Shown here in pieces: positions 1 through 59,628 of a DNA stretch of 59,628 nucleotides. The stretch covers positions 1 through 59,628 of the forward strand of contig CAJWHT010000009.1 of assembly GCA_913041495.1 (NCBI GenBank), written 5' to 3'. The position numbers were made by a program, and so were the translations under genes. Source of the DNA: an uncultured Desulfobacteraceae bacterium. Lineage in GTDB: Bacteria; Desulfobacterota; Desulfobacteria; Desulfobacterales; Desulfobacteraceae. The notes below the pieces were generated by a model. It was given only the letters and a program-made list of their open reading frames with translations, was not told the DNA's origin and did no database searches. Each line of letters begins with the position of its first letter. The first letter of the stretch is position 1.

Positions 1-2612
1 CCATTGATCCGGGATCATGCCTTAAGCTGATCAAGGACAAATGCGGCACCTGTGCCAGGGTTTGTCCCACGGGGGCCATCAACTATGAAGATACGCAATC
101 CACATCCACTATTCATGTGGGCTCCGTGATCATGGCACCGGGATTCAAACCCTATGATCCCGGCGGACTGGACAATTACCAGTACAAGGCGTTTTCCAAC
201 GTTATCACCAGTATCGAATATGAACGCCTGCTTTCTGCCGGCGGTCCCACCGGCGGCCATATCGAATGCGCCACCGAGGATAAGAAGGTGAAACGGGCAC
301 CGAAGAAAATCGCCTGGCTCCAGTGCGTGGGCTCCAGGGATCAGAACAAGTGCGGCAACGGGTATTGCTCTTCGGTGTGCTGCATGTATGCGGTGAAAGA
401 GGCCGTGATGACGGCAGACCATATTGAAGGGGACTTCGAGGCTTCCATCTTCTTCATGGACATGCGGACCTACGGCAAGGATTTCGAGAAATACTACGAA
501 CGGGCCAAGGCTGAAGGGGTCCGGTTTGTGAGATCACGTATCCATACCATCACGGAAAACGAGGACAAGAGCCTGTCCTGCACCTATGTTACCGAGGACG
601 GCCGGAACGTTGTCGAGGACTTTGACATGGTGGTGCTGTCCGTGGGCATGGAGACGCCCAAAGATCTGGCTGAAGAGGTGGCCAAAATGGGCATCACCCT
701 GAACGCCGACAACTTTGTGGAAACCCGTCTGTTCGAACCGGTATCCACCAGCCGGGACGGCATCTTCGTTTGCGGGGCGCTTGCCGAGCCCAAAGATATT
801 CCCATGTCGGTCATGGAAGCTTCTGCAGCGGCCTGTGATGCCGGGGCAGCCCTGGCAAAAGCCAGGGGAACGCTCACCAAAACCAAGACTTACCCCGAAG
901 AAAAACGGATGGGTCTGGAAGACCCGAGGATCGGTGTTTTTGTCTGCAACTGCGGCACCAATATCGGCGGCGTGGTGGATGTGCCCGGTGTGGCCGAATA
1001 TGCAAGACGTCTTCCCCATGTGGCCTACGTGGAAGAAAATATGTTCACCTGTGCCCAGGATACCCAGGATAAACTGCGGGAGATCGTGGCCGAAAAAGGG
1101 TTGAACCGCATCGTTATCGCGGCCTGTACCCCCAGGACCCATGAGCCCCTGTTCCAGGAAACGCTCAGGGACGCAGGCCTGAACAAGTATCTGGTGGAAA
1201 TGGCCAATATCCGTAACCAGTGTTCCTGGGTCCATGCCAAGGAACCTGAGCTTGCCACGGAGAAATCCAAGGACCTGGTGAGAATTGCGGTGGCCAAAGC
1301 CGCCCTGATGAATCCCCTGGATCAGCCCGAGGTGGGTATTGTTCAAAAAGGCCTTGTCATAGGCGGCGGGGTTGCCGGTATGACGGCGGCCCTGGGACTT
1401 GCCGACCAGGGATTCCATACCTATCTCATTGAAAAAGGTGAGACTTTGGGCGGCTATGCCCTCAGCCTGGACCATGCCTGGACCCATGAGCCCATCGCCG
1501 AAAACGTTAAGGCCATGGTGGCGCGTGTGCAGGCCCACGAGGGAATCGAAGTGCTCACCGGTGCCGAAGTGGCTGAGACCAAAGGGTTTGTGGGCAACTT
1601 CAATACCATAGTTAAAGCGGGCGGACTTAATGGCGATGCCAGAGATACGGTTCTGGATCACGGCGCCGTCATCATTGCCACCGGGGCCAAAGCAGGGATT
1701 CCGGACGAGTATCTTTACGGTAAAGATCCCCGGGTCTTTAACCACGTGGATTTGGACCCGGCCATGCGTGACAATCCCGACATGGTGAAAAAGGCGGCTT
1801 CCGCCGTCTTCATCCAGTGTGTGGGCTCCAGGGAAGAGGGCCGCCCCTACTGCTCCAAGGTCTGCTGCACCCATTCCATCAAAAAGGCCATCCAGTTCAA
1901 GGAGATCAACCCGGACATGGACGTCTACGTCCTCTACCGGGATATCCGGACTTACGGCCGCAGGGAGTCCTTGTACCGGCAGGCCCGGGACAAGGGCGTT
2001 ATCTTCATCCGTTACAGCCCGTCTGAGAAACCCGTTGTCACTGCCAAAGAGAACTGCCTGGACATACAGATAAAGGAACGGATTCTCGGCATGGACATTC
2101 ATGTGGAAGCCGACTTTTTGGTACTGGCCTCCGCCATCGTGGCCGAAGGCAACGAAGACCTGGCACAGAAGTTCAAGCTCACCCTCAACGATGACAAGTT
2201 CTTCATGGAAGCCCACGCCAAACTGCGGCCGGTGGATTTTGCCACCGACGGTGTCTTTCTCTGCGGTACGGCCCACTATCCCAAGCCGGTTGAAGAATGC
2301 ATCGCCCAGGCCAAGGCTGCTGCTTCCAGAGCGATTCGTGTGCTGTCCAGGGACAGCGTCACCGTGGACGGGGTGGTTTCCGATGTGGATTCAGCCCGCT
2401 GCCGCGGATGCGGTGCCTGCGAGGCTGCCTGTCCCTTCGGTGCCATTGAAACCTATGTCACCGATGCGGGCGTGACGCTGGCCCGGGTCCAGCAGGCCCT
2501 GTGCAAGGGGTGCTCCGCCTGTACGGTTGCCTGTCCCACAGGCGCCGCAGGAGTTTCCCATTACAACAATGAAGTGCTGGCCATGGTTGAGGCCGCTTTA
2601 GAAGAAGGATAA
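1..2612 (+). CDS. hdrA: HdrA-HdrA fusion protein (5' truncated by window edge)
   Basis: The reading frame is open from base 3 at the left edge, so the true start lies outside the window. The visible ~869 residues begin inside a ferredoxin motif (CGTCARVCP) and the C-terminal flavin part of one HdrA module (CVGSRD, then GYCSSVCC, then DGIFVCGAL). A complete second HdrA module follows: an N-terminal Cys-containing region starting [12 protein letters not shown], a Rossmann FAD motif [10 protein letters not shown], a second [15 protein letters not shown] block, and two C-terminal [4Fe-4S] motifs ([12 protein letters not shown] and [12 protein letters not shown]). HdrA proteins hold the FAD at which electrons are bifurcated or confurcated in soluble heterodisulfide-reductase-like complexes. 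The gene is followed 4 bases later by mvhD. The second module closely resembles the separate HdrA at 4609, which shows the fusion/fission relationship. The physiological partner is not visible, and no HdrB or HdrC gene is in the window. Confidence 0.9.
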
Positions 2613-2616
2613 CACT

Positions 2617-3033
2617 ATGAGTTTCGATCCCCAGATCATTACCTTTGCCTGCAACTGGTGCTCTTACTCCGCCGCCGACCTGGCCGGGGTCAGCCGCTTC
2701 CAGTATCCGCCCAACATGCGGATCATCCGGGTCATGTGTTCGGGGGGCATTACCCCCAATTACATCCTCAAAGCCTTTGAAAAGGGGGCGGACGGTGTCC
2801 TGGTCTCCGGCTGACACATGGGAGACTGCCATTACCTGGACGGTAATGTAAAAGCCACCAAGACCTTTGAGATGACAAAGGAACTTCTGGACCTGCTCGG
2901 CATCGATACGAACCGGGTGCGGCTGGAATGGATCTCGTCGGCCGAGGGCAACAAGTTTGCCGATGTGGCCAATGAATTTACGGAAAAGATTAAAGCGCTG
3001 GGGCCTGCCAATATCCGCTCCAACGCCGCGTAG
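2617..3033 (+). CDS. mvhD: MvhD-like electron-transfer subunit, selenoprotein (one Sec)
   Basis: This 138-residue MvhD/FlpD family protein (PF02662 type) carries a [2Fe-2S] cluster and passes electrons between HdrA and a partner oxidoreductase. ATG 2617 follows a GAAGGA ribosome site inside the end of the upstream hdrA. An in-frame TGA at 2812-2814 would be residue 66. It interrupts the strongly conserved motif, reading [15 protein letters not shown] where the family has Cys, and the same frame continues coding to 3033 with family-typical sequence. The N-terminal [13 protein letters not shown] motif and MCSGGI are intact. A 7-bp hairpin begins 15 bases after the TGA. Reading through as selenocysteine explains everything; a truncated 65-residue protein would lack the cluster ligands. 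The gene lies between two hdrA genes and is evidently cotranscribed with them. Confidence 0.92.
2830..2848 (+). promoter_or_regulatory. SECIS-like hairpin of mvhD (first copy)
   Basis: A perfect 7-bp stem (CATTACC with GGTAATG) closes a 5-base loop TGGAC and starts 15 bases after the in-frame TGA at 2812-2814. Bacterial SECIS elements are short stem-loops at this distance, recognised by SelB. The same stem at the same distance is present in the second mvhD, although amino-acid conservation explains part of the similarity. Confidence 0.65.
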
Positions 3034-3059
3034 CGAATACATAACGAGGAGAAAGCACC

Positions 3060-4598
3060 GTGACTGACAACATACTTGTCCTTGGCGGCGGTATTGCCGG
3101 TATCCAGTCTTCACTGGACCTGGCGGAAATGGGATTCAAGGTCCACCTGGTGGAAAAGCTGCCGTCCATCGGCGGCAAAATGGCCCAGTTGGACAAAACC
3201 TTTCCCACCAACGACTGCGCCATCTGAATCCTCTCGCCGAAGATGCTGGATGTCGGTCGACATCCCAATATAGAGTTGATGGCCTACAGTGAACTTAAGG
3301 GGCTTGAAGGTGACGCCGGGAATTTTACTGCCAAGGTGTTGAAAAAGGCAAGGTACGTGGATGCGGACAAGTGCACGGGCTGCGGTGCCTGTGTCGAGGT
3401 CTGCCCTACGCCCGTGTCTGACCTTTATAACGAGGGGCATGCGGACCGCAAGGCCGTTTACTCCTGGTTTGCCCAGGGCATCCCCTCCACCCATGCCATA
3501 GATACGGACCACTGCCGGGTGTTTCAGGGCAAACGGTGCGGGATCTGCGCTAAAAAGTGCGAGGCCGATGCCATTAATTTTGATCAGACCGAGGAAACGG
3601 TGGAACTGAATGTGGGCGCTGTGGTCGTGGCCACGGGGTACGACGTGTTTGATCCTGGAAAGATCCCCGAATACCGGTATAAGACCCTTGACAATGTGAT
3701 CACCGCCATGGAGTTTGAACGGTTTCTCTCCGCCTCTGGCCCCACCGAAGGCCACCTGTACCGGCCCTCGGACCGGAAACTGAAGGCGGAAAAGGCCGAT
3801 CTTGAAAAGACCCTGGCCAAGTCCGCAAAGGCCCTGGCCCGGTTTGAAAAGAAGCACGGCATGACGTCCAAGAATTTTTTGGTGGCGTTGACCACCAATA
3901 CCCTGGAACTCACCGATGACCTGGCCAAGGATGCCGAAAAATGGGCGGCCAAGGCCAAAGATCACAAATCAAAAGATGACCGCCTGACGGCACTGGCCCA
4001 AAAGGCGGACGCCGTCACCACGGCCAAGAAAATCGCCTTTATCCAGTGTGTGGGCTCCCGGGACCTGCGGTTTTACCCCTTTTGCTCCGGGTATTGCTGT
4101 ATGCATGCCATCAAGGAGGCCATCATCGCCCATGAGCATGACAACGATACCGAGTCCAGTATTTTCGGTATGGATATCCGTGCGGTGGGCAAGGGCTTTG
4201 AAGAGTATAAGATCCGCGGGGGCAACGCCTCCCAGATTACCTACAAACGTTCCAGGGTGGCGGAGATCGTCCGGGGGGAAAATGAAAACCCCGTGCTGAT
4301 CTACGAGGATACGGCCCAGCAGAAAATCGTCAAGGAGCCCTTTGACCTGGTGGTGCTGTCCACGGCCTGCGCGCCTGTGAAGGGGACGCAAGACATTGCG
4401 GATACCCTGGGTGTTGATCTGGACAAGTTCGGTTTCTTCAAGACCGATGCGGCCAATCCCCTGGATACTACCAGGGACGGGATCTTTGTCTGCGGCTGTG
4501 CCCACAGCCCCATGGATATTCCTGAGTCGGTGGCCCAGGCCAGTTCTGCGGCGGCCCGGGCGGTCCAGGCCATCATGAAATCCAAAAAGGCATCCTAG
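3060..4598 (+). CDS. hdrA: HdrA, selenocysteine-containing, with coiled-coil-like insertion
   Basis: The flavin subunit is 512 residues long from GTG 3060, which follows GAGGAG with 8-base spacing; no ATG lies upstream in frame. The N-terminal FAD motif [18 protein letters not shown] is followed by [16 protein letters not shown], where the in-frame TGA at 3225-3227 (residue 56) occupies the position of a conserved Cys in HdrA. Selenocysteine at HdrA is established in some methanogens. Downstream are [12 protein letters not shown] and CGICAKKCE iron-sulfur motifs, then [17 protein letters not shown] and [10 protein letters not shown]. An extra Lys/Ala/Asp-rich segment (about residues 235-320) separates GPTEGHLY from the CVGSRD block, where the neighbouring fusion protein has only about ten residues. 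It lacks the C-terminal module supplied separately by the next gene. It is probably the Sec counterpart of the first half of the fused HdrA upstream. Confidence 0.9.
3248..3265 (+). promoter_or_regulatory. SECIS-like hairpin of hdrA
   Basis: A perfect 7-bp stem (GGATGTC with GACATCC) closes a GGTC tetraloop and lies 20 bases after the TGA at 3225-3227. The compact GC-containing stem with a G-rich loop fits bacterial SECIS geometry. It was identified by eye, without folding calculations. Confidence 0.6.
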
Positions 4599-4608
4599 GG
4601 GGAATGAC

Positions 4609-6315
4609 ATGATGAGCACAAAAGGCATGAAAAAAGAAAGTATGAAACTGGTCGAAGAACCCCGCATCGGTGTCTTTGTCTGTGACTGCGGCTCCAACAT
4701 CGCGGGCCACCTGGACTGCGCGGATGTGGCGGAATATGCCAAAACCCTTCCCCACGTGGTGTACGTCAAGGAAAACCTCTACACCTGTTCCGAATCCGGG
4801 ATCGTGGAAATCAAGAACGCCATCACCCAGGAGAACTTGAACAGGGTTCTGGTGGCCTCCTGTTCGCCCAGGACCCACCATCCCTTGTTTTCAAGTTCCT
4901 GTGCCGAGGCCGGTCTCAACCCCTACCTCTTTGAGATGGTGAATATCCGGGACCAGTGTTCCTGGGTTCACATGGGCAAACGGGAAGATGCCACACAAAA
5001 GGCCAAGCACCTGGTGAAGATGGGGGTGGCCAAGGCTGCCGGCCTGGAACCCAGAGAAGAGATCGAGTCTTCACTGATCCGCAAGATCATGGTGGTGGGC
5101 GGCGGCATTGCAGGGCTCTCCGCGGCCCAGGCGCTTTCCGATATGGATCTGGACGTGATCCTGGTGGAAAAGACAGATCATTTCGGCGGCCTGCTGCAGT
5201 CTTTGGGTACCCTGGAGACAGGAGAAACCGCCGAGGATTTTCTGGGGCGCGTGGTTGCGGATGTGCAACGCCGTTCAAACGTTACCGCTTATACAGGCGC
5301 CCAGGTAAAATCCACCGGTGGCTACATCGGCAACTATGAGGTGACCATCGACACCCCGGAAGGTGAGGTCACGGACAAGGTCGGTGCCATGGTTGTTGCC
5401 ACAGGCGCCGTGCCCCTGATTCCCGAAGGAATCTTCGGCTACGGGAACAAAGGCGTTGTCTCCCTGATGGAGCTGGAACAGCACCTGAAAAATGATACCC
5501 TGGAAAAAGCGGGGTTCTCAGGGCAGCGGATGGTCTTCATCCAGTGCGCGGGTACCAGGAACGCCAAACGGGAATACTGTTCGCGCATCTGCTGCATGAC
5601 CGCCGTGAAAAATGCCATGACGGTGAAGAAAAAGTATCCCCTGGCAGATGTCCGCGTGCTCTACCGGGACATGCAGATGTACGGGGCGCAAAAAGAGCAG
5701 ATGCTCTGGGATGCCAGGGGAATGGGCATCCGTTTCGATGTCTATGATCCGGAAAATCCCCCCAACGTGGAAGCGGGCAAGGTCTCCTACTTTCGAACCG
5801 TCACCGGTGATGATGTGTCGCTTGAAACGGATCTCACCGTGCTTTCCACCCCGCTGACCGCACGGCAGGGCACAGGCGAACTGGCCAATATGCTGCGGGT
5901 CCCCACGGACCAGAACGGTTTCTTTCTGGAGGCCCATGCCAAGCTGCGGCCCCTGGACTTTGCCGCCGACGGCATCTTTGTGGCAGGGGCGGGCAGATAT
6001 CCTGCCACGGCCACGGAGAGCCGGACCCAGGGCATCGGCGTGGCATCCCGTGTGGCTGCCATCCTCTTCAAGGACAAGCTGGTGAAAAGCGCCATTGTGG
6101 CAGGCATTGATCCTGCCTCCTGTGTGGGCTGCCTGTCCTGCCTGCCCATGTGTCCCTACGAGGCCATCACCTATAATAAGGATGCGCGGGTCTGCCAGAT
6201 CAACGAGATTCTCTGCAAGGGCTGCGGCAATTGTGCGGCTACCTGTCCCTCGCATTCGGCGCTGCTGGCAGGGTTTAAGCCTGAGCAACTGCTGGCACAG
6301 ATCGGGGCGGCGTGA
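4609..6315 (+). CDS. hdrA: HdrA second-module protein (FAD plus C-terminal polyferredoxin)
   Basis: This 568-residue protein corresponds to the second half of the fused HdrA at the left edge. It opens with [15 protein letters not shown] and CSPRTHHPLF, has the FAD motif VVGGGIAGLSAAQALSDM around residue 162, the Cys block CAGTRNAKREYCSRICC, and ends with two [4Fe-4S] motifs, CVGCLSCLPMCP (about residue 505) and CKGCGNCAATCP (about 536). It has no in-frame TGA. It starts 10 bases after the selenocysteine HdrA and precedes the second mvhD, so the two HdrA halves are probably produced together and assemble. ATG 4609 follows AGGGGGAA; a second Met one codon later is equally possible. QmoB is a related alternative, but the separate MvhD and FdhA argue for an Hdr-Fdh complex. 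Confidence 0.88.
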   Translation: MMSTKGMKKESMKLVEEPRIGVFVCDCGSNIAGHLDCADVAEYAKTLPHVVYVKENLYTCSESGIVEIKNAITQENLNRVLVASCSPRTHHPLFSSSCAEAGLNPYLFEMVNIRDQCSWVHMGKREDATQKAKHLVKMGVAKAAGLEPREEIESSLIRKIMVVGGGIAGLSAAQALSDMDLDVILVEKTDHFGGLLQSLGTLETGETAEDFLGRVVADVQRRSNVTAYTGAQVKSTGGYIGNYEVTIDTPEGEVTDKVGAMVVATGAVPLIPEGIFGYGNKGVVSLMELEQHLKNDTLEKAGFSGQRMVFIQCAGTRNAKREYCSRICCMTAVKNAMTVKKKYPLADVRVLYRDMQMYGAQKEQMLWDARGMGIRFDVYDPENPPNVEAGKVSYFRTVTGDDVSLETDLTVLSTPLTARQGTGELANMLRVPTDQNGFFLEAHAKLRPLDFAADGIFVAGAGRYPATATESRTQGIGVASRVAAILFKDKLVKSAIVAGIDPASCVGCLSCLPMCPYEAITYNKDARVCQINEILCKGCGNCAATCPSHSALLAGFKPEQLLAQIGAA

Positions 6316-6372
6316 GCCCCGGCCCAAAACGGAAATATCCTGAGGAAAACGAAATATCCAAGGAAAAGATAA

Positions 6373-6831
6373 ATGAGTGATAAACATTTCGAACCCAATA
6401 TCATTTGCTTCCTGTGTACCTGGTGAGCGTACGCCGCTGCTGACCTGGCTGGGGTCAGTCGTATGCAGTATCCTGCAAATATCCGGATTATCCGGGTGAT
6501 GTGTTCGGGCTCCGTCTCGCCCCACCACGTGCTCCGTGCCTTTCAACAGGGGGTTGACGGGGTCTTCGTGGGCGGCTGACACTTAAGCGAATGCAATTAC
6601 CTGTATGGTAATTATTCCACTGAAAAAAGAGTCAACGTCCTCTCCCAGGTGCTGGACTTCACCGGAATTGAAAAAGAGCGTCTCAGGGCGCGCTGGGTCT
6701 CTTCGGCCGAAGCCCCTGAGTTCGTGGAAGAGGTGAATGCCTTTATCGACACCCTCAAAGAACTCGGCCCTTCCCCGCTTAAGGCCGCAGTTGAGGCAAA
6801 AAAGGAAGAGCAGAAGGAGGCTCCGGCATGA
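6373..6831 (+). CDS. mvhD: MvhD-like electron-transfer subunit with two selenocysteines
   Basis: This is the second MvhD family protein, 152 residues, ATG 6373 after AAGGA. The frame contains two TGA codons. The first, 6424-6426 (residue 18), replaces the second Cys of the CxWC motif, giving [13 protein letters not shown] against [13 protein letters not shown] in the first copy. The second, 6577-6579 (residue 69), is at the same site as the single Sec of the first copy ([14 protein letters not shown]). Between and after them the sequence aligns with the first MvhD without any gap ([17 protein letters not shown]). Both TGA are followed by hairpins. The C-terminus is a short charged Lys/Glu tail not seen in copy one. 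The stop codon overlaps the start of the next gene (ATGA). A pseudogene is unlikely, because both TGA fall exactly on Cys-ligand positions and nothing else is broken. Confidence 0.9.
6440..6458 (+). promoter_or_regulatory. SECIS-like hairpin for first Sec of second mvhD
   Basis: A 6-bp perfect stem (CTGACC with GGTCAG) closes a 7-base loop and starts 13 bases after the TGA at 6424-6426. The equivalent Cys-encoding region of the first mvhD can form a shorter version, so protein conservation contributes and the assignment is tentative. Confidence 0.45.
6595..6613 (+). promoter_or_regulatory. SECIS-like hairpin for second Sec of second mvhD
   Basis: A perfect 7-bp stem (AATTACC with GGTAATT) closes the 5-base loop TGTAT and starts 15 bases after the TGA at 6577-6579. 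Spacing and stem core (ATTACC/GGTAAT) are the same as in the first mvhD at 2830-2848, with a changed loop. Confidence 0.65.
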
Positions 6832-7625
6832 TCGAGACCATAAAACAACATGTGGCGGGCCTTCTGACAGAAAAGAAAATTGCAGGCTTTTTAGGCCTCA
6901 TTGAAAAGAACGGCCATGTGGCCCCCCACCTGTTCAAGGACGGGGAAAGCCTTGCGGGTTTCACCCTGGGGGACAGAAAAACCGCCGGGGATGCCAGATA
7001 TCCTTTAAACAAGACCCTTGTCACCCTGTCCCGGGCCTATCCTGAAGAAACTTTCGGGGTGCTGGTGCGCGGCTGTGATGAGCGCGGCCTTTACGGGCTG
7101 TTCCGTTTGAATCAGCTCACAGAAGACCGTGTCATTCCGGTGGGCTTTTCCTGTCCGGCAGAACTTTCCGAGGCCTGCGAGTGCAGAAAACCGTACCCTG
7201 ACAGTCTTGTGGCCGGAGAAAAGACCGAAAGCTCCCAATTGAAAAAAGTGGCGGAGATGGACGGCAAAGACCTGGCCCGGCGTTTCGATTTCTGGACGGC
7301 CCAGTTCGTTAAATGCGTGAAGTGCTATGGCTGCCGCGATGTCTGCCCCATGTGCTTTTGCAAAGAGTGCAGCCTGGAGTGCGAAGACCTGGTGGCCAAG
7401 GGGGATCTGCCCGTGGAAGTGCCGGTGTTTCATCTGACCCGGGCCATGCACATGGCCGACCGTTGCGTGGACTGCGGGCTGTGTGACGAAGCCTGTCCTT
7501 CGGATATCCCCCTGCGGTTGCTCTATAAGAAGACCGCCCAGATCATGGATACGGATTACGGATTTACATCCGGGCTCAACAAAAACGAACGCTCCCCCCT
7601 GAGCCAGATGGGACCGGCCAAGTAA
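6828..7625 (+). CDS. FrhB/FdhB-like iron-sulfur protein of the Hdr-formate dehydrogenase operon
   Basis: A 265-residue protein whose start ATG overlaps the mvhD stop. The N-terminal ~150 residues resemble the N-terminal region of the coenzyme F420 hydrogenase/dehydrogenase beta-subunit family (VRGCDERGLYGL is typical). Then come two Cys clusters, CVKCYGCRDVCPMCFCKEC around residue 163 and CVDCGLCDEACP around residue 213, suited to [4Fe-4S] centres. No membrane segment or signal peptide is visible. Its position directly before fdhA and after mvhD suggests that it links the formate dehydrogenase to the HdrA/MvhD module. Whether it binds a flavin or a deazaflavin cannot be judged from sequence; this lineage is not known for F420-dependent formate oxidation, so a ferredoxin- or NAD-linked role is an open alternative. 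Confidence 0.75.
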   Translation: MIETIKQHVAGLLTEKKIAGFLGLIEKNGHVAPHLFKDGESLAGFTLGDRKTAGDARYPLNKTLVTLSRAYPEETFGVLVRGCDERGLYGLFRLNQLTEDRVIPVGFSCPAELSEACECRKPYPDSLVAGEKTESSQLKKVAEMDGKDLARRFDFWTAQFVKCVKCYGCRDVCPMCFCKECSLECEDLVAKGDLPVEVPVFHLTRAMHMADRCVDCGLCDEACPSDIPLRLLYKKTAQIMDTDYGFTSGLNKNERSPLSQMGPAK

Positions 7626-7637
7626 TAAGGAATGATC

Positions 7638-9677
7638 ATGGAGTACAAGACGACACTGACCACCTGCACCTACTGCGGCTGCGGGTGCAACTTTTATCTT
7701 GAGACCCTTGACGGGAAGCTGACCAATACCATTCCCTGCAAGACCAGCCCGGTGAACGAGGGCAAACTCTGCATCAAGGGATGGAACGTCCACCAATTCG
7801 TCCAGAACGACCGCCGCCTTAAAAAACCCCTGCTGCGCAAGGGCGGGGAGCTGGTTGAGGTGGAATGGGAGGAAGCGCTTGCCTATACCGCGGACCGCCT
7901 GAAAGCGGTTACAGCGGAAAAAGGCGGGGATGCCGTGGGCTTTTTGGCCTCTGCCAAGGTGACCAATGAGGAGAACTATCTGCTTCAAAAGTTTGCCCGG
8001 GCCGCCATCGGCACCAACAACGTCGATCATTGCGCCCGATTGTGACATTCCTCCACTGTGGCAGGTCTTGCCGCAGCGTTCGGAAGTGGGGCCATGACCA
8101 ACGGGGTGGCCGAGCTTGAAAATACGGACACCATTTTTATTATCGGTTCCAATACGGCAACAGCCCATCCCCTGGTGGCCACCCGGATTTTCCGGGCCCT
8201 GGAAAAGGGGGCCAAACTGGTGGTGGCCGATCCTAGGAAAAACCAGATTGCCGAGTTTGCCGATCTTTATCTGCAGCACAAGCCCGGCAGCGACGTGACC
8301 CTGCTCAACGGGATGATGAAGGTCATTCTGGACCAAGGGCTCCAGGACCAGGCCTTTATCGACGCCAATACCGAGGAATTCGACGGGTTCAAGGCGCTTA
8401 TCGATGGGGTGGACCTGGACGCGTGTGCCGCCGCCACCGGGTTGACCGTGGACGGCATTGAACAGGCCGCCGCGCTTTACGCCAAGGCCGGCACCGCCTC
8501 TATTGTTTACTGCATGGGGATCACCCAGCATACCAACGGGGTGGATAATGTGAAATCCCTGGCCAACCTGTCCATGGTCACCGGCAATATCGGCCGGGAA
8601 AGCACAGGGGTAAATCCCCTGCGCGGCCAGAACAACGTCCAGGGCGCCTGTGATATGGGGGGGCTGCCCAATGTGCTCACCGGTTATCAGCCTGTTACCC
8701 TGGGAGCTGCCAGCAAGAAATTCGCAGATGCCTGGGGGGTGGATGAACTGCCCACGCAGATTGGCCTCACCATCCCGGAGATGCTCTCCGGTATCGAAGA
8801 GGAAAAGGTACACGCCCTTTGGGTCATGGGGGAAAATCCCGTGGTATCTGATCCCGACGCCGACCATGTGGTGAAAGCCCTGGAAAAGGTGGATCTGCTC
8901 ATCGTTCAGGATATTTTCCTGACCCCGACGGCCCGGCTGGCGGATGTGGTGCTGCCCGGCTGTTCCTTTGCGGAAAAGGACGGCACCTTCGTCAATACCG
9001 AGCGCAGGATTACCCGGGTCCGTAAAGCGGTGGAACCCGTGGGCGAATCCAAAGCAGACTGGGAAATCATCAGGGATGTTTCCAACGCCTTTGGGTTTGA
9101 GATGGCTTACGACTCACCTGAGGAGATCTTCACGGAAATCGCGGAGCTCACCCCCTCCTATGGTGGTGTCTCCTACGGCCGCCTTGAAGGGGACGGCATC
9201 CAGTGGCCCTGTCCGACCCCCGAACATCCCGGTACCCCCTTCCTTCATAAGGACGGCCGGTTTACCCGGGGCAAAGGCCTTTTCCATGCCATTGAATACA
9301 AGGGCCCTGCCGAGGTGGTTGACGCGGAATACCCCCTCTGGATGACCACGGGCCGTGTCTACGCCCACTATCACACCGGTACCATGACCCGGAACTCCGT
9401 GGCCCTGGACCGGGAGATTCCTGAAGGCTTCCTGGAAATCCATCCGGAAGATGCGGCTGCCATCGGCGTCTGTGACGGACACCGGGTGCGCCTGGCCTCC
9501 CGCCGGGGGGAAATAGAAACCCGGGTGAGCATCACGGAGCGGGTGGAAAAAGGCGTGGTCTTCATGCCATTCCACTTTGAGGAAGCAAATGTGAATAAAC
9601 TCACCAACCCGTCCTTTGATCCCATTGCCAAGATACCCGAACTCAAGGTTTGCGCCGTGGCGGTTGAAAAAATTTAA
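7638..9677 (+). CDS. fdhA: Formate dehydrogenase catalytic subunit FdhA, selenoprotein
   Basis: Molybdenum/tungsten bis-pterin formate dehydrogenase, 679 residues, cytoplasmic type (no Tat signal). The N-terminus has the [4Fe-4S] ligands CTYCGCGC (residues 10-17) and a later Cys before IKG. The in-frame TGA at 8043-8045 (residue 136) sits in HCARL-U-HSSTVAGLA, the classic active-site selenocysteine motif. The molybdopterin-binding blocks and the C-terminal dinucleotide-binding domain follow (for example GRVYAHYHTGTMTRNS). ATG 7638 is preferred over the in-frame ATG 7632 because the AAGG ribosome site ends at 7630. It oxidises formate or reduces CO2, and with HdrA and MvhD upstream it probably feeds a flavin-based bifurcating complex. 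It would also supply formate for the formate-THF ligase at 41356. It is the last gene before a strong terminator. Confidence 0.96.
8058..8074 (+). promoter_or_regulatory. SECIS element of fdhA
   Basis: A stem of six pairs with one G.U (GTGGCA with TGCCGC) closes the loop GGTCT, 12 bases after the TGA at 8043-8045. The core GCAGGTCT is the same as that in the experimentally known E. coli fdhF SECIS, so this is the best supported of the five. Confidence 0.75.
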
Positions 9678-9720
9678 TCGTTGTATGCTGTTGCCGCTGA
9701 TGTGCTGCGGCCGATGAAAA

Positions 9721-9759
9721 AAGCCCGTCGCTTTTCCAAAGCGGCGGGCTTTACTTTTT
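9721..9759 (+). terminator. Intrinsic terminator after fdhA, possibly bidirectional
   Basis: A 14-bp stem with one G.T pair (AAGCCCGTCGCTTT with AAAGCGGCGGGCTT) and a TCC loop is followed by TACTTTTTTT. An A-run precedes the stem, so it may also end transcription of the convergent HDOD gene, although that gene ends 240 bases away. Confidence 0.85.
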
Positions 9760-10002
9760 TTGGCGGTGGACATCGTTCCCTGGGTTTTTGACTGGGGTGC
9801 ATCTGCCTGAACCGCAAGGCGGAAATCGACGCTGTTTCCTTCATGAACCGCAGGTTCGCTGACTTGAATGAGGCCAATGCCGGAAAAATCAGCGGGCATG
9901 TGAATAAAAATGCCGCGCATCTTGAGGGGGAGATGGCCAAATCCTTCCAGGACGTCACCCGGGAAGCGGGGCTTGCCGTATCCCGGACGCGACAGCCTGA
10001 AA
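9760..10002. other. Gene-free stretch between convergent genes
   Basis: No protein family, RNA or clear repeat was recognised. A short + frame from 9843 (MNRRFADLNEANAGKIS) and the opposite frame are open for part of the stretch, but neither has a ribosome site and the + frame runs on into the antisense of the HDOD gene. It may be a decayed gene fragment. Confidence 0.4.
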
Positions 10003-11298
10003 TCAGAAGGCGTTGCCGGATGCGTCTATCACCGCTTTGGCCTCTTCTTCCATGCGGGTCAGCGTGTCCGCCTCGATGTCGAGGAGATCCAGGATCTGGT
10101 CAATACCCTGTTCCAGGGCCGGATCCGTTCCTTCATCCGTGGTATTGATATCGAACCCGGGGAATCCGTATCCGATACGCCTGGCCAGAAAATCGGCCAG
10201 ATGAATCACCAGGATTTCGGTTTGGGTCCCCGGCGGATATTCGTTCCAGTGGTGGATCTGGGCCAGCCGGACAAATGTGGACGGAAATTTCCACCGTTTG
10301 AGCAGGCTCGCACCGAAGGTGGTGTGGATTTCATGGATGGCTTTGAGAAGTTTGGGATCATCAAATGACGCCGTCTGGGAGAGATCGGCAATGGACTTGA
10401 GCAAAAGGACATTGCCAAGGTCATAGGTGATGCCCATAAGAAACACCGTGTCACTGTTGGGAAGCGATATTTTTTCCGCAATGAGCTTGCCGCAGCAGGC
10501 CACGGCAAACGAGTGGGTCCAATGTTCTTTGAGAATTTTTTTTAATGATGCATTGTCCGAGTGAAACAGCAGTTTGCTGGACACGGCGGATACGGCGGCA
10601 TGGGTGGCTTCAAGCCCGAGGCGGACAATGGCGGCACGAAGATCGGTGACCGCTTCCCTGCCGCGGTACAGGGGGGAGTTGGCGATTTTCACCAGCTTGC
10701 CGCTGATGACAGGGTCCTTTTCAACCACCTTCACCATATCATCAATGGACGGGTTTTCCATATTCAGGACATCCTGGATCTGGGTGACAATCTCGGGAAG
10801 CACCGGCAACCTGATGCTGCCCTTGTTAAATTTTTCAATGATCTTTCCCACCACTTTGGGATGTATTTGGGTTTCCCCGTGTTTTACACGACCTGGAAGC
10901 CGCAGGCCCAGACTTTTGAGTTTTTTCTGGAGACGGGCGGGGCTGACCGGTTTGGTCATATAATCGTCGCAGCCAAGATCGATACATTCCTGGACCACGG
11001 ATTTGTTCATCCGGGCGCTGGTCATGATGATTTTAAGGGGCCGGGTCTTGACTTGGGCCTGGGCCATCTGGGCCTTTTGCAGGCTCCGGATCAGGCGGAG
11101 CACCTGGCGTCCGTCCATGCCGGGCATGGATATATCCAGGGTCAGTAAATCAAAGGGGTGGGGTGAGGCCATGGCATCACGGAATAACTGGATGGCGGTT
11201 TGGCCGTCACCGGTGCTTACCACCTCGCCAAAGTCTGCCATTAAATCGGAAAGAATTTTTCGCGAGATGGGTTCGTCATCGACAATCAATGTCTTCAT
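10003..11298 (-). CDS. Response regulator with C-terminal HDOD domain
   Basis: 431 residues from ATG 11298, which has AGGAA upstream; a longer frame to 11460 adds a basic, non-family stretch and is not used. Residues 1-120 are a CheY-like receiver (LIVDDE at 4-9, phosphorylatable Asp55 in LTLDISMPG, Thr/Ser in IIMTSA, Lys in YMTKP). From about residue 150 there is an HDOD domain (LPVLPEIVTQIQDVL, then VEKDPVISGKLVKIANSPLY, LRAAIVRLGLEAT), related to HD phosphohydrolases but without their metal ligands. HDOD regulators act by protein contacts in signal transduction, often in motility or c-di-GMP networks. No cognate kinase is adjacent; the nearest is the orphan-looking kinase at 17062. Confidence 0.88.
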   Translation of the reverse strand: MKTLIVDDEPISRKILSDLMADFGEVVSTGDGQTAIQLFRDAMASPHPFDLLTLDISMPGMDGRQVLRLIRSLQKAQMAQAQVKTRPLKIIMTSARMNKSVVQECIDLGCDDYMTKPVSPARLQKKLKSLGLRLPGRVKHGETQIHPKVVGKIIEKFNKGSIRLPVLPEIVTQIQDVLNMENPSIDDMVKVVEKDPVISGKLVKIANSPLYRGREAVTDLRAAIVRLGLEATHAAVSAVSSKLLFHSDNASLKKILKEHWTHSFAVACCGKLIAEKISLPNSDTVFLMGITYDLGNVLLLKSIADLSQTASFDDPKLLKAIHEIHTTFGASLLKRWKFPSTFVRLAQIHHWNEYPPGTQTEILVIHLADFLARRIGYGFPGFDINTTDEGTDPALEQGIDQILDLLDIEADTLTRMEEEAKAVIDASGNAF

Positions 11299-11494
11299 GG
11301 ATGTTCCTGATTCTTGTTCTTTTGAGCCTTTCCGGTATTCGGAAGAAAACGGGCATAGTTTATCATAAAAACAGACGGGTGTCCAAATCGGCCTGGATGT
11401 CTTTGGTTTTTTTATGCGTTTGGGTTTCAATGGGCCGGGTGTGATACCCTTGGCCGACATCGGAATGCCGCTGTGATTTTCTCATTTGCCCCTG

Positions 11495-11524
11495 TTGTTT
11501 TTTCAAAGGGTTATATGGTATATT
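11495..11524 (+). promoter_or_regulatory. Possible sigma70-type promoter before the three-gene unit
   Basis: TTGTTT and TATATT separated by 18 bases, about 130 bases upstream of ATG 11658. It lies in the 359-base divergent gap 11299-11657, which otherwise holds no gene that I can see. Judged by eye only. Confidence 0.35.
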
Positions 11525-11657
11525 TCCATGTTTTAACGCGACACGGATGATAAAAGGTTACGCAATATATACCGCCTGCTTCACGGCCATTTGCGGGTAA
11601 CACCGCCGGTACTTGCAGCAAATGCCGCAGGATGGAAAACTAGGAGAATAATCCCAC

Positions 11658-13532
11658 ATGGGACGGTTGACTGAATTTGAACTGACCACAAGAAAAGTAA
11701 ACGACAGCCCGCTGACCTACGAGGCGCTGATCCCCTCGGAATGTAATTTTTTCCAGGATGTCCGCCGGTATCAGAGCATCGGACCCAACCTGGAGATCCG
11801 GGTGATCCGGGTGGATGGAAGAATCGAACTTGACCCGGATATGGAACCTTTGTCCATCAACAAACTCAACGGGCCGGAGCGCAAGGCCCTGGTGGACTAT
11901 CTCACGGTGCGGGTGGCCAGGGGAGACAACATCGGATATGCCTGGGCCTTTTTCAGGTCATCGGATAAAAAACGTCCCGTTGTCGCCATTGGGGGCAACG
12001 TGGTTCACAACGACACAGCCGTGGGCAAGGAGCGGGTGAGAAAGCTTTTGGCCCTGCTGCAAAAGGAAAAGGGCGCAAGCCAGATGAAACGCAAATGGCT
12101 GCCCAGGATTGCCGTGGGGATATGTATTGCGGCTGCGGTGTTTGCCGGTATGAAATACGGTCACCTGGCAAAACGATTTCCATTTAAGCGTGTCACCGGC
12201 GGGACATCAGGACCTGAGATGACCTTTTACGGATCCGTATTCCCGCAGGTGTACGACTGGTACCGGAATGGGGAGCCTGAACAAAAAGAGGTGGCCAAGT
12301 CCCTGCTCAAGCCCGAGTATATCACAGGGATTCGCCAGACCATGTCCGAAGCATTTTACCAGCCGGATGAGGATGACGACATGAGCCAGGGCAACCGCCT
12401 GGTTCTCTTTGTCTATTTTAATTACAATACGGAAGTGGCAGATCTCATGAGGGCCCACCGGGATATCCTGGCAGGCACCGAGTTCATGCGGCTGGCAAGA
12501 ATATACGCCACACGGCAGTCCGGATATGCCTCAAATATCTTCTACTTCAAGGTGGGGGATCTGAATATCAAGCATGCCGAGATCTCCAAGTATATGAAGC
12601 AGAACATGATCACTTACCGGGACTTTAAGAAGATCCGGGATGTAAACGCCTTTTCCGAACTGATGGAACGTGACAGCGTCAGCTACAAGATGAAGGGGTT
12701 TTTGGAAAATGTCTACACCTTCACTCCGCTTCGGATCGACACGCCTGTCAAAAACAGGTCCTGGTACCTGCTGACCCGGCAGGACGGTGCTGCACTGGAT
12801 TTTGCCGCCTTTTTCCATGAAGAAAACGCCACCCTGGTCCCCAAGCGTATCGGGAACCTGCTGCTGGGCAGCAAGGCGTTGCCCAAGGATATGGTCTGGT
12901 ATGCCCTGGACGATGCCCAGGCCGAGGGCCTGCGGCTTTCTGAAACCGCCCTTACCTACTTTTCCAGGGAAACGGGGCAGTCGCATAAGCTGTCGGTGAT
13001 CCGTGACCGGATAAAAACCCTTGGTCTGCGGCCGCTGAAAAAAGAGCAGATTGCCGTCACCGTCCACCGGGAACTTCTCATGGGGGACATGAAGGGGAAA
13101 TACGGTATCCAGACCAACGATCCCATCACCAGCCTGGTATTGTCCAACCTGATCACCAAATCTTCCTTTGAACGGGAGGCCAACGTCTCTTTAAAGCGTG
13201 ATCCCATCCAGTTTAATACCACTTTGGTGCAGCTGTCCAAGGATGACAGCTTCTCTGTCCAGACCGTGACCATCACCCCGGGCACCACCAATATCATACG
13301 TTTGTTTGAGCCCCTGGACAGTTTCAGGGCGCGTTTCAGCGACGGCACAAAAGCCGTGTTTGAAAAGGCAAGCGTTAATCTGTTCAATCCCTTTACTTTT
13401 ATGATTTCCAGAGATAGCATAACCTTTAGTTTCCGTCATGATATCAGGGATATGGAAATCGAAGCCGGCGACATGCTGCTTAAAATCGTAAAGGCCAGCG
13501 ACGGAAACTATCAGATTGTTGAGGCCATGTAA
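11658..13532 (+). CDS. Single-pass membrane protein of unknown function (three-gene unit, first gene)
   Basis: 624 residues with ATG 11658 after TAGGAG. I do not recognise a family. Residues 1-145 look soluble and charged; one hydrophobic segment (about 150-166, IAVGICIAAAVFAG, preceded by KRKWLPR) predicts an N-in, C-out topology. The ~450-residue remainder would be periplasmic. It is rich in Asp/Glu/Lys with no Cys pattern, and contains no lipobox and no TPR or Ig signature that I can call. It is followed 45 bases later by a degenerate P-loop protein and then by an actin-like ATPase, in the same direction, so the three are probably one operon. A role as membrane anchor or envelope effector for those two is inference from position only. 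Confidence 0.75.
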   Translation: MGRLTEFELTTRKVNDSPLTYEALIPSECNFFQDVRRYQSIGPNLEIRVIRVDGRIELDPDMEPLSINKLNGPERKALVDYLTVRVARGDNIGYAWAFFRSSDKKRPVVAIGGNVVHNDTAVGKERVRKLLALLQKEKGASQMKRKWLPRIAVGICIAAAVFAGMKYGHLAKRFPFKRVTGGTSGPEMTFYGSVFPQVYDWYRNGEPEQKEVAKSLLKPEYITGIRQTMSEAFYQPDEDDDMSQGNRLVLFVYFNYNTEVADLMRAHRDILAGTEFMRLARIYATRQSGYASNIFYFKVGDLNIKHAEISKYMKQNMITYRDFKKIRDVNAFSELMERDSVSYKMKGFLENVYTFTPLRIDTPVKNRSWYLLTRQDGAALDFAAFFHEENATLVPKRIGNLLLGSKALPKDMVWYALDDAQAEGLRLSETALTYFSRETGQSHKLSVIRDRIKTLGLRPLKKEQIAVTVHRELLMGDMKGKYGIQTNDPITSLVLSNLITKSSFEREANVSLKRDPIQFNTTLVQLSKDDSFSVQTVTITPGTTNIIRLFEPLDSFRARFSDGTKAVFEKASVNLFNPFTFMISRDSITFSFRHDIRDMEIEAGDMLLKIVKASDGNYQIVEAM

Positions 13533-13577
13533 GGCGAAGCTTCAACCTAAAAGCGTATCAAGGAGTACCACCAGCAT

Positions 13578-15080
13578 ATGTATGACAACCGAGACCGCCT
13601 CCAGCAGATTCAACGGGAAATAGAAGAAGTAATCCAGCAGCTGGAGACCATACCGGCAGAAAAAAAAGACAGGGCCAGGGATGTAATCGACCGGTGCCGG
13701 GCTTGCCTGAAAACCATTCCGGCCACGGATACCCCTGTGTATATCCATATCACCGGCACCGATAAATCATTTAAAACCAGTTACCTGCTGGACCTGTTCG
13801 ACAATGAATCCTTGCGGGACATGTTCTCTGTCAAACAACGGAACACCTCGGAGAATACCGCGGTTCCCTGTCTGGTGGAACCTGTGTCCTGGACCGATGA
13901 GGTGGTGGTCAGCCAGGTGTCCATTTCCACCGGGAACGTGATCCGTGACCAGTTGACCCAGGAGCAGTTCAACCGGTTGTACGATTTGTCTTCGGGCGCG
14001 GAACCCGATGATTACCTGATCCGGGTGGCCATTCCCGAAGACCAGACCGCCATGACGCTTCCGGTTATCGAGTACCCCGGGATCAAGGAAGGGGCGGATG
14101 CCATCGACAGCCAGAAGGAACGCCATAAAAAATTCCAGACCAATATGCTGGACTGCCTGGTGCGGTATCCGGGGATTCTGGTCACCTGTTTTCAGCATAA
14201 AATCGCCATACCGCCGGGGCATCCCCTGGACGCCATCCTGAAAAAATATGAGGCCGTACTGGAGACCAACTACCACTACCATAAGCTGCCGCTGATCCTC
14301 TCCTTGCAGGGGGACAGCGCCATCGCCAGCTACTGCGGCAACACCAACGTGGAGCAGGATCTGGAAAGTGACTTTAAAAGCTATAATGCCTTTGATTCCA
14401 TTGTGCAACTGGTGAACCCCTGCAACGATGAATACCCGGTCAGTTTCATCTCCCCCGGCCCCCATGTGGACTCCTGGATCAGGAACCTGTCCAACTACAA
14501 GGACCTTCGGGAGATCAAAGACCAGATAAAACTGGACGGCGGGATTTCCTGGTCCCGGCAGATGCTGGCCCAGGTATGCACCACCTCCCACATCCAGGAG
14601 GCCCTGGACAACATGTTCCTCAAACCCTGGGTGACCGAAGCCACAGTGCTGCACGCCGAAGCCCTGGACGTCCTTCATACCCTGGAAAGTTATGATGAGA
14701 TGACTCAGATCAAAGAAAGGGTCAGGGAGGCCATTCTCAACGAGACCTACCAGAGCCTGCGCCAGTTTTTTGATGTGGAACTGGGGTACAGCCACAACGG
14801 GGAGATCAGGGATCACCGGGAGTTCTGGACCACGATCTTCATGCAGTACCTGGATCAGTTCCTGTTGGATACGGAACGAAGCCGCGCCATTGCAGGCGTC
14901 CTCTGGGACAATCTCCACCAGCGCCTGGATCCCGACAACAAGGGGTTTTTAAGCGCCAGGGAAGAAGATTTGCCCCATATTATCATGAACATGGCTGAGT
15001 TTTACGTGCCCAACACGCTTGTAAGGGGGGATTACACCCTTCTGGAAAGACGCCTTAAGGAGAAATCCCATGCTGTTTAA
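13578..15080 (+). CDS. Putative dynamin-like protein with degenerate P-loop (second gene of unit)
   Basis: 500 residues, ATG 13578, with AAGGAG 12 bases upstream. An N-terminal helix-rich segment (LQQIQREIEEVIQQLE) precedes HITGTDKSFKTSYLLDLF (residues 58-74), which has the shape of a Walker A loop after a hydrophobic beta strand, but the Gly before Lys-Thr is replaced by Phe. A switch-II-like element VIEYPGIKEG near residue 163 stands where GTPases have DTPG. Further hydrophobic strand-plus-motif segments (LPLILSLQGDS) follow, then a long helical C-terminal half. This layout resembles bacterial dynamin/GTPase families, but nucleotide binding may be lost. It overlaps the next gene by 11 bases. 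No membrane segment is visible. The function is unknown; assignment as GTPase-like is from motifs only. Confidence 0.7.
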   Translation: MYDNRDRLQQIQREIEEVIQQLETIPAEKKDRARDVIDRCRACLKTIPATDTPVYIHITGTDKSFKTSYLLDLFDNESLRDMFSVKQRNTSENTAVPCLVEPVSWTDEVVVSQVSISTGNVIRDQLTQEQFNRLYDLSSGAEPDDYLIRVAIPEDQTAMTLPVIEYPGIKEGADAIDSQKERHKKFQTNMLDCLVRYPGILVTCFQHKIAIPPGHPLDAILKKYEAVLETNYHYHKLPLILSLQGDSAIASYCGNTNVEQDLESDFKSYNAFDSIVQLVNPCNDEYPVSFISPGPHVDSWIRNLSNYKDLREIKDQIKLDGGISWSRQMLAQVCTTSHIQEALDNMFLKPWVTEATVLHAEALDVLHTLESYDEMTQIKERVREAILNETYQSLRQFFDVELGYSHNGEIRDHREFWTTIFMQYLDQFLLDTERSRAIAGVLWDNLHQRLDPDNKGFLSAREEDLPHIIMNMAEFYVPNTLVRGDYTLLERRLKEKSHAV

Positions 15081-16815
15081 GCTGTTTAAACGAAAAGAAA
15101 AGGAAGTGGACCAGTTCCAGCTGGAACTGGAAGATGACGGCAAGCTTTACTACGAAACCATTGCCGGCCGCACCCCCCGGGACACCAACAACCATGAAGA
15201 GTATATCCTGTTCGTGGATTTCGGCTCCTACAGGACCAGCGTGCTCTGCTGGCCCTGCAGTTTCGGCCGGGACAAGATCACAGACTCCTGGCAGTACGTG
15301 GTTCACGGGGACTCGGATGCCCAGGGCGGTTTTCCGTCGGCCTTCATCAATCCGCCTTCGGGGGATGAGCGGGATTTTGCCTTTGTGCCGGACATGGGGG
15401 AGAACCACGTCAGCTCCAGCCAGATCGTGAAAAGCGCCAAATACGTCTTTGCCAGCAAGTTCGCAGCTTACAAAGGGGATGTGCCCCAGTTCAAGCTTTA
15501 TATTAAAAAGATCCTTGAAGAAAGTTTCAGGTACATCACCGAGCCAAACACGGATCGTCCCTGGAACGGGCCGGCCATCCCCGTGATCACAGAGATCCGG
15601 GTAACGGTGCCGGATCTTTTTATCGAGAACCTGAGGAACGGCTACAAGGAAAATATTTATTCCGTGTGCATGGACCTGGCCTCTGACCGGAAGTGGAAAT
15701 GGCTCTTTCCTTCTGATTTAAGACATCTGAGAAAAACCTTTGTAAATATCTCGGCCGATGAAAGCGGTGCCTGTGAACTTTACTTTCTGAACCTGCTCAA
15801 GCTGATGCCCTTCTGGGAACTGGGCGGGGACAAGGACCGGCTGCCGGATCTCAAAGAGGTGGATTTCCTTTTTTCACAGGACCCCCAGCGCAACCCCAAT
15901 GCCAAGGATCTCAACTTTGTGGTCTGCCACATCGACATCGGGGGGCTGACCACGGATGTCAGCATCCTTTTGGCCAACACCTATCAGGATCCGGCCCTGG
16001 GCATCACCACGGCGCTCAAACGCAAGGAATCCTTTAGCGAAAGAAAGGCCGGAGAATATTTTGCCGATACCTTTGCCCAGGTCCGGATGCCGGATGAAAG
16101 CGGTCCCTGGTGGGACAACGACAGGTTTTTGGGCAAGGAGTTCTCACGCTTTCTTGAACTGCTCTGCGGCAAGCAGGCGGCCCTGCTCAACGAGTGGCGA
16201 AAGGAAAAAGAGTTGTCCGGGATTTATTTTCTGATCTCAGGCAGGCCCACCAAATCGGAGAAGGTCCGTGCCGCCATCAAAAGGCATATACTCAAGGAGT
16301 TCAACAAGAACGAGTTGATGCTGCTGCCGGAACACTGCCTGTTTATGGCGGAATACCGCCACGTGGGAAAAAACCAGGAGGGGGAACGCTACGCAAAGAA
16401 CATCGAGCATTTTGAAAAACTGATCACCCTTCTTGGAAATGTGTACACCCTCTATGACGGATACGAGATCTCATTTGAGGATCACAAATATTATATCTCC
16501 CTGGATACGGACGCCAGAACCACCACTCAGATGGAGGTGATACCGGGACGGATTTACAACATGGAAGAGTTTGAGAACTATAAGAAATCCGCCGTTCATA
16601 ACAACGTCAACCACCTGGCATTTACACGGTTCCCCGCCGGGGAGAACAGCACGCGATTCCTGACGGTGAAGACCATTGCCCGGCAAACCGCCTATCCGGT
16701 CATCAAGGTGGCCCAGAGCAACGACGGCCAGGCCTGGATTATGCCGTCCCTTGTGATCACCAACCTGGAGCAGAACGACCAGGCCTTTGATCTCTCCTGG
16801 GGGACCCTGATGTAA
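15070..16815 (+). CDS. Actin/Hsp70-like (ASKHA) ATPase of unknown function (third gene of unit)
   Basis: 581 residues; ATG 15070 follows AAGGAG and overlaps the preceding gene. The ASKHA signature is clear: phosphate-1 loop LFVDFGSYRTSVL (Asp50), phosphate-2 loop HIDIGGLTTDVS (about residues 287-298), and an adenosine-type segment LISGRPTKSEKVRAAI near residue 388. An ATP-dependent actin-like or chaperone-like fold is therefore likely. It lacks a recognisable Hsp70 substrate domain and is not MreB, FtsA or ParM by motif. Architecture together with the upstream P-loop protein recalls the SrfB/SrfC pairing (an ASKHA-like protein beside a GTPase-like protein), but I cannot establish homology. 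The gene is followed by a terminator-like hairpin, which makes it the end of the operon. Confidence 0.8.
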   Translation: MLFKLFKRKEKEVDQFQLELEDDGKLYYETIAGRTPRDTNNHEEYILFVDFGSYRTSVLCWPCSFGRDKITDSWQYVVHGDSDAQGGFPSAFINPPSGDERDFAFVPDMGENHVSSSQIVKSAKYVFASKFAAYKGDVPQFKLYIKKILEESFRYITEPNTDRPWNGPAIPVITEIRVTVPDLFIENLRNGYKENIYSVCMDLASDRKWKWLFPSDLRHLRKTFVNISADESGACELYFLNLLKLMPFWELGGDKDRLPDLKEVDFLFSQDPQRNPNAKDLNFVVCHIDIGGLTTDVSILLANTYQDPALGITTALKRKESFSERKAGEYFADTFAQVRMPDESGPWWDNDRFLGKEFSRFLELLCGKQAALLNEWRKEKELSGIYFLISGRPTKSEKVRAAIKRHILKEFNKNELMLLPEHCLFMAEYRHVGKNQEGERYAKNIEHFEKLITLLGNVYTLYDGYEISFEDHKYYISLDTDARTTTQMEVIPGRIYNMEEFENYKKSAVHNNVNHLAFTRFPAGENSTRFLTVKTIARQTAYPVIKVAQSNDGQAWIMPSLVITNLEQNDQAFDLSWGTLM

Positions 16816-16847
16816 GGCCCGGGATCAAAATTGAAAATGGCATATTA

Positions 16848-16876
16848 CAGGGGTGTCCGGTTGCCGGGCGCCCCTG
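16848..16876 (+). terminator. Terminator-like hairpin after the three-gene unit
   Basis: A 13-bp stem with two G.T pairs (CAGGGGTGTCCGG with CCGGGCGCCCCTG) and a TTG loop lies 32 bases after the ATPase stop. There is no T-run, so a factor-assisted or 3'-end-protecting role is also possible. Confidence 0.5.
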
Positions 16877-16925
16877 TGCTATTATGGGCGGATTGTGTGT
16901 CCGCTAATGAATCGCAAACAATGCC

Positions 16926-16955
16926 TTGACAATCGCAGCCGTTTGATCCTAAATA
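16926..16955 (+). promoter_or_regulatory. Probable sigma70-type promoter of the histidine kinase
   Basis: A perfect TTGACA -35 box and a TAAATA -10-like box are 18 bases apart, about 105 bases upstream of the kinase start. Confidence 0.5.
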
Positions 16956-17061
16956 GGATGCGAGCGTAAGGCGTTCAATTATATATCGGAATCGTATCGT
17001 GGCATCTGGCGGTTGTCAGTTCTGCAAAGTCTTCGCAACGGAATGAAAGAGATGGTCTGCA

Positions 17062-18645
17062 TTGGATTTCATCCAGATACAAGGAAATAATCAGGTCATC
17101 CGCAAACTCGGCAGGATCGAAACTCCTTTCTACCCCGAGGATGTGACAGCCAAGTACCTGATCCTCTTTGTGGATCTTATGGGGATCTACAGGGGAAATC
17201 AGGTCAAAGACGCATTTATCAGTCATCTTGTTACGGCACATCTGCCGACCATTGAAAGCCCGGAAGAGTTCAGACGGCGGATCATGAAGGAGCATGTCTG
17301 GATAAATTCCCATTTAAGCCGGCTGGTGGGGGAATATGCCTTGGAAACAATGGACATCGGCAGAAGGAAAGGGGCGCGTTTGATCGGAAGATCCGTGATT
17401 CGCAGGAATTTTCTACAAATGGCCGCAGGGCAGGTATTGACCTTGAATTTTATTTACCGGAAAATTGCCCGGATCAATCATAATTTCAACTCCGTTCTGG
17501 AGATCGCATATGATGATGCCATGTCAAAGGATGGCCTTGTGGTGATCCGGAAAAAAACAAAAGATGCCTATAAAAAACGACTTGTCCGTGATCTTGGGCA
17601 GGATCTGCTCCATGAGGTAATGATGGTGGAAGATCAGGTGACCAAGGGGGTGCTGGAATCCGTCCCCAAATTGATCAACCTGGAAAATCAGAACAGCGTG
17701 ATTCTCACCGAGCCTTTTTGCGAACTTCGGGGGGACGCGTTCTGCGAGTACCACCTTCGTTTGAAAGAAGGGGCAAAAGGAATAATTCCCGTTGTGAAGG
17801 GGATGGTGACGTCCGCCTTTTCCCAGCTGCTGTTAAAAATACCCATGGTACGGAAGATGGGGGAACAGCTCATCGCCATGGAGATCGCCATCAAGCGGCA
17901 TACCCGCGATCTTAGCGATGCCCAGATTCAACTGGAAGAGCGGGTGATGAAACGCACCCGGGAATTGAGAAAGCTCAATGCCCATCTTGTGAGGACAGAG
18001 GAACGGGAAAAGAAACTGATGGCCGATACCCTGCATGAAGGACTGGGGCAGGAGCTGGCCATCTCCCGGATTCTGGTCAGCCAGCTTGCCAGCGAACTCA
18101 ACGGCGGGCCTTCTGCCGAACTCACTGAAAAACTAAAGTCTTATCTTGACGGTATGATCGCCAAAACCCGGGCCATGACCAATGATTTAAGTCCGCCGGT
18201 GCTGCACGAACTGGGGCTTGAAGATGCCCTGGTCTGGCTGGGGGACAAGATAGAGGCGGAACACAATATCCGGGTGGAAACGGAAATATTGCCCGGAAAC
18301 CGGCCGTTGAGCCCGGATGAACGGACCCTGGTTTTCAGAGTGGCACAGGAACTTTTTGTGAACATTGTCAAACACGCCGGCGCCGACCGGATCAAGTTGA
18401 CCTTTATCAGATCCCGGGATCTGATCTACTTCTCCCTTGAGGACAATGGGGTCGGCTTTGATCTCGAATTACTTGATACTTTCGATTCATCGTCAAACAC
18501 AGGGTACGGACTGTATTCGGTCCGGGACAGAATCCGGTTTGCCGGCGGGCGGTTCGAACTGTCATCTGAACCCGGAAAAGGATGCAGGGCCACATTGACC
18601 CTGCCCTGCAGTGATACCACCTCTTCTGCCGTTGCGCACGCGTAA
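17062..18645 (+). CDS. Sensor histidine kinase with V4R-like input domain (NarL-type kinase)
   Basis: 527 residues from TTG 17062; an in-frame stop lies just upstream at 17044 and no ATG or GTG intervenes, so either TTG is used or translation begins inside. Residues ~20-245 carry an input region ending in LRGDAFCEYHLRLKEG, which resembles the small-molecule-binding V4R (4-vinyl reductase-type) domain with its conserved Cys. A coiled segment (280-315) leads to a HisKA_3 helix with phospho-acceptor His325 in ADTLHEGLGQ, then an HATPase_c domain with N-, G1- and G2-type boxes (QELFVNIVKHAG, DNGVGFD, GYGLYSVRDR). No membrane segment is visible, so it senses a cytoplasmic signal. No LuxR-type regulator is adjacent. 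It lies upstream of the decarboxylase/acyltransferase cluster, but a 240-base structured gap separates them, so a functional link is only suggested. Confidence 0.82.
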   Translation: MDFIQIQGNNQVIRKLGRIETPFYPEDVTAKYLILFVDLMGIYRGNQVKDAFISHLVTAHLPTIESPEEFRRRIMKEHVWINSHLSRLVGEYALETMDIGRRKGARLIGRSVIRRNFLQMAAGQVLTLNFIYRKIARINHNFNSVLEIAYDDAMSKDGLVVIRKKTKDAYKKRLVRDLGQDLLHEVMMVEDQVTKGVLESVPKLINLENQNSVILTEPFCELRGDAFCEYHLRLKEGAKGIIPVVKGMVTSAFSQLLLKIPMVRKMGEQLIAMEIAIKRHTRDLSDAQIQLEERVMKRTRELRKLNAHLVRTEEREKKLMADTLHEGLGQELAISRILVSQLASELNGGPSAELTEKLKSYLDGMIAKTRAMTNDLSPPVLHELGLEDALVWLGDKIEAEHNIRVETEILPGNRPLSPDERTLVFRVAQELFVNIVKHAGADRIKLTFIRSRDLIYFSLEDNGVGFDLELLDTFDSSSNTGYGLYSVRDRIRFAGGRFELSSEPGKGCRATLTLPCSDTTSSAVAHA

Positions 18646-18751
18646 ATACTTCCCCTAAACATATATCCTTGAAGACAGCCATCGGTGCTTGTTTTCCATC
18701 CATCCCGACACTTTCCTGACAGTTTAACATAACAGTTTATGTACCGGTTTT

Positions 18752-18850
18752 CCGCAAGGAAATTGCTTTCAGCAATTTTCCTGCGGTTAAAACGCACCCG
18801 TATGTCCTTTTTACGGGTGTTCCAAGAGATATCCGGATTTCCCGGATATC
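18752..18850 (+). promoter_or_regulatory. Structured leader with three consecutive hairpins before the PLP decarboxylase
   Basis: Three stem-loops are visible: 18752-18786 (15 pairs with one mismatch and one G.T, TTTCA loop), 18795-18819 (8-bp CACCCGTA/TACGGGTG), and 18828-18850 (perfect 9-bp GATATCCGG/CCGGATATC, ATTTC loop). The last ends 22 bases before the AAAGGAG ribosome site region. No T-run follows any of them, so translational control, RNA stability or a protein operator are the options. The first may serve as 3' end of the kinase mRNA. Confidence 0.5.
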
Positions 18851-18886
18851 AGAAATTATTAATTGTTTTACAAAGGAGTTGTCAGG

Positions 18887-20128
18887 ATGAAATTCAAAGG
18901 TACGATTAAAGACGTGCAACACGGAGACATGCGTATCGGTCTTCCAAAGAAGGCGCAACAGATCCGGGTGTCCCGGGACTTGATCCGGCGGTTGGACCAC
19001 CGTATCACGCCTTACTTTCAGTTTAACCTTCACAGGATAACGAAAAATATCGCCGCGGTGGAATCAGAGGTCCGTCCGGATCGTCTTTTTTATGCGGTGA
19101 AATGTAATTCGCTGCCCCGGGTGCTGCATACGGTTTATGCCACCGGATGCGGATTTGAGATCAACAATAAAGCCGAGTGGATGCATCTTGACCGGCAAGG
19201 CCTTTCCCATGCGCCCATGATCAACAGTTCCCCCATTACATCGGCGGGGGATATCCGTTTTCTTTACGCCAAGGGGGTCAGGACCTTTTGTTTTGATTCC
19301 AGGGCCCAGGTGGACAACCTGGCGGTGAACGCCCCGGGGGCATCCGCCTATGTCCGGCTCTATCACGGCAATACCGGCAGCCGGTTCAAGCTCAACCGGC
19401 TTGGTGTGGACCTGGAATCCGCCCTGGATCTGATTGGATATGCCGGAACCAGAGGCCTTAAGCCGCTGGGGGTTACCTTCCATGTGGGTTCCCAGTGTAA
19501 AACCCCTGAAAGTTTTCGTCAGGCCATCAAGGTTGCTGCCAGGGTTTTTGATGTCTTTCCCTCTCTGAAGGTTCTGAACCTTGGCGGCGGATTTCCGGTG
19601 GCCTACGGCCAGCCGGTTCCGGTGTTGTCATCCCTTGGGGGCGTTATCCGGGAAAGCCTTGAGCGGTATTTCACCAGACGCCCGGAGGTTTGGGCGGAAC
19701 CGGGCCGCTTCATTGTCGGGGATGCCGCTTTTACCTGTGCTTCGGTGATACAGGTTAGGGAAGCTGCGCCCGTTTCAAGGGCAGTGATAGACATGTCTGT
19801 GTTCAGCGGATTCATGGAGATCCTGGAGATCAGCGACGGATTCCACTACGCCGTTACGGGGGACTCCGGCAGATCCGGGGACTTTGTCCGGTACGATATC
19901 GGTGGCCCTACCTGTGCGGGTACCGACAGGATCTGCGCCGATGTGCTGCTGCCGAGGTTGGCGGTAAACTATGCCAAACCCCACCTGAGTTCCCGATTAT
20001 ACTTTGCCAACACCGGTGCCTATACCCTGGACTATATTGCCCGGCATCAGCAGGCGGGATTTAACGGCGCACGTATCCCGAATATTTATTATGCCGGAGA
20101 GGGGGAATACCATGAAATGGCGGTTTAA
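18887..20128 (+). CDS. PLP-dependent fold-III decarboxylase (ornithine/diaminopimelate decarboxylase family)
   Basis: 413 residues from ATG 18887, chosen for AAAGGAG 7-8 bases upstream; an in-frame ATG at 18863 is less well placed. All family marks are present: PLP Lys72 in FYAVKCN, His199 in TFHVGSQC, the Gly-rich phosphate loop GGGFP (233-237), EPGR (271-274), catalytic Cys343 and Asp347 in GPTCAGTD, and the PLP-contacting TGAYT near the C-terminus. The reaction is decarboxylation of a basic amino acid to an amine. The GPTCxGxD form is that of ornithine/lysine-type enzymes, but the exact substrate cannot be told. It overlaps the next gene by 17 bases, and two acyltransferases follow directly, so the amine is a plausible acyl acceptor. 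A general polyamine role is the simpler alternative. Confidence 0.9.
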   Translation: MKFKGTIKDVQHGDMRIGLPKKAQQIRVSRDLIRRLDHRITPYFQFNLHRITKNIAAVESEVRPDRLFYAVKCNSLPRVLHTVYATGCGFEINNKAEWMHLDRQGLSHAPMINSSPITSAGDIRFLYAKGVRTFCFDSRAQVDNLAVNAPGASAYVRLYHGNTGSRFKLNRLGVDLESALDLIGYAGTRGLKPLGVTFHVGSQCKTPESFRQAIKVAARVFDVFPSLKVLNLGGGFPVAYGQPVPVLSSLGGVIRESLERYFTRRPEVWAEPGRFIVGDAAFTCASVIQVREAAPVSRAVIDMSVFSGFMEILEISDGFHYAVTGDSGRSGDFVRYDIGGPTCAGTDRICADVLLPRLAVNYAKPHLSSRLYFANTGAYTLDYIARHQQAGFNGARIPNIYYAGEGEYHEMAV

Positions 20129-20822
20129 CCCCCCGTGGCGAAACGAAACGCGGATTGTCGCATCTTCCCGTGATCCGTTCTGGCAAAGGTGCGAGCACCT
20201 TGAGTTCAAAGTCTTTTCCGACTGCCAGTACATCCAGGGAAACGGGCTGCAGCGGATCCATGCCTTCGATAGGTATCAGCGGTCCGTATTCGTTGCTTCC
20301 GGATGCGGACAAGACGATATCTCAGGGGTCATACGTCTCATATTCAACAATGGGCGGGATATGAAAAAATCATATTTCCCAACCCTTTCCGGGGCGAGGC
20401 TGATCCATCGCAGCGACGGCGGCAGGGCTGCGTCAGAAAACAACAGTGACCGTCTGCTGATCTATAAAGACCGATACACGGCGGACCTGCTGTCCCTGCC
20501 GGCGGATGGGTGTGTGGATGTCTCAACCATGTCTGTCCTACCGGAAAAAAGGGACGCCTCTATTTCCCGGTCTCTGATTACCCGGGCCATCCTTTTGGCA
20601 TGGGAGATGTCGGTCCGGTATGCCTTAGGTGCCATTGATACCCGGTTTCTGGAGAAATTGCTGTCAAGGGGGCTGCCCTTTGTTCCCATCGGACCGTCCG
20701 TACCGTATTGGGGATCGCCGACAACCCCCGTACTCATGGATACGTACCGCATTCCCAAAGGGGTTGGGCGGATGATGATTCAGATTATGAAATTTAAAGC
20801 AATGATAGGAGGTACGATATGA
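20112..20822 (+). CDS. FeeM/autoinducer-synthase-like acyltransferase (GNAT fold)
   Basis: 236 residues; ATG 20112 after GGAGAGGGGG, overlapping the decarboxylase. The order of elements matches the N-acyl amino acid synthase (FeeM)/acyl-homoserine-lactone synthase group: FDRYQRSVFVAS, then GVIRLIFNN (the conserved strand with Arg), then VDVSTMSVLP-type strand, a helix, and the late motif VPIGPSVPYWGSPTTPVLMD that resembles the acyl-pocket strand. These enzymes transfer a fatty acyl group from acyl-ACP to an amine or amino acid. The stop codon overlaps the next start (ATGA). Assignment is from pattern recognition and the fold; substrate specificity is unknown. Confidence 0.65.
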   Translation: MKWRFNPPWRNETRIVASSRDPFWQRCEHLEFKVFSDCQYIQGNGLQRIHAFDRYQRSVFVASGCGQDDISGVIRLIFNNGRDMKKSYFPTLSGARLIHRSDGGRAASENNSDRLLIYKDRYTADLLSLPADGCVDVSTMSVLPEKRDASISRSLITRAILLAWEMSVRYALGAIDTRFLEKLLSRGLPFVPIGPSVPYWGSPTTPVLMDTYRIPKGVGRMMIQIMKFKAMIGGTI

Positions 20823-21940
20823 TGACTTTTAATGAAACCTACGCAGAAAAGCAAATGCAACTGATGGAACGGCACCCCGAACTTCGGAACATGGTATCCG
20901 TTCCCCTGGATGAATCCGGAGTGAATCTTGAGGAATTGTCAGCGTTTATGGAACGATGCTGGACCCATGATTACGGCCGGGAACCCCGTCTGAGGTTTTC
21001 TCAGGCGTTCTTGTCGTGGAATATGGGCGCTCGCCTGACAGGCCTTGCGGCCAAGGATGCTGCCGGAAACCTTTTGGGTGTAATTGTCTACTTTAAACGG
21101 GGGTACCTTAAGGATGGAACAGTTCGGTACTATGCCATTGAAACGGGGCTGTCCGTGTGCCCGGACAGTCGGGGAAAAGGGGTGGGCCAGTGGCTGGTCC
21201 TTGGTATCCGGCAGATGATCCGAAAGATGGGTATCGATTTTAGCGTGTCTTGGTATGACAGCCGCCATAACCAGCCCGGGTCGTCATTTCTGACCCTTGC
21301 TGAAAACAGGGCCAGGAAAGGGGATGCGGTATCGGTAACCCTTTTAGGCCGGGTGATGGACTATGAGGGAACGGTCCGTTACGGCGGGTTTTCTCCTGTG
21401 GAGAAAGTGGCGCTCCGTCTGACCTCCCTGATATTTCCCTACCTGTCTTCAACTGACCTCCCGGGAAGGTTCCAGGTGATGGGATGGTCTGCGGATAAAT
21501 TTTGCCACTATCTGGATTTGCTGGCCGAAGTTCAGTCCTGCAACCGGTCTGGTCTCACTCCCGATGCCGGCATCTTTTCTAAATGGGGGCGGGGCGGCAG
21601 GTTCTATGCCCTTGAAGATAGGGAAAATGACAGGGTTTACGGTCTTTTCTTCGGTCATAAGGTGCTGTTGGAAAACCACCGGTTTTATTTTCAGGCCGAC
21701 GGTATTTTCATCAGTCCTGCGCTCTCTTTCTTTGAAAAAAGGGCTTTTCTGCGACATGTTGAGCAGATCCTTTGTGAAACAGAGAACTGCATCGGGGTCA
21801 CCGTCTCTGAAACGGGCGGCAACCCCGGTTGGTGCCACGGATATTTTCCGGTGGCAAGCCAGGTGCTGTCAATGGATGCCTACCGGCCCACAGGTATTGG
21901 ACTAAACCGGTTGAAGGCCGGATTTGTAGAGTTGCGCTAA
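20819..21940 (+). CDS. GNAT-family acetyltransferase, two-domain
   Basis: 373 residues starting at ATG 20819 (second Met at 20822), translationally coupled to the preceding gene. The N-terminal half has GNAT features: LTGLAAKDAAGNLLGVIVYF, then the acetyl/acyl-CoA pyrophosphate loop SRGKGVGQWL (118-126), then DFSVSWYDSRHNQPGSSFL. The C-terminal ~170 residues (from about 200) may be a second degenerate acyltransferase domain (LEDRENDRVYGLFFG). The donor may be acetyl-CoA or another acyl-CoA. In context it would act on the product of the decarboxylase or FeeM-like enzyme. I do not recognise a named family member. Confidence 0.75.
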   Translation: MMTFNETYAEKQMQLMERHPELRNMVSVPLDESGVNLEELSAFMERCWTHDYGREPRLRFSQAFLSWNMGARLTGLAAKDAAGNLLGVIVYFKRGYLKDGTVRYYAIETGLSVCPDSRGKGVGQWLVLGIRQMIRKMGIDFSVSWYDSRHNQPGSSFLTLAENRARKGDAVSVTLLGRVMDYEGTVRYGGFSPVEKVALRLTSLIFPYLSSTDLPGRFQVMGWSADKFCHYLDLLAEVQSCNRSGLTPDAGIFSKWGRGGRFYALEDRENDRVYGLFFGHKVLLENHRFYFQADGIFISPALSFFEKRAFLRHVEQILCETENCIGVTVSETGGNPGWCHGYFPVASQVLSMDAYRPTGIGLNRLKAGFVELR

Positions 21941-21970
21941 TCCTTAGCCCGGACATCCGGGATACCCACC

Positions 21971-22007
21971 GGGTGCCGGCCCGTATGATTTTTACGGGCC
22001 GGCACCC
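21971..22007. repeat. Perfect 15-bp inverted repeat downstream of the GNAT gene
   Basis: GGGTGCCGGCCCGTA and its exact complement flank a 7-base loop TGATTTT. No T-run follows, so this is not a standard terminator. Its core (CCCGTATG, T-rich loop, TACGGG) resembles the middle hairpin at 18795-18819 before the decarboxylase. Confidence 0.6.
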
Positions 22008-22058
22008 CTGCAAAGACCCCCTGGATGAATTCGGGTGATTTTCTTTTTTTAAGGAACA

Positions 22059-22685
22059 GTGTATGTTGGGCCCTTAAGGGGTAAACGCGCAAAAGAAAGC
22101 AGGGTGGATACCGTGGAAGGGCGAGGTGAAATGCTGGCGAAAAATGGCTGTGACACGGTGTTGAAAACGGCACCGGCGAAACAGGTTGAAATTGCTGTAA
22201 ACCGCATGTGCAGGTATTTAAGGGTCAGCCGTTTGCTCCTGTCAACGTTCATTACAGCTTTTATTTGCGGGTGCCATTTCACGGACAATCTTCTTTCTTG
22301 TCTCGCTGCAGGTCCAAATAACTTGTGGTTTTCAGCTTTCGGGGCAATTTGCTGTTTTAGCATTGCATGCGTTGCGATACTGGACAGCCGTTCCCGCTAT
22401 CAGGACTATAAACGGGCAAAAGATCTGTTTTTCGAAAATGGATTTCATCCACGGATTGCAGGGCTTTTTCTCCGGTCCAGGTGCCAGCGGGATGCTGCCT
22501 TTGTCGCCGCATCCGATCTGGGATATCAAGCTCAGATTCACACGTTTTACAGGCAAAAAGGCTGCCGCTGGTATCATTTTCTGCCGGATGCGGTTTTCAA
22601 ACGGCCGGGGCTTGTGATCTCCCGTAAATTCTGGCGTTATACCCTTTTTTCACCGGCTTATAAGTCCCGGTTTTTTTCATGGTAA
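22059..22685 (+). CDS. Small membrane protein of unknown function
   Basis: 208 residues from GTG 22059; ATG 22131 (MLAKNG), with GAGG upstream, is an equally good start and would give 184 residues. Two hydrophobic stretches (about residues 58-75, LLLSTFITAFICGC, and 92-107, FSAFGAICCFSIACVAIL) suggest a hairpin membrane protein with a basic, Arg/Phe-rich cytoplasmic C-terminal half ending in FFSW. It is Cys-rich. No family was recognised. Same strand as, and about 120 bases after, the acyltransferase genes, with the perfect inverted repeat between; it may be part of that cluster. Codon choice is less biased than in neighbouring metabolic genes. Confidence 0.55.
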   Translation: MYVGPLRGKRAKESRVDTVEGRGEMLAKNGCDTVLKTAPAKQVEIAVNRMCRYLRVSRLLLSTFITAFICGCHFTDNLLSCLAAGPNNLWFSAFGAICCFSIACVAILDSRSRYQDYKRAKDLFFENGFHPRIAGLFLRSRCQRDAAFVAASDLGYQAQIHTFYRQKGCRWYHFLPDAVFKRPGLVISRKFWRYTLFSPAYKSRFFSW

Positions 22686-22738
22686 TTCTCAGGGCTCACC
22701 CTTTATATGACCGCCCCTTCTCTTTTTTGGGAATCTGC

Positions 22739-22768
22739 TTGACAAGGGGATGTTGATCTCATTATTCT
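22739..22768 (+). promoter_or_regulatory. Probable sigma70-type promoter of the envelope operon
   Basis: TTGACA and TATTCT are 18 bases apart, about 55 bases upstream of ATG 22823, which has an AGGAGGAAA ribosome site. Confidence 0.55.
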
Positions 22769-22822
22769 GGGGCGACAGCTTAAAAATTAGTTTCTAAATC
22801 GCCATAGGTAGGAGGAAAGATC

Positions 22823-23686
22823 ATGAGTGTTTCCAAAAGGCCTGTTATTTGGGCCGAAACAGAGTTTTTCAAACTATGTTTTCGTTTCGTTTTACTGGTT
22901 GTGCTGGTTGCAGGATTTATGTGCTCGGTTTCCATGGCGGGTGATCTGACCGGTCGCCAGGTGATGGAAAAACAAGAAGAACTCCAAAAAGCGGATACCG
23001 AGTACGGTGAAGAGGTGATGTTGCTGGTTGACGAAAAAAGCGGTTCCAAAGAAAAGCGGCAGGTTAAACGGTACGCCAAGGATGTGGGCGATGACCTGAA
23101 CCGTTATCTTCTGGTTTTTTTAAAACCGGCGGATATCCGGGGCACGGCCCTGCTCACCCATGAAAATGCAGATGCTGACGATCAGTGGCTGTATATGCCG
23201 GCGGTCAAAAAAATGCAGCGTATCGCCCAGGGCAGCAAAAAATCCTACTTCATGGGGACGGATTTCACCTACGAGGACATGGAACCCGAAGACATTGAAA
23301 ACTTCAACTATACCATACTCAAAGAAGAAACTGTTGACCATGTGGATCCCGCCAAGGAATGCTATGTCATAGAATCCGTACCTGCCAACAAAGAGAAGAA
23401 AAGGGCCACAGCCTATAGCAAACGGATTATGTGGGTGGATAAGGAAACCTTTTCCACGTTGAAGGTGGAGTTTTACGACAGGCGCAAGCGGTTGCTGAAA
23501 ACCCAGAAGTCCTTTGAGTTTGAAAATGTGACCGGCACGGTCTACCGCCCCAAGAAAACCATTATGGATAACCATAATAAAAACCATAAAACCCTTAGTC
23601 TCGTGACAAAACGGACCCTGAATGAACCCATCGAGGACTCGGTGTTCACAGAGCGTTTTATCATGACCGGCAAACATATTGAGTAA
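22823..23686 (+). CDS. LolA-like outer-membrane lipoprotein-sorting protein
   Basis: 287 residues with an N-terminal export segment (about 18-38, FVLLVVLVAGFMCSVSMA) and cleavage likely before GDLTGRQ. The mature part has the PF17131-type pattern: RQVKRYAKDVGDDLNRYLL, then FLKPADIRGTALLTHE, then DDQWLYMPAVKKMQRI and FMGTDFTYEDM. Proteins of this family are periplasmic lipid- or lipoprotein-handling partners and commonly sit beside RND/MMPL exporters. Here an RND exporter and an outer-membrane barrel follow on the same strand. The start ATG 22823 has a strong ribosome site. It is not the housekeeping LolA itself. Confidence 0.85.
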   Translation: MSVSKRPVIWAETEFFKLCFRFVLLVVLVAGFMCSVSMAGDLTGRQVMEKQEELQKADTEYGEEVMLLVDEKSGSKEKRQVKRYAKDVGDDLNRYLLVFLKPADIRGTALLTHENADADDQWLYMPAVKKMQRIAQGSKKSYFMGTDFTYEDMEPEDIENFNYTILKEETVDHVDPAKECYVIESVPANKEKKRATAYSKRIMWVDKETFSTLKVEFYDRRKRLLKTQKSFEFENVTGTVYRPKKTIMDNHNKNHKTLSLVTKRTLNEPIEDSVFTERFIMTGKHIE

Positions 23687-23852
23687 CGGCCATGGGCCGC
23701 CCATGAATGTCATTCAGGGTGCCCACAACAAACCATGAAAGATTTCAACTGGTTGTGTGGTTCTTTCATAAAACGTGTGGGCATCTCACCTTAAATATAG
23801 TTTCATATTGAAATAAATGACGTGCGTCCTTTGAGGCGCTGAGGAATGGAAA

Positions 23853-26594
23853 ATGAATTCGTTGATGAAGTGGAGTCTTCGCCATCCCTGGATCGTGGTG
23901 TGTCTTATGGTTGTTGCCACGGCGTTGCTGGGATCCGGTATCCTTAAAATCCGGGTGGATGCATCTGCGTCCGGCATGATGATCAAAGGTGATCCTGCGA
24001 TCGAATTTTATGAAGAGACCCTTGAGAAATTCGGGTCTGACAATGTGTCCGTGATCTATGTTCAGGATGAGGAACTCTTTACCCCGGAAAAGATAGCCCT
24101 GATTGATGAACTGCACTTTCAGTTTGAAGAACTGGAGGCGGTAGAGCGGGTTGAAAGTCTTTACTCCGTGACGAATTTCAAGGGGGAAGACGGGATGCTG
24201 AGCACCAATCCACTGGTGGATTATCCCCCCGAAACCATAGAAGAGGCGGAACAAATCAGAACGGATGCCCTTCGCAACCCCATGCTCGTCAGAAATATAA
24301 TTTCAGCAGACGGCAAGGCCACTGCGTTGAACCTCTACGTAGTGCCGGATTTAAATGATCCGGAATTTGACATCAAGTTCACCAAACAGGTGGATGCGAT
24401 TCTTCAAAAAGTCGCCCCTGAGTTCGACAGCATTTTTCAGCTGGGCAACACCTATACCAAAAAATCCATCACCTCAAGCATCCTGAAAGACCAGGTGACC
24501 CTGGTCCCCCTGTCCGTTCTGGTGCTCCTGACAATGCTGGTAGCCTCCATGCGCTCCTCATCCGGGGCCATTTTACCCATGCTGACAGCAGGCTCCAGTG
24601 TGATCTGGTCCGCAGGTTTCATGGGGCACATGGGTATCCCCTTGAATATTTTGACCGTTATCGTGCCGTCACTGATCGTGGTCATCGGATCAACGGAGGA
24701 TATGCATCTGCTGTCCGAATACGTGGAGGGACTGGAAGAGGAAAACGGCGATAAAATCAAAGCCGTTGACTACATGGTTTCCAAGACGGGGACCGCGGTC
24801 CTGCTGACGGCACTGACGACGTTTCTTGGCTTTTTATCAATTACCATCAACGACATTACCATGCTCAAGCAGTTCGGTATTGTCGCTTCATTCGGTCTTT
24901 TCGTAAACCCGTTGATCACCTGTATGCTGGCGCCGACCTACCTGAAGAATTTCGGTCCCAAGCATAAACCCCATAGTGAGTCAAAAGTCACCGTCAACCA
25001 GAAAATGATGACCTTTCTGGCCAATGCGATTATCTCGGTGATTCATAAGTATAAATGGGTGACCTTCGGCATTATCATGGGCAGTGCGGTGATTATTTCC
25101 CTGTTTTCATTCACGGTAAAGGTGGACAACGATCTTTTGGGGTATTTTAAACCCGAGTCCGATATCCGGGTGAAAAGTGAGATTGTCCACGATGAAATCT
25201 CCGGTGTCCAGGTCTTTTATATCCACGTGTCCTCGGGTGTTCCCGATTATTTCAAGGACCCTAAAGCCCTCAGGGAAATTGACGATCTGATCACCTATAT
25301 GGATCAGACCCAGCTATTTGATAAAATCTTCGGGTTTACCGACTATCTCAAGGTGATCCACCGGGAGATGAACAACGGTAAGGAAAGTTTCTATCGCCTG
25401 CCGGATACCAAGGAATTGGTGGCCCAGTATCTGTTGACCCTGCAGCGGCATGAGATTGAACGGCTTGTGACGGCGGATTTCTCCGAAGTCAATATCATGG
25501 TCCGTCACAACATCGGTTCTTCTTTTGAGTTGAAAGAGGCGGTGTCAACGGTAAAAACCCATATGGACAAAATTTTAAATGAACATCTTAAGAGCAACTT
25601 CACCGGTGAGAATATCCTGATCAACGAAGCTGCCGACAGTATTGCCTCAGGCCAGGTACAGTCCCTGGGCCTTTTGCTGTTCATCATCTTTGTCATCATG
25701 TCCGTGCTCTTTGTCAATGTGAAGGCGGGTTTTTTAAGCCTGATCCCCAACTTCTTTCCCATCATTCTCCTGTTCGGGGTGATGGGCCTGTTCAATATCC
25801 CCTTGAATGTGGGGACGGCAATGGTTGCGGCCATCGCCATCGGTATTGCCGTGGATGATACCATCCATTTTATGACCCGGTATAACAAGGAGATGCGGGA
25901 TCTGCAGGATCAGAACAAGGCCATTGAGGTCTGCATCCGGTCTGAAATCACCCCGGTGTTCTCCACGTCAATTGCCCTGGCCGCAGGGTTTGCCGTTGTA
26001 TGTAATTCCAGCTTCGTACCGCTGATCAACTTCGGATTTCTGTCCGCCTTTGTCATGATCTTTGCGCTGCTCGGGGACATGTTTGTGACCCCGATCCTGT
26101 TGTCCTCCACCCAGCTGGTTACTCTCTGGGATATGGTTAAACTGGATCTGCAGCAGGATGTCATTGAAAAATCCCCGCTGTTTAACCAGATGAAACACGG
26201 CCAGATGAAGCGGGTGGTTCTTCTGGGCAAGGTGTTTGAAAAGAGTAAGGGCGAGGCTGCGATCTCTTTCGGTGATTTCGGCGATTCCATGTTCCTTCTT
26301 TTGGAAGGACGGGCAGAGGTCATGGTTAAAAAAGATGACGGCACCAAGCAAAGTGTCGCCAAAGTTGCGCCCGGCGAGGTGTTCGGCGAAATGGCCATGG
26401 TCAACCCCGGCCCCAGAACGGCGGATATTGTGGCCACGGAAGACATGAAATACCTGGAGATCGACTGGAAAGGCATGAACCGTATCCAGATGATTTATCC
26501 CAGAATCGCTGTCCATCTTTACAGGAATCTGTCACGGATTCTGGGCGGTCGCCTCAAAGAGACAACCAATCAACTCATGGAAGCCAGACAATGA
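23853..26594 (+). CDS. RND/MMPL-family exporter fused to a C-terminal cyclic-nucleotide-binding domain
   Basis: 913 residues. The first hydrophobic helix (about 10-32) is followed by a periplasmic loop, a six-helix block (about 210-370), a second large loop and another six-helix block (about 600-755), the usual duplicated RND layout with sterol-sensing-type helices (IVVIGSTEDMHL and AIGIAVDDTIHFMTRY carry the conserved Asp). After the last helix, residues ~790-890 form a cNMP-binding-type domain (FGDFGDSMFLLLEGRAEV, APGEVFGEMAMV, RTADIVATEDMKYLEI), a fold used for cAMP/cGMP or purely structural regulation. The operon partners are the LolA-like protein upstream and the barrel downstream (its start overlaps this stop). 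It probably moves lipid or lipoprotein cargo; the cargo is unknown. Confidence 0.88.
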   Translation: MNSLMKWSLRHPWIVVCLMVVATALLGSGILKIRVDASASGMMIKGDPAIEFYEETLEKFGSDNVSVIYVQDEELFTPEKIALIDELHFQFEELEAVERVESLYSVTNFKGEDGMLSTNPLVDYPPETIEEAEQIRTDALRNPMLVRNIISADGKATALNLYVVPDLNDPEFDIKFTKQVDAILQKVAPEFDSIFQLGNTYTKKSITSSILKDQVTLVPLSVLVLLTMLVASMRSSSGAILPMLTAGSSVIWSAGFMGHMGIPLNILTVIVPSLIVVIGSTEDMHLLSEYVEGLEEENGDKIKAVDYMVSKTGTAVLLTALTTFLGFLSITINDITMLKQFGIVASFGLFVNPLITCMLAPTYLKNFGPKHKPHSESKVTVNQKMMTFLANAIISVIHKYKWVTFGIIMGSAVIISLFSFTVKVDNDLLGYFKPESDIRVKSEIVHDEISGVQVFYIHVSSGVPDYFKDPKALREIDDLITYMDQTQLFDKIFGFTDYLKVIHREMNNGKESFYRLPDTKELVAQYLLTLQRHEIERLVTADFSEVNIMVRHNIGSSFELKEAVSTVKTHMDKILNEHLKSNFTGENILINEAADSIASGQVQSLGLLLFIIFVIMSVLFVNVKAGFLSLIPNFFPIILLFGVMGLFNIPLNVGTAMVAAIAIGIAVDDTIHFMTRYNKEMRDLQDQNKAIEVCIRSEITPVFSTSIALAAGFAVVCNSSFVPLINFGFLSAFVMIFALLGDMFVTPILLSSTQLVTLWDMVKLDLQQDVIEKSPLFNQMKHGQMKRVVLLGKVFEKSKGEAAISFGDFGDSMFLLLEGRAEVMVKKDDGTKQSVAKVAPGEVFGEMAMVNPGPRTADIVATEDMKYLEIDWKGMNRIQMIYPRIAVHLYRNLSRILGGRLKETTNQLMEARQ

Positions 26595-28165
26595 TAAAAA
26601 AAGGTTTAGGGTATTCGGCAAAAAGGGTAGGGTGGCTGGTTTTGGCTGCCGCATTGATCTGCCTGCCGTTGTCAGGCATATGCCTGGCCCAGGACAACAG
26701 TGCCGATCTGTTTGACGAACTGGAGACGGAAGCACCGAAGAAACCTGCCGCAAGCTCCGATACAGAGGGGCTTTTTGATGATCTTGAAAGCGGCGATGAT
26801 GGATCTTCCGGTGAATCTGACCTCTTTGGCGATCTGGAGGGTACAACGGATGAACCTGAAGTAAAGGAAACTGCCTACCGGAAAATGGTCCGGCAGGTCT
26901 GGGAGAACCAGGAGGCCAGTCTCAGGGTCAGGCACGGATACTTTCCTGACGAGTTTGATGACAGGCCGGGGCTTGACAATACCCAATATGTAACCGAAGG
27001 ATTGTTCCGGTTTGCTTCCTGGTTCGGCAGCAGTGATTTAAAGCTTAAATTCTCCGGGTGGGCGGAGTACGGTACCCAGGACGATACTTACAGGGGGAGC
27101 CTCCATTGGCCCCAGGACCAGGATTACTACCGCAGGATATTTGAACTCAATGAGCTGTATGCAGTCTATTCAATGGATACCATGGACCTTACGGTGGGCA
27201 AGAAGGAATTTCCAACGGGAATATCCACGCTTTTTTCCCCGTCGGACAGATTCCGGCCGGCGGATCTCCATGATCCTTTAGATCCGAAAGCGTTGGGAAT
27301 CTGGCAGATCAAATCAGATTATTACCTGGATACCTCAAAGTTTGAATTTGCCTTTATCCCGATTTATACCTTTAAGAAATACCCTGCCCCGAGTTCAAGA
27401 TGGTGGGGTGAAGAAGATACTTCTTCCCTTGGAGGTCTCGCCGGCACCGGGAGTGCAGGAGAAGATCTGCCGAACGTATCATGGGAATATATTGATATTT
27501 TTGCCAAGTACAAAACCACCCTTTCCGGATGGGATGTATTCCTGAGCGCCAACACAGGTACAAATCCCTATACGGTAAGGCGCGAGGAAAACGGCACTGA
27601 ATGGACGACGGTGAATCGGATCTTTACACTGGCCGGCGGGTTCTCCACCACCAAAGGCAAATTCGAGATCCACGGTGAAACCCTGTATAATTTCAGTGAC
27701 CAGGGCAGGGATGATGACTACATCGGTTCTGTGCTGGGGTTTACTTACACCATTGATGACAAGGCCCGGTATATTGCCATGGAGCAGGTCATAGTCACCC
27801 TTGAGTATGCCTATGAATGGATCGTGGACAAACAGAGTGCCGAAGGCTACACCTCAAGCTCCCGTGACGGCCGTGCCGGTCTGAATGAAATTTTCGCCAG
27901 GCTCCAGTTCAAGTATAATGAAGATCTGAAATTCAAGAATTTTACCCATTTCAGGATCTATGACATGACCTGGATGAACCGGGTGGAAGTCAGTTATCGA
28001 TTTTTCACCGGCCTGACAGCCGTCTGTGCATTTGAGGTGTTTGAGAGCGAAGACGATGATGACGGCGGGGGCAGCGGTAAGGACCTGTCGAACTTTGACA
28101 ACATCAGTTATGCCGAATGGGATAAGAATGACAGAATCATTCTTTCCCTCAAGTATGAGTTTTAA
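26591..28165 (+). CDS. Outer-membrane beta-barrel protein with N-terminal acidic repeats
   Basis: 524 residues with signal peptide (about 1-33, ending LSGICLA). A mature acidic linker holds three copies of an [DG]LF[DG][DE]LE motif (39-45, 60-66, 77-83) separated by Pro/Ser/Asp spacers. From about 100 onward the sequence is aromatic, alternating, typical of a barrel (LKLKFSGWAEYGTQD, YAVYSMDTMDLTVGKKEF), and it ends in LSLKYEF, the C-terminal Phe signature of outer-membrane proteins. DUF1302-like barrels accompany LolA-like/RND genes in other proteobacteria, which fits the operon order here. Start overlaps the RND stop (ATGA). Terminator follows. Confidence 0.8.
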   Translation: MIKKGLGYSAKRVGWLVLAAALICLPLSGICLAQDNSADLFDELETEAPKKPAASSDTEGLFDDLESGDDGSSGESDLFGDLEGTTDEPEVKETAYRKMVRQVWENQEASLRVRHGYFPDEFDDRPGLDNTQYVTEGLFRFASWFGSSDLKLKFSGWAEYGTQDDTYRGSLHWPQDQDYYRRIFELNELYAVYSMDTMDLTVGKKEFPTGISTLFSPSDRFRPADLHDPLDPKALGIWQIKSDYYLDTSKFEFAFIPIYTFKKYPAPSSRWWGEEDTSSLGGLAGTGSAGEDLPNVSWEYIDIFAKYKTTLSGWDVFLSANTGTNPYTVRREENGTEWTTVNRIFTLAGGFSTTKGKFEIHGETLYNFSDQGRDDDYIGSVLGFTYTIDDKARYIAMEQVIVTLEYAYEWIVDKQSAEGYTSSSRDGRAGLNEIFARLQFKYNEDLKFKNFTHFRIYDMTWMNRVEVSYRFFTGLTAVCAFEVFESEDDDDGGGSGKDLSNFDNISYAEWDKNDRIILSLKYEF

Positions 28166-28193
28166 CCCCTGACCCCATACAGGTTCCATGAAA

Positions 28194-28240
28194 ACGCCGG
28201 CGTTAGATCTCCAATGAGATGTAACGCCGGTTTTTTATTT
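28194..28240 (+). terminator. Intrinsic terminator of the envelope operon
   Basis: A stem CCGGCGTTA with TAACGCCGG, extended inside by GATCTC/GAGAT-type pairing, is followed by TTTTTTATTT. AAAA precedes it, so weak action on the - strand gene ending at 28276 is possible. Confidence 0.85.
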
Positions 28241-28275
28241 GTATTGCTGGGGTTCTCCTTTTAAGAGCTTTTGGC

Positions 28276-28827
28276 TTATCTTGCCGGTCGGAGCATGTCC
28301 GGATTCAGCCGGAAAAATCCGCGCAGATGCTCCATCCAATAGGCCTGATATACCAGGTTATCGCTGTGGAATGCGATCACCTGCTGCCGTTTTTCAGAGG
28401 CATAGATAAAGTGAAGCCTGCCGGATGGTTCGACCTGGTAGACCATGGCCGCAAGGTTGTTGTCCAGAACAATGAGGTCCCCGTTCTGTACGGTTTTGTC
28501 ATCCACCTGGCTGGTGTTTTCCAGAAGATAGCGCATGGGCAGGTAGGCCCGGTAGGTCAGGCCTGCCCGCTGGGCGGCTGTGGCATAAATGGCATAAAAC
28601 AGGGATGAGTTGTCCGTGGAACCGGTTTGCCGCGGATTGCCTCCCATTTTAAAGGGCATGCCAATGTACTGCTCGGCAATACCGGGGATGTGCTGCTGAA
28701 ACAGGGTGCGGGGGGAGGAATCCACCGGTCCTTTCGTCTGGTGAGCCAGTGACGGTTCCGTGCGGCTGGCCAAGGCTGAGCCCGCAGCAATCAACAGGAT
28801 GATCAGGCTTGCAACTATCTGTTTCAT
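28276..28827 (-). CDS. NlpC/P60-like protein with missing catalytic Cys
   Basis: 183 residues with a signal peptide (1-20). The body follows the NlpC/P60 peptidase layout: IAEQYIGMPFKMGGNPRQTG then a segment TDNSSLFYAIY where active enzymes have DCSG, so the nucleophile Cys is Asn73. Later NGDLIVLDNNLAAMVYQ stands where the catalytic His is expected and has none. It is therefore likely an inactive, binding-only relative acting in the periplasm. ATG 28827 has AGGAGAAGG upstream. It is convergent with the envelope operon, and separated from the next - strand gene by 57 bases. Confidence 0.7.
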   Translation of the reverse strand: MKQIVASLIILLIAAGSALASRTEPSLAHQTKGPVDSSPRTLFQQHIPGIAEQYIGMPFKMGGNPRQTGSTDNSSLFYAIYATAAQRAGLTYRAYLPMRYLLENTSQVDDKTVQNGDLIVLDNNLAAMVYQVEPSGRLHFIYASEKRQQVIAFHSDNLVYQAYWMEHLRGFFRLNPDMLRPAR

Positions 28828-28884
28828 TCGTATACCTTCTCCTGTTGGCTTTCTGCGGTCCGGGAATGCATCCAGGCGGTGTGA

Positions 28885-29781
28885 TTAGTCATTGATATCC
28901 TTGGAAAGGGCGATGTGGCCCTGTGCCGGTGCCAGGATCACTTCGTTAAATTGGGCTTTGAGTTCCGGGATCAAGTCATCGGCCACCAAAGGTGTAAATA
29001 GATTGAAAAAATAGGGTTTCGGGATTTCCCGGCTAAGAATACGGTTGACCTGTTCTATTTTTTTCTTGCCCCAAGGCGTTTTGGGGGCCGTGATGTAACC
29101 GACCTCATACCGGTTTTTTTCTTGTATGTGAAGAAAGGCAAGCTGATCTATCACTCCCATGCGGCTCGCCGTTTCAACAGTCCCGTCAAGGGAGAGAAAA
29201 TAGTCCACCCGATTGTTCAAAAGAAGCCTTAGGGATTTATCGATCATCTCCGTTGTATTGTACTCAACGATGACATTGGGAACGCCTTCAAAGCGATCTA
29301 GGATCTTATCAATACGGGTCCCGAAACTGATGGCGTTGAACCGTAAGAATGTCTTGGATCTGTCCTTTAGAATCTGTTCAAGAAATACGCTTTTTTTCAG
29401 ACCTGTCCTGGAAAGGGTTTGCTTTCTGATGACAAGAAACGGCGGCACGGAAATGCGGCAGGGAAGTGAAAAATAAAGAAAGGATTCCCGTTTCGGTGTT
29501 TTATACAGACCATAAAAAAGCTGATGTTCTTTTTTTTGGGCAAAGGCCAGGATACGCTTGATGGGCATCATCACGAGGGTGTGATCATCTTCCGGCATGC
29601 CCTCCCACACTTTTTTCAGTATTTCATGACCGTACCCGCCGGTGAGGTGACCGTCCTCACAGATGAAAAGCGGACTGAAGCAGACATAGGGCCAGACTAT
29701 TTTTTCAGCAGCCACCCGTTGCGGGAGTGCAAGCATGCTTAGACCCAGAAGGGCGATAAAAATCAAGCTTTTCTTCATCAT
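28885..29781 (-). CDS. Periplasmic solute-binding-like protein (TIGR02285-type)
   Basis: 298 residues from ATG 29781 (MMKKSLIFIALLGL..., a clear signal peptide ending RVAAEK); the longer frame to 29832 only adds a basic stretch. The body has the family-3 binding-protein-like pattern (WPYVCFSPLFICEDGHLTGGYGHEIL, then YFSLPC, then a two-lobed arrangement with LLNNRVDYFLSLDGTVETA). No transporter gene is adjacent, so it may serve sensing instead of uptake. Downstream on the same strand is the NlpC/P60-like gene. Confidence 0.7.
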   Translation of the reverse strand: MMKKSLIFIALLGLSMLALPQRVAAEKIVWPYVCFSPLFICEDGHLTGGYGHEILKKVWEGMPEDDHTLVMMPIKRILAFAQKKEHQLFYGLYKTPKRESFLYFSLPCRISVPPFLVIRKQTLSRTGLKKSVFLEQILKDRSKTFLRFNAISFGTRIDKILDRFEGVPNVIVEYNTTEMIDKSLRLLLNNRVDYFLSLDGTVETASRMGVIDQLAFLHIQEKNRYEVGYITAPKTPWGKKKIEQVNRILSREIPKPYFFNLFTPLVADDLIPELKAQFNEVILAPAQGHIALSKDIND

Positions 29782-29957
29782 CGGCCTTTTTTTGATCTTG
29801 ATTTCGGTTCGTGTGACAGATAATCCTTTCATTCAAATGAGACTATAGTATCTGATTTTAAAGGATTTAAGTCAAGTCATAGCTGTATTAGGGGTTAATT
29901 TGTCCCGGGGTTTATGATATAGGAACCAGATGTTTAACGGCAACTGACTGAGCAAAT

Positions 29958-30977
29958 ATGACTTTTAACATTGCAATCAACGGATACGGCAGAATTGGCC
30001 GGTGTGTGGCAAGAGCGTTATATGAAACCCAAGGGTTCCGGCAGAAAATAAATCTGGTGGCCATAAATGAAACGGCCAGGCCGGGCACCTTGTATCACCT
30101 GACCCGGTTCGATTCCACCCACGGCCGCTTTCCCGTGGAAATTAAAAAGACGAACAACGGGCTTTATATCGGTGACGATTTTATCCATCTGTTTCAGGAG
30201 AAAAATATCGTTAATCTGCCGTGGAAGGAGCTGGATGTGGATGTGGTGCTGGACTGTACCGGTATCTACAATGACAGGGAAGCGGCCGAACTGCATCTGC
30301 TGTCCGGTGCCGGTAAAGTCATTTATTCTCATCCTGCAAAAGATGAAATGGATGCGACCATTGTGTACGGGATTAATCATGACACCCTGAAACCCCACCA
30401 TGCCATTATTTCCAATGCCTCATGCACCACCAACTGCCTCATCCCGATTCTGGATGTCATTGACACCCGGCTGGGGATCCGAAATGGTGTGGTGACGACC
30501 ATTCACTCGGCCATGCATGACCAGCCGGTGATTGATGCCTATAACACGGATTTGAGAAAAACACGGTCGGCGCTCCAGTCCATCATTCCGGTGAGCACAT
30601 CCCTGGAAAAAGGGATCGGAAGGATATTACCTCATTTGGAAGGCCGGTTTGAAACCCTGGCCATACGGGTGCCCACAACCAATGTATCCATCATGGATAT
30701 CACCCTGACGGTGGCATCGGATACCGATGCCTTTGGTGTGAATCAGATGCTCACCCAGGCGTCTGCAAAGGAGTTGGACGGCATTTTGGGGGTCAGTGAT
30801 GAAGAACTGGTTTCCTGTGATTTCAACCATGATCCCAGGTCTGCGATTGTTGACCTGCCCCAGACCCGGGTTTCCGGGAAACGCCTGGTGAAGATTCAAG
30901 CCTGGTTTGACAATGAATGGGGGTATTCCAACCGGATGCTGGACACCGCCATTGCGGCCATGGCAGCAAAGGATTAA
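29958..30977 (+). CDS. epd: Erythrose-4-phosphate dehydrogenase-type GAPDH family enzyme
   Basis: 339 residues. Rossmann start INGYGRIGRCVARAL, catalytic Cys156 in ASCTTNC, and His183 in IHSAMHDQPVIDAYNTDLRK, the form found in E4P dehydrogenase, whereas glycolytic GAPDH has HAYTxDQ. The ending WFDNEWGYSNRM is shared by both. The expected reaction is NAD-dependent oxidation of erythrose 4-phosphate to erythronate 4-phosphate for pyridoxal phosphate synthesis, though some members act mainly on glyceraldehyde 3-phosphate. It is a single-gene unit between divergent and convergent neighbours. No good ribosome site is visible before ATG 29958 (CTGACTGAGCAAAT). Confidence 0.82.
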   Translation: MTFNIAINGYGRIGRCVARALYETQGFRQKINLVAINETARPGTLYHLTRFDSTHGRFPVEIKKTNNGLYIGDDFIHLFQEKNIVNLPWKELDVDVVLDCTGIYNDREAAELHLLSGAGKVIYSHPAKDEMDATIVYGINHDTLKPHHAIISNASCTTNCLIPILDVIDTRLGIRNGVVTTIHSAMHDQPVIDAYNTDLRKTRSALQSIIPVSTSLEKGIGRILPHLEGRFETLAIRVPTTNVSIMDITLTVASDTDAFGVNQMLTQASAKELDGILGVSDEELVSCDFNHDPRSAIVDLPQTRVSGKRLVKIQAWFDNEWGYSNRMLDTAIAAMAAKD

Positions 30978-31014
30978 ACAAAAAAAGCCGGGGAATCCCA
31001 TATGGTTCCCCGGC
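30978..31014 (-). terminator. Terminator of the cooC unit (- strand)
   Basis: Stem GCCGGGGAA/TTCCCCGGC (30987-31014) followed on the - strand by a run of seven T and GTTT. It lies directly after the cooC stop at 31036. Confidence 0.8.
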
Positions 31015-31035
31015 AAAAAATTATACGATAGGGTT

Positions 31036-31821
31036 TTATGCCTTGTCTAAAGCAATCAGTTTTTCGGCGATTTCCCTCAGCTCTGACGGAATCGTATTGA
31101 TATCGTCAAAGGGGCGGTTGCCGTCCCGGTCGCATTGAACGATTTCATCCAGTTCCGGAAGGAAGCCCAAAATTTCATAGTCTGGCATGGAGTCCCGGAT
31201 CAGGGCCTTATCTTCATCCGATCTCACCCGGTTGCCCAATACGACGATATTTTTTATGCCGATATCCTGGCCGAGTTTGCGTATTTTATCGGCCGCCACC
31301 CGGCTGCGTTTCCCGGGATTGACCACCACCACCAGGGCATCCACTGATCCGGACGTAGCACGACCAAGATGCTCCACCCCGGCCTCCATATCCATGACAA
31401 CGATTTCTTTTCTGCCAAGCACCAGATGGTTCATCAGGGCTTTGAGGATTGTGGATTCGGGGCAGATACAGCCGGAGCCGCCTTGCTGCACCGTACCCAT
31501 GACCAGCAGTTTCACCCCGTCTTTCTCAAGGGAAAACCGTTCAGGGATATCATCCACTTTGGGGTTGAGGGTGAAAAATCCACCCATGGTGCCTGGCGTG
31601 GCGCCTGTGCGTTCGGCGATAAGGTCCGAAAGCTCTGCCACTGGGGTGATAGGCCGGGTTTCGTCAATGCCCAAACCCGCAGCCAGGTTGGCCACAGGAT
31701 CTGCGTCAATTGCAATCACACTTGCGTCGTTTTTGATGGCGGCAATGGTTCTGGCAATCAGGGCGGTGACTGTGGTTTTACCCACGCCGCCTTTGCCGCC
31801 GAATGCTAATTTCAAACTCAA
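31036..31821 (-). CDS. cooC: CO dehydrogenase/acetyl-CoA synthase maturation ATPase (CooC/AcsF)
   Basis: 261 residues. Deviant Walker A GKGGVGKTT (residues 9-17), an IDADPVANLA switch, the CxC nickel-binding motif GSGCICPES (Cys118, Cys120), and VVMDMEAGVEHLGR are those of the CooC/AcsF/CooC3 MinD-type ATPases that load Ni into the CODH C-cluster or the ACS A-cluster. It follows the acs operon on the same strand after a terminator and one small gene, fitting this role. Whether it serves CODH, ACS or both cannot be told. Confidence 0.93.
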   Translation of the reverse strand: MSLKLAFGGKGGVGKTTVTALIARTIAAIKNDASVIAIDADPVANLAAGLGIDETRPITPVAELSDLIAERTGATPGTMGGFFTLNPKVDDIPERFSLEKDGVKLLVMGTVQQGGSGCICPESTILKALMNHLVLGRKEIVVMDMEAGVEHLGRATSGSVDALVVVVNPGKRSRVAADKIRKLGQDIGIKNIVVLGNRVRSDEDKALIRDSMPDYEILGFLPELDEIVQCDRDGNRPFDDINTIPSELREIAEKLIALDKA

Positions 31822-31837
31822 TGGGGGTACTCCTTAC

Positions 31838-32146
31838 TCAGTTGATATAGTCAAGGATGGTGCCTTTCTCATCCAGAAGATAGACGTTATGACCGGCTTT
31901 TTCCGCCGCACTGATCAGATCTTCCCGAATCACAGCCTGGGTATCGTATTGCCCGTTTAGTGCGTCTTTGGGCATGATGGCAAAGCAGGCGCTTGCGCTT
32001 TCTTTTGTCCGGAAGGCCGGCAGGAATTTTTCATCGGTCTTGGGATCGTTGAATCCCACGAACTGTTCGTGGCAGCTTCCCGGATCCTGTACGATCACAT
32101 AATACCAGGTGGCATTGGCACCGGTGTTTTGTTTTTGTTCGTTCAC
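31838..32146 (-). CDS. Small unknown protein between cooC and acsE
   Basis: 102 residues from GTG 32146, chosen because AGAAGGAAG precedes it; a GTG at 32164 would place that ribosome site inside the gene. The sequence (WYYVIVQDPGSCHEQFVGFND, then AFRTKESASACFAIMPKD, ending YLLDEKGTILDYIN) shows no signal peptide, membrane helix or metal motif, and just two Cys. It is 16 bases before cooC, so the two are cotranscribed and a role in CODH/ACS maturation or regulation is a reasonable guess. I do not recognise the family. Confidence 0.75.
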   Translation of the reverse strand: MNEQKQNTGANATWYYVIVQDPGSCHEQFVGFNDPKTDEKFLPAFRTKESASACFAIMPKDALNGQYDTQAVIREDLISAAEKAGHNVYLLDEKGTILDYIN

Positions 32147-32234
32147 AATACTCTTCCTTCTCACCGTAAAAGGTCAAACGTAAACCAAATATAAGGCAGT
32201 ATCTTAATAAATAAAGGTAAGGGAATCAATACTG

Positions 32235-32274
32235 AAAAAAAAGGCCCCTGAACCGAAACGCCGGTCCAGGGGCC
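32235..32274 (-). terminator. Terminator of the acs operon (- strand)
   Basis: Stem GGCCCCTG/CAGGGGCC extended by ACCG/CGGT across one mismatch, followed on the - strand by eight T (32235-32242). It lies 25 bases after the acsE stop. Confidence 0.85.
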
Positions 32275-32299
32275 CAATCTACAAAGGCGCAGAAGTCGT

Positions 32300-33214
32300 T
32301 TAGATTTCCAGCCAGGAGTCGGAATACAGGGTTTCACCCATGATGACCTTGTAGGTCTTGTAGTAATCCAGAAGTTCGCCTTCAAGGCTGGCGGCGCCAG
32401 GATCATTTCCGTCCATCAGACCCCAGATGAGATCGGTGATGTCAGTCCGCTGTCCCTTGGCAATGGCAGTCTGCCGTTTGTCAAGAGGATCTGCGATAAC
32501 GGATTTCATTCCGTATTTCCACAGCATGCACATATATGTGGAGTTCAGGATGGGGCGCAGGTGTTCGGGAGGACCATTGGAGATGTTGGAAAGGCCGCAG
32601 GTGGACTTTGCTCCCGGTGCGATCTCTTCTAACATCATCTGGAAGTTGAGCAGGCTCATGCACTGCTGCTGCTGAATGTTAACAGGGGTAACAATGCCGT
32701 CCACCCAGATCTTTTCGTTGGGGATACCGGCTTCGTTGGCATAGTAAAGCAGCTCAACGCACAGGGCCGCTCTTTCATTCTCGTCCCGGGGCAGGCCTTC
32801 GGGGCCCCACATCAGGGCGACAAAGTCCGCCTCGTACTTTTTGGTCATGGGAACCATGGCTTCGTAACGTTCGGCACGGGCCATGATGGAGTTAACGATG
32901 TGGGGGGCGTCAGCCGGTTTGGCGACCTTCAGGCCCTCTTCAATGGCGGCAATGTTAGAAGAGTCCAGCAGCAGGGGCATGCCGGGTACGGCTTCCTGGA
33001 CCACGTTCACAACCCACGGCATCAGCTCTTCGCCGAATTTCTTGGCGGGTCCCAGGTTGATGTCTATGTAATCCATGCCCAGTTCTTTTTGACGGACAAC
33101 TTCTTCCTGGATGGGTTCGGGATTACGTTTGGCAGGATCCGGCTCCTTGAACTCTTTTCCGATGACTTTGGAAATGACGTTCAGGCTTTCACCAAAAAGA
33201 ATCATATTCTCCAT
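32300..33214 (-). CDS. acsE: Methyltetrahydrofolate:corrinoid protein methyltransferase AcsE
   Basis: 304 residues of a pterin-binding TIM barrel. FGESLNVISKVIG at the N-terminus, YIDINLGPA, PLLLDSSN, and CGLSNISNG (the pterin-binding Asn region) are diagnostic of AcsE/MetH-type methyltransferases. It moves the methyl group between methyl-THF and the Co of the corrinoid iron-sulfur protein (AcsC/AcsD). ATG 33214 follows AAAGGA. It is the last gene of the acsD-acsA-acsB-acsC-acsE operon. Confidence 0.95.
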   Translation of the reverse strand: MENMILFGESLNVISKVIGKEFKEPDPAKRNPEPIQEEVVRQKELGMDYIDINLGPAKKFGEELMPWVVNVVQEAVPGMPLLLDSSNIAAIEEGLKVAKPADAPHIVNSIMARAERYEAMVPMTKKYEADFVALMWGPEGLPRDENERAALCVELLYYANEAGIPNEKIWVDGIVTPVNIQQQQCMSLLNFQMMLEEIAPGAKSTCGLSNISNGPPEHLRPILNSTYMCMLWKYGMKSVIADPLDKRQTAIAKGQRTDITDLIWGLMDGNDPGAASLEGELLDYYKTYKVIMGETLYSDSWLEI

Positions 33215-33309
33215 GTTTTATCCTTTTATACGTTTATTGAGGTTGTACTTTGGCTGCCGGGGCTGGAAAGGCCCCGGCAGATTTGATTCTAAACGTTTAC
33301 AACGTTTCT

Positions 33310-34650
33310 TTATTTAGATTTCAGGAAAGCCGGCAGATGGGCGGCTTCTCTGGGGCCTACCGTGATGGTCCAGCCGGAAAGTTCTTCTTCCACATCACCT
33401 GCAATGGCAGCGGCGTATCCGGGGATGATCAGTTCGGTATGTTTTACCTTATCCATGATGCCGCTCTTTTTCACGAACATGCCCACATCATCACCGCCGA
33501 ATTTGCCGGCAGCCCAAGCCGTCAGTACGGACAGGCCTTCGGCGTCTTTGATCAGCAGCCAGCACGGTACTTTGGAAGCCTCACATTCACCGGAAACGAT
33601 AAAGTAGGTCAGGGCAAAGTTGGTGGTGACCAGAACCGGAGAGTTTTCATCCGGGTTGTTGATCTCAAAGATACCTTCGGTAACCGTCATGGGTCTCTGG
33701 GGATCGGTGAAGATATTGAGTCTTTCCAGCAGCAGCGGGAAGAGGGACTCGGAAGAGAAGTCGGACATAACAACGATGCCGCCGTACTTGGCAACGAACA
33801 TGCCGGCGATCATGGTTTCCATGTCCAGGTTGGATGCCATCTCACAGGGGAAGGTGATGGTCGGAAAACCTAAGGCCTTGTTGGAGGCCTTCAGGGCGGC
33901 ACGACGGATGGCCACCTGATCTTCCAGGGCCTGTTTGATTTCCCGGGCACCGGAATCAAGAACGATATCTTTGATGCCCATGCCGGTAAGCTTTTCGGTC
34001 AGCGGCTGGAGGGCGTCAACGGAATCTGCCTTGACGGCAATGGGAAGATCCTGTTCTTTTGCCAGGCCACCCAGTTCATCTGCATTGGCTTCTGTGGCCG
34101 GGTAGAGCAGGGGGCGTTTGAACGCTGCAACCTCAACACCGGCCTTCATAACGGCCATGTCTTCGGACCAGAGCACCAGGTTGAATTCGGATTCTTTGGC
34201 AATCTTTTCAGCAACTTTTGCAAATGCCTCGGCGCCATTTCCGGCATCTTTTACCACCAGCAGTTCGGGACGCAGGTTCAGCCCCACCCGTTCGTACTGG
34301 AATGCGTTGTAGATTTTAAGGGTTTTATCCAGTTCACCCAGATCAATATCGCTGGCCACGGTGGCTGCGAGAACAGTCGGGTTGAAAAAGGTTTTCTCAT
34401 GTCTGTAGAGAACGGTTTCACCACCGGTGGTGGTTTTACGAACCCCTTTGCCCAGGGCAACAGGACGGATGGGGGGGGCAGACGCTTCAGCCAGTTTTTC
34501 TTTGGCTTCGTCTGATACGTAAGGACAGGCGTCCAGTTCTGCTTTGCCGGATGCAAGGTTCATTGCAAAGGCAAGGCAGGTGGGAACTCCGCACTCCTTA
34601 CAATTTGTTTTCGGAAGGAGTTTGAATATCTGAATACCGGTTAATGCCAT
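33310..34650 (-). CDS. acsC: Corrinoid iron-sulfur protein large subunit AcsC
   Basis: 446 residues. N-terminal [4Fe-4S] ligands Cys17, Cys20, Cys25 and Cys42 (TNCKECGVPTC, then DACPY), a TIM-barrel middle, and the C-terminal cobamide-binding domain (VLTAWAAGKFGGDDVG, then IIPGYAAAIAGDVEEEL). It carries the corrinoid that shuttles the methyl group between AcsE and acetyl-CoA synthase. Its partner AcsD is four genes away at the head of the same operon, an order that differs from the adjacent arrangement in Moorella. Confidence 0.95.
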   Translation of the reverse strand: MALTGIQIFKLLPKTNCKECGVPTCLAFAMNLASGKAELDACPYVSDEAKEKLAEASAPPIRPVALGKGVRKTTTGGETVLYRHEKTFFNPTVLAATVASDIDLGELDKTLKIYNAFQYERVGLNLRPELLVVKDAGNGAEAFAKVAEKIAKESEFNLVLWSEDMAVMKAGVEVAAFKRPLLYPATEANADELGGLAKEQDLPIAVKADSVDALQPLTEKLTGMGIKDIVLDSGAREIKQALEDQVAIRRAALKASNKALGFPTITFPCEMASNLDMETMIAGMFVAKYGGIVVMSDFSSESLFPLLLERLNIFTDPQRPMTVTEGIFEINNPDENSPVLVTTNFALTYFIVSGECEASKVPCWLLIKDAEGLSVLTAWAAGKFGGDDVGMFVKKSGIMDKVKHTELIIPGYAAAIAGDVEEELSGWTITVGPREAAHLPAFLKSK

Positions 34651-34737
34651 TTTTATCTCCTTAAGTTCTTACAATAGTCGTATGGGGAAAGGTGCAGCGG
34701 CAGGCGCCGCACCTTTATCGTTAAATTAGCCTACCAA

Positions 34738-36951
34738 TTATCCGACAAGGGGTTCCATGGTCAGGGCAGGATGTCCCTTTTCCTGGAGGAAGGGGAGGAT
34801 CTCCTCTTCGGTGATACCCACGGTTTCATCGGCAATCTTGTCGTAGAGATCGGGTACGCCCATTTCGGCGCCACGGGCGTCGATTCTGTCCTTGAGCTCT
34901 TCTTTGAGCATCTTGGGCATCCACACCATTCTCAAGAGGCCACCGTCACCGGAGATGAACTTTTTCTGGGTGATGTTGAACTTGGAATGGCCAACAAACC
35001 CGGGAGATGAAGCACCGCCGCCCATAACACCTGCAAGCGTGGTGAACTTCATGCCGCAGGGGGTTTCTCCGCCGTAGTCACGGCCAACGGTCATCACCCC
35101 GTTACAGGCCGGCAGCATGGCAGCGATACACTCGCAGCAACCGCAGGTGGTCATGGGATCATGAACCATGGAGTAGAAGTTGTAATGGGTGACCGCCCCT
35201 CTGGAGGCTTTGTAAATAAACTCGTTGACACCCTTGAACTGGCCAAGTTTCTCATCGAGAACCTCACCCTTTTCGATGGGCTGGTTGGGGCCTGTGGGGT
35301 TGATCTCGAAGGAGGCCTTACAGTCCATCCAGTTGTAAGCGCCGCAAAGACCGGTTCTTTCCGGGGATACGGTACATACGTGAGAGGGTGCAAAAGACTG
35401 GCACAGGGTACAGGAGTAGAAGGTTTCCACATCCTCATCCGTCATCTTGTCAACACGTTCGTCACGTGTCTTGTAGTTGTCACGTGCCGTAGCAGTCATC
35501 TTGTCCACATCTTCAGGTTTGGTGTACAAGGTGACCTGAACTTTGTCCACAATCTTGGTGAAATCCTGGTGGAACTTGGCATGGAGAACCACACCGATGT
35601 CTTTCAGGGTAAACCCTTTTTCCATGGCAGCCTTGGATACACGAACCCAGGAAATATCCCGCTGGCCGATATGCATGATGCCCTGGATGTAGTTGATCAG
35701 ATGATGGATCTGACGTTCCATGATGGGCTCAAAGTCTTCTTGGAATTCACGGCCGGCAATCTGGACGTAAATGCCAAGCGGGAAGGTTTCGCCTTCTTTG
35801 AGATCGGTGACGTCCGGGCCGATGACTTCAACCTTGCCGTCTTCGATTTCATTCATTTCAGCGCGTTTAACAAGCTCGGTACACTGGGTCTTGCCGCCGC
35901 CGCACTGGACGTGGAGGTCGGCGCCGCGAACGCGTTCCCCTTCGTATGCCGGACCGAATGCCAGCGGGATGTCGATTTCCGTGACGCTTACCTTCAAGCC
36001 GCGGACTTCAACGGACTTCTGCACCATTTCTTCGTGGGTGACGGGTGCAACCACATGCTCGTAGGTACAGATACCGGTGGGCAGGATCTCAGGGATGGGG
36101 GTATCCGCGATGGTGAGGAAGCCCCAGTTAACACAACCGGCCGCTGCCACACCCCATTCGGTACCTACATCACCAAGGGCGTTAACAAAGGCGAATACAC
36201 GGTCTTTGTTGTATTTGAGGATGGTTTTGTAGTCGCCGGGCTGAACGCCGCCGAAGGCCATGGCCGCCCTGTTGGCAAACCCGAGGGCAAATACGGCAGA
36301 CGAAATGTCCGGACCGAAAGGTACGATACGGGTATTCCAGCCCACCTGCATGCCGGCGTCGTGGCATTGTTTGATCAGGGTTTTGCCGTTATGGTTGGCG
36401 GCGCAGAAGATGTAGAGAGACTTTTTCTGGTAATCTTCCACGATCATCTTTGCAATGTCTTTGTTGGGAGCGGCACCGACCATGGCGGCAAAACCGGGGG
36501 CGGAACCGTCAACAAATTCAACACCGCGTTTACGCAGGATGGTATCATCGGCAGCACCCACCCACCATTTACCGTTTTCAATATCCGGATCTTCCTGGGC
36601 AATGTAGAAGTCGGGTTCGCTCAGGTAACGAAGGGCTTCTTTGACCTCGTAGGAGATAATACCGGCCATACCTGCGTCCAGGAGTGGACCAAGGTACGGG
36701 AGCCAGTTTTTCAGACGGATATGCGGGGGCAAAAGGCCTCTGGCAAATTCCATGGGTTTTTTCAGGTCTTCTAAGGTCTCACATTTAAGTCCTGTAAGAG
36801 AATAGATAACCGGAAGGTAGTATGCGGTATTGGGAAAACCGATTTTCGTGCTGGCGTCATAGGTCTGCAGCGCTGTTTCCAGCTGACCTTCAACCTCTGC
36901 AACCACTTTGTAACCACCCTGAATGGCAGCAAATGCGATCAATTTAGACAT
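34738..36951 (-). CDS. acsB: Acetyl-CoA synthase AcsB
   Basis: 737 residues, the full bacterial length including the N-terminal CODH-interacting domain (MSKLIAFAAIQGGYKV). The A-cluster Cys ligands are present: CTLCQSFAPSHVC (about residue 509), GLCGAYNWMDC just after, and CGCCEC (about 599), with CGMKFTTLAGVMGGG. It assembles acetyl-CoA from CO, methyl-corrinoid and CoA, or runs in reverse in acetate oxidation, the expected direction in a complete-oxidiser sulfate reducer. ATG 36951 has GAGG upstream. Confidence 0.97.
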   Translation of the reverse strand: MSKLIAFAAIQGGYKVVAEVEGQLETALQTYDASTKIGFPNTAYYLPVIYSLTGLKCETLEDLKKPMEFARGLLPPHIRLKNWLPYLGPLLDAGMAGIISYEVKEALRYLSEPDFYIAQEDPDIENGKWWVGAADDTILRKRGVEFVDGSAPGFAAMVGAAPNKDIAKMIVEDYQKKSLYIFCAANHNGKTLIKQCHDAGMQVGWNTRIVPFGPDISSAVFALGFANRAAMAFGGVQPGDYKTILKYNKDRVFAFVNALGDVGTEWGVAAAGCVNWGFLTIADTPIPEILPTGICTYEHVVAPVTHEEMVQKSVEVRGLKVSVTEIDIPLAFGPAYEGERVRGADLHVQCGGGKTQCTELVKRAEMNEIEDGKVEVIGPDVTDLKEGETFPLGIYVQIAGREFQEDFEPIMERQIHHLINYIQGIMHIGQRDISWVRVSKAAMEKGFTLKDIGVVLHAKFHQDFTKIVDKVQVTLYTKPEDVDKMTATARDNYKTRDERVDKMTDEDVETFYSCTLCQSFAPSHVCTVSPERTGLCGAYNWMDCKASFEINPTGPNQPIEKGEVLDEKLGQFKGVNEFIYKASRGAVTHYNFYSMVHDPMTTCGCCECIAAMLPACNGVMTVGRDYGGETPCGMKFTTLAGVMGGGASSPGFVGHSKFNITQKKFISGDGGLLRMVWMPKMLKEELKDRIDARGAEMGVPDLYDKIADETVGITEEEILPFLQEKGHPALTMEPLVG

Positions 36952-37038
36952 ATGTACTTTCCTCCTTCGTTGAGGATATTATTGTATTAATTTCAAAACA
37001 GCTCATCTCAAAAGGTGTGCACCAAAAGCTTGTTGGTC

Positions 37039-39063
37039 TTAAGCTTCCAGGGCCTGGCGGTCAGCCATGTCCATGAGGACTCTTTCTCTGGCCTTGTCAA
37101 TACCCAGTTCCGCTCTTTTCTTATCGATGTGAGCGATCATTTTATGGGCATGCTTGATGGGATCTGCTTCCACATCCCAGGTGGCGCCGTAAAGTTCATC
37201 CATACCTTCTGTGAGGTACTTTTTGAACTCAGGAGCACCGTCGATGGGCAGGTATCCGCCGAATACGGTGTAGATACCGGAGGAGACCACATACTGGCCG
37301 ATGGCGATGGCTTTTTCACTCATCCATTCGGGTGCGGAACCGGCGACTGGCCAGTCACACAGATCGTTGCCCATACCGCCGGCTTTGACAACTTCGATGG
37401 CCGCATTCAGGATACGGGTGTTGTCAACGCAGGAGCCCATGTGAAGTACGGGCGGGATGCCAACAACTTCGCAGATTTCGGCAAGACCCGGACCGCAGTA
37501 GGCCGCTGCCGTATCCGGCTGGAGCAGGCCGTCCATGGCAGCGGTGATGCCGCCGCAACCGGTGGTGAGAACCAGGACGTCGTTTTTGATGAGTTCTTTG
37601 ATGACTGCCAGATGGATGCTGTTGTGCTGGGTTCTGGCATTGTTACATCCGACAACGCCGGCAACGCCGCGGATACGGCCGTTGATGATGTTATCGTTCA
37701 GGGTGTAGAAGGTACCGCGGAAGGTACCGCCCAGGTGGTATTTAATATTTTCAACGGAGAAACCGGCAACCTGAGGTTGTTTCTCAGCCGGGATCTGAAC
37801 GTCGGCACCACGGTTTTTAAAGTTTTCAACCGCTTCGGTGACGATTCTTGTGGCGTCTTCCATGGCATGGTGTTCGTCAAACTCAATGTGGATGGCATTG
37901 GGCTGTTCCATCTTGGCCATGGGATGGGTGGTGAACAGTTTGGTGTGGAAACACTTGGCCACGTTGGCCAGGTTCTGGAATACACACTGAACGTCAACAA
38001 CCATGGCGTCACAGGCGCCGGTGATGATGGCAAGTTCCTGCTGCAGGAAGTTACCTGCGTTGGGCACGCCGTGTCTCTGGAGCACTTCGTTGGCCGTACA
38101 GCAGATACCGGAGAGCTGGATGCCCTTGGCTCCGACTTTGTTGGCAAGTTCCATCATCTCGGTGGACTGGGCTGCGGCAACAATCATCTCGGAGAGTACG
38201 GGCTCATGGCCGTGTACGATGATGTTGACATGGTCCTGTTTCATGACGCCCAGGTTGGCTTCGGAGATCAAAGGAGAGGGGGTGCCGAACATCACGTCCT
38301 GGAGATCGGTGGCGATCCAGGAACCGGACATGTCGGCCAGGGCCGCTCTGGCACCCTGTTTCATCAGGTTCTTGTAATCCTGGTCTACGCCCATGTGGGT
38401 TCTGTGCATGATGTCCACGATTTCCCGGTCGATGTTACGGGGAAGGACGCCCAGTTTTTTCCAGCGCTCGTATCTGGCTTCGGGGAAATGTTTGGGGATC
38501 AGGGTGTGGGAACCGACTTTACCCCATTCGCCCATGGCTGCTTCAGCCACTTCCAGGGCGATTTCACTGATGTCTCGGTCAACCATCTCACCGTCCACTT
38601 CAACCTTGGTATCCACGCCGTAGCTGGGCGCGATCTGGATGAGTTTGATGGGATCCTTGATTTTGTAATCCGTGCTTTCGCCTCTGGCCACAGAGAGGAA
38701 AACTTCGGCCACGGTTCTGCCGTGGTCGGAGTGGGCGGCCGCACCGCCTGCGATCATGCGGATAAAGTTACGGGCCGCGATGGTATTGGCCGTGGCGCCG
38801 CAGAGACCTTTTCTGGTATCTTCGCCTTCGATCCCGGCCTTGGGCAGGGGCAGACGGCAGGGGCCCATGGCGCAGTTCTTACAGCAGATGCCCTGGATAC
38901 CGATGTTACATTGTTTCATAGTTACCGCTCTGTCGAAGATGGTTTCGACGCCCAGTTCGTGGGAGCGGACGATCATTTTTTGGGTTGCTTTATCAACAGA
39001 TGCTTCTATTGGATCAGCCAGTTTCGGTGCTTTTTTGGCTGCCGGAGCTTTCTTTTCTACCAT
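37039..39063 (-). CDS. acsA: Ni-CO dehydrogenase catalytic subunit AcsA/CooS
   Basis: 674 residues. The N-terminal B/D-cluster region CNIGIQGICCKNCAMGPC (residues 52-69) and C-cluster ligands further on (GICCTANE, GVVGCNN, TTGCGG, HMGSCVDN) are as in bacterial CODH. An Ala/Lys/Pro N-terminal tag (MVEKKAPAAKKAPK) is similar in composition to the AcsD tail. It forms the CODH/ACS complex with AcsB and interconverts CO2 and CO. RBS GAGGAGG overlaps the start region. A long open frame on the opposite strand is a coding shadow. Confidence 0.97.
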   Translation of the reverse strand: MVEKKAPAAKKAPKLADPIEASVDKATQKMIVRSHELGVETIFDRAVTMKQCNIGIQGICCKNCAMGPCRLPLPKAGIEGEDTRKGLCGATANTIAARNFIRMIAGGAAAHSDHGRTVAEVFLSVARGESTDYKIKDPIKLIQIAPSYGVDTKVEVDGEMVDRDISEIALEVAEAAMGEWGKVGSHTLIPKHFPEARYERWKKLGVLPRNIDREIVDIMHRTHMGVDQDYKNLMKQGARAALADMSGSWIATDLQDVMFGTPSPLISEANLGVMKQDHVNIIVHGHEPVLSEMIVAAAQSTEMMELANKVGAKGIQLSGICCTANEVLQRHGVPNAGNFLQQELAIITGACDAMVVDVQCVFQNLANVAKCFHTKLFTTHPMAKMEQPNAIHIEFDEHHAMEDATRIVTEAVENFKNRGADVQIPAEKQPQVAGFSVENIKYHLGGTFRGTFYTLNDNIINGRIRGVAGVVGCNNARTQHNSIHLAVIKELIKNDVLVLTTGCGGITAAMDGLLQPDTAAAYCGPGLAEICEVVGIPPVLHMGSCVDNTRILNAAIEVVKAGGMGNDLCDWPVAGSAPEWMSEKAIAIGQYVVSSGIYTVFGGYLPIDGAPEFKKYLTEGMDELYGATWDVEADPIKHAHKMIAHIDKKRAELGIDKARERVLMDMADRQALEA

Positions 39064-39144
39064 TAGAGGTTCCTCCTCGTATTATTGACATCAATATATA
39101 TAGATTGCTGAACCGGGAATGCCGGTGCGGCAAATTGTAGCAAT

Positions 39145-40707
39145 TTAGCTGGCTCTTTTGTGTACCCGGTCAAGGAAGTCGATAATTCTTTCAAGCTCGG
39201 ACTTGTTGACCTTGGCAGCGGTTTTCTTAACCTCGGCCTTGGGAGCGCTTGCGTGAGCTGCCGCAGATTTTTCTCTTTCAGCAGCCCGGCGTTCACGGAT
39301 GGCTTCTTCCTCTGCCTCTCTGGCAGATGCCGCATCCAGTTCAGCCTTTTTGGCAGCTTCTTCCTTGGCTTTTGCTTCAGCTTCGGCTTTTGCCTTGGCG
39401 TCTGCCTCAGCTTTGGCTTTTGCTTCAGCGTCCGCTTTTGCCTTGGCTTCTGCATCGGCTTTTGCTTTGGCTTCGGCTTCGGCCTTGGCTTTTGCTTCCG
39501 CTTCAGGATCTACTGCCGGGGCAGCAGGTGCGGCTTCGGCTTTGGGCGCTTCTTTGGCCGGTGCAGCAGGTGCCTCTTCTTTTTTGGGTGCAGGCGCAGC
39601 GGCCTTGGGGGCTTCCTTCTTGGCAGCAGGTGCAGCCTTCTTGGCAGGTGCAGCCTTCTTTTCTTCTTCAATGGTCAGATCTACTTTCGGTGCCATGGCG
39701 GCAAAATCGATGTCCACATCATCCAGCACTTTGGAGATGGGGGCAACGTCTGCTGCAGACCCGCCGTCTGAGATCAGATCGATGAAGGCGTTGGTCAGCT
39801 TGATGGCTTCGGGGTGCCGCATGATCAGGACAGAAGAACCGGACATGAGGTAGGATACCGCACCAACCGCTTCCATGAGGATGCCGCGGCGTTCGGGATC
39901 ACCGAGTTCCGGGGCTTCTTCAGCAGTCTGTTTGGCTTCCTTGCACTTCCATACCTCGTTGCCAAGGTTGTTGATCATGGGGTTCTGGAGCTTGTCATCA
40001 CCCTGGGTCATGGCTGCCTGGGACAGGCGTTCCATGACGGAGTAGGTGTATTCAAGACCGTAACCCAGACCACCGGTGGTGGGATCCACAAGGACCTTGT
40101 CCAGGGAAACACCAAGGTTTTCAAGGAGGATATTTACCTGTTTGGCCAGGTTGACGTCAATGGGGGATGAGGAAATCACGGTGTGGCCGTAACCCATGGC
40201 GGCAGCGCCGATACCCTTGTGGTTCTTTTCTTCCACCGGGCCCAGGATCAGGTTGTCACCTTCGCATTCTTCTGCGATCTTTTTGAGAACTTCCTCGTCT
40301 TTGGCAGGGACTGCACATCCCCAGACAATCAGGGGCACGTTGATGGCTCCCAGCACCTTTTTCACGGTGGCTGCGGCATCATCAGGGCTTGCATCCTTGT
40401 CATTGGGGTCTGTGCTCTTGAGCTGGAGAACAATGGCTTTTGCACCGTATTCTTCAACGCATTTTTTGGCCCAGGCCGCAGGATCAGATACAACATCCTT
40501 GAACGGCGCCAGGGCAGCTTCAGGCCAGTCTTCAGGTTCCATGTCCCAGATTTCCATGGCAATCACGGGCTTGTTGGGCATCTCTCCTTCAAACTGGTAA
40601 AACGGGTAACTTGTTTGACCGCCGACGGTCAATGCAGTGTCGCCTTTCCCGATGGTAACACCTTGAATACTGCCGGCATAAGTTTCTTTGGTTATTTCAA
40701 ATCCCAC
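39145..40707 (-). CDS. acsD: Corrinoid iron-sulfur protein small subunit AcsD with long repeat tail
   Basis: 520 residues where AcsD is normally about 310. Residues 1-340 are the TIM barrel (IAMEIWDMEPEDWPEAA, LILGPVEEKNHK, YGLEYTYSVMERL, LIMRHPEAIKL). After IEEEKK the chain becomes Ala/Pro/Lys-rich (PAKKAAPAAKKEAPK), then six octapeptide repeats of the AEAKAKAE type (403-450), a charged helix (REAEEEAIRERRAAEREK) and a conserved-looking amphipathic end (SELERIIDFLDRVHKRAS). It looks like a flexible linker with a coiled coil and C-terminal docking helix. It is the first gene of the acs operon; ATG 40707 has TAGGAGG upstream and a terminator-like hairpin ~90 bases before it. Confidence 0.93.
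   Translation of the reverse strand: MGFEITKETYAGSIQGVTIGKGDTALTVGGQTSYPFYQFEGEMPNKPVIAMEIWDMEPEDWPEAALAPFKDVVSDPAAWAKKCVEEYGAKAIVLQLKSTDPNDKDASPDDAAATVKKVLGAINVPLIVWGCAVPAKDEEVLKKIAEECEGDNLILGPVEEKNHKGIGAAAMGYGHTVISSSPIDVNLAKQVNILLENLGVSLDKVLVDPTTGGLGYGLEYTYSVMERLSQAAMTQGDDKLQNPMINNLGNEVWKCKEAKQTAEEAPELGDPERRGILMEAVGAVSYLMSGSSVLIMRHPEAIKLTNAFIDLISDGGSAADVAPISKVLDDVDIDFAAMAPKVDLTIEEEKKAAPAKKAAPAAKKEAPKAAAPAPKKEEAPAAPAKEAPKAEAAPAAPAVDPEAEAKAKAEAEAKAKADAEAKAKADAEAKAKAEADAKAKAEAEAKAKEEAAKKAELDAASAREAEEEAIRERRAAEREKSAAAHASAPKAEVKKTAAKVNKSELERIIDFLDRVHKRAS
39358..39501 (-). repeat. Six 24-base tandem repeats in acsD
   Basis: These encode six octapeptides of the pattern A[ED]AKAKA[ED]. The DNA is degenerate between copies, so selection is probably on the helix composition. 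Confidence 0.75.
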
Positions 40708-40796
40708 TTTTACCTCCTACAATTTTAAAGATAGTTATGAGTTGGGGGGGGTTAGAATTACTTTGATGTGATGTCATCGAAAAGAACAAAAAAAAT

Positions 40797-40844
40797 AAGG
40801 AACGGATTGAATCAATTGGGTTTACCCTGATTGTACCGTTCCTT
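40797..40844 (-). terminator. Terminator-like hairpin (possible attenuator) in the acsD leader
   Basis: Stem AAGGAACGG/CCGTTCCTT (9 bp) encloses AATCA/TGATT and GGG/CCC pairs, and on the - strand is followed by TTATTTTTTTTG. It lies 90 bases upstream of acsD and downstream of the likely promoter, with no other - strand gene beyond it, so it would stop transcripts heading into the acs operon. Confidence 0.65.
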
Positions 40845-40890
40845 ACCATATATCTACCTTAGTTAGGTTGTAATCGATAACAGCATATGA

Positions 40891-40917
40891 CTTATAATTG
40901 TTGAGGTTTTTTGTCAA
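40891..40917 (-). promoter_or_regulatory. Possible acs operon promoter (- strand)
   Basis: On the - strand, TTGACA (40917-40912) and TATAAG (40896-40891) are 15 bases apart, a slightly short spacing. Transcription from here would cross the hairpin at 40844-40797 before acsD. Confidence 0.4.
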
Positions 40918-41355
40918 TAGATGAGTGAATTTAGTGAATGATGGTTCAATTGCCTTTATTTGTAATGGTTTCGGGTGTTTTACTTTGCCTTATTAAAAGT
41001 AAGCGTTTATTGAATTTAATTTAGTTTTTAAATGGAAATCGTAATGGCGAAAGCCTTGTTTTTTGTGGGGTTGGGGTGGTTTTTTGTTGAAAAATTTAAG
41101 TATAACTCAGTTGTGTATTGGAAAACAATGTTTTTTGCGAAAAAATGAGGGAGATGTGTTGTAGAAATCAGTAGGGGTCCCGGTGCGCTATGAAAAAGAT
41201 CAAAGCTTTATTTGGGAAAAAAGTTGATTTTTTGCTTTTATTTATATAGAAAAGTGTACGTTAGGCTTTTGGGATTCAAAAAAAACGTAATAACAATTAG
41301 TTTCTATTACTTTTTACCGGCCCGCCTTGGGCCCCAATCTACAAAGGAGTAAGCC

Positions 41356-43131
41356 ATGCCATTAGATCCGACCAAACATGCGGACTGGGAAATTGCACAA
41401 GATGCAGAAAAAGACATGAAGACCATTTATGAAATCGGTGAAACACTTGGATTGACCAAGGAAGAGCTTCTTCCCCAGGGTCATTACATTGGGAAAATCG
41501 ACTTCATGAGGGTGTTGGACCGTCTTAAAGACAAACCCGATGGAAAATACATCGACGTGACCGCCATCACCCCAACCCCTCTGGGGGAAGGCAAGTCCAC
41601 CTCTTCCATGGGCCTGGTTCAGGGGCTTGGTAAAATCGGTAAAAAAGTTTCCGCTGCCATCCGTCAGCCTTCAGGCGGCCCCACCATGAACATCAAGGGT
41701 TCTGCAGCCGGCGGCGGCCTGGCGCAGTGTATCCCCCTGACCCCTTTCTCTTTGGGGTTTACCGGCGACATCAACGCCATCATGAACGCCCACAACCTGG
41801 CCATGGTCGCACTGACCTCCCGTATGCAGCACGAGAGAAACTACACCGACGAACAGCTGGAACGCCTTTCCGGCATGAAGAGAATCGACATTGATCCCAC
41901 CAACGTAGAAATGGGCTGGATCATGGACTTCTGCTGCCAGGCACTGAGAAATATCATCATCGGTATCGACGGTGTAAATGGCAAGGCCGACGGTTTCATG
42001 ATGAAATCCAAGTTCGGTATCGCCGTATCTTCAGAAGTTATGGCCATCCTGTCTCTGGCCACCGACCTCAAAGACATGCGTGAAAGAATGGGCAAAATCG
42101 TTGTTGCCTACACCAAGAAGGGTAAACCCGTTACCACTGAAGATCTTCAGGTTGCCGGCGCCATGACCGCCTGGATGGTTGACGCATTGAACCCCTCTTT
42201 GATGCAGACCCTGGAAGGACAGCCCGTTATCGTTCACGCAGGTCCTTTCGCCAACATCGCCATCGGCCAGAGCTCTATCATCGCCGACAAGGTTGGCCTG
42301 AAGCTGGCTGACTACCACGTCACCGAATCCGGTTTCGGTGCTGATATCGGTTTTGAAAAATTCTGGAACCTCAAATGCCGCTACTCCGGCCTGACACCTG
42401 ACTGTGCCGTTGTCGTTGCCACCATCCGTGCCTTGAAATGCCACGGTGGCGCACCTGTGCCCGTTCCCGGCAAACCCATGCCCGAAGAATACTCTTCAGA
42501 GAATGTTGAGTGGGTTGCCAAGGGTTGCGACAACCTCATCCACCACATCAAAAATGTTCGGAAAGCCGGTATCTCTCCGGTGGTTTGTATTAACGCTTTT
42601 TACACCGACACTGATGCGGAAATTGAAAAAGTTCGTGAGCTCTGCGAGGCAGAAGGTGCCAGGGTTGCTCTTTCCCGTCACTGGGAACAAGGCGGCGACG
42701 GTGCCATCGAGTTCGCCAAAACCGTTGTGGAAGCCTGCGAGGAAAAGACAGAATTCAAGTTCCTCTATGAATTGGATATGCCTATCAAACAGAGAATCGA
42801 GCTCATTGCCAAGGAAGTCTACGGTGCCGACGGCGTTGACTACTCTGCCGCTGCTGATAAATCCATTGAGAGAATTCAGGCTGATCCTGAACTCGCCAAG
42901 CTGGGTATGTGCATGGTGAAAACTCATCTGTCCCTGTCTGACAACCCCGCCCTCAAGGGTGTGCCCACAGGCTGGCGCCTGTCCATCCGCGAGGTCCTGA
43001 CCTACGGTGGTGCCGGATTCATCGTTCCGGTTGCCGGTGCGATTTCTCTGATGCCTGGTACCGGCTCTAACCCTGCTTTTAAACGTGTTGATGTTGACGT
43101 TGAGACCGGTAAGGTCGAAGGCGTATTCTAA
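41356..43131 (+). CDS. fhs: Formate-tetrahydrofolate ligase
   Basis: 591 residues, somewhat longer than the ~557 of clostridial enzymes. [12 protein letters not shown] (72-82) is the ATP loop, followed by [20 protein letters not shown] and [15 protein letters not shown]. The enzyme makes 10-formyl-THF from formate, ATP and THF; in an acetate-oxidising organism it can run backwards and yield ATP. Codon use is strongly biased, suggesting high expression. ATG 41356 follows AAAGGAG. The gene is divergent from the acs operon and upstream of folD, so all Wood-Ljungdahl genes of the window meet at one control region. Confidence 0.97.
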
Positions 43132-43167
43132 CTTTAATTTTAGGGAAACATATCAACAACAAACGCT

Positions 43168-43198
43168 AACCAGCAGCCCTTTCACAGGGCTGCTGGTT
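43168..43198 (+). terminator. Hairpin between fhs and folD
   Basis: A perfect 13-bp stem (AACCAGCAGCCCT/AGGGCTGCTGGTT) with loop TTCAC lies 36 bases after the fhs stop, followed by ATATAAATTTTTAT. A partial terminator or processing site would make folD levels lower than fhs. Confidence 0.6.
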
Positions 43199-43231
43199 AT
43201 ATAAATTTTTATATTCAGGAGAAAAGTTAAG

Positions 43232-44128
43232 ATGACTGCTGAAATTATTAGCGGAACACAGATCAGAAAAGAGATCCTCGCTGAGATTAAAGAGGATGTC
43301 GAGAAGATGAAAGAAAAACATGGGAAAGTTCCCGGGCTTGTTACCATCCTTGTTGGTTCCAACCCCGCTTCCCAGTCCTATGTTACCTTGAAAATTAAAA
43401 CTGCCCTCAGCCTGGGCTTCCACGAAATCCAGGATGATCAGCCCGAAGATATTTCCGAAGAAGATCTGCTGGCGCTGATCGAAAAGTACAACAACGACGA
43501 CGACATTCACGGTATCCTGGTGCAGTTGCCCCTGCCGGATCAGATTGACGACAAAAAAGTCCTCAACGCCATCAACCCGGACAAAGACGTGGATGCCTTC
43601 CATCCCGTTAACGTTGGCCGTCTGATGATCGGTGGCGACGAAGCCAAATTCCTGCCCTGTACCCCTGCGGGTATCCAGGAAATGATCGTCCGCTCCGGTA
43701 CTGAAACTTCCGGTGCTGAGGTTGTTGTGGTTGGCCGTTCCAACATCGTGGGTAAACCCATCGCAGTGATGATGGCTCAGAAGGGTATCGGTGCCAACGC
43801 CACCTCTACCATCGTTCACACCCGGACCAAAGACCTGGCCGGTCACTGCAAGCGCGCCGATATCCTCATCGTTGCCGCCGGTGTGCCCGACCTGGTAAAA
43901 CCCGAGTGGATCAAACCCGGCGCCACTGTTATCGACGTTGGTGTTAATCGCGTGGGTATGAACGAAGAAACCGGCAAAGCCATCCTCAAGGGCGACGTGG
44001 ACTTCGAAGCTGCCAAGGAAATCGCAGGTAAAATCACACCTGTTCCCGGCGGCGTAGGCCCCATGACCATCGCCATGCTGATGAAAAACACCCTGAAGTC
44101 CGCTCAGTGGGCGCTTGGTGATATCTAA
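43232..44128 (+). CDS. folD: Methylene-THF dehydrogenase/methenyl-THF cyclohydrolase FolD
   Basis: 298 residues. Catalytic Tyr50 and Lys54 in SQSYVTLKIKTA, GILVQLPLPDQID, the Rossmann-type VVVGRSNIVGKP, and the ending PVPGGVGPMTIAMLMKNT. It converts 10-formyl-derived methenyl-THF to methylene-THF with NAD(P)H, the next Wood-Ljungdahl steps after fhs. ATG 43232 is preceded by CAGGAG. It ends just before a terminator. Confidence 0.97.
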   Translation: MTAEIISGTQIRKEILAEIKEDVEKMKEKHGKVPGLVTILVGSNPASQSYVTLKIKTALSLGFHEIQDDQPEDISEEDLLALIEKYNNDDDIHGILVQLPLPDQIDDKKVLNAINPDKDVDAFHPVNVGRLMIGGDEAKFLPCTPAGIQEMIVRSGTETSGAEVVVVGRSNIVGKPIAVMMAQKGIGANATSTIVHTRTKDLAGHCKRADILIVAAGVPDLVKPEWIKPGATVIDVGVNRVGMNEETGKAILKGDVDFEAAKEIAGKITPVPGGVGPMTIAMLMKNTLKSAQWALGDI

Positions 44129-44193
44129 GCCATGCACTCGTATTATATATAAGGATAAAAAGCCTGTAAGGATTTATCTTTATAATCTGTAAA

Positions 44194-44230
44194 AAAACAG
44201 CCGGTGCAGTCCGTCAGCACCGGCTGTTTT
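44194..44230 (+). terminator. Terminator after folD
   Basis: Stem AAAACAGCCGGTGC/GCACCGGCTGTTTT with a 9-base loop and a T5 run. Confidence 0.85.
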
Positions 44231-44362
44231 TGCTGACCCTGTCTTTTTTGTTTTCCTCCCTTTACTTAATCCCCTAAAAGCCCTATTTTAATCCCCATCA
44301 TATTTTTCGTTTGCCGGGATGTATGATGTAATTTGATATCGTATTGCCATAGGAGACGTTAT

Positions 44363-44677
44363 ATGCCTGAAGGAAACGGATTTACAATGGAGAACGGTAA
44401 TAAAGAAGGGGGCGGCGCCGGGAGCCGGATGCCAAAGATTGATTTTTCAAGTTTTATCCTGTCCCTGTATTCATCGGGGCTGGTGCAGCTTGGCAAGGTT
44501 GAAGATCCGTCTACCGGAAACAAGACAATTGATTTGCCCATGGCGCAACACAGTATCGATATGATCGCTATGCTTGAAGAGAAAACCCGGGGAAATCTGA
44601 CAGAAGATGAGGCAAACCTTCTCAAGGCCTTGCTCAGTGAGCTTAGGATGGCCTATGTGGAGGCTTCTGCCGGATGA
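44363..44677 (+). CDS. DUF1844 protein
   Basis: 104 residues from ATG 44363 (GGAG upstream); the longer frame to 44333 lacks a ribosome site. The core IDFSSFILSLYSSGLVQLGKV, LPMAQHSIDMIAML and LTEDEANLLKALLSELRMAYV is typical for this widespread bacterial family of unknown function. It overlaps ispE by 4 bases (ATGA). The family often sits next to isoprenoid or tRNA genes in this lineage, as here. Confidence 0.85.
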   Translation: MPEGNGFTMENGNKEGGGAGSRMPKIDFSSFILSLYSSGLVQLGKVEDPSTGNKTIDLPMAQHSIDMIAMLEEKTRGNLTEDEANLLKALLSELRMAYVEASAG

Positions 44678-45570
44678 TACGGTTGTTATCTCCTGCGAAG
44701 ATCAATCTTTTCCTCCATGTCACAGGCCGGCGTCCCGACGGGTTTCATGAGCTTTATTCATTGATGGCCCCCATTGACCTGTGTGACCGGATTGATATCT
44801 CCTTTAGCGCAGATGGGGTGAGCGTGTTGTGCGATCATCCCCATGTGCCTGAGGATGAGTCTAACATCGCTCACAAAGCAGCCGTGTTGTTCTCTGAGGC
44901 CTGTGATCAAAAAAATGTGCCGCTTCCTTTCGGCGGAATAGCCATTGCCATTGAAAAGAACATTCCTGTCGGTGGCGGGCTTGGTGGGGGCAGCTCAAAT
45001 GCCGCCATGGTCTTGATGGCGCTCAACCAGAAGATGGGGCATCTTTTTGCCAATGATGAGTTGATGCGCCTTGGGGTGACGCTCGGGGCTGATGTGCCTT
45101 TTTTTATGGGTGGGGGCCCTGCCTTTGCAACCGGGATCGGAGAGGGGCTTTCCCCTTGCACGGATCTGCCTGATTACTGGCTTGTTCTCTGTGATCCCGG
45201 TGTCTCCGCGTCAACAGTTAAAGTTTTCGGAAAGTTAGGATTTGGATTGACATTCAAACCGGATTGTACTATAAATCCTGGTTCGAATGTGCTGCCAATA
45301 GGGCGGGCGCTCGATGGCAGGGAAAAACTGCAAAATGACCTTGAAGGTCCGGCTTGCGAACTGTATCCCGAGATCGGCGCTACCAAAGAAGAGATGGCGT
45401 TGTTGCTGCAAAGAAATGTGTATATGTCTGGAAGCGGCTCATCTCTTTTTGCTCTTTATTCGGACCATGACGGTGCGAAGGCCGGGTTTGACCGGCTGCG
45501 CAAGGCATGGAAGAACGGTAGCCGGCACGTGTATCTGTCCAGAGTGGGGCAGAACAGGCGTTGCGTTTAA
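44674..45570 (+). CDS. ispE: 4-diphosphocytidyl-2-C-methyl-D-erythritol kinase
   Basis: 298 residues, GHMP kinase. N-terminal SPAKINLFLHVTGRRPDGFHEL, ATP loop PVGGGLGGGSSNAA (residues 99-111), GADVPFFMGGGPAFATGIGE, and MSGSGSSLFAL near the end. It phosphorylates CDP-methylerythritol in the MEP isoprenoid pathway. Translationally coupled to the DUF1844 gene. The tRNA-Gln gene begins 5 bases after its stop. Confidence 0.95.
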   Translation: MIRLLSPAKINLFLHVTGRRPDGFHELYSLMAPIDLCDRIDISFSADGVSVLCDHPHVPEDESNIAHKAAVLFSEACDQKNVPLPFGGIAIAIEKNIPVGGGLGGGSSNAAMVLMALNQKMGHLFANDELMRLGVTLGADVPFFMGGGPAFATGIGEGLSPCTDLPDYWLVLCDPGVSASTVKVFGKLGFGLTFKPDCTINPGSNVLPIGRALDGREKLQNDLEGPACELYPEIGATKEEMALLLQRNVYMSGSGSSLFALYSDHDGAKAGFDRLRKAWKNGSRHVYLSRVGQNRRCV

Positions 45571-45575
45571 TGTAC

Positions 45576-45650
45576 TGGGGCGTCGTCAAGCGGTAAGACA
45601 CAGGGTTTTGATCCCTGCATTCAGAGGTTCGAATCCTCTCGCCCCAGCCA
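45576..45650 (+). tRNA. tRNA-Gln (anticodon TTG), CCA encoded
   Basis: Acceptor TGGGGCG pairs with CGCCCCA, discriminator G and encoded CCA. The anticodon stem CAGGG/CCCTG closes loop TTTTGAT with anticodon TTG at 45608-45610. The T arm AGAGG-TTCGAAT-CCTCT is perfect. 75 bases including CCA; it lies between ispE and prs. Confidence 0.97.
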
Positions 45651-45682
45651 AACTTATATATATAAGAAAAAGAGAATTACCT

Positions 45683-46624
45683 ATGAATGGCTTGTCAGTT
45701 TTTGCCGGGAATTCAAATCCGCTCCTTGCCGAGAAGATTTCGGAGTACCTTGCAAAACCTTTGGGGAGATTGAAAGTCAACCGTTTCAGTGACGGGGAAA
45801 CCCAGGTTGAGATTCACGAAAATGTACGGAAGCAGGAGATTTACGTCATTCAATCCACCTGCAGTCCGGTGAACGACAACCTGGTGGAACTTCTTTTGCT
45901 GATTGACGCCTTCAAGCGTTCCTCCGCCAGCCGGGTCACAGCGGTTATCCCCTACTTCGGATATGCCCGTCAGGACAAAAAAGTAACCCCACGGGTACCG
46001 ATTTCCGCAAAACTGATTGCCGATCTTCTGGATACCACCGGGGTGGACAGGGTGATCACCATGGATCTCCACGCCGGTCAGATCCAGGGATTCTTTAACG
46101 TGCCTGTGGACAACCTGTATGCGGCTCCGATTATTATTGACGACATCAAAAGCCGGTTCGGCTCTGACGAGCTGGTGGTTGTTTCCCCGGATGCCGGCGG
46201 TGTTGAACGTGCCCGGGCATATGCCAAACGGCTCAACGCCGGCCTGGCCATTGTCGATAAACGCCGCAGCGCTCCGAATCAGGCCAAGGCCATGGCCATT
46301 ATCGGAGAAGTTGAGGATAAAGTCGCCATTGTCATTGATGACATGGTGGATACGGCCGGCACATTGACGGAAGCCGCCGGGGTGATCCGGGAAAAAGGGG
46401 CCAAAGAGGTTCATGCCTATTGTACCCATCCGGTGCTGTCCGGTCCAGCCATTGACAGAATCAAAGACTCGTCTTTAAATTCTCTTGTTGCAACGGATAC
46501 CATCCCCCTTTCCGGGGAGGCTAAAGCCTGCGACAAGATTAAGACCCTTTCCATTGCCAAGCTTGTGGGTGAGGCAATTATGCGCAGCTACAGGGGTGAT
46601 TCTGTAAATTCTCTGTTTGTATAG
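45683..46624 (+). CDS. prs: Ribose-phosphate pyrophosphokinase
   Basis: 313 residues from ATG 45683 (MNGLSVFAGNSNPLLAEKIS); the frame is open further upstream through the tRNA gene, which is not coding. NRFSDGETQVEI, YFGYARQDKK, MDLHAGQIQGFF, the PRPP loop VVSPDAGGVERAR and the pyrophosphate loop VIDDMVDTAGT are all present. It makes PRPP from ribose 5-phosphate and ATP. Its neighbours rplY and pth follow, a common order in proteobacteria (ispE-tRNA-prs-rplY-pth). Confidence 0.96.
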   Translation: MNGLSVFAGNSNPLLAEKISEYLAKPLGRLKVNRFSDGETQVEIHENVRKQEIYVIQSTCSPVNDNLVELLLLIDAFKRSSASRVTAVIPYFGYARQDKKVTPRVPISAKLIADLLDTTGVDRVITMDLHAGQIQGFFNVPVDNLYAAPIIIDDIKSRFGSDELVVVSPDAGGVERARAYAKRLNAGLAIVDKRRSAPNQAKAMAIIGEVEDKVAIVIDDMVDTAGTLTEAAGVIREKGAKEVHAYCTHPVLSGPAIDRIKDSSLNSLVATDTIPLSGEAKACDKIKTLSIAKLVGEAIMRSYRGDSVNSLFV

Positions 46625-46682
46625 AATAGACAGTTTTTTTTAAGTTGAGCTGCCCCTAGCGGCAGATTTGGAGGGTAAAACA

Positions 46683-47321
46683 TTGGAACTCATTGAATTA
46701 AACGTAAAGAAAAGAGAAACCCAAGGAAAGGGCGCAGCCAGAAAAATCAGAGCTGCCAATGCCATTCCTGCCATCGTTTACGGTGCCAAAAACGAGCCGG
46801 TCATGCTGACGGTTGATACACCGGATTTTGATAAAATCATCCGGGAAAACGGTACCAGCGGTCTGTTTTTCGACCTGAAAATTGATGATGGTGAAGCAAG
46901 GTCCGTGATGCTCAAAGATATCCAGATGGATACCTGGGGGCTGAACTATGTCCACATCGACTTCCATGAGATCGATATGGATACCAAAGTTTCCGTTACC
47001 GTTCCCGTTGAGACCGAAGGTGTCAGTGCCGGCAGCAAAGAAGGCGGCATGCTTCAGATTATCCGTCGTGAGCTGGACATTCTCTGTAAGCCCAAGCATA
47101 CGCCTGAAAGTATTGTTCTGGATATTTCCGGGCTTAATATCGGCGATGCCATCCATGTGGAAGATATTGATCTGGGCGACGATATCGAGATTCCCCATGA
47201 GGTTAATTTCACTGTAATCACAATCGTTCCGCCGGCATCGGATTCCGAAGAAGATGTTGAAGATGACGACGATGATGATGAAGAAGAAGTAATTGAAGAG
47301 GCAGCTCCCGAAGCCGAATAA
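46683..47321 (+). CDS. rplY: Ribosomal protein L25 (CTC form)
   Basis: 212 residues from TTG 46683, chosen because GGAGGG lies 8 bases upstream; the in-frame TTG at 46668 overlaps that site. N-terminal L25 core (KRETQGKGAARKIRAANAIPAIVYGAK), then the CTC/TL5 beta domain (VETEGVSAGSKEGGMLQIIRREL), then a very acidic tail of Asp/Glu. It binds 5S rRNA. Located between prs and pth as is usual. Confidence 0.93.
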   Translation: MELIELNVKKRETQGKGAARKIRAANAIPAIVYGAKNEPVMLTVDTPDFDKIIRENGTSGLFFDLKIDDGEARSVMLKDIQMDTWGLNYVHIDFHEIDMDTKVSVTVPVETEGVSAGSKEGGMLQIIRRELDILCKPKHTPESIVLDISGLNIGDAIHVEDIDLGDDIEIPHEVNFTVITIVPPASDSEEDVEDDDDDDEEEVIEEAAPEAE

Positions 47322-47338
47322 TTTCGGCATCTCAAAAG

Positions 47339-47920
47339 ATGTCTGATTCACAGTTTACATTGGTGGCGGGTCTGGGGAATCCTGGAAAGGAATATTCCCA
47401 GACCCGTCATAATATTGGATTTCAAGTGGTTGACGCCCTGGCGTCACGGCTGGGAAAATCCTTAGACAAGCACAAATTTGACGCTGATTTCACCCGGGCC
47501 AAGGTTCGTGCCAAAGATCTGTTTCTTGTCAAACCCATGTCCTATATGAACCGCAGCGGCATTCCCATTCAGCGGCTGGCGTCTTTTTATAAAATAGATA
47601 TGGGGGATATCATCGTCGTTCATGATGATATGGACCTGTCGTTTGGTAAAATTAAAATTGTCCGGGGCAGGGGGCACGGCGGTCACAACGGTATCCGCTC
47701 TATCATAGACGCATTCGGCCGTAAAGAATGCATTCGCATTCGTGTGGGGGTGGGACACCCCGGGTCAGGCAGAGATGTTACCGGACATGTGCTGGGTAAA
47801 TTTTCGCCGGAAGAACAAGCCGGACTGGATGACCTTGTTGACATCTCGGTGGACGCCTGCATCGCCATTCTGGAAAACGGGGTGGTCAAGGCCATGAACA
47901 CGATCAATTCCCGCAAGTAA
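47339..47920 (+). CDS. pth: Peptidyl-tRNA hydrolase
   Basis: 193 residues. GLGNPGKEYSQTRHNIGF holds catalytic His24; MSYMNRSGIPI, VHDDMDLSFGKIKI and GHGGHNGIRSI complete the signature. It frees tRNA from prematurely dropped peptidyl-tRNA. The start lies 17 bases after rplY; the ribosome site is weak (AAAAGATG). Confidence 0.96.
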   Translation: MSDSQFTLVAGLGNPGKEYSQTRHNIGFQVVDALASRLGKSLDKHKFDADFTRAKVRAKDLFLVKPMSYMNRSGIPIQRLASFYKIDMGDIIVVHDDMDLSFGKIKIVRGRGHGGHNGIRSIIDAFGRKECIRIRVGVGHPGSGRDVTGHVLGKFSPEEQAGLDDLVDISVDACIAILENGVVKAMNTINSRK

Positions 47921-48142
47921 TTCTCCATTTTCAAGTTTGATTCTTCGTTTCTCCTTTTTTTTTCTAAATGTAAAAAGCGTGTTAACCGCCCGTATTTTTT
48001 TTGACCGAATAGTCAATGAATTCAGCGAGAACCTTGTTAGGCAATGCGATCCGTGAATTATTTTGTTGACAATATTGTGAAAATGTGGTTCTCTGCTTGA
48101 GAATGGGCAAGTTGTTTTTACACAAATTAAGGTGGGCTATCA

Positions 48143-48679
48143 ATGGGAGAACAATCCAGAACGACCAAGGCTAAGGCGAACGGCAATACAACTAAAAAAG
48201 AATTTGCAAAGGGCGACCTTGCTGTCTATCCGGCGCACGGTGTTGGCTACATCGAATCCATCGAGAGCAAGGAAATCAACGGCGATACCATGAACTTCTA
48301 CATGATGAAAATCGTGGAGAACGGCATGGTCATCATGATTCCGACATCCAACGTGGAATCTGTGGGGCTCAGAGAAGTGATTCCTGAAAATGAAGTCCCC
48401 GAAGTCTACAAAGTGATGCAGGAAAAGGCCCAGAATACTGACAACCAAACCTGGAACCGCCGCTACAGGGAGTATATGGACAAAATTAAGACCGGCTCCA
48501 TTTACGATGTGGCAGAGGTCTTCCGGGATCTTTTTCAGCTCAAGCTGGAAAAAGATCTTTCCTTTGGTGAACGCAAGCTGCTGGATACGGCTCAGAACCT
48601 TTTGGTTCAGGAGCTTTCCATGGCCAAGGATATTGACGAAAAGTCAATGATGCAGGAAATTGAGAATCTGTTCAACTGA
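48143..48679 (+). CDS. CarD/CdnL-type transcriptional regulator
   Basis: 178 residues. The N-terminal RNA-polymerase-interacting domain is evident (FAKGDLAVYPAHGVGYIESIESKEI, YMMKIVENGMVIMIPTSN), then the helical DNA-binding part (WNRRYREYMDKIKTGSIYDVAEVFRDL, LDTAQNLLVQELS). CdnL/CarD proteins bind the polymerase beta subunit and stabilise open complexes at rRNA and housekeeping promoters. The start has AAGGTGG upstream. A TTGACA box at 48066 marks its probable own promoter, but the -10 is poor. A good terminator follows. Confidence 0.93.
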   Translation: MGEQSRTTKAKANGNTTKKEFAKGDLAVYPAHGVGYIESIESKEINGDTMNFYMMKIVENGMVIMIPTSNVESVGLREVIPENEVPEVYKVMQEKAQNTDNQTWNRRYREYMDKIKTGSIYDVAEVFRDLFQLKLEKDLSFGERKLLDTAQNLLVQELSMAKDIDEKSMMQEIENLFN

Positions 48680-48703
48680 GTTTAACCCCCCAAGTTCATA
48701 ATT

Positions 48704-48738
48704 AACCGGCAGGCTGATCGCGGTCTGCCGGTTTTTTT
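48704..48738 (+). terminator. Terminator after the CarD-type gene
   Basis: Stem AACCGGCAG/CTGCCGGTT with a 12-base loop and T7. It ends only 6 bases before the pseudouridine synthase start. Confidence 0.85.
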
Positions 48739-48744
48739 GTTTCC

Positions 48745-49683
48745 ATGAAATTTTCCATAACCATATCCCCTGAAATTGCCGGACTCCGTTTGGATCAGAT
48801 CGTTGCCGGCCAAGTGCCTTACTGCTCGAGAAGCCGGGCGGCCTCCCTGATCTCCCAAGGAGAGATCCGTGTGGGCGGAAAGACAAAGCGCCCTTCGTAT
48901 AAGGTTCGGCCAGAAGATCTGGTTTCCGGAACCGTGCCGGCACAAAGCGGGCCGCCACGTCCCAAAGCCCGTGACATCGGGCTTTCGGTTGTCCACGAGG
49001 ATTCCCACATTCTGGTGCTGGACAAGCCCCCCGGCCTGGTGGTTCATCCGGCGCCCGGCCACACCGGTGATACCCTTGTGAACGGGTTGCTGGCCCACGA
49101 TGAGGTCTTCAGTAAACCGGGCTGGCAAGATCCCCAGCGGCCCGGAATTGTCCATCGCCTTGATATGGATACATCCGGTCTGATTGTGGTGGCAAAACGT
49201 CCCAGTGCCCTGGTTTTTCTCCAAAAAGAATTCAAACAGCGGCGGGTTTCGAAACGCTATCTGGCCCTGGCAGAGGGTGAAAAAATACCGGATCAAGGAA
49301 TCATTGATCTGGCCATTGGCCGTCATCCCACAAAACGAAAGCTGATGGCTGTTAATCCTGACACCGGCAAACCTGCCAAAACCGGTTTTCAGGTGCTTGA
49401 GCGATTTTCCCAGGGGGCCCTGGTGGAGGTGCGTCTGTACACGGGCCGTACGCATCAGATCCGCGTACATTTTTATCATCAGGGATTTCCACTGTTCGGA
49501 GACCGGGTGTATCAAATGCGCCGCCGCAGAAAGGGTGGGGCGCTTGCCCGGCGGCAGATGCTGCATTCCTGGCGGTTGAGCTTCCGGCATCCTTACTCGG
49601 GCCGACGGGTGGCATACGAAGCGCCGATGCCGGATGATTTTACACAGCTCCTTGGTTCCTTGGGCGGATCAGATACGAACTGA
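48745..49683 (+). CDS. rluD: RluD-family rRNA pseudouridine synthase
   Basis: 312 residues. N-terminal S4 domain (GLRLDQIVAGQVPYCSRSRA, LISQGEIRVGG), then the RluA/RluD catalytic domain with Asp140 in PGIVHRLDMDTSGL, and TGRTHQIRVHF. It isomerises uridines in 23S rRNA; the RluD assignment within the RluA/C/D family is by similarity of the S4-containing form. The ATG follows directly on a terminator T-run with no Shine-Dalgarno sequence, so translation initiation is unusual or the start is further in. Confidence 0.9.
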   Translation: MKFSITISPEIAGLRLDQIVAGQVPYCSRSRAASLISQGEIRVGGKTKRPSYKVRPEDLVSGTVPAQSGPPRPKARDIGLSVVHEDSHILVLDKPPGLVVHPAPGHTGDTLVNGLLAHDEVFSKPGWQDPQRPGIVHRLDMDTSGLIVVAKRPSALVFLQKEFKQRRVSKRYLALAEGEKIPDQGIIDLAIGRHPTKRKLMAVNPDTGKPAKTGFQVLERFSQGALVEVRLYTGRTHQIRVHFYHQGFPLFGDRVYQMRRRRKGGALARRQMLHSWRLSFRHPYSGRRVAYEAPMPDDFTQLLGSLGGSDTN

Positions 49684-49687
49684 AACA

Positions 49688-49723
49688 GCCACCGGCCGGT
49701 GTTGCACTGGGCCAGCCGGTGGC
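49688..49723. terminator. Terminator-like hairpin between convergent genes
   Basis: Stem GCCACCGGC/GCCGGTGGC with an 18-base loop that can itself pair; no T-run on either strand. Confidence 0.45.
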
Positions 49724-49733
49724 GTTGGTGGGT

Positions 49734-50474
49734 TTATTCTATGCCGTAGCTTTTAAAAATCGCATCCAGAGTACCGTTGGATTTGATGGTTTCAAGCCCC
49801 TTGTTAAATGCATTGATGATTTCTTCGTGTCTTGGATTTTTCAGGCCGCAAGTTACGTAAAGATCGTTACTGGACATGTAGTTCTTTGTAAATTCGATTT
49901 CATCCAATAAGGCGGGGTCATTTTTTGATATTTTGTTTTTAGCCACAATCTCGTCGCCGAGGCTCAGGTCAATTCTCCCGGCAACCAGTTTTTTGATATT
50001 GGTCATGAAATCACTAACCGCTTCCCGCTTAAAATCTTTGGAATTCATGAACTCATCTCCGTAGCCGTAGCTGAGTATGATGCCGATTTTTTTGCCTGCC
50101 AGGCTTGCCATGCCGTTATATTCAAAGTCATCTCCCTTTTTCTTGATGAATTTGACTTCATTTGAAGCGTAGGGTTCACTGTACTTCAGATAACCTGTGC
50201 GTTTGTCCGTATGCCAAGTGTTGGGGAGAATATCAATTTTGCCTGTTTTAACAGCATTCTCCGCACGGGCCCAGGGCATAATTTTATGGGTATATGTGTA
50301 TCCCTGGGATGCGAAGGCCGCTGTAGCGACCTCAATGGAGATACCTTGTTTGGGGTGATCCGGGTCAATAAACGGGGGCCAGGGGTCGGCGGCACCGGTT
50401 ATTGTTTTGTTTTCCGCCTGACAGATACTTAGGCTCAATAGAACGCAAATTAGTGCAATTAAAATTTTTTTCAT
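49734..50474 (-). CDS. Periplasmic amino-acid-type binding protein
   Basis: 246 residues from ATG 50474 (GAAGGAG upstream); the longer frame to 50600 is rejected because the signal peptide begins here (MKKILIALICVLLSLSICQA). The body is a family-3 solute-binding protein (PWPPFIDPDHPKQGISIEV, KTGKIDILPN, LKYSEPYASNEVKFIKK, KKIGIILSYGYGDEF). No permease or ATPase is next to it, so it may be an orphan receptor. A gene-free stretch of 420 bases lies upstream, before the chemoreceptor gene on the same strand. Confidence 0.85.
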   Translation of the reverse strand: MKKILIALICVLLSLSICQAENKTITGAADPWPPFIDPDHPKQGISIEVATAAFASQGYTYTHKIMPWARAENAVKTGKIDILPNTWHTDKRTGYLKYSEPYASNEVKFIKKKGDDFEYNGMASLAGKKIGIILSYGYGDEFMNSKDFKREAVSDFMTNIKKLVAGRIDLSLGDEIVAKNKISKNDPALLDEIEFTKNYMSSNDLYVTCGLKNPRHEEIINAFNKGLETIKSNGTLDAIFKSYGIE

Positions 50475-50894
50475 GGCTGCTTCTCCTTCGTTTTGATGGG
50501 GGTATGTACTATGGCTTTTCGCCTGTTGTGTGGATATGCAACGGCCCTCCTGATTTACGGTTGCCGGATATGGGGATAAATTCCTGTCCGCAACGCGCAA
50601 CTCCGGTGTAAAGATCGCGATATCACCTGTCAGTGAATGGGCAAATTATTTCACAAATCAGGTGGCGATCCGGGCAAATCAAACAAAATTTGGTAATATT
50701 CTTCTTAGTATAAAATTACGGTACCACAATTTAGTAGTCTCCACAATAGGATTTTTAGGCTTAAATCCAATGGGAAGACCATGGCTTTGGATGTGAAAAT
50801 TTAGAACAAGACAGAACGGTGATAACAACGAAAATTGCGTGACAGCAAACGCCCCCGGCATCCTTGATGCCGGGGGCGTTTGAGGTGGGGGGAG
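50475..50894. other. Gene-free stretch upstream of the binding-protein gene
   Basis: 420 bases with no ORF worth calling. It contains a GC-rich hairpin at 50847-50881 and, by position, the binding-protein promoter; a TATACT-like box on the - strand near 50710 has no convincing -35. Confidence 0.5.
50847..50881 (-). terminator. Terminator-like hairpin after the chemoreceptor gene
   Basis: Perfect 16-bp stem AAACGCCCCCGGCATC/GATGCCGGGGGCGTTT with a 3-base loop; no T-run beyond the stem's own TTT, so it is a strong structure of uncertain efficiency. Confidence 0.6.
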
Positions 50895-52853
50895 CTAGGC
50901 GGTTTTAAATTTTCCCACAAGGGTATTCAGGGTTTCGGCAAGGGCCAACAGATCCCCGGCACTTGTGTTCACCTTGCCACTGTTTTGGGAAATTTCTTTG
51001 GATGCCTCGCTGACCTGGGAGATGACACCGGCAATCTCTTCTGCATGGCTGCTGCTGAGACTGACCTTCTGGTTCACCTCCATGATACCCTGGGTGGCCT
51101 GGGTCACATTGGTGGTGATCTCCGTGGTGGTCACGGACTGCTCCTCAATGGCGGCAGCAATGGTAGATACCACCTCATTGATACCGTTAATCACACTAGA
51201 GATACCTGAAATCTCACCGATGGTTTCCTCGGTGGCGTTCTGTATACCTTCCACACGCGCTTTGATATTGCCGGCAGCTTCTGCGGTCTGGCCGGCCAAT
51301 TCCTTGATTTCGTTGGCGACAACGGCAAACCCTCTGCCCGCTTCGCCGGCCCGGGCCGCCTCAATGGTGGCGTTGAGGGCCAGCAGGTTCACCTGATCCG
51401 AAATATCGGCGATGGACTGCACCACCTGGCCGATTTCCTTTGCGGAATCCCCTAAAATGTTCACTTTCTCCAGGGTCTGGCCGGCCTGGTGCACGGCATT
51501 GTCAGTGGTCGATCTGGCGGTTTCGGTATTTCCGGCAATTTCATTGATGGTGGCGGACATCTCTTCTGAGGCCGATGCCACCATATTCAGGTTGGTGGAT
51601 GCCTGTTCCATGGCGGCTGCCACCGAACTCATATTGACCCTGAGGTCTTCGCCGGCGGTATGGGCCTGCACCACCTGGGCTTCTGTCCCTTCCGCCCCTC
51701 TGGCCATGGTCTCTGAAATTTGGGTTAACCCCTGGGAGGCGGTGCCCAACTGGCCCGCGTTGGCGGAGACATCCACGATGACGGCCTGGATGGCCTTGAC
51801 AAACTCGTTGAACCAATGGGCCAGTTCCCCGATTTCATCCCGGCTTTTTACCTGGATACGTTTGGTAAGGTCTCCTTCTCCCTGGACCGCATCCTTGAGG
51901 CCTGCCACCACAAGGTTCACAGGACCTGTAACGCTGCGGGTGATCAAGTACAGGATCACACCGGCGACCAGGGCAATGACAATGGTTGAGATCAGGCTGG
52001 TCTTGCCAAGGGCGGTGACCGGGGCTAAAATTTCATTTTCCAGGGCCACCACCGATATATAACCGCCGGGATTTGTGATCCGCCTGAATGCGGAAACGGT
52101 TTCCGCATTGCCGTTGCCGGCTTGGACCACACCCCGGTCGGTGGCGGAGATGGTCTGCCATGCCGCGGTGGTGCTCAGGTCCAGGCTGAATATCTGTTCT
52201 TGATCCGGGTGGGTCATGGCAATCCCGGATTCGTTCAGCACCCAGGCATAGCCTTCCTTCCCGATTTTTACAGGATCAATAAAATCCTTGGCAAAGATGG
52301 AAAAGTCCGTATAGACGAAGATAATACCGTAAATCTGGTCCATCATGTGGATGGGAGCGGCCATGATGAACACAGGGTTCCCGGTTTTTTCACTTTTAAA
52401 AAGGCTGGAGACGGTAAATTCTCCGGAAAAGGCTTTTTTGAAAAAGTCACTGTCCTTGACATTCAATGTGTCCACCAGATTACGGTCGGAAGAGGAGACG
52501 ACTTTGCCGTCCTTGTCTGCCAGACAGATATCTTCATACATGGTGTAAGCATCTTTAAATGTGGCCAGCTTCTGGGACGCCTTTTTCCGTGTATAGGTGT
52601 CGATCCACGAAGTATCTACGGCAGATGGAAAGCTTTTTTCCTTGGTCCAGCTCTCCACGTTGAGGCGGCGTTCGCCGATCCAGGAGGCAAGCATGGCAGC
52701 CCTGGCATCGGCCTCGTTCTGTAGTTGCCCCACGATGCTTTCCTGCAGTGCGGCCTTGGACTGGACGAATGAAAGAATGGAAAGAATCCCCATACCGGTG
52801 AGAATCAGGATGACAGTGGGGATGATGAACTTCTGCTTTAAACTCAGTTTCAT
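50895..52853 (-). CDS. Methyl-accepting chemotaxis protein with periplasmic dCACHE-type sensor
   Basis: 652 residues from ATG 52853 (GGGAGGAAA upstream). First membrane helix about 10-30 ([18 protein letters not shown]), a periplasmic sensor of about 250 residues with CACHE features ([40 protein letters not shown]), a second helix ([16 protein letters not shown]), HAMP, and the cytoplasmic signalling domain with the tip [23 protein letters not shown] receptors bind small metabolites such as amino acids or quaternary amines. It lies downstream of the choline-dehydrogenase-like gene in the same direction, suggesting taxis towards the substrate of that pathway. Confidence 0.93.
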
Positions 52854-52945
52854 AGGTTTCCTCCCTAAAGTAAAAGATCCGGATGGTGTGTCATACAACA
52901 CCATCCGGACCCGATGCAACCGGTAACTTGAATTAAATGCTCACA

Positions 52946-54601
52946 TCAATTTTTTTTGTGGCGGTAGAAGGGCGCATGTTCCGGGGCCGCCAGGGTATTG
53001 CCCAGAATCATATCTGCTGCCTTTTCCGCAAGCATCATGGTGGGGGCGTAAATATTGCCGTTGGTCACGTAGGGCATGACCGAGGCGTCCACCACTCTGA
53101 GCCCTTCAACCCCGTGAACCTTCATGGAGTCGGGATCCACCACCGCCATGTCATCGGTACCCATCTTGCAAGTACAGGAGGGGTGCAGGGCGGTTTCCGC
53201 ATCCTTTTTCACCCAGTCCAGAATCTCCTCGTCGGTTTCAACACCCGGGCCCGGGGAAATTTCACCGGCGTTGAACTCATCAAAGGAGGACTGGTTCATG
53301 ATATGCCGTGCACAGCGGATGGCTTCCACCCATTCCCGTTTGTCCTGGTCCGTGGACAGGTAGTTGAACTGGAGTGCGGGATGGACCCTGGGGTCCTTGG
53401 ACTTGAGTTTGATGGATCCGATGGCGTTGGAGTACATGGGGCCCACATGGACCTGGTAGCCGTGGGCGGAACTGGGTTGGCTGCCGTCATAGCGGATGGC
53501 CAGGGGCAGAAAGTGAAACTGGATATTGGGATATTCCACATCGTCGTTGCTCCGAATGAATCCGCCTGCTTCAAAATGGTTGGTGGCTGCGGCGCCTGCC
53601 CGGTGAAAGAGCCACTGGTAACCGATAAAGGGTTTTTTCCACCATTTCAGCGCAGGATTCATGGATACGGGCTTTTTGCTCTTGTACTGGACATAAACTT
53701 CCAGGTGATCCTGCATATTTTCACCCACGCCCGGCAGATCGTGAACCACGGGTACCCCGATTTTTTTTAGTTCATCCGCGTTGCCGATTCCGGACAGCAG
53801 CAGGGTGTGGGGGGAGTTGATGGCACCGCCGCAGGAGATCACTTCGTTGGCCCGGGCCGTAAAAAGGGTGCTGCTCTTTCCTTTCTGGTATTCAACCCCC
53901 ACCGCTTTTTTACCTTCAAAGAGGATGCGGGTGGTAAAGGCCCGGCAGATGACGTCCAGGTTGGGCCGCTGCTTCATCACCGGATGGAGATAGGCCCGGG
54001 CGGCGGAAAGCCGCCTGCCCCTGAGGATATTCCGGTCAAAGGCACCGAACCCTTCCTGCTGATACCCGTTGACATCGTCGGTGAGCGGGTAGCCTGCCTC
54101 TTTGGCCGATGCCAGAAAGGCATTGAACAAGGGGTTCTTGCAGGGGCCGGTTTCAAGCTTCAGGGGCCCCTCGGTGCCGTGGTAATCATCTCCGCCCTTG
54201 AGCCGGTTTTCCGCCTTTTTGAAATAGGGCAGATTGTGGGCGTAATCCCACTGGGCCATACCGGGGTCCTTTGCCCATTTTTCGTAATCCATGGCGTTGC
54301 CGCGGATGTAGATCATGCCGTTGATGGAGGACGAACCGCCCAGGACTTTGCCCCGGCCGTGGAATATCTTTCTGCCGTGCATGAATGGCTCTGGCTCGGT
54401 TTCATAGCACCAGTCGTAGAACTTGTTGCCGATGGGGAAGGTCAGGCCTGCCGGCATATGGATGAAGACGTCCCAGATATAGTCGGGGCGACCGGCTTCC
54501 AGGACCAGGACCTTGTTCGAGGGGTCTGCGCTCAGGCGGTTTGCCAGCACGCAACCGGCAGATCCGCCGCCAATAATGATGTAGTCGTACATTGTTTCCA
54601 T
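52946..54601 (-). CDS. betA: GMC-family flavin alcohol dehydrogenase, choline-dehydrogenase-like
   Basis: 551 residues from ATG 54601 (GGAAGGAG upstream); the open frame to 54760 precedes the FAD motif with non-family sequence and is excluded. FAD-binding [23 protein letters not shown] signatures [18 protein letters not shown] and [18 protein letters not shown], and the C-terminal [10 protein letters not shown] and [20 protein letters not shown], similar to choline dehydrogenase BetA. It would oxidise a primary alcohol to an aldehyde. Its upstream neighbours are an aldehyde:ferredoxin oxidoreductase and polyferredoxin, so the alcohol could go through aldehyde to acid in one operon. Choline as substrate is an inference from similarity. 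Confidence 0.85.
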
Positions 54602-54696
54602 TCTATCCGCTCCTTCCAATCGTGTTCCGCGATTCTTTCGGTGCTTGCCCGGAACGTCGCCGGGGGTGAGTTCTGTTCGCGTCCTGTTCGTTAAAT

Positions 54697-56529
54697 TCAG
54701 CTTTGGGTCAGATTCAGCCGGGCCAGGGTTTCTTCGGTGGGGATCCCTTTGGTGTCCCATCCCCTGACCTGGTAATACTCCTGAAGCATTGTTGCCATGT
54801 CGTCCTTTGTGATCCGGTGCCCCTTGGCCGGTCCGTCCGGCAAGGGCTCTTTGATAAACCGTTTGGGCAGGGTGTCCTGGGAGGTGTCCAGGCCCTGGGC
54901 AATGTTGAACATGCGGGTCAGGCTCCAGATCCGTTCCCCTGTTTCCAGAATGTCCCGGGCGGTAATCTCCCGGCCGACGGCTGCAGAAAGCATCTCAGCG
55001 TAGGTCTCTGTTGAGATGCCAAAGCTGCCGAAGTCGCATTTCACCAGGGTGTCTGTGCCGGCCGAGTGGTTCTGGAGGCTGGCCACCAGTTGTGCCTTGT
55101 GTTCGGTGGACAGGGGATCCAGTTTTTTATCTTCCCATTCTCCGCCAAGTTCGTAGGCCAGGGGGAATCCGCGCTGGTGGCAGCCCCCCCGGTCCGTGGT
55201 CATATAGGCCAGTCCCATGCCGGATACGCCCCTGGGACCCCATGCCGGAGATTCAAGCCCCTTGGTGTGCATGGCAAAATCCTCTGCCGCGTTGCCGATC
55301 TCTTCGGCGGCCCGTCGCACCCCTTTGGCAAGCAGGGCGCCGAGGCCTTCTTTTCTTTGGGCAATGGCCCGGATCAAGTGTTCCGCTGCCGCCACATTGC
55401 CGAACTTGAGATCAACGTCTTTAGGAGAGGGGAGGATTCCCCGTTCACAGGCTTCCATGGCAAACCCGATGACGGTGCCCGTGGACATGGAATCCATGCC
55501 GAATCGGTCGCACAGTTTGACCAGGTGAGCCACGGCCCGGACATCGGAGATATCCAGGTTGGATCCCATCAGCCCTGCGGATTCATATTCCACAATGTCC
55601 GTGACGATGCCTTTGAATTTACCGGTTCTCACGGCACCGATCTTGGAGCAGCGGATGGGGCATCCCATGCAGGCGTTGCTGCCCATCCACAGGTGTTTGC
55701 GCTGGCCCTTGTCCGCCAGTTTAGATGCCTTGTCAAAGGTACCGTTCCGGTAGTTTTTGTGGGGCAGAAGACCTGTTTCGTTGGCAAATTCCACGGCAGA
55801 TGCGGTGCCTGCATCTCGCAGGGCTTCCACATCCGGGCTGGCTTCAAGCTCCTTGAATGCTTTTTTGCAGGCCGCGGTAAAGCGTTGGGGATCACTGACA
55901 CCCACCGGATTGCTGCCCCGTACGGCAACGGCTTTAAGATTTTTTGATCCCATGACGGCCCCGGCGCCGCCCCGGCCGGCCTGGCGGTTGTACTCGCAGC
56001 AGATCAGGGCGAAGGAGACGAGATTTTCACCGGCCTGACCGATGCCGGCAATTTTTATGGTGTCATCGGAAAGTTCCCGCTTGATGGCTTCGTTGGAATC
56101 CAGGGCATCCTTTCCCCAGATATGCCCGGCATCCCGGATCTCCACCCGGTGGTCATCAATCCAGATGTACACCGGACGCTCTGCCCTGCCGGTAATGATG
56201 ATGCCGTCGTACCCCGCATATTTGATCTCCGGGGAAAAGCTGCCCCCGAAGTAGGAGTCCAGAAAGGTATGGGTGAGCGGTGATTTTGTTACCACACAGC
56301 CCCGCATGGCAGGGGCCATGGTGGCGGTGAGCGGCCCTGTCATGAACATGAGCATGTTCTCGGGGCTTAAAGGATCTGTGCCAGGGGGCAACCGGTCATG
56401 GAGGAGCTTTGCACCAACCCCCTTGCCGCCGATGAATTCCCGGACATAGGGTGCGGGTACCGGTATTGTCTCAACGGCGGTACGGGATAAATCAATCATG
56501 AGAAGGGTGTGTGTGTATGCCTCAATCAT
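54697..56529 (-). CDS. aor: Tungsten aldehyde:ferredoxin oxidoreductase
   Basis: 610 residues from ATG 56529, which overlaps the stop of the polyferredoxin gene by one base. N-terminal [18 protein letters not shown], the tungstopterin-binding [21 protein letters not shown], the [4Fe-4S] ligands CMGCPIRC (about residues 285-292) and a later Cys (about 498, VKCDFGSFG), matching the spacing in known AORs. It oxidises aldehydes to acids and passes electrons to ferredoxin. The polyferredoxin just upstream is its likely electron acceptor subunit, and the alcohol dehydrogenase downstream its likely aldehyde source. Confidence 0.94.
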
Positions 56530-57011
56530 CAATTTGTCTCCCTATCATCCGGGGCGAATTTGGCTTCCGGGTTGGATCGGTTTTCTGGGCTTGAACTGGT
56601 CTTTACTGGGGTTACAAGCTCAAGGGCACCGGTGGGGCAGGCCTCTACGCACAAGGGTTGTCCCTGGCACATTTCACATTTATAGGCTTTTTTATTTTCA
56701 GGGTCCATCAGGATCATATCAATGGGGCAGTACCGGGCGCACAGCCCGCAGCCGATGCAGCGATCCTGATCGATATGGACAATCCCGTCTTCTTTCCTGA
56801 AGATGGCCTTTGCAGGACAGACCGTCAGGCAATAGGCCTGTTCGCACTGGTTGCAGACCACGGGCAGGTGGTAAAGCTTTTCATTCTTATTGAGAATGGA
56901 AAGCCGGGCAAGGCGGGGATTGTATCCCCCAAACAGATCAAATGAGCAGGCCAATTGGCAGATGCTGCAGCCCGTACACTTGTCAAAATTTATGTGAATC
57001 AGCTGTTTGAC
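56529..57011 (-). CDS. Polyferredoxin subunit of the aldehyde oxidoreductase; non-canonical start codon
   Basis: 160 residues if begun at codon 57011-57009. Four Cys clusters are visible: CTGCSICQLAC, CNQCEQAYCLTVCP, CIGCGLCARYCP and CEMCQGQPLCVEACP, giving an HycB/DMSO-reductase-type four-cluster ferredoxin, then a Ser/Pro/Asp tail. The only ATG in the early frame (56954) would delete part of the first cluster. Upstream of it the coding pattern KQLIHINFDKCTGC is clear, an in-frame stop lies a little further up, and the AGGAGG site is 8 bases before a GTC codon. So translation seems to start on GTC, or a GTG/ATG has been lost by mutation or sequencing error. It couples to aor by the TGATG overlap. 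Confidence 0.8.
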   Translation of the reverse strand, partial: VKQLIHINFDKCTGCSICQLACSFDLFGGYNPRLARLSILNKNEKLYHLPVVCNQCEQAYCLTVCPAKAIFRKEDGIVHIDQDRCIGCGLCARYCPIDMILMDPENKKAYKCEMCQGQPLCVEACPTGALELVTPVKTSSSPENRSNPEAKFAPDDRETN

Positions 57012-57069
57012 GGCGCTTTCCTCCTGTTTGGGGGTGATGAAACTATCTCATGTTTCAAAACGAAATATC

Positions 57070-57087
57070 ACATAGTAGGTACTATGT
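57070..57087. promoter_or_regulatory. Palindromic operator-like site upstream of livG
   Basis: ACATAGTA-GG-TACTATGT, a perfect 8+8 inverted repeat, in the divergent gap between the polyferredoxin and livG genes. Confidence 0.5.
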
Positions 57088-57156
57088 AAACCACTTTTTT
57101 TTAATCTTGCAATAAAAAAAACTTCATGGTAAGGCTGTTAGTCACATATCACATAT

Positions 57157-57174
57157 TACATACTACGTGATGTA
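57157..57174. promoter_or_regulatory. Second operator-like site, with nearby ACATAT direct repeats
   Basis: TACAT-8 bases-ATGTA, related to the half sites at 57070-57087, sitting directly over the livG translation-initiation region; ACATATCACATATTACAT just before it repeats the same motif. Probably bound by the same regulator, unidentified here. Confidence 0.4.
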
Positions 57175-57220
57175 GGAGCTGGTGTTCAACCTCAACCTGA
57201 AGGAGGGAACCAAAGTAAGT

Positions 57221-57931
57221 ATGCTGAATGTTTCACACGTCACCAAAAAATTTGGTGAGTTGACCGCTGTAAACGATCTGACGTTTTCGGTCACCGAGGG
57301 TCAAGTATTTGGGATTGCCGGTCCCAACGGTGCCGGAAAGTCAACGCTTTACAACCTCATCACAGGACTCTATTCCTTTGAGGGGTCAATTAAATTCAAA
57401 GACAAGGAAATTTCCGGTCTTCCCCCCCACGAGATTGCAAAATTAGGTATCTCACGCACCTTTCAGATTCCCCAGACCTTCCCCAGTTTAAATGTCCGCC
57501 AGAGTCTTGGTGTGGGCAGTTATTTCGGGTCGGCAAAGGGATTTGAAAAGGACTACGTGGCGCATATCCTGGAGTTTGTGAACTTAGCCGACAAAGGCGG
57601 CGAGATGACCGGGCAGCTCAATCTCCTGGACAAGAAGATGCTGATGATCGGGGCAGCCCTGGCAACCAGACCCGACATTTTGATGCTGGACGAACCCATG
57701 GCCGGGTCCAACGCCAAGGAGATTATCAAACTCATGGACCTGATCAAACGGATCAACCAGGAACTGGGCGTTACCATCATCATCATTGAGCATTTCATGA
57801 AAGTGCTCACCGAGCTGACGGAGAAGCTGCTCATCATTGAAACCGGCACGGAGATCTGTTGCGGCGACCCGGTTGAGGTCACCTCGGATCCCAGGGTCAT
57901 TGAATGTTATCTGGGGGATGCCAATGATTAA
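57221..57931 (+). CDS. livG: Branched-chain amino-acid-type ABC transporter ATPase (LivG-like), atypical signature motif
   Basis: 236 residues from ATG 57221 (MLNVSHVTKKFGELTAVNDL); GTG 57182 with AGGAG close upstream would add 13 residues and cannot be excluded, since AGGAGGG before ATG 57221 is 12 bases away. Walker A GPNGAGKST, Walker B ILMLDEP, and the H-loop IIIEHFM are intact. In place of the ABC signature (LSGGQ/LPYGDQ in LivG) it has QLNLLDKKMLM, an unusual divergence. It should pair with LivF as the two cytoplasmic ATPases. Gene order livG-livF-livH-livM differs from the livHMGF order of E. coli. The substrate is unknown, but a link to the divergent alcohol/aldehyde genes is plausible. 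Confidence 0.85.
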   Translation: MLNVSHVTKKFGELTAVNDLTFSVTEGQVFGIAGPNGAGKSTLYNLITGLYSFEGSIKFKDKEISGLPPHEIAKLGISRTFQIPQTFPSLNVRQSLGVGSYFGSAKGFEKDYVAHILEFVNLADKGGEMTGQLNLLDKKMLMIGAALATRPDILMLDEPMAGSNAKEIIKLMDLIKRINQELGVTIIIIEHFMKVLTELTEKLLIIETGTEICCGDPVEVTSDPRVIECYLGDAND

Positions 57932-58628
57932 TGTCCAGAACATGAACGCATATTACGGGGACTTCCACGTATTAAAAAACGTTTCCCTGACCGTGGACGA
58001 GGGGCAGATCGTCGTCATGCTGGGTCCCAACGGGCACGGCAAGTCCACTTTTTTAAAGTCGGTCTGCGGCCTGGTGGAAAAGGTGGATGGCACCCTCAAT
58101 TATAAGGGGGAAAGCATCACAGGTCTTAGGGCCGAACGCCTGGTCAACAAGGGAATCACCTACATCGCTGAAAACCGGGAGCTTTTCCCGGAGATGACCG
58201 TGCTTGAAAACCTGAAGCTGGGGGCCTATTCCAAATCCGCCCGGCCCCATGAAAAGGAAAACCTGGAACGCGTATTCTCTCTTTTTCCCAGGCTTGCCGA
58301 CCGCAAGGGGCAGTTTGCCTCTACTATGAGCGGCGGCGAGGCCCGGATGCTGGCCATTGCCAGGGGGTTGATGTCCAACGCAAAGTTCCTTGCCATAGAT
58401 GAGCCCTCCCTTGGCCTGCAGCCCAACCTGCGGGACGAAGTGGCGCGCATCATCAAAGAGATTAACGATCAGGGCATGACCGTCCTGGTGGTGGAGCAAA
58501 ATATCCCTCAGATCACTGAACTTGCCGACAAGCTGTATGTTTTGGAGGAAGGACGGATCACCTTTGAGGGCAGCAAGGAAGATGCGTTGTGCAACGACCA
58601 CCTAAAGGAAATCTTTCTGGGGATGTAA
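57924..58628 (+). CDS. livF: Branched-chain amino-acid-type ABC transporter ATPase LivF-like
   Basis: 234 residues from ATG 57924, overlapping the end of livG; TCTGGGGG precedes it at 6 bases. Walker A GPNGHGKST, a normal signature MSGGEARMLAIARGL, Walker B FLAIDEPSLGL, and VVEQNIPQITELADKLYVLEEG. It pairs with the LivG-like ATPase, whose signature motif is degenerate, so the complex may have one full and one weak ATP site. Confidence 0.93.
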   Translation: MINVQNMNAYYGDFHVLKNVSLTVDEGQIVVMLGPNGHGKSTFLKSVCGLVEKVDGTLNYKGESITGLRAERLVNKGITYIAENRELFPEMTVLENLKLGAYSKSARPHEKENLERVFSLFPRLADRKGQFASTMSGGEARMLAIARGLMSNAKFLAIDEPSLGLQPNLRDEVARIIKEINDQGMTVLVVEQNIPQITELADKLYVLEEGRITFEGSKEDALCNDHLKEIFLGM

Positions 58629-58678
58629 TGCCGGGGGTGTCGTAACCGGTGATACAAGAGATATAAGAGAGGGAATAC

Positions 58679-59551
58679 ATGTTAATCGAGATAATAGACG
58701 TCATCATCAGCGGCATGATCAACGGGTCGGTGTATGCGCTCATGGCTGTGGGCCTCACACTGATCTACGGGGTGTCCAAGGCCTTCAACTTCGCCTATGG
58801 CTCATTTTACAGCATGGGCGGCTACATCGCGTTTTTGCTGTTTGGCGCGGCCTTTATCAATTCTTATCTGGTGGTCTTTCTGCTGGCGGCCCCGGTGCTG
58901 TTCTTCTTCGGGTTCATCATTGAAAAGCTGCTGGTGGCACCCCTTCGGAAAAGGGACGACTGGGAGATCAAGGTCATGATGATCACCCTGGGACTGGCCC
59001 TGTTTCTGGACAACTCCTACCAGGTGGTCTTCGGTGCCCGGATGAAATCGCTGCCCCCCTTGATGGAGGGCTCTTTTGAGGCCGGAGATTTTTTCTTAAG
59101 CTACCAGGACATCGTGATCTTTGTGCTGTCCATCGGCGGCATCCTTTTATTCCGCTGGTTTCTCAACAATACCCGGACCGGCATGTCGGTCCGGGCCGTT
59201 GCCCAGAATCCGGCCGGGGCCCAGATTGTGGGAATACCCAAAGAGTTTGTTTTTGCGGCTACCTTTGCCATTTCCACTGTCATGGTGGGCATGGGCGGCA
59301 TCCTTTTGGCCCAGAAGTACTTTGTGACGCCGGCAGGCGGCTGGAATATTCTGGTAAAAGCCTGGGTCATCACGGCCTTCGGCGGCATGGGAAGCATTAA
59401 AGGCGGGCTTTACGCCGCCTTTATCGTGGGGATGCTGGAAGCCTTTGTGGGCTGGCAGTTCGGCATGACCTGGACGCTCATGGCCTTGTTCGCCGTATTG
59501 TTGACCACCCTGGCGGTGAGACCCCAGGGCCTGATGGGAAAATGGGGGTAG
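58679..59551 (+). CDS. livH: Branched-chain amino-acid-type ABC transporter permease LivH-like
   Basis: 290 residues with about eight membrane helices (from IDVIISGMINGSVYALMAVG to the C-terminal TWTLMALFAVLLTTLAVRPQG). LTLIYGVSKAFNFAYGSFYSMGGY and AQNPAGAQIVGI are LivH marks. RBS AGAGAGGGAA before ATG 58679. Confidence 0.93.
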   Translation: MLIEIIDVIISGMINGSVYALMAVGLTLIYGVSKAFNFAYGSFYSMGGYIAFLLFGAAFINSYLVVFLLAAPVLFFFGFIIEKLLVAPLRKRDDWEIKVMMITLGLALFLDNSYQVVFGARMKSLPPLMEGSFEAGDFFLSYQDIVIFVLSIGGILLFRWFLNNTRTGMSVRAVAQNPAGAQIVGIPKEFVFAATFAISTVMVGMGGILLAQKYFVTPAGGWNILVKAWVITAFGGMGSIKGGLYAAFIVGMLEAFVGWQFGMTWTLMALFAVLLTTLAVRPQGLMGKWG

Positions 59552-59555
59552 AGAA

Positions 59556-59628
59556 ATGGAACACAAACGAATCGGAATTCTTCTTGTCATTATCTGGGCA
59601 GTGGTTGCCATCCTGCCCCTGTTTTTCG
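59556..59628 (+). CDS. Start of a second Liv-type permease (LivM-like), cut by window edge
   Basis: Only 24 codons are visible (MEHKRIGILLVIIWAVVAIL), an N-terminal membrane segment 4 bases after the livH stop. The name LivM is from position only. Confidence 0.6.
   Translation, partial: MEHKRIGILLVIIWAVVAILPLFF

Follow-up and report, generated by a model that had tools for sequence, protein, structure and literature searches.

According to the available portions of PMC12350162, MvhD/ElpC carries a [2Fe-2S] cluster that links an electron donor to HdrA, and MvhD connects Fdh or Mvh with Hdr; between this cluster and the HdrA flavin lie 25 A, which electrons cross by a mechanism that the same source describes as unknown. 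In archaea, such a protein can be encoded with two selenocysteine (Sec) codons: the vhuD gene of M. maripaludis has two TGA codons (PMC9622424, legend to Fig. S5), and Table 1 of a 2026 review lists MvhD/VhuD with the motif CxxU and two Sec (PMC13188914). A first-pass annotation of the DNA considered here had taken no standard MvhD description to have both positions as Sec, a statement that these archaeal and family-level accounts, in the parts of them available, contradict. For a bacterial two-Sec MvhD, no printed account was found within the available portions of the open-access literature searched.

Here a bacterial flpD/mvhD gene with two in-frame TGA codons is characterized from patterns of sequence conservation, from predicted RNA and protein structure and from gene order. 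It is located within a stretch of 59,628 nucleotides from an uncultured Desulfobacteraceae bacterium (the whole of the DNA analysed, termed here the window), where its features are:

6373-6831, forward strand: flpD/mvhD gene with two Sec codons; 152 amino acids, U18 and U69, stop codon at 6829-6831
6424-6426, forward strand: UGA codon 18, within the motif CTWU
6427-6466, forward strand: SECIS-like hairpin 1, with an upper stem pairing 6439-6446 with 6452-6459 and a lower stem of 7 pairs
6577-6579, forward strand: UGA codon 69, within the motif VGGUH
6595-6613, forward strand: SECIS-like hairpin 2, AAUUACC-UGUAU-GGUAAUU

The reading favored here, with good though not full confidence, is that this gene encodes an FlpD/MvhD [2Fe-2S] electron-relay subunit, predicted to acquire two Sec residues by ordinary bacterial SelB/SECIS decoding, with one hairpin per UGA, and to join a Sec-containing FdhA to HdrA-like flavoproteins. 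The family assignment agrees with that of the first-pass annotation (PF02662, 176.6 bits against a cut-off of 22.3, E = 2.3e-52, with the full profile spanned). Both TGA codons, as had also been proposed, stand where homologues have Cys: when U is read as C, columns 18 and 69 are invariant in a 46-row alignment, the rows of which were mostly picked by a motif already requiring Cys or Sec at both columns. At codon 18, CxWC indeed becomes CxWU (here CTWU), and Sec69 matches the single Sec of the paralogue upstream (2617-3033), which has Sec at the second position only. Read in the same way, the protein has Cys or Sec at 15, 18, 44, 69 and 74. The two-TGA motif with its exact spacing is found a single time in the window, and none of 100 shuffled sequences contains it. 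A third Sec at 6829 was considered and rejected: the TGA at 6829-6831 shares bases with the ATG that begins at 6828 and is read as the true stop.

The fold predicted for two-Sec FlpD (pLDDT 95.1) has as its closest PDB chains the MvhD subunits of 5odh and 5odc, and the model superimposes on 5odh_D, 5odc_D and 7bkb_F with an rmsd of 1.0-1.2; within it, residues 15, 44 and 69 lie at or just past the ends of strands 1-3, and residue 18 lies right before helix 1. Against the NCBIfam VhuD profile NF045873, the protein scores 146.1 bits, under the cut-off of 215, and thus it is not filed as VhuD, though it may still function like VhuD. At residue 47, which follows the CSG motif, 124 of 178 FlpD sequences have Arg, and 21 of 22 two-Sec sequences have Ser, Thr, Met or Gly.

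Bacterial SECIS elements are hairpins that lie shortly 3' of a UGA and present a G in the apical loop. Each UGA of the two-Sec gene is shortly followed by such a hairpin with an apical-loop G, so that the two SECIS-like hairpins noticed earlier hold up: the one after codon 18 comprises 15 pairs and a five-base bulge (-21.2 kcal/mol, z = -2.48), while the one after codon 69 is smaller in folding energy (-7.9 kcal/mol, z = -1.87). A comparison of window positions 1-16000 with Rfam gave no match at the gathering threshold. Within the same genome, tRNA-Sec scores 74.6 bits against a cut-off of 47; the N-terminal part of SelB is over its curated cut-off, and the C-terminal part, alone below cut-off, is apparently on another contig.

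Conservation of the two stems was assessed in fixed registers among FlpD genes classified by their residues at positions 18 and 69, in that order. The codon-69 stem (at least 6 of 7 pairs) is present in 14/14 Cys/Sec, 20/22 Sec/Sec, 1/99 Sec/Cys and 1/42 Cys/Cys genes--that is, in 34 of the 36 Sec69 genes versus 2 of the 141 Cys69 genes--and the codon-18 stem (at least 7 of 8 pairs) in 20/22 Sec/Sec, 5/99 Sec/Cys, 2/14 Cys/Sec and 0/42 Cys/Cys genes; the registers were taken from the window gene, which favors its own clade, and each is absent from 2 of the 22 two-Sec genes. The codons TAC, GGT and AAT occur together in 34 of 36 Sec69 genes versus 4 of 70 Cys69 genes having the same residues (Y76, G79 and N80), a contrast that, like those between Sec and Cys hairpins, is inflated by the relatedness of the genes. 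Synonymous recoding yields a mean z of -0.99 at site 69 of Sec69 genes versus -0.20 for Cys69 genes (P = 5e-5), with 22% reaching 0.05. At site 18, when all Sec18 genes are included and the register is left free, there is no signal (P = 0.09 for minimum free energy; recoding mean z = 0.12). Within the Sec/Sec subset, recoding gives a mean z of -1.71 at site 18 (10/22 genes at or below 0.05) and of -1.14 at site 69 (6/22), and for the window gene itself a z of -3.0 at site 18 (0/200) and a marginal -1.5 at site 69 (0.07). An alternative codon-18 hairpin, CTGGA-GTT-TCCAG, is found in 72 of the 99 Sec/Cys genes (L043 being among the Sec/Cys loci) and in none of the 78 other genes.

Searching homologues for TGA at both positions, as the first-pass annotation had suggested, returned 23 distinct two-TGA FlpD sequences, alongside 99 Sec/Cys, 42 Cys/Cys and 14 Cys/Sec sequences classified by motif; these counts are biased by the searches that gathered the loci. 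The window's genome has 12 FlpD domains, one with two TGA codons, five with one and six with none. Three other FlpD copies in this genome (L007, L008 and L010, on contigs C28, C18 and C69) have one TGA at 18 after CxY or CxF, and patterns based on CxW would miss copies of this kind. Within the genus, four of 19 genomes have a two-TGA FlpD (that of the window and three more), and a phylum-wide motif search matched 15 of 395 genomes, 13 of which were judged to have FlpD and span six family codes and 11 genus codes. The matches in G363 and G403 were judged not to be FlpD, and they also failed a later FlpD filter for distinct sequences. Scanning named genomes for the CxWU motif yielded at least 117 loci with at least 118 matches, at least 114 of them evaluable (excluded were a chance match, L115, a disrupted one, L150, and the truncated sequences L050 and L131); among the evaluable matches listed, the second position is Cys in at least 105 and Sec in at least 9. 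Together with the phylum search, these counts indicate that predicted Sec18 is common in bacterial FlpD, and that Sec18 and Sec69 jointly are uncommon yet recurrent. The closest named record among the matches listed is Desulfobacula sp. S2_67 (L046), with 91% identity to the two-Sec protein; given this and the presence of a QmoB-type protein (L009) in the genome, the host organism is probably a sulfate reducer close to Desulfobacula.

The two-Sec gene is embedded in a cluster that suggests its partners:

1-2612, forward strand: hdrA-like gene a, open from 117, below the NF040770 cut-off
2617-3033, forward strand: paralogous flpD whose single Sec occupies the second position; hairpin CAUUACC-UGGAC-GGUAAUG
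3060-4598, forward strand: hdrA-like gene b, with one in-frame TGA (CAIU)
4609-6315, forward strand: hdrA-like gene c, without Sec, directly upstream of the two-Sec flpD
6828-7625, forward strand: 265-amino-acid protein with a 4Fe-4S dicluster domain, between FlpD and FdhA
7632-9677, forward strand: fdhA, formate dehydrogenase alpha subunit, with one Sec; TIGR01591, 849.6 bits, cut-off 666.25

The HdrA assignments rest on NF040770 scores under the cut-off of that profile. Gene a is probably truncated where the contig begins; in relatives of the same genus, HdrA-like sequence reaches further upstream than it does in gene a of the window. The interval 2617-9677 holds five Sec codons in four genes over about 7 kb (one in the paralogous flpD, one in hdrA-like gene b, two in the two-Sec flpD and one in fdhA). 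Gene order was compared for 21 loci, 16 of which represent the main two-Sec clade described below (a subset of its members). Downstream of the two-Sec flpD, an Fe-S gene is found in 15 of these 16 loci and fdhA as well in 13; where fdhA was not seen, the DNA ends (L101 and L089) or none was found downstream (L209). The Cys/Sec flpD partner does not accompany every locus, none having been found in L208 or L212. A shorter order--hdrA-a, flpD, Fe-S gene, fdhA--occurs in L207 and L210, and in L089 up to its end.

This gene order suggests that formate electrons would pass from FdhA to the 265-amino-acid Fe-S protein, then to FlpD and then to HdrA, where they would be relayed on to the FAD of a bifurcating or confurcating HdrA. 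Sec69 would most likely take the place of one of the four cysteines holding the [2Fe-2S] cluster and tune its potential. Sec18 would replace a fifth cysteine beside the cluster, where second-shell tuning or service is more likely than ligation, as is suggested by other FlpD domains that lack this fifth cysteine.

Those domains are divergent FlpD domains from one genus (20 fetched, plus L009, L011 and L012; the N-terminus is readable in 22, and L235 is without one). In 20 of the 22, Cys 15, 44, 69 and 74 are kept and residue 18 is Asp or Ser: Asp in nine of nine domains of the QmoB type (an identity resting on a qmoC neighbor in one genome), and Ser in 11, namely nine of nine of a 323-residue Fe-S type and both readable ones of an 822-residue type; coming from one genus and being of three main kinds, they do not count as independent events. 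Residue 18 thus looks like the dispensable Cys of FlpD, and residue 69 is more likely than residue 18 to provide a selenium ligand, to judge from the retention of Cys 15, 44, 69 and 74 where Cys18 is lost. These four cysteines fit a four-Cys [2Fe-2S] site, a reading drawn from conservation within a single genus. In the domains L236 and L238 the pattern is reversed: Cys18 is present, and Cys is missing from both 15 and 44. These two may carry no cluster or a different one.

The pattern bears directly on the earlier suggestion that selenium at residue 18 substitutes for an iron-sulfur ligand, which it weakens. That residue 18 is itself a ligand of the [2Fe-2S] cluster, two of whose ligands would then be selenium, nevertheless has something to recommend it: position 18 is Cys or Sec across the motif set (a set selected for that property); it comes three residues after Cys15 and, in the model, immediately ahead of helix 1; and L236 and L238 have Cys18 in the absence of Cys at 15 and 44. 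Moreover, Asp and Ser are able to ligate iron, and so their occurrence in 20 of 22 divergent domains is not decisive against ligation by residue 18. Set against the retention of the other four cysteines in those same domains, this leaves the idea conceivable but rather unlikely. A further possibility, to be regarded as doubtful, is that residue 18 is a thiol/selenol redox station, which without being a ligand would help electrons move from the cluster to the HdrA flavin, and which is Cys or Sec in the stand-alone FlpD proteins compared here and Asp or Ser in QmoB-type domains and in two other fused kinds. The preferred reading retains Sec69 as the probable ligand and Sec18 as a second-shell residue.

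The history of the two-Sec state was explored with an FlpD tree of 121 rows, in which both Sec columns were masked and which, based on few columns, leaves 54 of 118 inner branches open; it contains no archaeal sequence, and the Sec/Sec gene L095 from Aminicenantes, being too short, was left out. Most of the predicted two-Sec sequences found form one FlpD clade of Thermodesulfobacteriota, with 20 of 23 Sec/Sec rows together (SH-aLRT 93), while the remaining three are placed among Sec/Cys genes, at two separate points. The Sec/Sec label requires three changes on the tree (a number also forced by the starred branches), and Sec18 alone requires three. Hence the two-Sec state has been acquired or lost on more than one occasion, gains and losses being indistinguishable. 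Likewise, the existence of two distinct codon-18 hairpins points to more than one origin of Sec18. The codon-18 register of the main clade recurs in the Sec/Sec genes of Syntrophobacteraceae and in L051 and L120, their Sec/Cys neighbors; given this same folding register, they may share the Sec18 of that clade.

Acquisition of the bacterial two-Sec gene from archaea would have a precedent in the transfer of an hdrA-frhD-frhG-frhA operon proposed, in the available portion of PMC1794560, between archaea and Deltaproteobacteria, and the archaeal vhuD likewise has two TGA codons (PMC9622424, in the part available). The main two-Sec clade, however, is joined by a bacterial Cys/Cys gene, L165 (SH-aLRT 90, in a tree built without archaeal sequences), and its gene cluster includes fdhA in 13 of 16 loci, and such an origin therefore appears improbable. 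Searches for archaeal VhuD homologues found none on viral contigs and, on plasmids, one Ilyobacter match and no archaeal VhuD.

That one or both TGA codons are true stops or assembly errors in a decaying pseudogene--a concern insofar as the source is a draft genome of 328 contigs--is highly improbable, inasmuch as both are retained in 23 distinct sequences, most of them with the hairpins, and in six family codes of the phylum sample and 4 of 19 genomes of the genus, the reading frame and remaining invariant residues are intact, SelB and tRNA-Sec are encoded in the same genome, and 20 of the 23 two-Sec rows of the tree group in one clade.

Compared with known systems, the window protein is nearest in fold to the MvhD subunits of solved complexes (51, 44 and 51% identity for the three chains; TM-score 0.82-0.87 by query length); the five alignments shown have Cys in both Sec columns, and the partners in those complexes are a hydrogenase, an F420-type Fdh or Elp. 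Among bacteria, MvhD1, 2, 3 and 5 of Desulfobacterium autotrophicum HRM2 are Sec-MvhD proteins like that of the window, and most hdrA/hdrL loci there have mvhD as a neighbor, some of them together with fdhA; the available text of that report (PMC2702500) does not give the number of Sec per protein. Archaeal VhuD resembles the window protein in belonging to the same Pfam family, in having two in-frame TGA codons (PMC9622424) and the motif CxxU (PMC13188914) and in being encoded with hdrA (PMC11097638), a likeness that, in the available parts of these sources, covers this motif and the number of Sec. It differs in that its operon includes hydrogenase subunits; the window protein, for its part, has its hairpins inside the gene and scores below the VhuD cut-off. 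Thus, while two-Sec VhuD is already known from archaea, what is described here is, on good support, a bacterial branch of a known protein, one that widens the range of two-Sec FlpD/MvhD beyond archaea to include a conserved clade of bacteria with a link to formate dehydrogenase. The natural series of Cys/Cys, Cys/Sec, Sec/Cys and Sec/Sec forms, several of which occur within one genome, would permit a direct test of what each position contributes to electron transfer to HdrA.
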